Shown piece after piece: positions 1 through 32,623 of a DNA stretch of 32,623 bases; positions within the stretch are counted from its first letter, which is position 1; each line of letters opens with the position of its first letter. Under the pieces are notes generated by a model. That model did not search any database. It was not told where the DNA came from and worked only from the letters and a program-made list of their open reading frames with translations. A program made the position numbers and the translations under genes. This DNA is from Phycisphaeraceae bacterium. GTDB taxonomy: Bacteria; Planctomycetota; Phycisphaerae; Phycisphaerales; Phycisphaeraceae. Location: assembly GCA_029260635.1 (NCBI GenBank), contig JAJDCW010000284.1:1-32623 (forward strand), given 5' to 3'.

Positions 1-750
1 GCGGGCTTGGGTGAAGACCCAGGGGTTGCCGATGCAGCCCCGTGCCACGCTGACGAAGTCAACGCCGGTCTGTTCGATCATGCGGAAGATGTCTGAGGCC
101 TGCCAGACGTCGCCGGAGCCGCCGATGGTGAAGTCGTCAGCTTGACCGTATTGATCTGTCAAAGCTCGCAGGAAGTCCCAGTTGGAGGGGCCGAGGTATT
201 TCTGTTCGACGCTTCGGCCGTGGACGACGGCCCCGGCGTAGCCCAGGTCGATGACCGATTGGAATATCTGATGGAAGTTTTCCAACGCCTGCGGCGAGTC
301 GTCACTGCCCCGGCGCAGTTTCACGGTACAAGGCACCTGGTCCCCCACCACCTGCTTGACGGCGTCGAGGATCGCGGCCGCCTCATCCGGGACGGACATC
401 AGGTGCCCGCCTCGGCTCTTCTTCTTGATCTTTTTCACCGGGCAGGCCAGATTCACATCGATCACGTCGTAGCCCAGCCCGAGCAGGACCTTCGCGCCGG
501 CCGCGATATCCGCGGGGTGGGACCCCATCAGTTGCCCGGCGATCGGGTGGTCTTCATCGTCCAGTTCGGCGGACTTCAGCCCCTTGCCGCCCTGGATCAG
601 GAACTGGTCCAGCAGGGCCTCGGTCACGCAATAGGGGCAGCCGTGCCGGCGGGCGACCAGACGCATCGCTCCGTCGGAATACCCTGCCAGGCCCGCCTGG
701 AAAAAGGGGGCGTCGAGTTGGAGTTTGCCCAGTCTTGGCATGGCGGTCAT
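1..750 (-). CDS. dus: tRNA-dihydrouridine synthase, 3' end cut off by window edge
   Basis: The minus strand is open from an ATG at 750-748 to the window edge, giving 250 codons without a stop, so the C-terminus is missing. The product reduces uridine to dihydrouridine in tRNA D-loops using FMN and NADPH. The N-terminus QAGLAGYSDGAMR matches the FMN-barrel start of the family. NLACPVKK near residue 100 carries the catalytic cysteine, VKLRRG supplies the conserved Lys and Arg, and GGSGDVW followed by ARGCIGNPWVF forms the phosphate-binding end. A second in-frame ATG lies at 741-739, and neither start has a clear ribosome binding site. It is divergent from the lipoprotein gene at 798. Whether it is a DusA, DusB or DusC type cannot be told from this part. 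Confidence 0.93.
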   Translation of the reverse strand, partial: MTAMPRLGKLQLDAPFFQAGLAGYSDGAMRLVARRHGCPYCVTEALLDQFLIQGGKGLKSAELDDEDHPIAGQLMGSHPADIAAGAKVLLGLGYDVIDVNLACPVKKIKKKSRGGHLMSVPDEAAAILDAVKQVVGDQVPCTVKLRRGSDDSPQALENFHQIFQSVIDLGYAGAVVHGRSVEQKYLGPSNWDFLRALTDQYGQADDFTIGGSGDVWQASDIFRMIEQTGVDFVSVARGCIGNPWVFTQAR

Positions 751-797
751 TATAGGCGGACACTCGATCCGGGTTTCATCAGGCAAGGAGCCAGACG

Positions 798-1274
798 TTG
801 AACGCACCGATTCCCCGATACCGATCCCTGCTCAGTCTTGTGCTGATCGCGGTCACTTTTTTAACCCTGCCCGGTTGCGAGCAGGACCAGCCCGTGCTGG
901 ACGACCCCACGGCCAAGGCCCTAGCGGCTCTGCGCTACCCAGGCCTGTCCGAGTATGGCCCGGACCTGGACGTGATCGTCACACGCTCCGGTTCCCACGT
1001 CCAGCTGGTCAACCGCACGGCCACCAGCTACCCCGGGATGCAGCTCTGGTTGAATCAGCAATACGTCCAGCAGGCCGAGACGATCGACATCGGGGACAAC
1101 CCGCGGGTCCACCTGGCGACCTTCATCAACCGCCACCGGGAGCCCTTCCCCACCGGGACTTTCCTCCAGCCGGACCGGGCCCGACGCGTGATCTCGATGG
1201 AGCTTTACGACCCCACCGCAAACATCCGCTACCGACTGACGGTCCAGCCCGATAACGAAGCGCTTCGATTGTGA
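798..1274 (+). CDS. small predicted lipoprotein of unknown function
   Basis: This is a 158-residue protein that I do not recognise. It starts at a TTG (798-800), preceded at 7 nt by AAGGAG (785-790), a strong ribosome binding site that decides the start. Residues 8-26 are a basic n-region plus a hydrophobic core ending in LPGC, a lipobox with the acylated cysteine at residue 27, so export and lipid anchoring are likely. The mature part is about 130 residues, polar, with a probable beta-rich segment (VIVTRSGSHVQLVNRT) and no cysteine. It lies 80 nt upstream of pgi on the same strand and may be co-transcribed. Nothing in the sequence ties it to sugar metabolism. Confidence 0.8.
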   Translation: MNAPIPRYRSLLSLVLIAVTFLTLPGCEQDQPVLDDPTAKALAALRYPGLSEYGPDLDVIVTRSGSHVQLVNRTATSYPGMQLWLNQQYVQQAETIDIGDNPRVHLATFINRHREPFPTGTFLQPDRARRVISMELYDPTANIRYRLTVQPDNEALRL

Positions 1275-1354
1275 GCCGTTTTCGGCCGATGTTGCTTGGA
1301 TAGCCACCTTCCAGACACCCTGAACGGTCAGGAACATCCAACCGGAGCCGACCC

Positions 1355-2998
1355 ATGAGCGCAGCCCTGCAAAATCACGATTCCATCCCATTCCCCACCC
1401 AAGACAAGCACACCATGGACGGCAACACACTCTGGAAACGCTATCAAGACCACCTGTGCAAGTGCCCGGGCCTGGGCATCAGCCTGGACATCTCGCGTCT
1501 CGGCTTCGGCCCTACCTTTTTCAAGGACATGGAGCCCGCGATCGATCAGGCTTACGCTGCGATGGATCGGCTTGAGGCCGGCGAGGTCGCCAACCCCGAT
1601 GAGGGCCGGATGGTCGGGCATTACTGGCTACGCGCCCCGGAACTGGCACCCAACGACGAGATCGCCAACGCGATCCGCACCAGCATCAGCGAGATCACTG
1701 CGTTCGCCAAGGCGGTCCACACCAAAGCCATCACCCCACCCGACGCGGCCAGGTTCACCGACCTGCTGCTGATCGGCATCGGCGGGTCGGCGCTCGGCCC
1801 GCAACTGGTCGCCGATTGCCTGGGTACGAAACGCGACAAACTGAAAGTCCACTTCATCGACAACACCGACCCCGACGGGATCGAGCGTGTGTTGGTTTCA
1901 CTGGGCGCCAAGCTCAAGTCGACACTCGTGGTCGTGATCTCCAAGTCCGGCGGAACACCCGAGCCACGCAACGGAATGCTGCTGACACAATCGTTCTTTG
2001 CCGACAAAAGTCTGGACTTCGCCAAGCAGGCCGTGGCCGTGACCGGTGAAGGATCAAACCTCGATAAGACCGCAGAGCGCGAGGGATGGATCAAGCGGTT
2101 CGCCATGTGGGACTGGGTCGGCGGCCGGACCAGCGTGATGTCGGCCGTGGGCCTATTGCCCGCTGCGTTGCAGGGGCTGGACATTCAGGCGTTTCTGGAT
2201 GGAGCCGCCAAGATGGACGCGCTGACACGTGAGCCTAAAACGGCCAAGAACCCCGCCGCCCTGCTCGCGCTGATGTGGCACTTCGCCACCAATGGCCGAG
2301 GCGAGAAGGACATGGTCGTCCTGCCCTACAAGGACCGACTGCTGCTGCTGTCACGCTACCTTCAGCAGCTGGTCATGGAGAGCCTTGGGAAAGAGCACGA
2401 CCTGGACGGCAACACCGTCAACCAGGGCATCGCCGTCTACGGCAACAAGGGCTCCACCGACCAGCACGCCTACGTCCAGCAGCTCCGCGACGGGCTTAAC
2501 AACTTCTTCGCCAACTTTATTGTTGTCCTGCAAGACACCGCCCGTCCGGGCAAGACCGGGGCGATGGAAGTCGAGCAAGGCGTGTCATCCGGCGACTACC
2601 TCAACGGTTTCTGGCAGGGCACCCGGCAGGCACTGTTTGAGTCCGGCCGTGGGTCGGTGACGATCACCGCCGACAAGCTCGACGCCCGCACGCTAGGCGC
2701 ATTCATCGCGCTCTACGAACGGGCCGTTGGTTTCTATGCAACCCTCGTGAATATCAACGCCTACCATCAGCCCGGTGTCGAGGCCGGGAAGAAAGCCGCC
2801 GCCACGGTCCTGGATATCCAGCACAAGGCGGTCGGCCACCTGACCAGCAACCCCGGCCAGGCCCTGTCTCCTGACGAGATCGCCCAGGCCATCGGCCAGC
2901 CCGACCAGGCCGAGTCTATCCACCACATCCTCGAACACCTCGCATCCAACAAACGCGGGATCGCCCGCGCAAGAGGCAAGTTTAAGGCCGCGGGTTGA
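1355..2998 (+). CDS. pgi: glucose-6-phosphate isomerase
   Basis: Interconverts glucose 6-phosphate and fructose 6-phosphate in cytosolic glycolysis and gluconeogenesis. The 547 residues carry two SIS-type sugar-phosphate regions: [13 protein letters not shown] (about 137-149) and [12 protein letters not shown] (192-203), the phosphate-binding loops. [13 protein letters not shown] (342-354) contains the expected catalytic Glu343, and GNKGSTDQH ends at the expected catalytic His371. The first ATG (1355) has GGAG 7 nt upstream. Family similarity begins only near a second in-frame ATG at 1415 ([10 protein letters not shown]), so the first 20 residues could be an extension. A strong hairpin terminator follows at 3025-3053. 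Confidence 0.97.
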
Positions 2999-3024
2999 TT
3001 CGTTAAACAATCTATAAAACAAAG

Positions 3025-3057
3025 AAGCCCACGTTCGTCGAACGTGGGCTTTCTTTT
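3025..3057. terminator. bidirectional rho-independent terminator between pgi and hisB
   Basis: A perfect 12-bp stem AAGCCCACGTTC / GAACGTGGGCTT (3025-3036 with 3040-3051) encloses the 3-nt loop GTC. On the plus strand it is followed by TCTTTTT, on the minus strand by CTTTGTTTTA. It lies between the convergent stops of pgi (2998) and hisB (3079), so it can end transcripts from both sides. Confidence 0.93.
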
Positions 3058-3078
3058 TATGAAGATCAATAACGATGA

Positions 3079-3675
3079 TTACAACGACCCCTTCGTGCTG
3101 GGGACGTCGTCCCCGGTCACGTTAACCGCCTGTCTCAGCGCCCGGCCGAAGGCCTTGAAGATGGCTTCGGCGATGTGGTGGTCATTATCGCCGCGGGGGA
3201 CCTCAATGTGGCAGTTGAATTTGCCCGCATTCACGATAGCGTTGAAGAACTCGCGGACAAGCTGGTTGTCGAACGAGCCGATCTTGCCGAACGAGTCCTT
3301 GAACGTAACATCAAACGCCAGCGCCGCCCGACCGGACAGGTCGATGCTGACACGGGCCAGCGCCTCATCCATCGGGACGGACGCGTAGCCGTAGCGTTCG
3401 ATACCTTTTTTGTCGCCGAGTGCTTTTTCCAGCACCTGCCCCATCACGATGCCGACGTCTTCGACGGTGTGGTGGTCGTCGATGTGGGTGTCGCCGGTCG
3501 CGGAGATGTTCAGGCCGAACTTCCCGTGTCGCGCGACATGGTCGAGCATGTGGTCGAAGAATCCGACACCGGTCTTGTTCGAGTAGTCGCCTGTCCTGGC
3601 CGGGTCCAGGTTCCAATCGACGGTGATGTCGGTCTCGTTGGTCCTGCGCGTGATCTGGGCGGTGCGTGCTGGCAT
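3079..3675 (-). CDS. hisB: imidazoleglycerol-phosphate dehydratase
   Basis: Catalyses the dehydration of imidazole glycerol phosphate to imidazole acetol phosphate in histidine synthesis. The 198 residues are the usual length of the monofunctional dehydratase, with no phosphatase domain. Metal-binding motifs are clear: FFDHMLDHVARHG, DTHIDDHHTVEDVG, and the second-half counterparts MDEALARVSIDLSGR and NDHHIAEAIFKAFGRAL, ending with PSTKGSL. It starts 18 nt after the hisC stop on the same strand, so hisC and hisB form an operon; their reactions are consecutive apart from histidinol-phosphate hydrolysis downstream. The terminator at 3025-3057 ends the unit. Confidence 0.97.
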   Translation of the reverse strand: MPARTAQITRRTNETDITVDWNLDPARTGDYSNKTGVGFFDHMLDHVARHGKFGLNISATGDTHIDDHHTVEDVGIVMGQVLEKALGDKKGIERYGYASVPMDEALARVSIDLSGRAALAFDVTFKDSFGKIGSFDNQLVREFFNAIVNAGKFNCHIEVPRGDNDHHIAEAIFKAFGRALRQAVNVTGDDVPSTKGSL

Positions 3676-3693
3676 GAAAGTCTCGTTTGCGTG

Positions 3694-4776
3694 TTAGACT
3701 CGGGCGGTCAGAACCCGCAGCAGGGTGTCGTTTTGTTCGGGCGAGCCGATGGTAATCCGCAGCTTGTCGCGGAGGCGGTCCTGATCGAAGTATCGCACGA
3801 ATATACCTTCCCGCTTGAGTGATTCGTAGGTTTCTTTGGCGTTTTGGCCTGATTCGGGGGGTTTGGTCAGGATAAAGTTGGTATCGCTGGGCCAGACCCA
3901 CCAGCCCAGCCGGGCCAGCTCATCGCCGACCCGCCGGCGTTCCTGGACGACCTTCTCGCAGTTCATCCGGGCCTGCTCCCGTCCCTTCAAGGCCGCAGCC
4001 GCCGCCGCCTGCGAGAGTGCATCGGTGTTGTAACTGTCCCGAGCCTTGTCCAGTATCTCGATCAGATTCCTGTGCCCAAGACCATACCCAAAGCGCAGAC
4101 CCGCCAGGGAATAGCCCTTGCTGAGCGTCCGCAGCAGCAATACATTATCAAGCGCCCCGTTGCCACGGATAAGTTCCAACGCATCCAGCCTTGCGAAATC
4201 AACGTAGGCTTCGTCGATCAACAGGACCCCATTGAACTCGGTGGCGATCTGTCGGAGGCGGTCGGCGGATTCGTACCTACCGGAGGGGGCGTGCGGGCTG
4301 ACCACGATCGCCAGGCGACATCCTGCCTCGTTCAACTGGCTGGCGAAGCTTTGAGGGATGGCCCAGTCGTCTTCCAGAGGCATGCGCACGATCGGCGTAT
4401 CGTGGATCCGTGCCAGGACATCGTAAAGCGAATAGGTCGGCCAGGTCTCGCCGACCCCCCCTGCTCCTTGATCGCCGTTGGGATCACAAAAGACCGTGAA
4501 CGCCAGACGCAGCAGTTCGTCGCCGCCGTTGGTCGCGATGACCTGACCGGGTTCCATGTCGTGGGTTTCGGCTGCGATGCGTCTGAAGCCATCGGCTGTT
4601 GGCGAGGGGTACCGTCGCAGCCCATCGGGGCCGACAGCGGCAATCGCTTCGAGCACGCCCGGCACCGGCGGGTAGGGGTTCTCGTTGGTGTTCAGCTTCA
4701 CGACCTTGGCGTCTACAGGCTGTTCGCCGGGGACGTAAGGGCTGAGGCTACGGATGTTGTCGCGTTCGTATGCCAT
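3694..4776 (-). CDS. hisC: histidinol-phosphate aminotransferase
   Basis: A PLP-dependent class I/II aminotransferase that converts imidazole acetol phosphate to L-histidinol phosphate. The 360-residue length fits the family. LNTNENPYPP (28-37) is the substrate-binding start, LLIDEAYVDF carries the PLP-pyridine Asp, and LRTLSKGYSLAGLRFGYG contains the Schiff-base lysine, Lys220. At 160-166 the usual SPNNPTG-type motif reads SPHAPSG, so the asparagine directly before the proline is replaced by alanine. It is the first gene of the hisC-hisB pair, divergent from the secreted helical-repeat gene at 4898, with 121 nt between them for both promoters. Confidence 0.95.
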   Translation of the reverse strand: MAYERDNIRSLSPYVPGEQPVDAKVVKLNTNENPYPPVPGVLEAIAAVGPDGLRRYPSPTADGFRRIAAETHDMEPGQVIATNGGDELLRLAFTVFCDPNGDQGAGGVGETWPTYSLYDVLARIHDTPIVRMPLEDDWAIPQSFASQLNEAGCRLAIVVSPHAPSGRYESADRLRQIATEFNGVLLIDEAYVDFARLDALELIRGNGALDNVLLLRTLSKGYSLAGLRFGYGLGHRNLIEILDKARDSYNTDALSQAAAAAALKGREQARMNCEKVVQERRRVGDELARLGWWVWPSDTNFILTKPPESGQNAKETYESLKREGIFVRYFDQDRLRDKLRITIGSPEQNDTLLRVLTARV

Positions 4777-4897
4777 GAGCCCCCTATCGTCGCCGCAGCG
4801 GGATCGGGGGTCAATCAGGCGGGCGTGTTTGTGCCCGCAGGGGGCGATAACTTGTGGCTTGTGTAACCCCCGGACCGATCGCGTAAACTATAGCGCT

Positions 4898-6472
4898 ATG
4901 AGCCGCCAAGCTGGTTGGATAGCCATCGCCGCCCTTGTCATCGTCCTGCCTATCCACGGCCGGGCAGACAGTCGTTCCGTGTGGTGGACAGGCCCCTGTC
5001 TTGCCGCAGCCGATACGGCAGACGATGTGGTGGATGCGGCGGTCCTGCTGCTGACCCAGAGCACCCAGGTCGACCGCCGAGGCACACATAACCTGCTGCT
5101 CAAGGCGATCCGCCACCTCAACGACCCCGCCACCAAGCCACTGTTTGAGTATCTAGCCAACGCCGAGCACCCGGGCCTGAAGATCCACGGCATCCTGGGG
5201 CTCGCCGAGGTCAGCCCTGACAGTCGAGTGGACCTGGCTCTGATCGCACAGATCGAAGACCCGCTTGTGCAGAGCACCATCATTACAGCCGCGATGGATG
5301 CTGAGCTATTGGATCACGATCAGGCCAAGCAGATGCTGCAATGGGACGGACTGGCCCAAGAGGTCAAGGTTCTGGTCGCGATCCGTCTGATCGAAGCCGG
5401 TGAGTTCAGCGATACGGCCATGCTTCATAGCGCCCTGACCGGCGCCAAGAAGCTCGGCGGCACCGCGCTGGCGGCACTGCTGCTGGTTCAACTGGACGAC
5501 CCCGCCGGGCTGGCACACCTCCGCAATGTGATTGATGCTTCGGAAGATTCACAGCGCGACACGGTCCGCGGCATGCTCCTGCAGACGGCGCTGAAGCACG
5601 AGTTCAGCCGTATCTCGCCATGGGCGTTGGAAATCGCCAGGAACCCCGACTCCGACCCGGCGCTCGCATTGTTGGCCATGCGTACCGCGCTGCGTTTCGG
5701 TGAACCCGGCGCGGCGGACCTCTGGCAGACCCGTTTCGGTGCGGCGGCGGATTCACCGGCTAGCCGTGCCCGGCTGGCCCTGACCGCGTTACATCTTGCA
5801 CCGTGGCTGGAACCCGGATTATTCGAGGTCATCAGCCAGGACGACGACCCGATGCTCAAGGTGATTGGTAAAGCGGGCACACAGATCGCGACCGGTTCTG
5901 ACGGGGCGGGAGACGCCGCGTGCGCCCTGCTGGAGTTCGGGCACCCCATGATCAACGCCTGGGCCCTAAGCTACGCCTCCGACCACGCTGCGGAATTCGA
6001 TGCACAGATCATCCTGCTCGGCTTAGTCCTGGCATATGAACACAGCCCCCAGCGGGGCAAGGCCCGTCGGCTGGATGAAGCGGTGCAGGCCGCCGAAGCG
6101 CTCTATAAACGTAGCCCAGACGCCGCCATCAAGCTGCTGCGCCCGATGCTTGCAGACCCCGCAACCGACAGGCTCGTCGTCCAGGCGATCCTGCTGGGCC
6201 TGATACGGTCGCGTGAGGCCGGAGCATTCGACGTGGTCGATAAGCTTGTATCCCAGTTGAACAGCCTCGATGCTCAGGGCTTGGCGCTGCTGCTGCTTGC
6301 ACGCACCGACCGGCCGATGGACGAGAAGCAGATGCAGGACCTTTCCATGTATGCCCGTGGCGGCGGCCGTCTTGAAGACTCCCTGCGAATCCAGGCATCA
6401 TGGCTCTATCTCAAACGAATCGGTCGGACCCAGCAAGCGCTCGACCGTGCCCTCGGAAAAACGACCCCATGA
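4898..6472 (+). CDS. secreted alpha-helical repeat protein (HEAT-like), function unknown
   Basis: The 524-residue protein starts at ATG 4898, where MSRQAGWIAIAALVIVLPIHGRA forms a typical cleavable signal peptide; an open frame extends further upstream but overlaps hisC and would bury the signal. The mature protein consists of amphipathic helices about 15-20 residues long, rich in Ala and Leu, arranged as helical pairs (for example ATKPLFEYLANAEHPGLKIHGILGLAE split over about 85-115). This suggests a HEAT/TPR-like solenoid. No catalytic motif is seen. Its stop overlaps the start of the downstream aminotransferase by four bases (ATGA, 6469-6472), so the two are translationally coupled. A role in envelope or surface assembly is only inference. 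Confidence 0.8.
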   Translation: MSRQAGWIAIAALVIVLPIHGRADSRSVWWTGPCLAAADTADDVVDAAVLLLTQSTQVDRRGTHNLLLKAIRHLNDPATKPLFEYLANAEHPGLKIHGILGLAEVSPDSRVDLALIAQIEDPLVQSTIITAAMDAELLDHDQAKQMLQWDGLAQEVKVLVAIRLIEAGEFSDTAMLHSALTGAKKLGGTALAALLLVQLDDPAGLAHLRNVIDASEDSQRDTVRGMLLQTALKHEFSRISPWALEIARNPDSDPALALLAMRTALRFGEPGAADLWQTRFGAAADSPASRARLALTALHLAPWLEPGLFEVISQDDDPMLKVIGKAGTQIATGSDGAGDAACALLEFGHPMINAWALSYASDHAAEFDAQIILLGLVLAYEHSPQRGKARRLDEAVQAAEALYKRSPDAAIKLLRPMLADPATDRLVVQAILLGLIRSREAGAFDVVDKLVSQLNSLDAQGLALLLLARTDRPMDEKQMQDLSMYARGGGRLEDSLRIQASWLYLKRIGRTQQALDRALGKTTP

Positions 6473-7638
6473 GTGAAATCCCTTTAAGCCAGCCTGATAT
6501 CACCGAATCGGATGTCCAAGCGGTCGCTTCTGTTATGCGTTCGGGCCGACTGAGTATCGGCCCCAAGCAAGACCTCTTCGAGCAGATGGTCGCGGAACGT
6601 ACCGGCCGAACCCACGGCGTCGCCATCTCCTCCGGGACGGCCGGGCTGCATCTGGTACTCAACGCACTGGGCATCGGCCCCGGCGACGAGGTCATCACCA
6701 CGCCGTTCAGCTTCATCGCCAGCGCCAACTGCATCCTGATGGCTGGCGCAACCCCCGTCTTCGTAGACATCGACCCGGCGAGCCTGAACCTCGACCCAAC
6801 ACGATTAGAAAAGGCGATCACCGATAAGACCAAGGCCATCATCGCCGTCGAAATCTTCGGCAACCCCCGACACATGGACCGGATCGCACAGATCGCCGGC
6901 GCTCACGAGATCATGCTGATCGAAGACGCCTGCGAAGCGCTCGGTGGCATCCACATGGGCAAACCGATCGGGTCGTTTGGCCGGGCCGCGGTTTTTGGGT
7001 TCTACCCCAACAAGCAGATCACGACCGGCGAGGGCGGGATGATCGTCACCGACGACGACCGGTTGGCCGACCTCTGCCGATCGATGCGCAACCAGGGCCG
7101 ACCCGCAGACGCGCACAAAGGCGACGCCAACAAAGCAGGTGCCTGGCTCGCCCACGAACGCATGGGCTACAACTACCGGATGTCAGAGATCACCGCCGCG
7201 CTGGGCTGTTCGCAGATGAACCGGCTGGATGCGTTCCTGGATGCTCGGCGGAGAGTCGCGGGGATGTATATGCGTCGGCTGATGGACTTCGATGACCTGA
7301 TCCTCCCCAACGTCCAGCCCGGCACGGAAGAAGACATGTCCTGGTTCGTCTTCGTTGTCCGGCTCTCGGACCAGTACGGCCACACCGAACGCGACCGCAT
7401 TATCCAGGGCATGCGCCGCCACGAGGTCGGGGCGTCCAACTACTTCCCCTGCATCCACCTCCAACCCTTTTACCGCGAACGCTTCGGCTTCAAGAAGGGC
7501 AACTTCCCCGTCAGCGAAACCATCTCGGAACGCACCATCGCCCTGCCCTTTTTCAACAAGATGGACGAAACGCAGGTCGAACTGGTCTGTCACACACTGA
7601 AAGTCATGATCCAGCGCGAACAGTTGCTCAAGCGATAA
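6469..7638 (+). CDS. DegT/DnrJ/EryC1/StrS family aminotransferase
   Basis: A PLP-dependent aminotransferase of 389 residues, the family that usually aminates keto-sugars bound to nucleotides for surface polysaccharides or glycans. HGVAISSGTAGLHLVL (49-64) binds the cofactor phosphate, IEDACEALGG (151-160) carries the cofactor Asp, and FGFYPNKQITTGEGG (176-190) holds the Schiff-base lysine, Lys182. GYNYRMSEITAALG is the typical family signature. The start ATG overlaps the previous stop by four bases, indicating coupling with the secreted helical-repeat gene. The exact sugar cannot be predicted; no neighbouring nucleotide-sugar dehydratase is present. It ends facing ychF across a long palindromic repeat. 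Confidence 0.92.
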   Translation: MSEIPLSQPDITESDVQAVASVMRSGRLSIGPKQDLFEQMVAERTGRTHGVAISSGTAGLHLVLNALGIGPGDEVITTPFSFIASANCILMAGATPVFVDIDPASLNLDPTRLEKAITDKTKAIIAVEIFGNPRHMDRIAQIAGAHEIMLIEDACEALGGIHMGKPIGSFGRAAVFGFYPNKQITTGEGGMIVTDDDRLADLCRSMRNQGRPADAHKGDANKAGAWLAHERMGYNYRMSEITAALGCSQMNRLDAFLDARRRVAGMYMRRLMDFDDLILPNVQPGTEEDMSWFVFVVRLSDQYGHTERDRIIQGMRRHEVGASNYFPCIHLQPFYRERFGFKKGNFPVSETISERTIALPFFNKMDETQVELVCHTLKVMIQREQLLKR

Positions 7639-7648
7639 CCTGATCGTG

Positions 7649-7808
7649 TTAACCGTGAAAGCGCGTAGAGCGAGGAGAAAGACCATTAGCCGCAAATAAA
7701 CGCGAATATACGCAAATGGAAAAGACTCGATTCTGTTCTAATCTTATTCGTGTTGATTTGCGTTTATCCGCGGCTTACCTTCTTTGCGCTCTTAGCGCCT
7801 TCGCGGTA
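7649..7808. repeat. long imperfect palindromic intergenic repeat, two nested arms
   Basis: The outer arms are 7649-7681 (TTAACCGTGAAAGCGCGTAG...) and 7779-7808 (ending CTTCGCGGTA). The inner arms are 7685-7717, containing ATTAGCCGC and AAATAAACGCG, and 7755-7777, containing GCGTTTATCCGCGGCTTA. The inner left arm has about 10-bp periodicity: CGCAAATAAA, CGCGAATATA, CGCAAATGGA. The loop is about 37 nt. It fills the gap between two convergent genes and could also act as a transcription barrier. A related element lies at 32405-32539. Confidence 0.85.
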
Positions 7809-7816
7809 CAAAGCTA

Positions 7817-8905
7817 TTAAACATTAAACAGGAAGTGGCAGACATCCCCGTCCTGCATGACGTAGTCCTTGCCCTCAACGCGCATCTTGCCGGCTTCCTT
7901 GATCGCTTTTTCCGTCTTGAGTTCTTCCAGATCAGTCACCGAATACACCTCGACCCGGATGAAACCTCGCTCGAAGTCGGTGTGGATCACGCCCGCGGCC
8001 TGGGGGCCGGTCGCGCCGATGGGGATCGTCCAGGCGCGGACCTCTTTCTCGCCGGCGGTGAAGTAGCTCTGCAAGCCGAGCAACCCGTAAGCCGCCCGGG
8101 CCAGGGAGTGCAGCGCCGGCTCTGCCAGCCCGACACTCTCTAACAACTCCGCCCGATCGGCTTCATCCAGTTCGGCCAGCTCGCTTTCCAACTTCGCACA
8201 GACCGGCACGACCGCCCCGTCCTCGGCCTCGGCCCGTTCACGGACGCGCTGCACCAGTTCGCCCTCGCCCTGCGAGTCGTCTTCCTGCACATTCGCGACG
8301 TACAGCACACGCTTGGCGGTGAGGAGCCCGAAACTCTTGAGTTCCTTCATCTGTTTTTCATCCAGCTCAATGCCCCGGATCGGCTTGCCGTCCGAGAGCC
8401 GTGCCAGGCAGGCCTCCAACAACACGACCCGGGCCTTGGCATCCTTGTCGCCGGTGCGTGCGGTGCGGACGGCCTTATCCATCGCCGACTCAACCGTCGC
8501 CAGGTCCGACAGCATCAGCTCGGTGTCGATCGTCTCGATATCCCGGATCGGGTCGATCTTGCCATCCACGTGGACGATGTCATCGTCCTCGAAGCAGCGC
8601 ACGACGTGCAGCACCGCATCGACATTCTTGATGTGCGTGAGAAACTTATTGCCCAGCCCCTCGCCCTGCGATGCGCCCTTGACCAGCCCCGCGATATCCA
8701 CCAGCCGGAGGATGGCGGGGATGACCTTCTGGGTCTTGATAAAGCTCTGGATCGTGTCCAGCCGACCGTCCGGCACCGGCACCACACCGACGTTCGGCTC
8801 GATCGTGCAGAACGGGTAATTCTCACTGGGGATCCCCGCCGCCGTCAGCGCGTTAAACAGCGTGGATTTACCGACGTTCGGGAGACCAACAATACCTGCT
8901 TCCAT
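7817..8905 (-). CDS. ychF: redox/ribosome-associated ATPase YchF (OLA1 family)
   Basis: An Obg-related P-loop protein of 362 residues, the normal length for YchF, which prefers ATP and associates with ribosomes. [20 protein letters not shown] (1-20) is the canonical start with the G1 loop. [10 protein letters not shown] is G3, and the G4 position reads NVQE instead of NKxD, the family hallmark linked to ATP specificity. The C-terminal TGS domain is visible in [19 protein letters not shown] and [20 protein letters not shown]. The frame is open upstream to 8980, but similarity begins exactly at 8905. No ribosome binding site precedes this ATG. Confidence 0.97.
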
Positions 8906-9046
8906 GGGGTGCTTCGTGGGTTGGGGATTCGGGTTCCAGGGGCCTGAGGGTGAGTTTCGAGCGGGGCAGTGTAGTCGCACCGTGCTTATTCGCCAAGCGC
9001 ATGTACAGGATGTGAGCTATATCTCGGGTGTTACAATCTAGCGAAG

Positions 9047-9708
9047 GTGACTAAAGTAACTCCTGAAACTCGGGAAGTGATCTGGCCATACGAATATGAG
9101 ATCAAAGCCGGTGGCTGGCTGCGGGCCAGAGACTATGGCCATGCAACCATGCTCTGCCGAAAATCACAAGTCAGGCCAGCCGTCCTGATCCCCGTCTTAG
9201 CTTGGCTTGGGTTCTTTGCTGCGGTATTAGTATTTGCAGCAGCTTTTGCTATTAAAAAAACGGCTGGTCATGGGGCCCCGTGCTCTTAGGAGTCTTGCCC
9301 TTTATTGGAGTGTATCTCCTATTCCTCCACCCTTACGAACAATCTGCCAGAAACAATCGGCACAGGAAAAAGCTGGGGATGGCCCCTACCATATGGACTT
9401 TTTCTAAGAACGGTATCCATGCCAAAGACTCTCATTCAGAACATATGCTTGAATGGGAAATTGCGACAAAAGCTCTCATTACTAAACGTTATGTATTACT
9501 CCAATTCGGAGGCGGCCTGTACCACACGTTTGCCGTATCCATGTTCGACAAGCCGACGGATTGGCACTACTTCCGCACCGCGATCATCCGTAACTTCATC
9601 GGCTGTCGGGGCTGCAAGTACAACCTGCACGGGACGACATCGGACACCTGCCCGGAGTGTGGCAAGCCGATCGATAACACCCACTCACCGAAGATGGTGG
9701 GTGATTAA
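9047..9708 (+). pseudogene. frameshifted YcxB-like membrane protein with C-terminal zinc ribbon
   Basis: Two adjacent frames read as one protein. The first (GTG 9047) gives about 71 residues: a YEYEIKAGGWLRARDYGHA start, then a hydrophobic segment (VLIPVLAWLGFFAAVLVFAAAFA). It then runs out of frame at an A7 tract (9254-9260) and stops at 9287-9289. The next frame, entered at the A7 tract, continues NGWSWGPVLLGVLPFIGVYLLFL as a second membrane segment. A YcxB-like soluble domain follows (MLEWEIATKALITKRYVLL). The end is a zinc ribbon, CRGC...CPEC, typical of planctomycete proteins. One extra A would restore about 220 residues. It may be a real mutation, a sequencing error or slippage. GC is lower than in neighbours in the first half. 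Confidence 0.72.
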
Positions 9709-9753
9709 AGATGTGGTTGTTGCAGCTTTCGCGTGAATCCAATCGGGCGAAGC

Positions 9754-10449
9754 TCAGGCCGGTTTCCTTAAACGGCCACGGCAACCGCAGAAGGCTGATC
9801 CAACGGCTAAAAGGGCAAACGTCGACGGCTCCGGCACAGGCAGCGTGAAGATGCGGACCTGGTCGATGCCGAGTTCGGCGAACAGATCGAATGACACGGA
9901 GTTCAGGTCGAAGGCGATGAACCCCATGTCCGTGCCGGGCAGGGTCTCGAAGCCGCGGGTCGTGCTGCCGGTGGGGTATGTGATAAATGGGTCGCCGACG
10001 GGGAACCCATCGCTGGCGTCGAGGTAGGGCGGGTGCATCGCCAAGCCGACGATGATCTCGCCCGCGTCAAAGGTCACTTCGCCCGAGAGCGAAACGACGC
10101 CGCCGTCCGGATCGAAGTGGACGATGTAGGTATTCACGAACAGGCCCGGGGGAAGTACATCCAATGGCCCGGCGGGGAACTGAGGCCCGGGCCCAAAGCC
10201 GTCCACGAACAAGGGGCCTACCAGAAACTTGCTGCCCTCGTCGATGATGCGCATCTCGGTGGAGCTTTCAAAGGCCTCTGCCAAGAGGGAAGGCGGCGGC
10301 GCGACTTCCACCATGGCCCCCGACGTGGAGAAGACCGCTGCACTCGCCGATCCCCCTACGGCAAGTGCAAGGCTACTAAACAGAACCAACCCGGCGCGGC
10401 TACGCACGACGGGCGTTCCCGTCTTGAGCAGATCATGGACTGTACTCAT
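9754..10449 (-). CDS. PEP-CTERM sorted exported protein
   Basis: The 231-residue protein starts at ATG 10449, with GGGAGAAGAT directly upstream; an upstream extension to 10536 has no such support. Residues 17-40 form a signal peptide (SRAGLVLFSSLALAVGGSASAA). The middle is beta-rich and acidic with few basic residues. The C-terminus VPEPSTFALLAVGSAF, followed by an arginine-rich CRGRLRK tail, is a PEP-CTERM sorting signal, processed by an exosortase in Gram-negative bacteria that make extracellular polysaccharide. The terminal CGC before the arginines is a small variation. The biochemical role is unknown. It is divergent from gyrA, with 284 nt between. Confidence 0.88.
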   Translation of the reverse strand: MSTVHDLLKTGTPVVRSRAGLVLFSSLALAVGGSASAAVFSTSGAMVEVAPPPSLLAEAFESSTEMRIIDEGSKFLVGPLFVDGFGPGPQFPAGPLDVLPPGLFVNTYIVHFDPDGGVVSLSGEVTFDAGEIIVGLAMHPPYLDASDGFPVGDPFITYPTGSTTRGFETLPGTDMGFIAFDLNSVSFDLFAELGIDQVRIFTLPVPEPSTFALLAVGSAFCGCRGRLRKPA

Positions 10450-10733
10450 ATCTTCTCCCTCTCCTGGTTGTGTGAAACGACGTGGACCGGCGGACCGGTA
10501 TTGCGCCATTTTATCTGGTAGAACGCCCGGACGCAATGATTATTAAGGGGTTGACGTGAAGTTATCTCAGCGCCCATGCCCCAACCGGCCAAGATACTCT
10601 GTGACGGCGTTTCACGTCCATTTCCGGCTCCCAGACAGGTCGCTTTACCCCCTGAAAAAAGGTACAATACGGGCTTGAGAAAGCGGGCATCAGGGGCCCG
10701 GATTAGACCGCTAAATCAGGACCGATCAGACCC

Positions 10734-13397
10734 ATGAGCGACGATAACCAAGACCCGAATAATCCCGAAATTCCTGGCGACCCCGGAAACGAACCGCAGT
10801 CCGAGATGGCGCCGCAGGCCGCCGGGCGTGTGGTGGACCACCCGATCGAGCAGGAACTGGGCGAGAGCTACCTCACCTACGCGATGAGCACGATCGTCGA
10901 CCGGGCCCTGCCTGACGTGCGCGACGGGCTCAAGCCCTCACAGCGCCGCATCCTCGTGGCAATGAACGACCTGAACCTCACCCCGGGCCGCAAGCACAGC
11001 AAGTGCGCGGGCATCGTGGGCGAGACGATGAAGAAGTACCACCCCCACGGCGACGGGGCGATCTACCCGACGCTGGTAAACATGGGCCAGCACTGGAAGG
11101 CCCGTGCGATGATGATCGACAAGCAGGGCAACTTCGGATCGATCGACCCGGACCCCCCCGCCGCGATGCGTTACACCGAGGCCAGGCTTCACCGCCACGC
11201 GGTTGAGTTGCTGGAAGACCTCAAGCTGGACACCGTCGACTGGCAGCCTAACTTCGATGAGCAGTACGACGAGCCGAAGGTCTTGCCCGCCAAGTTCCCT
11301 AACCTGCTGATTAATGGCTCGACCGGGATCGCGGTAGGGATGGCCAGCTCGATGCCACCACACAACCTCGGCGAGGTCTGTGACGCGATTATCGCGTTGA
11401 TCGACGAACCAGATATCAGCCTGCGTGAGCTGATCGAGCTTGTGCCGGGGCCTGACTTCCCGACTGGCGGGATCATCTGCGGCAAGGGCGGGATCGCCCA
11501 GGCCTATGCGACCGGACGAGGCAAGGTGACGGTCCGCGCGAAGATCCATCACGAAGAAACCAAGAAGGGCCGGGACCTGCTGGTCGTCACCGAGATCCCC
11601 TACCAAGTCAGCAAGAACGCCGGCATCGTCGACAAGATCGTCACCCTGCGCAAGGCCGACCGGATCACGGATATCTCGGACATCGTCGATGAATCATCCG
11701 GCCGGGGCGGGATGCGTGTGGTCATCACGATCAAGAAGGGTGCCGACCCGACCGTGGTCGAGAACCAGCTTTATCAGATGACGCCGCTGCAATCGACGTT
11801 CAGCATCATCAACATCGCGCTGGTCAGGGGCCAACCCAAGACGCTTGGCCTCAAGGAACTGATCCGCTACTTCGTGGACCACCGCAACGAGGTGATACGC
11901 CGACGGACCGCCTACCGGCTGCGCCACGCCCAGCAGGAGGCCCACCGGATCGAGGGCCTGATCTACGCGGTCTGTGACATCGACGAGGTCATCAAGCTGA
12001 TCCGTGGGAGTCGGACCCGGGACGAGGCGATCGAGAAACTGATCAAGCGTGGCTTCCGCATCCCGGCGAGCCACCCGTCTGCCCCGCAGATCCCTGCGCG
12101 GTTACTGAATGCGTCTGCCGAGAACGATGTGTTTCTCAGCCGTGTGCAGGCCGAATCGATCGGCCGATTGCAACTCATCCAACTGGTCGGGCTGGAGATC
12201 GAAACACTGGTGGGCAACTACGCCAAACTGATCGAGCAGATCGAGGAATACGAATCGATCCTCGCCGATCAGCAGCGCGTTCTGGACATCATCAAGGAAG
12301 ACACCGCCGAGTTGAAGCGTAAGTACGCGGATGACCGCCGGACCGTGATCCAGGCAGGCGAGGTCGGCGAGTTGGATATGGCGGCGCTGACACCGATCGA
12401 ACAGGTGGTGGTCACGATCACCCACGCCGGATACGTCAAGCGTCTGCCGGTCGAGGAATACCGCGTGCAGGGCCGGGGCGGCAGGGGCGTCATCGGCGCA
12501 CGCAGCAAGGAAGACGACTTCACCGAGCAGGTGTTTGTCGCCTCAACGCACGACGACCTGCTGTGCTTCACGGATACCGGCCGGGTCTTCAAGATCAAGG
12601 TCTACGAGATCCCCGAAGCCGCGCGGACCAGCCGGGGCCGGGCGATCGTTAACCTGATCGACCTGAAGGACGGCGAACGCATCTGCGAGTTCATGCCGAT
12701 CTCCGACTTCGAGAAGGGCGAGAACTTCCTGATGTTTGCGACATCGCTGGGCCTGGTGAAACGTACCGCACTGAAAGACTACCGCAACGTCAACCGGTCG
12801 GGCATCATCGCGGTCAACCTCCGCGAGGGCGACTCGCTGATCGGCGTGACCTGGACCGAGGGCAACGATCACCTGCTGCTGGGCACGCACAACGGGATGT
12901 CGATCCGCTTCGACGAAAACGACGCCCGTGTGATGGGCCGAAACGCCAGCGGGGTCAAGGGCATCACGTTGGCCGGTGACGACCGGGTGGTCGGGCTGGT
13001 CAAGGTGCCCGAGGGTGAGGAGGCGGACCTCCTGACCGTCTGTGAGAACGGCTACGGGAAGCGGACCGCGATGAGCGAGTACCTCGTGAAGAGCGAGGAC
13101 GGCACGACCCGGCCCCAGGGCCGAGGCGGCAAGGGCCGACGCGACATCGTCACCAACGAACGAAACGGCAAGGTCGTCGCACTCAAGACCGTCGTCCCGG
13201 AGAACGACCTGATGCTGATCACCTTTAACGGGATGATCGTCCGGATCAAAGCCGGTTCGGTCAGCCGGATCGGGCGGAACACCCAGGGCGTGCGCGTGAT
13301 CAAGATCGATTCGAGTGACCGTCTGGTGGCTGTAGCCCGTGTGGCAGAATCCGAAGACGAGGGCAGCAGCGAGGCAACAAGCGAACCCCGGGGCTGA
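10734..13397 (+). CDS. gyrA: DNA gyrase subunit A (or GyrA-type topoisomerase IV subunit)
   Basis: The breakage-reunion subunit of a type IIA topoisomerase, 887 residues. [10 protein letters not shown] contains the catalytic tyrosine, Tyr147. The C-terminal beta-pinwheel has a GyrA box QGRGGRG (579-585), needed for DNA wrapping and negative supercoiling, and a second box-like QGRGGKG (795-801). The box favours gyrase over ParC. In the quinolone region the helix reads [10 protein letters not shown], so the E. coli Ser83 and Asp87 positions are Gly108 and Pro112. The first 30 residues are an acidic, Pro/Asn-rich extension. A possible -10 box TACAAT lies at 10663-10668, without a good -35. The STAS gene follows 52 nt downstream. 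No gyrB is in the window. Confidence 0.95.
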
Positions 13398-13449
13398 TCC
13401 GGTCGTATCAAACTGGGTAAGCAAGCGGACAGTTCAAGGGGCGTTATCT

Positions 13450-13785
13450 GTGTCGATACAAAAATGGTCAGATACGATCTGGGTCGTCCGGCTCAACGAC
13501 GACCCCGCGTTCACCGAGGACATGGACCACCTCGCGGACCGTATCCTCGCGCCCGACCGCATGCCCCACCTGATCCTGGACTTTTCGGCGATCGACCACA
13601 TCGGCAGCTCGAACCTCTCGGCCCTGCTGCGCCTGCGCAAGCTGGCAATCGACCGCGAGGTCCAGCTACGCCTGACGGCCCCGCCGGACTCAGTCTGGGC
13701 GGTATTCCTCACAACAGGGCTGGACAAGGTCTTTCAGTTCTCACACGACACGTCTACCGCGCTGACGGAGTTACAGATCGGGTGA
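13450..13785 (+). CDS. STAS-domain protein (anti-sigma factor antagonist-like)
   Basis: A single STAS domain of 111 residues. LILDFSAIDHIGSSNLSALLRLRK corresponds to the family core, where the usual 'DSSGL' phosphorylation loop reads GSSNL; a serine is retained, so partner-switching phosphorylation remains possible. The GTG at 13450 has AAGGGG 8 nt upstream and begins just where the domain begins; the frame is open back into gyrA, but that part (overlapping 13339-13397) is unlikely to be translated. It is probably co-transcribed with gyrA. STAS proteins bind anti-sigma factors or kinases; no such partner is encoded nearby. Confidence 0.82.
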   Translation: MSIQKWSDTIWVVRLNDDPAFTEDMDHLADRILAPDRMPHLILDFSAIDHIGSSNLSALLRLRKLAIDREVQLRLTAPPDSVWAVFLTTGLDKVFQFSHDTSTALTELQIG

Positions 13786-13827
13786 CGGACCCGTTGCAAG
13801 ATGATGCTTTAGTGATATGTGTGTCAA

Positions 13828-13854
13828 TAAAACAACCCCCGACGGAACCGGGGG
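13828..13854 (-). terminator. rho-independent terminator after the coiled-coil lipoprotein gene
   Basis: A CCCCCG / CGGGGG stem (13836-13841 with 13849-13854) with a 7-nt loop is followed on the minus strand by TTGTTTTATT. It lies 35 nt past the minus-strand stop at 13889. On the plus strand there is no clean T-run, so it fits the minus-strand gene better. Confidence 0.75.
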
Positions 13855-13888
13855 CTGAGTAGTTATTTGGGTTGTAGCTCGTCGTGAC

Positions 13889-15298
13889 TTATTGCGTGAC
13901 CGTCGCTTCACCCAGCTTGCTGTAGGCGTCCAGGCGGTCTTTCTGCTTCAAGGCGATGACCACATTGGGGTCGCCGTCTTCCGGGCTGGAGCCTTCGGGT
14001 GCCAGTTCCAGAGCCAACGCCTGTCCGGCGGCGATGGCTTCGGCGGCCTTGGCGTTCTGGGCGTTTTGGGCTTCGGCGAGGTCGTCGGCCCGGGTCTGGT
14101 AATCGCCCGCCTGGTCGGGTGAGACACGCTGGATGCTCAGGGCGATCGACTCGGACATACCGGCGAGGTCGCCAAGGTACATCGCGTGCGTGCTGGCGAT
14201 GTGTGCCTGGTCGACGTAGGCGGCGAGGAGCTGAAGTTGAGCCATCGGCGTGTTGGCCGCGGCTTTTTTACGGTCGGCCAACCCCTGGGCTGTCTGAACC
14301 GCCTGCTTGAGGTCGTTTACGGCCTGGTCGATCTTCGTGCCCGCGTCCGCCATCCGTTTCTGGATCGCGTTCTCGTGGACCGCCACGATCTGGTCAAACT
14401 CCTCGGCCAAGGTCTTGGCGGCTTCTTGGCTGTCGACGTCGGCCTTGGCGGAGGCGTCGGCCTGACGCTCCGTGCTGGCACGGGTGGTCTTGACCTGATC
14501 CGCCAGCTTTTCAAGTAGCTGCTTGGTCGTGTCAATCTGGGACTGGGCAAGCGCGAGTTTGCCAGCAAGGTCGTTGGCGATAACCTGCTCCTGCTCCCCG
14601 GCCGCGGACTCGATCGCGGCCTGGCGCTCCAGTTCGGCGGCCTTGTCCTGCAGGTCGTACATCGCGTCGCCCTTGGTGACGAACGCTTTCTCCCTCAGTT
14701 CCTGAGCCTTGGCGTTGCCTTCGTCGGCCTTGGCCTGGAACGCCTGGACCTTTTCGTTCACCGCGTCCAGTTTGCCGGAAAGATCCATTGCCTCAGCGTT
14801 CAGTTTATCAAGCTGAGCGTTCTGCCCCTGGATCTCCTCCTGGAGCTTGGCCAGTGATTTTTCTGTTTGAGGTTGAAGCGCAGCCGACCGGATGGACGAA
14901 CCCTCCAACGCCATGAGGTAGCCCTGCAACGAAGTGGAACGTCCGCCGAGTATCGCGTTTTCATCGGCGGCCAGGCCGGTTTCGTGCAGCGCGGCGGAGG
15001 CATTGATCTCGGCAAGCTTGCTGAGTGCCTGCACCTTCTGCTGTGGCGCGTTGAGCGTCAGCACGTGGTTGAGGTTGCCCATAGCGACCTGCATTGTTTC
15101 CTGGCGATAAACCTGGAGGCTTTTCTCATCGCCGGTGTCGCTCTCACGGGGGATGTACCCGGCGTTGGCCTGGCTCAGGGTCGCCAGCGCCTTGTCCAGG
15201 TGTGCCTGGGCCTCGGCCTGCTGCGACGCTTCGCTGTTACAGCCCACAAGACACGTGGAAATCACAAGCATCAGCAGTGTGGGGGAAATCTTAGACAA
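13889..15298 (-). CDS. predicted lipoprotein with long coiled coil
   Basis: The 469-residue protein starts at a TTG (15298-15296), preceded by AAAGGA at 6 nt; the upstream ATG at 15325 lacks a binding site and would give a longer n-region. MSKISPTLLMLVISTCLVGC is a lipoprotein signal with the lipobox LVGC and the acylated cysteine at residue 20. Most of the mature part (roughly 170-370) is Ala, Gln, Lys and Glu rich heptads without proline, as in a long coiled coil. The flanks are alpha-helical and TPR-like (QAHLDKALATLSQANAGYI; AMGNLNHVLTL). An envelope-spanning or scaffold role is plausible but not shown. It is followed by its own terminator and preceded by the CX4CH gene on the same strand. 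Confidence 0.82.
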   Translation of the reverse strand: MSKISPTLLMLVISTCLVGCNSEASQQAEAQAHLDKALATLSQANAGYIPRESDTGDEKSLQVYRQETMQVAMGNLNHVLTLNAPQQKVQALSKLAEINASAALHETGLAADENAILGGRSTSLQGYLMALEGSSIRSAALQPQTEKSLAKLQEEIQGQNAQLDKLNAEAMDLSGKLDAVNEKVQAFQAKADEGNAKAQELREKAFVTKGDAMYDLQDKAAELERQAAIESAAGEQEQVIANDLAGKLALAQSQIDTTKQLLEKLADQVKTTRASTERQADASAKADVDSQEAAKTLAEEFDQIVAVHENAIQKRMADAGTKIDQAVNDLKQAVQTAQGLADRKKAAANTPMAQLQLLAAYVDQAHIASTHAMYLGDLAGMSESIALSIQRVSPDQAGDYQTRADDLAEAQNAQNAKAAEAIAAGQALALELAPEGSSPEDGDPNVVIALKQKDRLDAYSKLGEATVTQ

Positions 15299-15401
15299 GG
15301 GGCGTCCTTTCGCTTCACGAATCATGCCCGGTTCGGGCGTCATGTTCGGGCACAAATGAAAAATCATAACTCGTTCGAGTCGGTTCATACCGGGTCCGTG
15401 T

Positions 15402-16604
15402 TTATTCTGTGGTCGCGGCGTCCGGTTCTGCTTCCTGTGACTCCTGCCACACGGGTGGGCGATAGCTGATGCCGTACTCGGGAGCCGGTTTCCAGAGCTG
15501 GTCGATCACATCGACATAGGCCTCAAACCGTTTGTCCTGCTCGTTGATAAATTGCGTCCGCCAACCGGGCACTTCCGGGTGCGGTGTCGCGGCGGCGTCA
15601 CGTTTGAGGCCGTACTGAAGCAGCAGCGACCGGCGCGGCTCGTCGCGGTCGATCATCGTGCCCTGGGCCTTCTGCATCTGGTTGAGGATGTAGAAATTGG
15701 TGTACACGGTTTCGTCGCTGTTTGGCTGGATACGGAAGAGAAACAGGCCGCCGGGGGACTTGTCGCCGTGGCAGCCGGTCGTGGCGCAGTAGTTCAGGAC
15801 GTACCGTTGATGCAGCTGCGATCGGAAAGCCTTGATCGCCGGGGAGTCCTGGCGGATGACCACCTCGCCGTATAGCTCGCGGGCCTGTAGGTCAAAAAGG
15901 ATGTTCAGCTGTTCGTACCCCGGCAACCTTCGGAACGCACGCTGGTCCTTGTCCAGCCGGTCGTTGCTGGCGTATGTCTGGAACAGCTTGTCGATCGTCT
16001 CCGGTGGCAGCGTGACGTTGGGCTGCGCTTCCAGGTCGGCCTCGTACACACGGATCAAATTAATCTGCTCCTGAGTCAGCAGCTGCTCTTGACCCGGGGA
16101 TTCCGTGACTACGTTTACATCACTACCGTTCGAGGTCGTCGCAACCGTCGGTGATGGGCGGTCGGCGGTTTCATTTTCGCGGTCGATCCTGGATTGAACG
16201 ACAGTCTTGAGAGTCCGGACCTTGTCACTATCGGGGAACTCCCGCTCGAGCGCGTTCAGTTCCGCCAACGACAGGTCGAACCACTTCTTCTCGTACATCA
16301 TGTACGCCAGACGGTAGCGTCCATCCAAGTCGTCGTTCTCGAGCTCGGCCCGCTTCTGCCGGTACTGCTCACGCGGCTCGGGTTGGATCTCAATGCTCTC
16401 GATCGAACGGCGTGGGATCGGGGTCTTGATCCCGGAGATCATCAGCGTGACCGTGACCTCGTCCTGGCTGAGTAGCTCACCGGAAAGCTGTCGGCCATCG
16501 AGCGTCGTCACGACAGCCTCACGGGCCGAGGCCTCCGCCGACAGCACCAGCAGCACAATCACACACAGAAGATTCAGACCGACACATATTCGGGATGCAC
16601 TCAT
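15402..16604 (-). CDS. exported protein with CX4CH motif (possible heme-binding), unknown function
   Basis: The 400-residue protein starts at ATG 16604 with GGAGG upstream. Residues 1-27 are a signal peptide ending in ASA. Residues 28-75 look like a small beta domain (VVTTLDGRQLSGELLSQDEVTVTL) of the kind found in planctomycete secreted proteins. Next comes a helical stretch (about 78-145) and a polar Ser/Thr linker (148-172). The C-terminal domain contains NYCATTGCHGDKSPGG, with Cys273, Cys278 and His279. CX4CH is a rare cytochrome c heme-attachment variant known from cytochrome c3, but a single site could also bind metal. It is 103 nt upstream of the coiled-coil lipoprotein gene and may share its transcript. 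Confidence 0.75.
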   Translation of the reverse strand: MSASRICVGLNLLCVIVLLVLSAEASAREAVVTTLDGRQLSGELLSQDEVTVTLMISGIKTPIPRRSIESIEIQPEPREQYRQKRAELENDDLDGRYRLAYMMYEKKWFDLSLAELNALEREFPDSDKVRTLKTVVQSRIDRENETADRPSPTVATTSNGSDVNVVTESPGQEQLLTQEQINLIRVYEADLEAQPNVTLPPETIDKLFQTYASNDRLDKDQRAFRRLPGYEQLNILFDLQARELYGEVVIRQDSPAIKAFRSQLHQRYVLNYCATTGCHGDKSPGGLFLFRIQPNSDETVYTNFYILNQMQKAQGTMIDRDEPRRSLLLQYGLKRDAAATPHPEVPGWRTQFINEQDKRFEAYVDVIDQLWKPAPEYGISYRPPVWQESQEAEPDAATTE

Positions 16605-16827
16605 CTTGACGCCTCCAATGCTTGGCCCTGGGCGGTCAGGCCCTGGATCGACACCCGCATAAACCTTGGCCCCGGGTCCATGGTTGTGGTCCTCGGTCAA
16701 GCCTACGGGCAGGCATCGCCTGTAAACCTCGCGAAAACTCACCCCACCAGTATATGCCAACAGGACTTAAGCGAAAACCGGGGCGGCGATTAAGTCGTGT
16801 ATCCGGCCCAGAATCCGGCACCTGTGT

Positions 16828-16844
16828 TTGAGAGCCGGTCTCAA
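16828..16844 (-). terminator. hairpin downstream of the response regulator gene
   Basis: A perfect 6-bp stem TTGAGA / TCTCAA with a 5-nt loop lies 10 nt past the minus-strand stop at 16855. No U-run follows, so intrinsic termination is doubtful; it may instead stabilise the 3' end. Confidence 0.4.
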
Positions 16845-16854
16845 GACATTCGGA

Positions 16855-17274
16855 TCAATCCTCGGAGGCAGACCGGGCGTCCAAAAGGTCCCGGGCCAGC
16901 GTGATCAGCCGCTCCAGCCGGACGGGCTTGAGGATGTAACCATCCACACCCAACGTCTCGGCGTATTGCTGGTGGCGTCGGCCCTCGTTGGCGGTCACCA
17001 TGATGACCACGGGGGCGTTCTCGATCTGCTTGATCTTATCGAGAACCAGGAAACCGGAACGCTTGGGCAGCATCATGTCCAGCACCACCAGGTCCGGCGG
17101 CTCCGACTCACAGATGCGCACCGCCGAGTTCCCGTCACTGCAGTACTGGGTCAACGCGCCCTCGGCCTGCAAGGCGTGGTCGATCGCCGCTCGCACCTCC
17201 GGATCGTCGTCTACGATCAGGACCTTGCAGGCTTCCAGGCGCAATTCTTCGTTTTCATCCGTCATCGGGTTCAT
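16855..17274 (-). CDS. single-domain response regulator (CheY-like receiver)
   Basis: A receiver domain of 139 residues with no output domain. KVLIVDDD (17-24) supplies the acidic Mg2+ pocket, VVLDMMLP places the phosphorylated aspartate at Asp66, MVTANEG gives the switch threonine Thr94, and ILKPVRL the conserved lysine Lys116. This is a complete active-site set, so phosphotransfer from a histidine kinase is expected. It starts at ATG 17274, or at 17265 if the internal ATG is used; neither has a strong ribosome binding site. No kinase gene lies nearby. The acyltransferase gene upstream on the same strand is 142 nt away. Partners could include the chemotaxis/flagellar apparatus, but nothing here shows it. 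Confidence 0.93.
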   Translation of the reverse strand: MNPMTDENEELRLEACKVLIVDDDPEVRAAIDHALQAEGALTQYCSDGNSAVRICESEPPDLVVLDMMLPKRSGFLVLDKIKQIENAPVVIMVTANEGRRHQQYAETLGVDGYILKPVRLERLITLARDLLDARSASED

Positions 17275-17416
17275 GATAGTTTCTCTATCTAGTGGTTTAT
17301 ACGCCGAATCGGCCTCTTGTTAGGCCTGTGTATGCGGGGGGATACCGGGTTGTCCAAGGAACTTCTATTTCTCGATGGCCCGTCGCGTTCCCGTTATGGG
17401 TAGGGCCATGGGTATC

Positions 17417-18442
17417 TTAGGCGGGATGATCCATCTCGGCAGGCGGCCGACACAACCGGTCCATCTGGGCCTGGTCCATCCAGGGCAGGGACTCCAGATT
17501 GCGGCGCAGGGTGTTGGGCATCGGGACCCCCTTGCGCTCATGCCGGGGCCGGCTCTTCCACCGCCGATGCATCCACAGGTACTGTTCGGGACGCATCCGG
17601 ACCATGGTCTCGATCGCCCGGGCGTATCGAGCCGTCACATAATACAACGGGTCCGCCCTGCCCTGCCAGTCCTCGGGCTGGATCACGTCGGCGACCCCCA
17701 ATTCATAATGAAAACCCGGCCCGATCCGGTGGGCGTACCCGCAGACCACCGGGACCTCCTGGCTGATCGCCAGCAGACCGATCGATTTATACGAGCTGGC
17801 CAGCCGGCCAAAAAACGGCACAAACAGGCCCTTGTCCCCGGCGTTCTGATCGGCGATGAACCCCAACGCCCCGCCACGGCCCAGGACATCCAGCATCCGA
17901 TCGGTCGCGTCCCATTTGGTGATGATCCGCATCCCCTTGTTCTCACGGATCCCCAGCAGCCAGTCGTTGATCAGCCGGTTGTCGATCGGCCTGGCGACCG
18001 CATCCACCTCGTACCCGATCACTGCCAGCAGGTAGCCCAGGACTTCCCAATTGCCCAGGTGCCCCGTGAGCAGGATCACGGGCTTGCGGGCGTTGAGTAG
18101 TTCCAAGGCCGGCCCCAGGTTCCCTGTCGTTGTCCTTCTGGCCCAGGAGTCTGTGCTGATCACACGCGGGGTGTGGCAGACCTCAATCGCCAACTGCACA
18201 AAGTGCTCAAACGACCCCAGACAGGTCTTCTCAACCTTGGCTTGTGACCACTCGGGGAACGCCATGGAGATACTCCGGCATGCCCTTTCACGGTGACGCT
18301 TATCCCACGTGTACATCACCCGGCCGACCCCGGCCGCGGTCCGCAGGTTCGTATCGATATCGAACATCGTCAGCCCCATCGCCGCCACACGGGCGGCGAG
18401 GTACTGCGACCAGACTGCAATCGGGCCTTGGTTTTGAGCCAT
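17417..18442 (-). CDS. LpxL/HtrB-like lipid A acyltransferase
   Basis: A lysophospholipid-type acyltransferase of 341 residues that likely adds a secondary fatty acyl chain to a lipid A precursor at the inner membrane. The catalytic HX4E motif is visible in LTGHLGNWEV, with His128 and Glu133. FIADQNAGDKGLFVPFFG matches the family's second conserved block (DQ, F-G-R), and GYAHRIGPGFHYEL follows the usual layout. LpxL often has an N-terminal membrane anchor; here only a weakly hydrophobic stretch (AARVAAMGLTMF) is seen. The start lies 14 nt after the stop of the upstream coiled-coil gene, so the two form an operon. Related enzymes such as phosphatidylinositol mannoside acyltransferases share the motif. 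Confidence 0.87.
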   Translation of the reverse strand: MAQNQGPIAVWSQYLAARVAAMGLTMFDIDTNLRTAAGVGRVMYTWDKRHRERACRSISMAFPEWSQAKVEKTCLGSFEHFVQLAIEVCHTPRVISTDSWARRTTTGNLGPALELLNARKPVILLTGHLGNWEVLGYLLAVIGYEVDAVARPIDNRLINDWLLGIRENKGMRIITKWDATDRMLDVLGRGGALGFIADQNAGDKGLFVPFFGRLASSYKSIGLLAISQEVPVVCGYAHRIGPGFHYELGVADVIQPEDWQGRADPLYYVTARYARAIETMVRMRPEQYLWMHRRWKSRPRHERKGVPMPNTLRRNLESLPWMDQAQMDRLCRPPAEMDHPA

Positions 18443-18456
18443 CGGTGCCGATCGGC

Positions 18457-19818
18457 CTAGCGGTCGTAGTGACCCACCAGGGCCAGGAACCGGTTCTGAT
18501 TGAGTATCGGGATGTTCAGCGACTCGGATCGCGCCTCGCCGATCAACTGTTGGTAGGTCTCGAACTCACGCTGTGCAGCAACGTACTCAGCAATCTTGCG
18601 AGGATCGACTTCGCCGTCTGGCGGCGGCGTCGGCAGCGGTGGCTCGGCACCGAGCACCAGGAAGTCCACGTCATAGGTCAACGAGTCCGCGACCACGCCA
18701 CGCCATTGGCGGATTTTGCTGATGATCTGGTCACGGCCCCCCGCGTCAGCGATACCGTCCCCATCGGGGTCGAAGTCGCCGTAGACGTAAAACTTCTGGA
18801 TGGCGTCCGGGTCGTAGGCCAGGTTCACGATCTGGTCGTTATCTCCGACCGCCTGCCCACGATCCAGGCGGACGATCCGTGCGACCGAGGCCGCCTCGTC
18901 GACGCTGACGACTTCAATCGTCGCCTTGCCACGGACCTGCTGGTACTCATTGAGCTTGACCAGGTCGTTGGAGTCGAAGACCTCAAAGGTCATGCCCATC
19001 TGCAGGCGGTCGCTTCGGCCAAGGCTGATGTAGACCTCCGGACGCCCCCCGATGACCGAAACGATCCGGCCGTCGGCGCGGGTCAGATTGCTCGGACCCG
19101 GGTCCTGCCCGCTGCTGAGGCTGAGTTCATCAATGATCTTAAGTAGCCGACGGATCTCGGCATCCCGACTGGCGATCTCGTCATCAAGGCCTGATATCTG
19201 GGAAACGTACTCGCCGCGGGTATCCGACATCTGCCCGTCGAGCGTACTCTTCTGCTGCTGAATCTTGTCCTGCGTCGCCTTGAGTACGTCGCCGGTCTGA
19301 TCGACCGTTGCGCCGAGGTTGGCAAGCGCATCCTTGTAGCTCTGGTCGAGGTCGGCCTTGGCCTGCTCGGCGGCGGCGGCGCGTTCACTGGCCTTGGCGA
19401 GGTCCTGCTGAAGGGTGTTGTTCAATTCCTGCAATGCCGATACTTCGTTCTGAAGCCTCGAGACCTCCGCAAATAGCGTGCGACCCGTCAGGCCAAGCGA
19501 TTCCATGGCCGCCAAGATTTCTTCCTGAGTCTTGGCCGGGTCGTTGGCGATCTGCCTCCGAAGCGCATTGCGTTCTTCGATCAGGGCGGTGACCACCGAG
19601 CCGCTGCCGGCCTTGAGAGCATCGATTTCCGGCGAACTCTGCTCGCTAGGCGTGGCGAACTGGGCCAGCTTATCTTCCGCCGCTTCCTGGCCCTGACGGG
19701 CACCGCTGACCTGGGTGTAGAAGACGATCGCCAGGAGCAGGCTGATAAAAAAGCCCGCACCGAAGAACACCAACGCCCAAGCCGAGCCCGATCCGCCACC
19801 ACTTCGCGCACGTGCCAT
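18457..19818 (-). CDS. membrane-anchored coiled-coil protein with a BRCT-like C-terminal domain
   Basis: The 453-residue protein starts at ATG 19818 with GGAG 8 nt upstream. One membrane segment lies at residues 13-36 (AWALVFFGAGFFISLLLAIVFY), after a short basic, Gly/Ser-rich cytoplasmic tail. Residues about 77-232 are heptad-rich coiled coil. Residues 240-335 look like a compact beta domain (RIVSVIGGRPEVYISLGRSD). The end resembles a BRCT fold: FYVYGDFDPDGDG, ISKIRQWRGVVADSLTYDVDFLVLG (residues 365-389, split here by positions), then NIPILNQNRFLALV. The middle has a proline-rich insert (390-402). It is co-transcribed with the LpxL-like gene. Function is unknown; the orientation suggests the domain is outside the cytoplasm. 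Confidence 0.8.
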   Translation of the reverse strand: MARARSGGGSGSAWALVFFGAGFFISLLLAIVFYTQVSGARQGQEAAEDKLAQFATPSEQSSPEIDALKAGSGSVVTALIEERNALRRQIANDPAKTQEEILAAMESLGLTGRTLFAEVSRLQNEVSALQELNNTLQQDLAKASERAAAAEQAKADLDQSYKDALANLGATVDQTGDVLKATQDKIQQQKSTLDGQMSDTRGEYVSQISGLDDEIASRDAEIRRLLKIIDELSLSSGQDPGPSNLTRADGRIVSVIGGRPEVYISLGRSDRLQMGMTFEVFDSNDLVKLNEYQQVRGKATIEVVSVDEAASVARIVRLDRGQAVGDNDQIVNLAYDPDAIQKFYVYGDFDPDGDGIADAGGRDQIISKIRQWRGVVADSLTYDVDFLVLGAEPPLPTPPPDGEVDPRKIAEYVAAQREFETYQQLIGEARSESLNIPILNQNRFLALVGHYDR

Positions 19819-19908
19819 GAGAAATACTCCGAATGAACAAGTATGAGCCAGCCGTCTAAGCCAGCATCCCTCGCCCGCCGATGCGGACGCTGATCCACCA
19901 ACCGGTTT

Positions 19909-19950
19909 CCCCCAAAATTAACCCCGGAATCCACCCCCGGATTCGACCCC
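19909..19950 (-). repeat. four evenly spaced G-runs upstream of the coiled-coil gene
   Basis: On the minus strand four G-runs of 4-5 bases start at a spacing of 12-13 nt (plus-strand C-runs 19909-13, 19922-25, 19934-38, 19947-50), three of them within a degenerate AATCCGGGG-type tandem unit. The loops of about 8 nt are long for a G-quadruplex, so folding is uncertain. The array lies 91-132 nt upstream of the start at 19818. Confidence 0.5.
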
Positions 19951-20023
19951 GGATTATCCCGTAAGTGTCGCTGTAAATCCAGCTTTCGTCAACTTCCGGG
20001 CAACAGGTACTCAATCCCGAGAC

Positions 20024-20485
20024 TTAGCTCACCTGGAACGCAAACTCCACCTCGACGGACGCCCCCAACGGCAGGCTAGGCACGCCCACCGCGGCCCGGG
20101 CGTGTCGGCCCTGCTCGCCGAATATCTCTAGCAGCAGTTCGCTGGCCCCGTTGGCGACCAGGTGCTGGTCGGTAAAGGATGGATCGCTGGCTACAAAGAC
20201 CCCCACCCGGACCACGCGGACCAGCCGGGACCAGTCGCTATCCAGAAGCGGGTCCACCGCCGCCAAAGCATTGAGCACACACCGCCGTGCCCCGGCCTGG
20301 GCGGCCTGAATCGCTGTCGAAGACGGCACCGGACCCGTAACGGTCAGCTTCCCCTCCTCCAGCGGGAGCTGCCCGCTGACATAGATCATGTCGCCGGCCC
20401 TGACGGCGGGCAGGTAAGCCGCGACCGCCTTGGGGGCAGGGGGCAGAGAAAGACCGAGCGATTCCAGCTTGCTTGCAATGTTCAT
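20024..20485 (-). CDS. RidA/YjgF family protein
   Basis: The 153 residues match the Rid superfamily, trimeric cytosolic proteins that hydrolyse reactive enamine/imine intermediates made by PLP enzymes. VRAGDMIYVSGQLPLEEGKL (28-47) is the N-terminal signature. GRHARAAVGVPSLPLGASVEVEFAF at the end holds the conserved arginine that binds the substrate carboxylate in RidA, followed by LPxxAxVEVE. The sequence between is typical of the longer YjgF-like subgroup (AQAGARRCVLNALAAVD). Deaminase activity is expected only if the arginine is active; other Rid subgroups lack it. It is divergent from fliM, with 193 nt between. Confidence 0.9.
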   Translation of the reverse strand: MNIASKLESLGLSLPPAPKAVAAYLPAVRAGDMIYVSGQLPLEEGKLTVTGPVPSSTAIQAAQAGARRCVLNALAAVDPLLDSDWSRLVRVVRVGVFVASDPSFTDQHLVANGASELLLEIFGEQGRHARAAVGVPSLPLGASVEVEFAFQVS

Positions 20486-20678
20486 CAGGGCACCACCGGG
20501 TTAAAGGCGTCAGTTTGGGCCGGGCATCATGCCCCCGCTGAGAATCTCCCCAGTGGTGGCTCAAGCCATTCTACCCACCGGCCCCACCCGGCGTTACCCG
20601 ACCCGGCCGTATTGAAGCCCGACACCCAACCCGACCGATAACACAGACGGATTCCACCGCCCTCAGGACCCAGGCCTC

Positions 20679-21710
20679 ATGTCCGACACGCTTGACCAGA
20701 ATGAAGTCGATGCCCTGCTCGCCGCGGTCGACTCCGATGCCGACGGGGACAACGACGCCTCTACGGATTCGGCACGCGTGTTTTTCAGCAACCGTCGCAT
20801 CGGCAACACCGATGACGTCGACGTCCGTGACTACGACTTCAAGCGCCCCGAACGCGTAAGCAAAGACCAGATGCGGGCCTTGCAGACTCTCCACGAGTCC
20901 TTCGCACGCAGCTACGGGGCCCTGCTCTCGGGTTACCTGCGCACGATCGTCGAGGTCAAGGCCGCCAATATCGAGCAGATGACCTTCAGCGAGTTCACCC
21001 ACGCGCTGCCTAACCCCACCTGCTTCAACCTCCTGTCCTGCGAGCCCCTCGAGGGCAACATCTGCATGGAGATCAGCCCGCTGATCATCTACCCGGTGAT
21101 CGACCGATTGCTGGGCGGCTCCAACGCCGACCTGTTTATCCCCCAGCGACCACTGACCGCGATCGAGCTGCGTCTGGTCAGCAAGATCATCGACCGGGCC
21201 AAGATCGGCCTGGAAGAGGCCTGGGCAAACGTGACCCCCCTGAATTTCCAGTTGGAAGAATCCGAGTCCAACCCCGCACTGGTGCAGATCGTTCCGCCCA
21301 ACGAGGTCGTGGTGGTCGTGAATTTCGAGGTCAAGATGAGCAGCCGGGCCGGCACGATGAGCCTGTGCATCCCCTACAACGTCATCGAGCCCGTCATCGA
21401 CAAGCTCTCAAGCCAGTCCTGGGCCGCCTACAAGAAGAACAAGAAAGACAACCATCTGCGAAGCCGCCTGGAAGGCCACCTCGAGGCCGCGAAGCTCGAC
21501 GTCACCACCGTCCTGGCCGATACCACCATGAGCGTGACTGACCTGATGAACCTGCAGGTCGGCGACGTCGTCCTCACCGGCAAGCCCGCCTCCAGCCCGC
21601 TGTCTCTCAGCGTCGAAGGCAAACGCAAATACATCGGCCAACTCGGCCAGTACCGCGGCAACCGCGCCTTCAAAGTCACCCGAGCGATCACGCCGAAGGA
21701 CCGGGTCTAG
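20679..21710 (+). CDS. fliM: flagellar motor switch protein FliM
   Basis: A component of the flagellar C-ring that binds CheY-P and controls rotation direction. The 343 residues begin with TLDQNEVDALLAAV, matching the conserved CheY-binding N-terminal peptide (LSQxEIDALL). RPERVSKDQMRALQTLHESFAR and the following segment form the CheC/CheX-like middle domain. LMNLQVGDVVLTGKPASSPLSLSV, with YIGQLGQYRGNRAFKVT, is the C-terminal FliN-like SpoA domain. AGGA lies about 12 nt upstream of the start. No other flagellar gene is in the window, so fliM is isolated here; the rest of the regulon must be elsewhere if the cell is motile. Confidence 0.96.
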   Translation: MSDTLDQNEVDALLAAVDSDADGDNDASTDSARVFFSNRRIGNTDDVDVRDYDFKRPERVSKDQMRALQTLHESFARSYGALLSGYLRTIVEVKAANIEQMTFSEFTHALPNPTCFNLLSCEPLEGNICMEISPLIIYPVIDRLLGGSNADLFIPQRPLTAIELRLVSKIIDRAKIGLEEAWANVTPLNFQLEESESNPALVQIVPPNEVVVVVNFEVKMSSRAGTMSLCIPYNVIEPVIDKLSSQSWAAYKKNKKDNHLRSRLEGHLEAAKLDVTTVLADTTMSVTDLMNLQVGDVVLTGKPASSPLSLSVEGKRKYIGQLGQYRGNRAFKVTRAITPKDRV

Positions 21711-21741
21711 GCCCCACCGAAACTTCCGCGACACATCTGCT

Positions 21742-21766
21742 GTTTAGCGGTGGATCGAAGATCCAC
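21742..21766. repeat. GTTTAGC-hairpin, possible degenerate copy of the 26249 element
   Basis: GTTTAGC (21742-21748) is followed after one base by a perfect 7-bp hairpin GTGGATC-GAA-GATCCAC (21750-21766). The same GTTTAGC opens the three-way junction at 26249, but the matching GCTAAAC is absent here. It lies between the convergent fliM and acetyltransferase genes; there is no U-run on either side. Confidence 0.5.
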
Positions 21767-21774
21767 GCGCCGGT

Positions 21775-22221
21775 TCACGGTCCACCCACCGGCCGATACA
21801 TCTTCTTATGCGTCTCGGAAAACCCCAGCCGTTCATACAGCTTCGTTGCCGGGTTCGCGGAAAACACCTGCAACTCAACCGGCAAACCTTCCCGGTCGGC
21901 CGCCGAAATCACGTCCCGGATGATCTGCGTGCCCAGGCCTTGCCCTTGGTGTTCGGGCATCAGGCCAATCTCTGCGAGGTGCATAAAATTGTCTTCGACA
22001 ATGACTTTCAACATGCCTGCCGGTTCACTATCAACCAACACGAGGTTGGCCTTGTCCATGACTTGCCGGAGGATATGTTTTGCCTGCGATTCGTCCCAGC
22101 CGTACAGCTTCTCGATGTAGGGCTTGAGGGTCGCAACCTTCAGTACCCAGAGGAAATCGAAGTCTGTCTGGACCACGGGCCGGAGGGTGTATCGACCGTG
22201 AGCTGGGGCGAGGTCAAGCAT
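21775..22221 (-). CDS. GNAT family N-acetyltransferase
   Basis: A Gcn5-related acyltransferase of 148 residues counted from ATG 22221; upstream starts at 22254 (ATG) and 22260 (TTG) are also in frame. YTLRPVVQTDFDFLWVL is the usual first strand and helix. LAEIGLMPEHQGQGLGTQII contains the acetyl-CoA pyrophosphate loop QGQGLG, and ATKLYERLGF is the C-terminal motif B with the Y/F pair. The acceptor is not predictable. The start at 22221 overlaps the end of the dihydroorotate-dehydrogenase-like gene by 8 bases, so the two are likely coupled. Confidence 0.88.
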   Translation of the reverse strand: MLDLAPAHGRYTLRPVVQTDFDFLWVLKVATLKPYIEKLYGWDESQAKHILRQVMDKANLVLVDSEPAGMLKVIVEDNFMHLAEIGLMPEHQGQGLGTQIIRDVISAADREGLPVELQVFSANPATKLYERLGFSETHKKMYRPVGGP

Positions 22222-23104
22222 CCTGTGAATTCCCGAATACTCGGCACGCTTCATCGACAAACGGCCGGAGCCCGCGGTAGCTCACCAGGTACACCGGGTT
22301 CATCGTCTTGGTCCCCAGCGCGACGCGGTCAGCCCCGGCTTCCTTAAACTTCTGGATGTCGCTGAGTTCGTAGACCCCCCCACCGCCGATCTGTGTCAGT
22401 TCTTGGCCGAAGGGTTTGCTGCGCAGGTCACGGATGCAGTCAAGCGACTTGGGCTGCAACGGCTTGCCGCTCATCCCGCCTTCCGGGACCGGGAGCGTGT
22501 TGCAGCAGTGGAACGTCCGGATTCCCGCCGCCACGGCCTGCTCGACCATCAGCTCGTAATTCACCGGCGGCAGCTTGACTATCACGTGCAACCCGGTCGC
22601 CACCGCACGCGGGAACAATTCCAGGGGCCAGTCGATCTCGCCTACGTTCGGGCAGCTCATGTTCAGCTCTACTGCCATCGGCCGGATATCTGCGATCTTC
22701 TCAAGCAGTTGCATCCACTGGCCCTCATCAAACCCGTGGATGCTGACGATCTTGTCGGACACGTCGCATCGGCCACGCTTGACGCGGTCTGCTAACCAGT
22801 CGATCCCGGGGTTGCGCAGGCCGATCTTGTTGACCCACGCCCGCTGACTGCGTCGATACCGTACGGTCTTGAGCACCCGCCAGACCCGGCCGGGCCGACG
22901 CAGCAGCGTGAATGTCCCTAAAGTCGGGGTCGCCCCCTCCGGCTGGATGTAATTCCCAAATGGCGCGGAGATCACCAATGGCCGAAGATTCAGCCCCGGG
23001 ATAGTCCCCCGGATAGACCCCAGGCCCTGCCCCCTCGCTACCGGCGTGGCCGTTCCGCCTGATCCATCCGTTGTAATCGTGTCCGGCAAGTCGGCTCCCG
23101 TCAT
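22214..23104 (-). CDS. dihydroorotate dehydrogenase-like flavoprotein
   Basis: A 296-residue FMN-barrel protein. VNKIGLRNPG (91-100), VELNMSCPNV (145-154) with Cys151 at the position of the class 1 catalytic cysteine, IVKLPP (175-180), CNTLP (201-205) and the phosphate loop GGGGVYELSDIQKFKEAGADRVALGT are in the order expected for PyrD. The class 1 proteins oxidise dihydroorotate to orotate in pyrimidine synthesis. The sequence departs from typical PyrD around the substrate pocket: the usual Asn-rich loop is only partly present and the N-terminal 35 residues look like a Gly/Thr-rich extension. It could act on another substrate. It is the first gene of a pair with the acetyltransferase. Confidence 0.75.
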   Translation of the reverse strand: MTGADLPDTITTDGSGGTATPVARGQGLGSIRGTIPGLNLRPLVISAPFGNYIQPEGATPTLGTFTLLRRPGRVWRVLKTVRYRRSQRAWVNKIGLRNPGIDWLADRVKRGRCDVSDKIVSIHGFDEGQWMQLLEKIADIRPMAVELNMSCPNVGEIDWPLELFPRAVATGLHVIVKLPPVNYELMVEQAVAAGIRTFHCCNTLPVPEGGMSGKPLQPKSLDCIRDLRSKPFGQELTQIGGGGVYELSDIQKFKEAGADRVALGTKTMNPVYLVSYRGLRPFVDEACRVFGNSQDA

Positions 23105-23166
23105 CTCGTCCAGCTAAGAATTTCTTCTGGCCACCGCCACCACGCGGGAGTATAACCGGACCCGCC

Positions 23167-23919
23167 ATGCCCATCGTCCGCACAGCCCCGCTATCCAAAG
23201 CCATCCGGTGGATGGGCCAGCTCGTCGATGAGTTGGTCCCCCCCGGAAACATGCCTGAGGGTGCGGCCCACTGGACGCCCGACACCACCGAAGACTACTG
23301 CCCACGCTGCGGCGCCTCGGCAGGGCCCGGCTCGGTCACGCCGCGCGGCTGCCCGTTCTGTCTGACACTCAGCTTCCCATGGCAACGCCTCACCCGTCTG
23401 GGGTTCTACGGCGAACCGCTGGACGACTGGATACGCGACCTGAAGTTCCACCGACGCTGGCGCTTCGGCCAATGGATGGGCGAACAGCTGGCCGAGGCAA
23501 TCGACACCCCCGCTGACCCCAAGAAACTTGTTGTCTGCCCGGTCCCGATGCACCGGCTGCGTCGCTGGCACCGCGGCTACAACCAGGCCGACCTGATCGC
23601 CCGTGCGGCCGCGAAGTCGCTTGGCCTGACGTGCGCCCCGATCCTCAAACGTGTCAAACACACCCCGCCGCAGACCGCCATCGCCCCGTCCCGCAGACAC
23701 GACAACGTCCGCCACTCCTTCGACATCGAAAAAGTCGATCTCGCCGGGCATGACGTGATTCTGATTGATGATGTGAAGACGACGGGCGCGACACTGAGTA
23801 CCTGCACCCGCCTGTTGACCGGGGCCGGGGCTCGGAGTGTGCATGCGGCCGTGGTCGCTGTGGCTGATCCGAAGGGGCAGGGGTTCAAGGCAATCACACC
23901 AAGCCAGCTTGACGCATAG
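23167..23919 (+). CDS. ComF family phosphoribosyltransferase-like protein
   Basis: The 250 residues have the ComF layout. An N-terminal zinc finger has Cys45, Cys48, Cys62 and Cys65 (CPRC...CPFC). VVCPVPMHRLRRWHRGYNQA (122-141) is the family signature, RHDNVRHSF follows, and VILIDDVKTTGATLS (197-211) is the PRPP-binding loop with two acidic residues. ComF proteins are needed for DNA uptake in naturally transformable bacteria and otherwise take part in nucleotide salvage-like reactions; the catalysed reaction is not established. It is divergent from the dihydroorotate-dehydrogenase-like gene (62 nt between) and its 3' end overlaps the convergent membrane protein gene by 26 bases. Confidence 0.93.
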   Translation: MPIVRTAPLSKAIRWMGQLVDELVPPGNMPEGAAHWTPDTTEDYCPRCGASAGPGSVTPRGCPFCLTLSFPWQRLTRLGFYGEPLDDWIRDLKFHRRWRFGQWMGEQLAEAIDTPADPKKLVVCPVPMHRLRRWHRGYNQADLIARAAAKSLGLTCAPILKRVKHTPPQTAIAPSRRHDNVRHSFDIEKVDLAGHDVILIDDVKTTGATLSTCTRLLTGAGARSVHAAVVAVADPKGQGFKAITPSQLDA

Positions 23920-24346
23920 TTAGATCAGCAGGCCGCTCTTGCCGACAACGGATCAAGAGTATGAATATGGGTGAGGCAAGCAGAATTGCTGGTAGCCACA
24001 CAGGAAAATAAAGAAGCGAATAGTTAGCCGGAATGATCGAGCCAGACTGTTGGATTAGGCCCAGTTGGTGACCCGAGGAATAACTGATCCACGGAAAAGC
24101 AGGCTGCTGAGGATTGATACGCCGCTGTGGGATCGGTTTGCCCGGCCACTCGGTTGCAGTGAGTCTGGATTCTTTACTATAGATGTGCCGTACCGACATC
24201 ACACCCTTGTCAAGCTTGAGTGAAGTGTTTGCAGACAGACTTATAATGCCGATCCGATCGAAGCAACTCCAGACACCTACAAATAAAAGTGAAATCGCGA
24301 GTAAGCCGGGTGCTATGGCCAGTAAAGTACGCATGCGTTTCGTCAT
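23894..24346 (-). CDS. small membrane protein, unknown function
   Basis: The 150-residue protein starts at ATG 24346, preceded by AGGAGA at 7 nt, which decides the start against upstream frames. There are two membrane segments, near residues 7-26 (LLAIAPGLLAISLLFVGVWS) and 113-131 (FPVWLPAILLASPIFILLI), with about 85 residues between them that are likely outside the membrane. The C-terminal tail is short and positive (RCRQERPADLTMRQ). The two-membrane-segment layout with a C-terminal cytoplasmic tail resembles planctomycete proteins that usually end in a zinc ribbon, but only one cysteine is left there. GC is lower than in its neighbours. I do not recognise a family. Confidence 0.65.
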   Translation of the reverse strand: MTKRMRTLLAIAPGLLAISLLFVGVWSCFDRIGIISLSANTSLKLDKGVMSVRHIYSKESRLTATEWPGKPIPQRRINPQQPAFPWISYSSGHQLGLIQQSGSIIPANYSLLYFPVWLPAILLASPIFILLIRCRQERPADLTMRQAGLV

Positions 24347-24587
24347 GGCAGGATCTCCTATAACAGGCATTCCCAGTGCGATCTGAAACCGGTATATCAT
24401 TCGGCCTAATGACGACTAGCAATTATAGCCCCCAAGAAATATGGGGGATAAGCCAATAAATTACAAGGTAAGCGAAAGGACAGGAAAACTAAATTCAGAA
24501 TCATGGCTTCTCTGATTCTGGTGGCCACATACCTATCTCAAGCCCCGCATTCGCTTTAACCGAAGAACTATGCTACACTACTGTGCT
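24347..24587. other. AT-richer intergenic region with two perfect hairpins
   Basis: There is no gene in this 240-base stretch. It holds two perfect hairpins: CCCCCA / TGGGGG (24429-24447) and CAGAATCA / TGATTCTG (24496-24520, loop 9 nt). On the minus strand TATAAT (24427-24422) is a possible -10 box for the membrane protein gene, but without a -35. On the plus strand TATGCTACACT (24569-24579) is a possible -10 region for the helicase gene. Confidence 0.5.
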
Positions 24588-24744
24588 GCACGGCAACGGC
24601 CGTGCCCCAGGCCAACGGATCTGATTGATTCTGGCGGCCTAAACCCCCGCCCGGATACACGGTCCACGGCTTAGATCTCCCCGATCTATCCCCCCCGCCA
24701 ACTCCGGCTATTAAGGGCCTAAGGCCCAGAAACAGACTGTAAAT
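24588..24744 (+). promoter_or_regulatory. hairpin-rich putative 5' leader of the DEAD-box helicase gene
   Basis: There are three perfect hairpins in the 157 nt before the ATG: GCACGGC-AACG-GCCGTGC (24588-24605), TAGATC-TCCCC-GATCTA (24672-24688) and GGGCC-TAA-GGCCC (24715-24727), the last ending 17 nt before the start. A -10-like TACACT lies at 24574-24579. No Shine-Dalgarno site is visible. Long structured leaders are known on cold-induced RNA helicase genes; that this one is regulatory is inference. Confidence 0.45.
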
Positions 24745-26196
24745 ATGTCATTTAGCGATTTAAGGCTCATCGAGCCCTTGTTGAAGTCCCTGCGCCAAGA
24801 GGGCTACACCACCCCGACCGAGATCCAGGCGAAGACCTTCCCCCACGTCGTGGCGGGCAGGGACATGCTCGGCTGTGCCCAGACAGGGACCGGCAAGACC
24901 GCTGCGTTTGCCCTGCCCATGCTCCAGAACCTGCACACCAGGAAGTCCCATCAACCCAAGAAGCCGACCCAGGGCAAGGCCGCTCGCGTCCCAACGCAGC
25001 GGGTGATCCGTGCGCTGGTGCTCAGCCCGACCCGTGAACTGGCGGCACAGATCGGCGACAGCTTCAAGAACTACGGGCGAAACCTGGATATGCGGGGCAC
25101 GACCATCTTCGGCGGCGTCAACCAACGCCCCCAGGTCCGTGCACTTCAGCAGGGCGTTGATATCGTCGTCGCCACGCCCGGCCGACTGATGGACCTGATC
25201 AACCAGCGGGCACTGACGCTCAACAGCGTCGAGATCCTTGTCCTGGATGAGGCCGACCGCATGCTGGACATGGGCTTTATCCACGATATCCGTAAGATCA
25301 TCGCGATGACGCCCAAGAAGCGCCAGACGCTGATGTTCTCCGCGACGATGCCCAAGAGCATCCAGTCGCTGGCCGACTCGATCCTGACCGACCCGGCGGT
25401 CGTGAAGATCGCCGCCAAGCACGCGACCGCCGACACCGTTCAGCAGTCCGCCTACTTTATCGACCCGCGCAGCAAGGGCATCCTGCTTGGCAAGCTGCTG
25501 GAAGATAAGGTTATGTCACGCACACTGGTCTTTTCGCGCACCAAACGCGGCGCGGACAAGATCACCAAGCAACTGAACAACACGGGATTCACCGCCGAGG
25601 CGATCCACTCGAACAAGACCCAGGGCGCACGCACCAAGGCGCTGCACAACTTCAAGTCCGGGCGGACGAATGTGCTGGTCGCCAGCGACATCGCCGCACG
25701 CGGTCTGGATGTGGATGACATCTCGCACGTCGTAAACTACGACATCCCGGGTGACGCCGAGACCTACGTCCACCGGATCGGCCGAAGCGGTCGGGCCGGC
25801 AACCAGGGGCAGGCGATCACGTTCTGTGCCCACGATGAACGCCGCAGCCTCCGCGACATCGAAAAAACCATCGGCAAGCAGATCACTGTCCTCAAGCACT
25901 CGATCCAGGCACCCCCCCCGGCCCCGTCGGGCGCCGCGATCCGCAGGGCCGCCGAACCGACCGGCCCCCGCTCGACCCGCCCCACCGGCAAGCCCAAGCG
26001 CAGTAAGCGTGGCGGCAAGCCAGGCGGCGCCGCAGCGTCCACCGGTACCGGCGGCAACGCCCGAGCCGGCCGTTCAGCCCGTTCGCGTAAGGCCAAGCCC
26101 AACGCCTCGGCCCACAACAACGCCGGCGGCGGCTCAGCCCGCCCCAAGCGTAACAGCCGAAGCGCCAAGCCCGCCGCCAAGAAGCCACGCTACTAA
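24745..26196 (+). CDS. DEAD-box ATP-dependent RNA helicase, RhlE type
   Basis: An ATP-dependent RNA-unwinding enzyme acting in ribosome assembly or RNA decay. The 483 residues start with a Q motif (FSDLRLIEPLLKSLRQEGY, Gln28 in TEIQAK). Walker A AQTGTGKT is at 45-52, PTRELAAQ follows, the DEAD box is at 168-171, SAT at 199-201 and HRIGRSGRAG at 343-352. All catalytic motifs are intact. From about residue 390 the tail is disordered, very rich in Lys, Arg, Ala, Gly and Pro (GKPKRSKRGGKPGG; SRSAKPAAKKPRY), as in RhlE-like helicases that use a basic tail to bind RNA. The gene has a structured leader and is followed by the three-way junction element. Confidence 0.96.
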   Translation: MSFSDLRLIEPLLKSLRQEGYTTPTEIQAKTFPHVVAGRDMLGCAQTGTGKTAAFALPMLQNLHTRKSHQPKKPTQGKAARVPTQRVIRALVLSPTRELAAQIGDSFKNYGRNLDMRGTTIFGGVNQRPQVRALQQGVDIVVATPGRLMDLINQRALTLNSVEILVLDEADRMLDMGFIHDIRKIIAMTPKKRQTLMFSATMPKSIQSLADSILTDPAVVKIAAKHATADTVQQSAYFIDPRSKGILLGKLLEDKVMSRTLVFSRTKRGADKITKQLNNTGFTAEAIHSNKTQGARTKALHNFKSGRTNVLVASDIAARGLDVDDISHVVNYDIPGDAETYVHRIGRSGRAGNQGQAITFCAHDERRSLRDIEKTIGKQITVLKHSIQAPPPAPSGAAIRRAAEPTGPRSTRPTGKPKRSKRGGKPGGAAASTGTGGNARAGRSARSRKAKPNASAHNNAGGGSARPKRNSRSAKPAAKKPRY

Positions 26197-26248
26197 ACCC
26201 CGCTGGGTTTGGGCGCATACGCCAATACACTTAACGCGCACTCGTCAG

Positions 26249-26302
26249 GTTTAGCCCGGGCGGCCGCGCCCGGTCTGCGCCGCGTGGCCGCGGCGGCTAA
26301 AC
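26249..26302. repeat. 54-nt perfect three-way-junction palindrome
   Basis: The outer stem GTTTAGC / GCTAAAC (26249-26255 with 26296-26302) is 7 bp. Inside, CCGGGCG-GCCG-CGCCCGG (26256-26273) and CGCCGCG-TGGC-CGCGGCG (26278-26295) are two further perfect 7-bp hairpins with 4-nt loops, separated by TCTG. No base is unpaired except the loops and this linker. It lies between the helicase and glycosyltransferase genes, with no U-run after it. Confidence 0.8.
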
Positions 26303-26327
26303 ATTGGGGACGCTATCATCCTTCGTG

Positions 26328-27044
26328 ATGCTGTCATTCATCATCCCCGCCCACAACGAGCAGGACCTCCTGCCACGCACGCTGGAATCGATCCACGATT
26401 CCGCGAAGGCGGTCGGCCAGTCGTACGAGATCATCGTCGCCAACGACGCCTCGACCGACGGCACGACCGAAGCCGCGGAGAAGCACGGGGCACGGGTCGT
26501 GTACGTTGATCACCGGCAGATCTCCAAGACCCGCAACAGCGGCGCGGCCGAGGCCAAGGGGGATATCTTCATCTTCGTCGATGCCGACACGGCGATCAGC
26601 CCGACGCTAGTCCGCGGGGTTATCAGCCACATCGAAGCCGGGGCGGTCGGGGGCGGCGCAGCCATCGGATTCGACGGACGCATGCCCCTCTATGGTAAGC
26701 TATTGATGAAACCCTTCGCGTTTCTCTACCGCCTGGCGGGCTACGCCTACGGCTGCTTCATCTACAGCACACGTGAAGCTTTCGAGGCCGTCGGCGGATT
26801 TGATGACGATCTCTTTGCCGCCGAAGAGATCGCCTTCAGCCGTGCGATGCGGCAGCAAGGCAGGTTTGTGCTTCTAAGTGACCCGGTCACGACCTCGGCC
26901 AGAAAGCTGCGGACCTACTCATTCTTCGAGGCTTTGATGATCCTATTCCGATTCATCATCGGCGGCGGGATGCGTTCGATGAAGTCCCGTGACAAGCTGG
27001 ACCTCTGGTACGGGCCGCGGCGGGATGATACAGATCAGATTTAA
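26328..27044 (+). CDS. family 2 glycosyltransferase
   Basis: A GT-A fold transferase of 238 residues from ATG 26328, where FIIPAHNEQDLLPRTLESI is the canonical first strand and helix. ANDASTDGT binds the nucleotide, FVDADTAISP holds the DxD metal motif, and FDDDLFAAEEIAFSRAMRQQG carries the likely catalytic-base ED/EE motif. A C-terminal hydrophobic stretch (ALMILFRFIIGGGM) may associate with the membrane. The family moves a sugar from a nucleotide or lipid donor; donor and acceptor are unknown. A GTG lies one codon upstream (26325), and no clear ribosome binding site is seen. It faces pheT with 26 nt between stops. Confidence 0.9.
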   Translation: MLSFIIPAHNEQDLLPRTLESIHDSAKAVGQSYEIIVANDASTDGTTEAAEKHGARVVYVDHRQISKTRNSGAAEAKGDIFIFVDADTAISPTLVRGVISHIEAGAVGGGAAIGFDGRMPLYGKLLMKPFAFLYRLAGYAYGCFIYSTREAFEAVGGFDDDLFAAEEIAFSRAMRQQGRFVLLSDPVTTSARKLRTYSFFEALMILFRFIIGGGMRSMKSRDKLDLWYGPRRDDTDQI

Positions 27045-27070
27045 TATTCGACCCCAACAAGCCTGATCAA

Positions 27071-29110
27071 TCAACCCCGCAGCTCAGCGCCGACGCCCTG
27101 CTTTAGCTTCTCCACGACCGCGTTGACCTGCGGGTCGACCTCGTCGTGGCGGAGGGTGGCTTCGGGGTTGCGGAAGCGCATGCGCAGGCTCAGGCTTTTT
27201 TTGCCTTTGCCGATCTGCTTGCCGCGGAAGATGGTCAGGAAGCTGGTGTCTTCGAGCATCTGCGGGTCGGCCTGCGTGATGCAGTCTTCGACCTGCCGCC
27301 AGGTCGTGTCCTCGTCGACGACGATGCTCAGGTCGCGTTCGATGCCGGGAAAGCGTGGCAGATCGCCGACCGTGCGTTTAGGCGGGAAGTTTTGTAAGAA
27401 CGGGGTGCAATCGACCTCGGTGAGGACAACGGAGGACTGCAGGCCGTACTGGTTTTTCAGCGCTTCGTTGAGGACGCCGATGCGTCCGCGTTCTTCACCG
27501 AGCAGCATGACCTTGGCCGCCGGTGCGTAATGCGGGTCTTCGACGGGCTCGAAAGCGAGCGTGCTGGAGGCGGCCTCGCCGCCAAGGGTTTCGGTGAGTT
27601 CTTCCATGGCACCGCGTGCGATGCGGAAGCCTTCGTGCGGGTCGTGTGCGTCGGTGAGCATACCCAGCGAGGTGACTTCGCAGGTCTTGCCGTCCCAGTC
27701 GCCCCAGATGCCAGCGATTTCGTAGAGGCGGACGCCTTCGTTGCCCCGGTCCTGATTATGCTTACGGCAGTTCAGCAGGCTCGGCAGCAGTGACGGGCGG
27801 AGGACCTTGTCCTTGCGTCGGACGTCGCCGGCCAAGGCCATGGGCTTTAGGAACGTTGGGCAGAAAGAGTCGGCCTCGTCTTCGGTCAGCAGCGAAGGCG
27901 TGATGGTCTCGTGGTACCCGTGGGCGGCCAGCACCCGGCCAAGCTCCTGCCGAGCGGAGATTTCAACTTGTTTAGGACGGACTTCCAACTCGAGCTTGGG
28001 CTTGATCTGAACGTTGTCGTAGCCGAACAACCGGCCGACCTCTTCGATCAGGTCGACCTCACGCTTGAGGTCCAGCCGAAAGGTCGGGATGGTGCACGTA
28101 ACCGTGTCGCCCTCAACCTGCGGGCTGAGCTGGAGCTTGTTCAGTGAGGCTGAAATCTGATCGGCGTCCAGGTCGATCCCGAGCAGCGACTGGCACCGAC
28201 TCACTCGCATCGACACCTGCGACGGCGCGGGCTCATCCTCACCCACTCGGATCACGCCCTCGGCCAAGGTGCCTCCCGCCAACTCGACGATCAGTTGCGC
28301 CGCCCGCTGGCTTGCGCGGTCCACACCTAGTGGGTCAACCCCACGCTCAAAGCGGAAGCTCGAATCACTGGCCAGCTTCAACGCCCGGCTGGTGCTGCGG
28401 ACACTCAACGGCTCAAAGATTGCCGATTCTAAAAGGATGTCGGTCGTCGATTCGGTAACTTCGCTATCCTGCCCGCCCATCACGCCCGCGACGGCGACAG
28501 CCCTGGACGCATCGGCGATCACCAGCATCTTCTCGGTGAGTTCGTGTTTAGTGTCGTCGATGGCGGTGAACTTCTCGCCCCTGTTTGCCCGACGCACGAT
28601 GATCTTTTGGCCATCCAGTTTCGCGAGGTCGAAGGCGTGCAGGGGTTGGCCTAACTCCAATAGCACGAAGTTGGTGATATCAACGACGTTGTTGACGCTG
28701 CGCAGGCCTGCACCCTCGACCCGTTCGGTCAGCCACTTGGGACTTGGGCCGATCTTCACGCCGGTGATGACGCGGGCGGTGTAGACCGGGCAGAATTTTG
28801 GCTCGGCCAGTTCGACGCTCGTCAGCTCTACCACCGGCTTGCCAGTACTGGCGGGCAGGTCGATCGTCGGCGGGACCAGCTTGAACCCGCCCGATGCGGA
28901 CGCCTCCCGGGCAAGGCCAAGGTGGCTCAGGCAGTCGCTGCGGTTGCTGGTCACCTCAACATCCATCAGGGTGTCGGCCGCCCCGGTCGAGAGCGTCAGC
29001 TCGTCCAAGCCATCGAAGGGGAAGCCCACGTCCGTCAGGAGGGGCTCGGCCTGATCGGCGGTGATCGGCTGATCCAGATAGCTATTGAGCCAGGCGAGAC
29101 TTGTCTTCAT
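27071..29110 (-). CDS. pheT: phenylalanyl-tRNA synthetase beta subunit, short form
   Basis: The beta subunit of the alpha2-beta2 synthetase that charges tRNA-Phe, 679 residues from ATG 29110. MKTSLAWLNSYLDQP is the normal start, and MDVEVTSNRSDCLSHLGLAREA, split at about 49-70, follows almost at once. In full-length bacterial PheT an OB-fold tRNA-binding domain of about 110 residues lies between them, and it is missing here. The B3/B4 domain (GLRSVNNVVDITNF; GQPLHAFDL), the B5 domain, the catalytic-like core (DRGNEGVRLYEIAG) and the C-terminal ferredoxin-fold anticodon-binding domain (LPRFPGIERDLSIVVDE) are present. The frame extends upstream to 29314, but without similarity. No pheS is in the window. 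Confidence 0.95.
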   Translation of the reverse strand: MKTSLAWLNSYLDQPITADQAEPLLTDVGFPFDGLDELTLSTGAADTLMDVEVTSNRSDCLSHLGLAREASASGGFKLVPPTIDLPASTGKPVVELTSVELAEPKFCPVYTARVITGVKIGPSPKWLTERVEGAGLRSVNNVVDITNFVLLELGQPLHAFDLAKLDGQKIIVRRANRGEKFTAIDDTKHELTEKMLVIADASRAVAVAGVMGGQDSEVTESTTDILLESAIFEPLSVRSTSRALKLASDSSFRFERGVDPLGVDRASQRAAQLIVELAGGTLAEGVIRVGEDEPAPSQVSMRVSRCQSLLGIDLDADQISASLNKLQLSPQVEGDTVTCTIPTFRLDLKREVDLIEEVGRLFGYDNVQIKPKLELEVRPKQVEISARQELGRVLAAHGYHETITPSLLTEDEADSFCPTFLKPMALAGDVRRKDKVLRPSLLPSLLNCRKHNQDRGNEGVRLYEIAGIWGDWDGKTCEVTSLGMLTDAHDPHEGFRIARGAMEELTETLGGEAASSTLAFEPVEDPHYAPAAKVMLLGEERGRIGVLNEALKNQYGLQSSVVLTEVDCTPFLQNFPPKRTVGDLPRFPGIERDLSIVVDEDTTWRQVEDCITQADPQMLEDTSFLTIFRGKQIGKGKKSLSLRMRFRNPEATLRHDEVDPQVNAVVEKLKQGVGAELRG

Positions 29111-29301
29111 GGGGTCGGATGGTAACAGGCCGACCGCCGCCGGCAAACCGCCCCTACGCTTCCCCACGGGGTTCGCTTGTCTTCGCCGGTTACGGCAGTT
29201 ATAATCAAGGGCTCGGCGCAGCCCCCCCGCTGCCCGACCAGACCCCCCGGACCCCGGAATACGCCCCAACCCCCGAATCCCAGCCAACGGAGCCCCATAC
29301 G

Positions 29302-29520
29302 ATGATCGAGGCACTCAAAGACGACAAGATCGTGCACGAACTCGGTGGCCGTTTCAAGTTTACGTCCCTGATCCAGCACCGCATCCGCGAATTGATGGAA
29401 GGCGCCCGCCCACTGGTTGAGCGTAACGGCCGGACCGACTTCGAGGTCGCCGTCCAGGAAGCCGTCGAGGGCAAGATCCACTACGAACTGGAAGAAGGCA
29501 AAGAAGAAGGCGCCAAATAA
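29302..29520 (+). CDS. rpoZ: RNA polymerase omega subunit
   Basis: A 72-residue protein. MIEALKDDKIVHELGGRFKFTSLIQHRIRELMEGARP shows the omega core (a 'GGRFKLT..IQ' segment followed by ARP), and FEVAVQEAVEGKI is the second conserved helix; the tail is acidic (ELEEGKEEGAK). Omega helps assemble the RNA polymerase beta' subunit. GGAG lies 9 nt before ATG 29302, while the frame is open upstream to 29101 without support. It sits directly before coaC, as in the widespread gmk-rpoZ-coaBC order, although gmk is absent here. The divergent pheT is 191 nt away. Confidence 0.82.
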   Translation: MIEALKDDKIVHELGGRFKFTSLIQHRIRELMEGARPLVERNGRTDFEVAVQEAVEGKIHYELEEGKEEGAK

Positions 29521-29530
29521 GGCGCTTCTT
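29504..29530 (+). promoter_or_regulatory. hairpin spanning the rpoZ stop codon
   Basis: AAGAAGGCGCC (29504-29514) pairs with GGCGCTTCTT (29521-29530) over 10 bp with one bulged G and a loop AAATAA that contains the TAA stop. A short TTTCCTC follows, weaker than a normal terminator. It could be a partial terminator reducing coaC transcription, or an mRNA 3'-end stabiliser. Confidence 0.55.
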
Positions 29531-29577
29531 TCCTCAACCCCCGGCTCTGCTGTGGGATTTCCCCGGAGCCGTCACGC

Positions 29578-30189
29578 ATGGCCCCGCCCAATGAATCTAA
29601 TCCGGACCTGACGAATCCCGCCAACACGGGGCCGCTGTCCGGTCGTCGGGTCGCCGTCGCACTCTCCGGCGGGATCGCCTGCTACAAGACCGCTACACTC
29701 GTCAGCCAACTCGTCCAGCAGGGCGCCGATGTCCGCGTCCTCATGACCGACGCCGCCACGAAGTTCGTCGGCCCGCTCACCTTCCAATCACTCTCCGGCA
29801 AGCCCGTCCTCACGAGTGTCTGGCAATCCGACGACCACCCCGACAGCCAGCACATCGGCATCGCGCGTTGGTGCGAGCTGCTGGTCATCGCCCCGGCGAC
29901 CGCCGACTTGATCGCCAAGCTCGCGCACGGCCTGACCGGCGACATTGTCACCCTCGTCGCCTGTGCCCTGCCGAGTAAGACCCCCCTGCTGATCGCCCCC
30001 TCGATGAACGCCGACATGTGGGCCAACCCCATCGTCCAGAATAACATCGCCACGCTGAGTGTGCTACCCAACCTCACCGTCGTCGGGCCCGATGACGGCT
30101 GGCAGGCCTGCCGCACCGAAGGCAGCGGGCGGATGAGTGAGCCGGGGGCGATACTGGATGTGATTACCCGACAACTAAAGGGTCAATGA
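29578..30189 (+). CDS. coaC: phosphopantothenoylcysteine decarboxylase, stand-alone CoaC
   Basis: An FMN-dependent decarboxylase of 203 residues in coenzyme A synthesis, making 4'-phosphopantetheine from phosphopantothenoylcysteine. VALSGGIACYKTATL (27-41) binds FMN. QHIGIARW contains the expected active-site histidine His92, APATADLIAKLAHGL is family-typical, PSMNADMW (142-149) is the substrate-recognition clamp PxMNxxMW, and GWQACRTEGSGRM gives the active-site cysteine Cys178. In most bacteria this domain is fused to CoaB (about 400 residues in total); here the protein ends at the CoaC boundary. GGAG lies about 10 nt before ATG 29578. The cREC gene overlaps its stop by four bases. Confidence 0.93.
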   Translation: MAPPNESNPDLTNPANTGPLSGRRVAVALSGGIACYKTATLVSQLVQQGADVRVLMTDAATKFVGPLTFQSLSGKPVLTSVWQSDDHPDSQHIGIARWCELLVIAPATADLIAKLAHGLTGDIVTLVACALPSKTPLLIAPSMNADMWANPIVQNNIATLSVLPNLTVVGPDDGWQACRTEGSGRMSEPGAILDVITRQLKGQ

Positions 30190-30617
30190 ATCTAATGGGT
30201 TCAATCCTTATCCTCGAAGATGACGCCGAACGCATAAACCGGTTTCGTCGTTCTCTTGATGCTGCGAATGTCGATCTTGATATTCATGTGTGGCGATCCG
30301 CTAATGAAATGGTCGCCAAATTGACTGAATATATTGACGATGCTCGACTGATATCACTTGACCACGACCTCTACCCCGAAGATGGCAACACTGCCGATCC
30401 TGGCGATGGTGTTCAGGTCACCCGTCTCCTTGCGACAATGACTCCGACTTGCCCAGTTATAGTGCATACAAGTAACGTTACTCGTGGTGACTGGATGCAG
30501 GGCGACCTTGAGCTAGAAGGCTGGGATGTAAGACGTGTCGGACCGATCGGAAGTGATTGGATCGAAGCCGATTGGATAACTGAGGTCATGGAATTGCTGC
30601 GATCAGAACCGTCATAG
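30186..30617 (+). CDS. receiver-like protein of the cyclic-phosphate-processing (cREC) type
   Basis: The 143 residues have a receiver-like fold. ILILEDDAERINRF (7-20) gives the acidic N-terminal motif, ISLDHDLYPEDGN (56-68) has the characteristic LDHDL, and VIVHTSN (91-97) replaces the usual Thr/Ser switch region with HTSN. These features match the cREC family as I know it, predicted to bind or hydrolyse cyclic or nucleotide phosphates rather than act in phosphorelay. The start overlaps the coaC stop (ATGA); a second ATG is at 30195. Base composition is clearly more AT-rich than coaC and codon use differs, suggesting recent acquisition. Biochemical function is not established. Confidence 0.72.
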   Translation: MNLMGSILILEDDAERINRFRRSLDAANVDLDIHVWRSANEMVAKLTEYIDDARLISLDHDLYPEDGNTADPGDGVQVTRLLATMTPTCPVIVHTSNVTRGDWMQGDLELEGWDVRRVGPIGSDWIEADWITEVMELLRSEPS

Positions 30618-30636
30618 TTTCACCAGATTCGCGTTT

Positions 30637-31113
30637 TCACTGTAACCCAACTTCGATCTCCACCTTCCAACCAAACCCCCGCCGGTTATCGATCAACCGT
30701 AACCAGGTGGGTGCAAAACAGTAGATCGTCTGCCGTTCGACCGCGCCGCGGAGTTTGTGGCTGTCGGCGATGAAGCTGAACTTCGAGAGGTATTGGGTCA
30801 GGGCGGAGTCCTGCTCGCGCTCATCGGTCACCGCAGCAACTCGGCCGTGCAGTTGCAGGCCCCGGATAGTGCCGGGTTCAGCGTCTTCGTGGTGGTAAAC
30901 CGTCACCGCGACATCGGGGCGGGCCGCGATGTGTTGGCTGTGGCCTGAGTCTTCACTGGAGACGAAGTAGAGATGTAGCCGGTCGTCGTGGACGTACTGG
31001 ATGTTGGCGGCGTAGGGTTGGCCGTTACTATCTACCGTCGCGAGGCTCGCGGTTCGGCAATCGGCGAGGAGTGTGGCGGCTTCTTGGAGAATATCGACCG
31101 ACTCATCAGTCAT
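30637..31113 (-). CDS. YhbP-like pyridoxamine-phosphate-oxidase-fold protein
   Basis: A split-barrel flavin-binding protein of 158 residues from ATG 31113. TASLATVDSNGQPYAANIQY (21-40) is the N-terminal strand pair, RLHLYFVSSEDSGHSQHIAARP the core with the FMN-phosphate-contact region, IRGLQLHGRVA the next strand, and the end DNRRGFGWKVEIEV resembles the C-terminus of E. coli YhbP (DNTLGFGKK). The family includes pyridoxamine oxidases and heme-degrading or F420 enzymes, but the YhbP type has no known substrate. It follows dapL on the same strand with 34 nt between, so the two may be co-transcribed, and is convergent with the cREC gene. Confidence 0.83.
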   Translation of the reverse strand: MTDESVDILQEAATLLADCRTASLATVDSNGQPYAANIQYVHDDRLHLYFVSSEDSGHSQHIAARPDVAVTVYHHEDAEPGTIRGLQLHGRVAAVTDEREQDSALTQYLSKFSFIADSHKLRGAVERQTIYCFAPTWLRLIDNRRGFGWKVEIEVGLQ

Positions 31114-31147
31114 CTTGTCACCCAATCAATCGACTCAAGATTCGGCC

Positions 31148-32389
31148 TCACACCGCCAACACCGACCCGATCCGCTGCATCGCGTCTTCGACGTTCTCCC
31201 GACTGTTAAACGCACTCAATCGGAAGTAGCCCTCACCGGACGCGCCGAAGCCGCTGCCTGGGGTGCCGACGATGTGGGTGTCGTTCAGGAGGGTGTCGAA
31301 GAACTCCCAGCTGGTCTGGTTGTCGGGGGTCTTGATCCAGACGTAGGGGGCGTTGGTCCCGCCGTAGACGGCCATGCCGGCGCGCGTCAGACCCTCGCGG
31401 ATGATCCGTGCGTTCTCCATGTAGAAGCTGACCAGCCCGGCGGTCTGCTGCTGGCCGGCCTCGGTGTAGACCGCCTCGGCCCCGCGTTGGATGATGTAAG
31501 ACACGCCGTTAAACTTGGTCGATTGACGACGCCCCCACAGCCCGTGCAACTCAACCATCGAGCCGTCGGCCGCCGTGCCACTGAGACCCTTGGGGATCAC
31601 CGTAAACGCACACCGGGTCCCGGTGAAGCCCGCGTTCTTGGAGAAGCTGCGGAACTCGATCGCGACCTCCCGGGCGTCTTCGATCTCGTAGATCGAGTGC
31701 GGGATGTCCGGATCGGCGATGAACGCTTCGTAGGCCGCGTCATAAAGGATCAGCGAGCCGTGCTGCTTGGCGTAGGCGACCCACTTGGTCAGCGTTTCCT
31801 TGCTGGCAACCGAGCCGGTGGGGTTGTTCGGGTAACAGAGGTAGATGACATCGACCTTTGTCGCGGGGATTTCGGGGGTGAAGTTGTTCTCAGCGGTGAC
31901 CGGGATATAGATGAGTTTCCCGTAGCGGCCGGCGTCGTCGGCCTCACCGGTGTTGCCGATCATCACGTTGGTATCGACGTAGACCGGGTAGACCGGGTCG
32001 GTCACAGCGATGGTGTTGTCGTGGCCGAGGATATCGAGGATGCCGGCACAATCACACTTCGAGCCGTCGGAGATGAATATCTCATCGGCGCTGATATCGC
32101 AGCCGCGCGACAGGTAGTCGTGCTCGGCGATCGCTTCACACAGGAAGGGGTAGCCCTGCTCCGGGCCGTAGCCGTGGAACGATTCGTGCTGGGATTGCTC
32201 ATCGACCGCCTTGTGCATCGCGACGATACAGGCCTCGGGTAGCGGCTCGGTCACGTCGCCGATCCCAAGCTTGATGATCTTCTCCGCCGCGTCGGGGTTC
32301 GCCTTGATGAACTCCGCTACACGCCGCCCGATCTCGGGGAAGAGGTAGCCGGCTTTGAGTTTCAGGAAGTTGTTATTAATCGTGGGCAT
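31148..32389 (-). CDS. dapL: LL-diaminopimelate aminotransferase
   Basis: Converts tetrahydrodipicolinate to LL-diaminopimelate in a single step, bypassing the succinylase or acetylase branches for lysine and peptidoglycan. The 413-residue length is normal. The N-terminus [19 protein letters not shown] is distinctive of DapL, YPNNPTG (186-192) and YDAAYEAFI are fold-type I motifs, and [17 protein letters not shown] carries the Schiff-base lysine, Lys251. [13 protein letters not shown] and [12 protein letters not shown] also fit. The pathway occurs in plants, Chlamydiae, Planctomycetes and a few others, which supports the lineage guess. The start ATG at 32389 lacks a strong ribosome binding site; a dispersed repeat begins 16 nt upstream. 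Confidence 0.97.
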
Positions 32390-32404
32390 AGTTCAATCCG
32401 TTGT

Positions 32405-32539
32405 AACAGGGATGAACGCAGATAAACGCGGATAAGAAGTCGGGCCTGATACAGTATGCACGGCTCTATCTGCGTGCATCCGCGTTCATCCCTGTTTCTT
32501 TGTATGTCTCTTCTCTACGCCTCTGTGTCTCTGTGGTTA
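32405..32539. repeat. palindromic intergenic repeat, second copy of the 10-bp-unit type
   Basis: The arms 32405-32434 and 32467-32496 are inverted repeats matching at 26 of 30 positions, with 32 nt between. Each arm is made of about 10-bp units: GATGAACGCA, GATAAACGCG, GATAAGAAGT. The right side continues into CTCTGTGTCTCTGTGGTTAA (32521-32540), comparable to the outer arm of the element at 7649-7808; the left outer arm is absent, because dapL begins there. The end of alaS lies in this sequence. Confidence 0.8.
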
Positions 32540-32623
32540 ATTCAGTTTATCTAATGCAAAAGACTTCGCGGTCTCCAGCGCCTGGGGGATTTTTGCGGGG
32601 TCTTTGCCGCCGGCCTGGGCGGA
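32537..32623 (-). CDS. alaS: alanyl-tRNA synthetase, C-terminal 28 residues
   Basis: The minus strand is open from the window edge to a TAA at 32539-32537. The 28 residues include SAQAGGKDPAKIPQALETA, which resembles the conserved C-terminal AQAGG(K/T)D end of the AlaS C-Ala domain. Only this piece is visible, so the call rests on a short match. Its stop codon is formed within the dispersed repeat (GGTTAA on the plus strand). Confidence 0.65.
   Translation of the reverse strand, partial: SAQAGGKDPAKIPQALETAKSFALDKLN

Follow-up and report, generated by a model that had tools for sequence, protein, structure and literature searches.

Which kind of element is a flawlessly paired stretch of 54 nt between two genes of a Phycisphaeraceae bacterium? 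An earlier note, made from the letters of the window (the whole stretch of DNA that was analysed, 32,623 nt), had described it as a perfect three-way junction and had proposed a mobile palindrome, a cruciform at a replication or nucleoid site, or a structured RNA at the 3′ end of the helicase mRNA. The reading favored here, with a probability of roughly 0.8, is a RAYT-mobilized REPIN, that is, a non-autonomous element composed of two inverted REP hairpins with their feet outward.

Fold of the 54-nt element

Read from the window letters, the outer stem GTTTAGC/GCTAAAC encloses arm 1 (CCGGGCG-GCCG-CGCCCGG), the linker TCTG and arm 2 (CGCCGCG-TGGC-CGCGGCG), in this order; the coordinates (Table 1), the three 7-bp stems, the two 4-nt loops and the linker are exactly as first described. 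The window contains no other perfect three-way junction with all stems of at least 6 bp, and none occurs in 20 first-order Markov versions of it. The same letters can be read as two inverted, non-identical halves separated by 4 nt, each consisting of a GTTTAGC foot, a 7-bp stem and a 4-nt loop. The element has the two inverted REPs and the hairpin-type structure of a REPIN, and is a heterodimer (stems CCGGGCG and CGCCGCG) whose halves almost touch. The left-half loop is GCCG in the window, versus GCCA in the consensus of the aligned copies.

Table 1 Features at the locus (window coordinates) and junction elements at second-group Y1 transposase genes (coordinates within the named loci)
Feature	Position	Strand	Basis
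DEAD-box RNA helicase gene, upstream neighbor	24745–26196	+	
Probable degenerate left shell	26212–26248	+	Inferred from by-eye likeness to the conserved 37–38-nt left flank of other copies (AGCGCGAACGCAATCCATCCGTAGCGTGCGGTCACCNG)
Likely REPIN core: inverted pair of REP-type hairpins with a 4-nt gap, foldable as a three-way junction	26249–26302	+	Letters, copies, DNA folding, junction scan
Left REP half: foot GTTTAGC (26249–26255), stem CCGGGCG/CGCCCGG (26256–26262 and 26267–26273), loop GCCG	26249–26273	+	Letters
Linker TCTG separating the halves	26274–26277	.	Comparison of copies
Right REP half, minus-strand reading: foot GTTTAGC, stem CGCCGCG/CGCGGCG, loop GCCA	26278–26302	-	Same hairpin flanks the L317/L325 RAYT gene
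GCTATCATCC, conserved right side of the site (resident)	26312–26321	+	Six-genome site comparison
Family-2 glycosyltransferase gene, downstream neighbor	26328–27044	+	ATG at 26328 consistent with orthologues
Junction elements at second-group Y1 genes	L085 1406–1456, 1994–2040; L163 1542–1592, 2218–2270; L166 1389–1435		

Folding with DNA parameters gives the junction as the minimum-energy structure (-24.3 kcal/mol, 75% of the ensemble), and its energy (z = -3.6) was equalled by none of 200 shuffles. With RNA parameters, by contrast, a rod formed by pairing between the two complementary arms (-36.1 kcal/mol) is better by about 1 kcal/mol than the junction (-35.0 kcal/mol). Since each half is a related copy of the other in inverse orientation, the sequence can adopt either fold. 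In a sister family with CTTG loops, described below, the minimum-energy fold of the single-stranded DNA is the rod and not the junction; the junction form is therefore not general.

Copies, insertion sites and decay

The search for GTTTAGC...GCTAAAC that the earlier note had suggested gave 11 exact outer-stem matches in G000, the genome of the window (3.9 Mb in 344 contigs, 92% complete), and none with a reversed-pattern control, and the family was found in all six genomes of the genus. The sequence is thus not, as had been envisaged for the contrary case, unique in its genome and devoid of conserved pairing in relatives. BLAST recovered 19 full-length copies in G000, together with fragments or halves and split copies with enlarged linkers. 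A covariance model built from the 11 exact copies matched each of the six genus genomes (4–61 matches per genome, most elements scoring on both strands) and also G011 and G027, from the same family; at E ≤ 1e-5, matches occurred in only 13 of the 301 genomes of the order. The many copies are dispersed and mainly extragenic, as judged against ORFs rather than the output of a gene caller. Nearly all share the GTTTAGC foot. The linker, variable in sequence, is 2–4 nt long in most copies but reaches ~35 nt where copies are split and in distant genomes. Single halves also occur, as do pairs that are spaced more widely or arranged in either relative orientation, and intermediate stems and loops are present.

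At the window site, the element begins 52 nt past the helicase stop codon and ends 9 nt ahead of GCTATCATCC. The helicase and glycosyltransferase genes are adjacent in all five congeners, and none of the five carries the element between them; such presence and absence at orthologous sites indicates mobility. G001 carries an independent insertion of the same element (contig C44; L312, 2235–2288), which follows the orthologous glycosyltransferase gene after ~30 bp. All six genus members have a motif like GCTATCATCC a few nucleotides before the start codon of the glycosyltransferase gene (GCTATAATCA in G001). The motif has the look of a -10 box for a leaderless transcript, and in the window the mobile element sits immediately ahead of it. 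Used as a query against the genome contigs, the glycosyltransferase returned distant relatives only. Elsewhere in the window, a 30-nt inverted repeat (87%; AACAGGGATGAACGCAGATAAACGCGGATA) with a 32-nt spacer at 32405–32496 is likely another dispersed palindrome, and an inverted repeat with A- and T-runs between two ORFs at 3010–3066 (CCCACGTTCG/CGAACGTGGG) resembles a bidirectional terminator.

In many copies, conservation extends past the core into imperfect inverted repeats, which span ~127 bp in G001 and are more degenerate in G000; the shell of the CTTG family is an inverted repeat of ~175 bp. The ends read YTAGGCCGGTTT.../...AAACCGCTCTAR in G001 and TATACGGATTCCAGTTAATCC.../...GGATTAACCTGAATCCGTATA in G003 and G001. 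They are imperfectly inverted and often bounded by TA, and show no consistent target-site duplication.

The covariance analysis proposed in the earlier note gave a divided answer. Between subfamilies the stems do covary, with changes on both sides at 11 of 21 pairs (40 cells) against maxima of 10 and 13 in 500 shuffles that ignore the kinship of copies; since related copies are not independent, this result is no more than supportive of preserved complementarity. Within individual copies, breaks are uncompensated: in the CCGGGCG/GCCA family, 37 copies contain 90 pairs that depart from the consensus, of which 61 are broken, 28 are G-T and a single one is a restored Watson–Crick pair. Substitution rates in these copies are similar in stems and loops (0.059 and 0.074 per site, respectively). 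This is the pattern expected if insertions of an element with a mobility-relevant structure decay neutrally, and not if an RNA is maintained; it would place selection on propagation rather than on resident copies.

RAYT genes and matching hairpins

RAYT-type Y1 transposase genes in the family are flanked by units of this kind, each with its own sequence. A cognate RAYT gene flanked by the same REPs is found in a more distant relative, G276, where contig C13 (L317/L325) carries arrays of AGC-CGCCGCG-GCCA-CGCGGCG and AGC-CCCGGCG-GCCA-CGCCGGG on both sides of the gene. The former hairpin is identical in stem and loop to the right half of the window element. The latter has the stem of subfamilies L269/L276, present in G002 and G011; in this stem, CCCGGCG, the order of bases is shifted relative to the left stem of the window, CCGGGCG. 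The L317/L325 RAYT has the motifs DHVH and YVEANP. Because one in-frame TAG interrupts the L317 frame near its start in this assembly, this gene may be decayed. At the L317 locus the same hairpins also make up a conventional REPIN, a foot-outward pair with a 33-nt spacer. The tandem REP array around the gene is large (L317, 2560–3580), with feet GTGAAGC and GTTGAGC and loops GCCA, CCCA and GCAA.

A sister REP type accompanies RAYT genes in G003 and G001. In G003 (contig C149; L106), GTTTAGC-CCGGTCG-CCCG-CGACCGG lies on both sides of the gene, and in G001 (contig C487; L099) a CTTG/CTCG-loop version of the GTTTAGC-CCGGTCG hairpin lies upstream and a degenerate one downstream. The CTTG-type hairpin also makes perfect 52-nt three-way junctions that are dispersed in G003 and G001. 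Both proteins are among the nearest relatives of the L317 RAYT in the window's genus (46% identity for L106 and 44% for L099), and both have the HuH motif and catalytic tyrosine of a single-domain Y1 protein (DHVH, YVxxNP). They score 23–24 bits with PF01797 (cut-off 23) and 42–45 bits with NF047646, below its cut-off of 80.

No RAYT gene with matching REPs was found in G000 itself, in an assembly that is 92% complete and split into 344 contigs. Its three RAYT-like genes are flanked by other REPs; the gene on C218 is a pseudogene, and those on C214 and C300 were ruled out as the cognate gene. Each has its own hairpin family, of the GCTAAGCCGCAAGCGGC (L334, C300), GCTAAACCGCAAGCG (L068, C218, broken) and CCCGGTCATG (L148, C214) types. 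A second group of Y1 transposases, of the HITFGTYGSRLHG type, also has three-way-junction elements at the gene (Table 1), with the different feet CAGAGCC and CGCGAG; in L085 and L163 such elements lie on both sides of it.

A mobile REP dimer and its alternatives

The mobile reading and, with it, the earlier proposal of a REP-like mobile palindrome are supported by the dispersal of the copies, by orthologous sites that lack the element and by the matching hairpins beside RAYT genes of relatives. Identity as a mobile REP dimer is secure; the mechanism we infer is as follows. When the locus is single-stranded, for example as lagging-strand template, the two hairpins would fold. A RAYT, a single-domain HuH/Y1 transposase of the IS200/IS605 superfamily, would recognize foot and hairpin, nick at the feet and move the element or a copy of it to another extragenic position. 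The mechanism predicts that RAYT would cleave GTTTAGC-hairpin single-stranded DNA and carry out strand transfer on it. It is conceivable, although doubtful, that REP hairpins abutted into a compact single-stranded three-way junction with short stems are a selected form of the mobile unit. Such a form might offer a RAYT dimer its two hairpins simultaneously and leave each duplex too short for hairpin-cleaving nucleases, and might have arisen independently with several planctomycete RAYT lineages (GCCA, CTTG, CAGAGCC and CGCGAG types).

Two features of the element count against the REPIN reading, in addition to the lack of a matching RAYT gene in the G000 assembly, the premature stop in the L317 RAYT and the shuffle control that ignores kinship. 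The foot is GTTTAGC (GTGAAGC or GTTGAGC in a distant genome) and not the canonical GTAG/GTGG. This bars the element from the canonical GTAG REPs, but not from the wider REP/REPIN group, because subclass 2.6 and class 3 have non-canonical feet (PMC6006769). The other feature is the shell, since inverted-repeat copies of ~127 and ~175 bp recall a TIR-type MITE rather than a textbook REPIN. On that account, the entire inverted repeat would be moved via its ends by a DDE transposase, with the central REP pair as a captured passenger or apex. The conservation of imperfect terminal inverted repeats around many copies fits this, as does the result that no joined shell without a core was found in G001, where shell and core travel together. 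However, the core occurs in two unrelated shells and, in G011, in no recognizable shell at all, and the same hairpins flank RAYT genes. In passing, no DDE transposase with these ends was met. A TIR-type MITE is improbable.

Less probable by far are the readings in which the resident copy itself is maintained. A structured RNA kept by selection as a 3′-end stabilizer or terminator of the helicase mRNA would suit the position just past the stop codon, the very stable fold and the location of several copies between convergent genes, where REPs can act as 3′-end structures. Against it stand the empty site in five congeners, the uncompensated breaks in the copies and the lack of any match to the curated Rfam models over 26249–26302. 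There is also no terminator-like T-run, in keeping with the earlier view that the fold is not an ordinary terminator. We consider such an RNA very unlikely as the reason for the element's existence, while secondary effects of the element on mRNA are possible. Slimmer still is the chance that the element occupies selected positions and serves replication or the nucleoid as a cruciform or protein-binding site. Nucleoid proteins bind to REPs elsewhere, and a junction is predicted in single-stranded DNA; yet the copies are scattered and decaying, their positions differ between congeners and their numbers vary greatly.

Further candidates were rejected. No classical terminator or promoter was found at the element. 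An integron attC site was considered for the GTTNNNC-like ends; the attC consensus is GTTRRRY, which GTTTAGC does not fit, and no cassette arrays were seen. Likeness to an AAV-ITR-like viral terminus is confined to shape, the consensus occurring in no viral contig and the copies being dispersed and intergenic.

As a REPIN, the element shares with those described by Bertels and Rainey (2011; PMC3116915) the two inverted REPs with feet outward, the capacity to form hairpins, the dispersed extragenic copies and the link to RAYT. It differs in its GTTTAGC foot, its heterodimeric make-up, the longer inverted-repeat shell that often surrounds it and the 2–4 nt between halves in place of a spacer of tens of nucleotides. 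Di Nocera et al. (2013; PMC3733652) described GTAG REP dimers, which are likewise short-hairpin dimers, include heterodimers as well as dimers 1–2 bp apart in Opitutus terrae and have planctomycetes among their hosts; the element here, however, has neither a GTAG nor a CGTC tag. Like the REPtrons with TnpA-REP/Y1 classes (PMC6006769), it is tied to a HuH/Y1 gene flanked by its own genome-repeated hairpin family. Subclass 2.6 and class 3 REPtrons have atypical structures with non-GTAG feet, and class 3 occurs in Planctomycetes; whereas class 3 is characterized by a Y----Q motif, the cognate RAYTs here have DHVH and YVxxNP, are class-2-like and go with a GTTTAGC-type foot. Many copies resemble TIRYT/TIRtron repeats and bacterial MITEs (PMC3733652) in having longer terminal inverted repeats, but are centered on a REP pair that also occurs at RAYT genes.

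Earlier work has described REPINs, REP heterodimers, dimers with partners 1–2 bp apart and Y1 transposases flanked by atypical non-GTAG structures (PMC3116915, PMC3733652, PMC6006769, PMC8266576). In the literature covered, outside which many subscription papers lie, neither a GTTTAGC-foot family nor the tight junction geometry was found described for planctomycetes. The mobile-element reading accounts for a conspicuous perfect fold and extends REP/REPIN biology in planctomycetes to non-GTAG feet and near-zero spacers. The RAYT–REP pairs on G003:C149, G001:C487 and G276:C13 provide test cases for the recognition of paired hairpins by RAYT.
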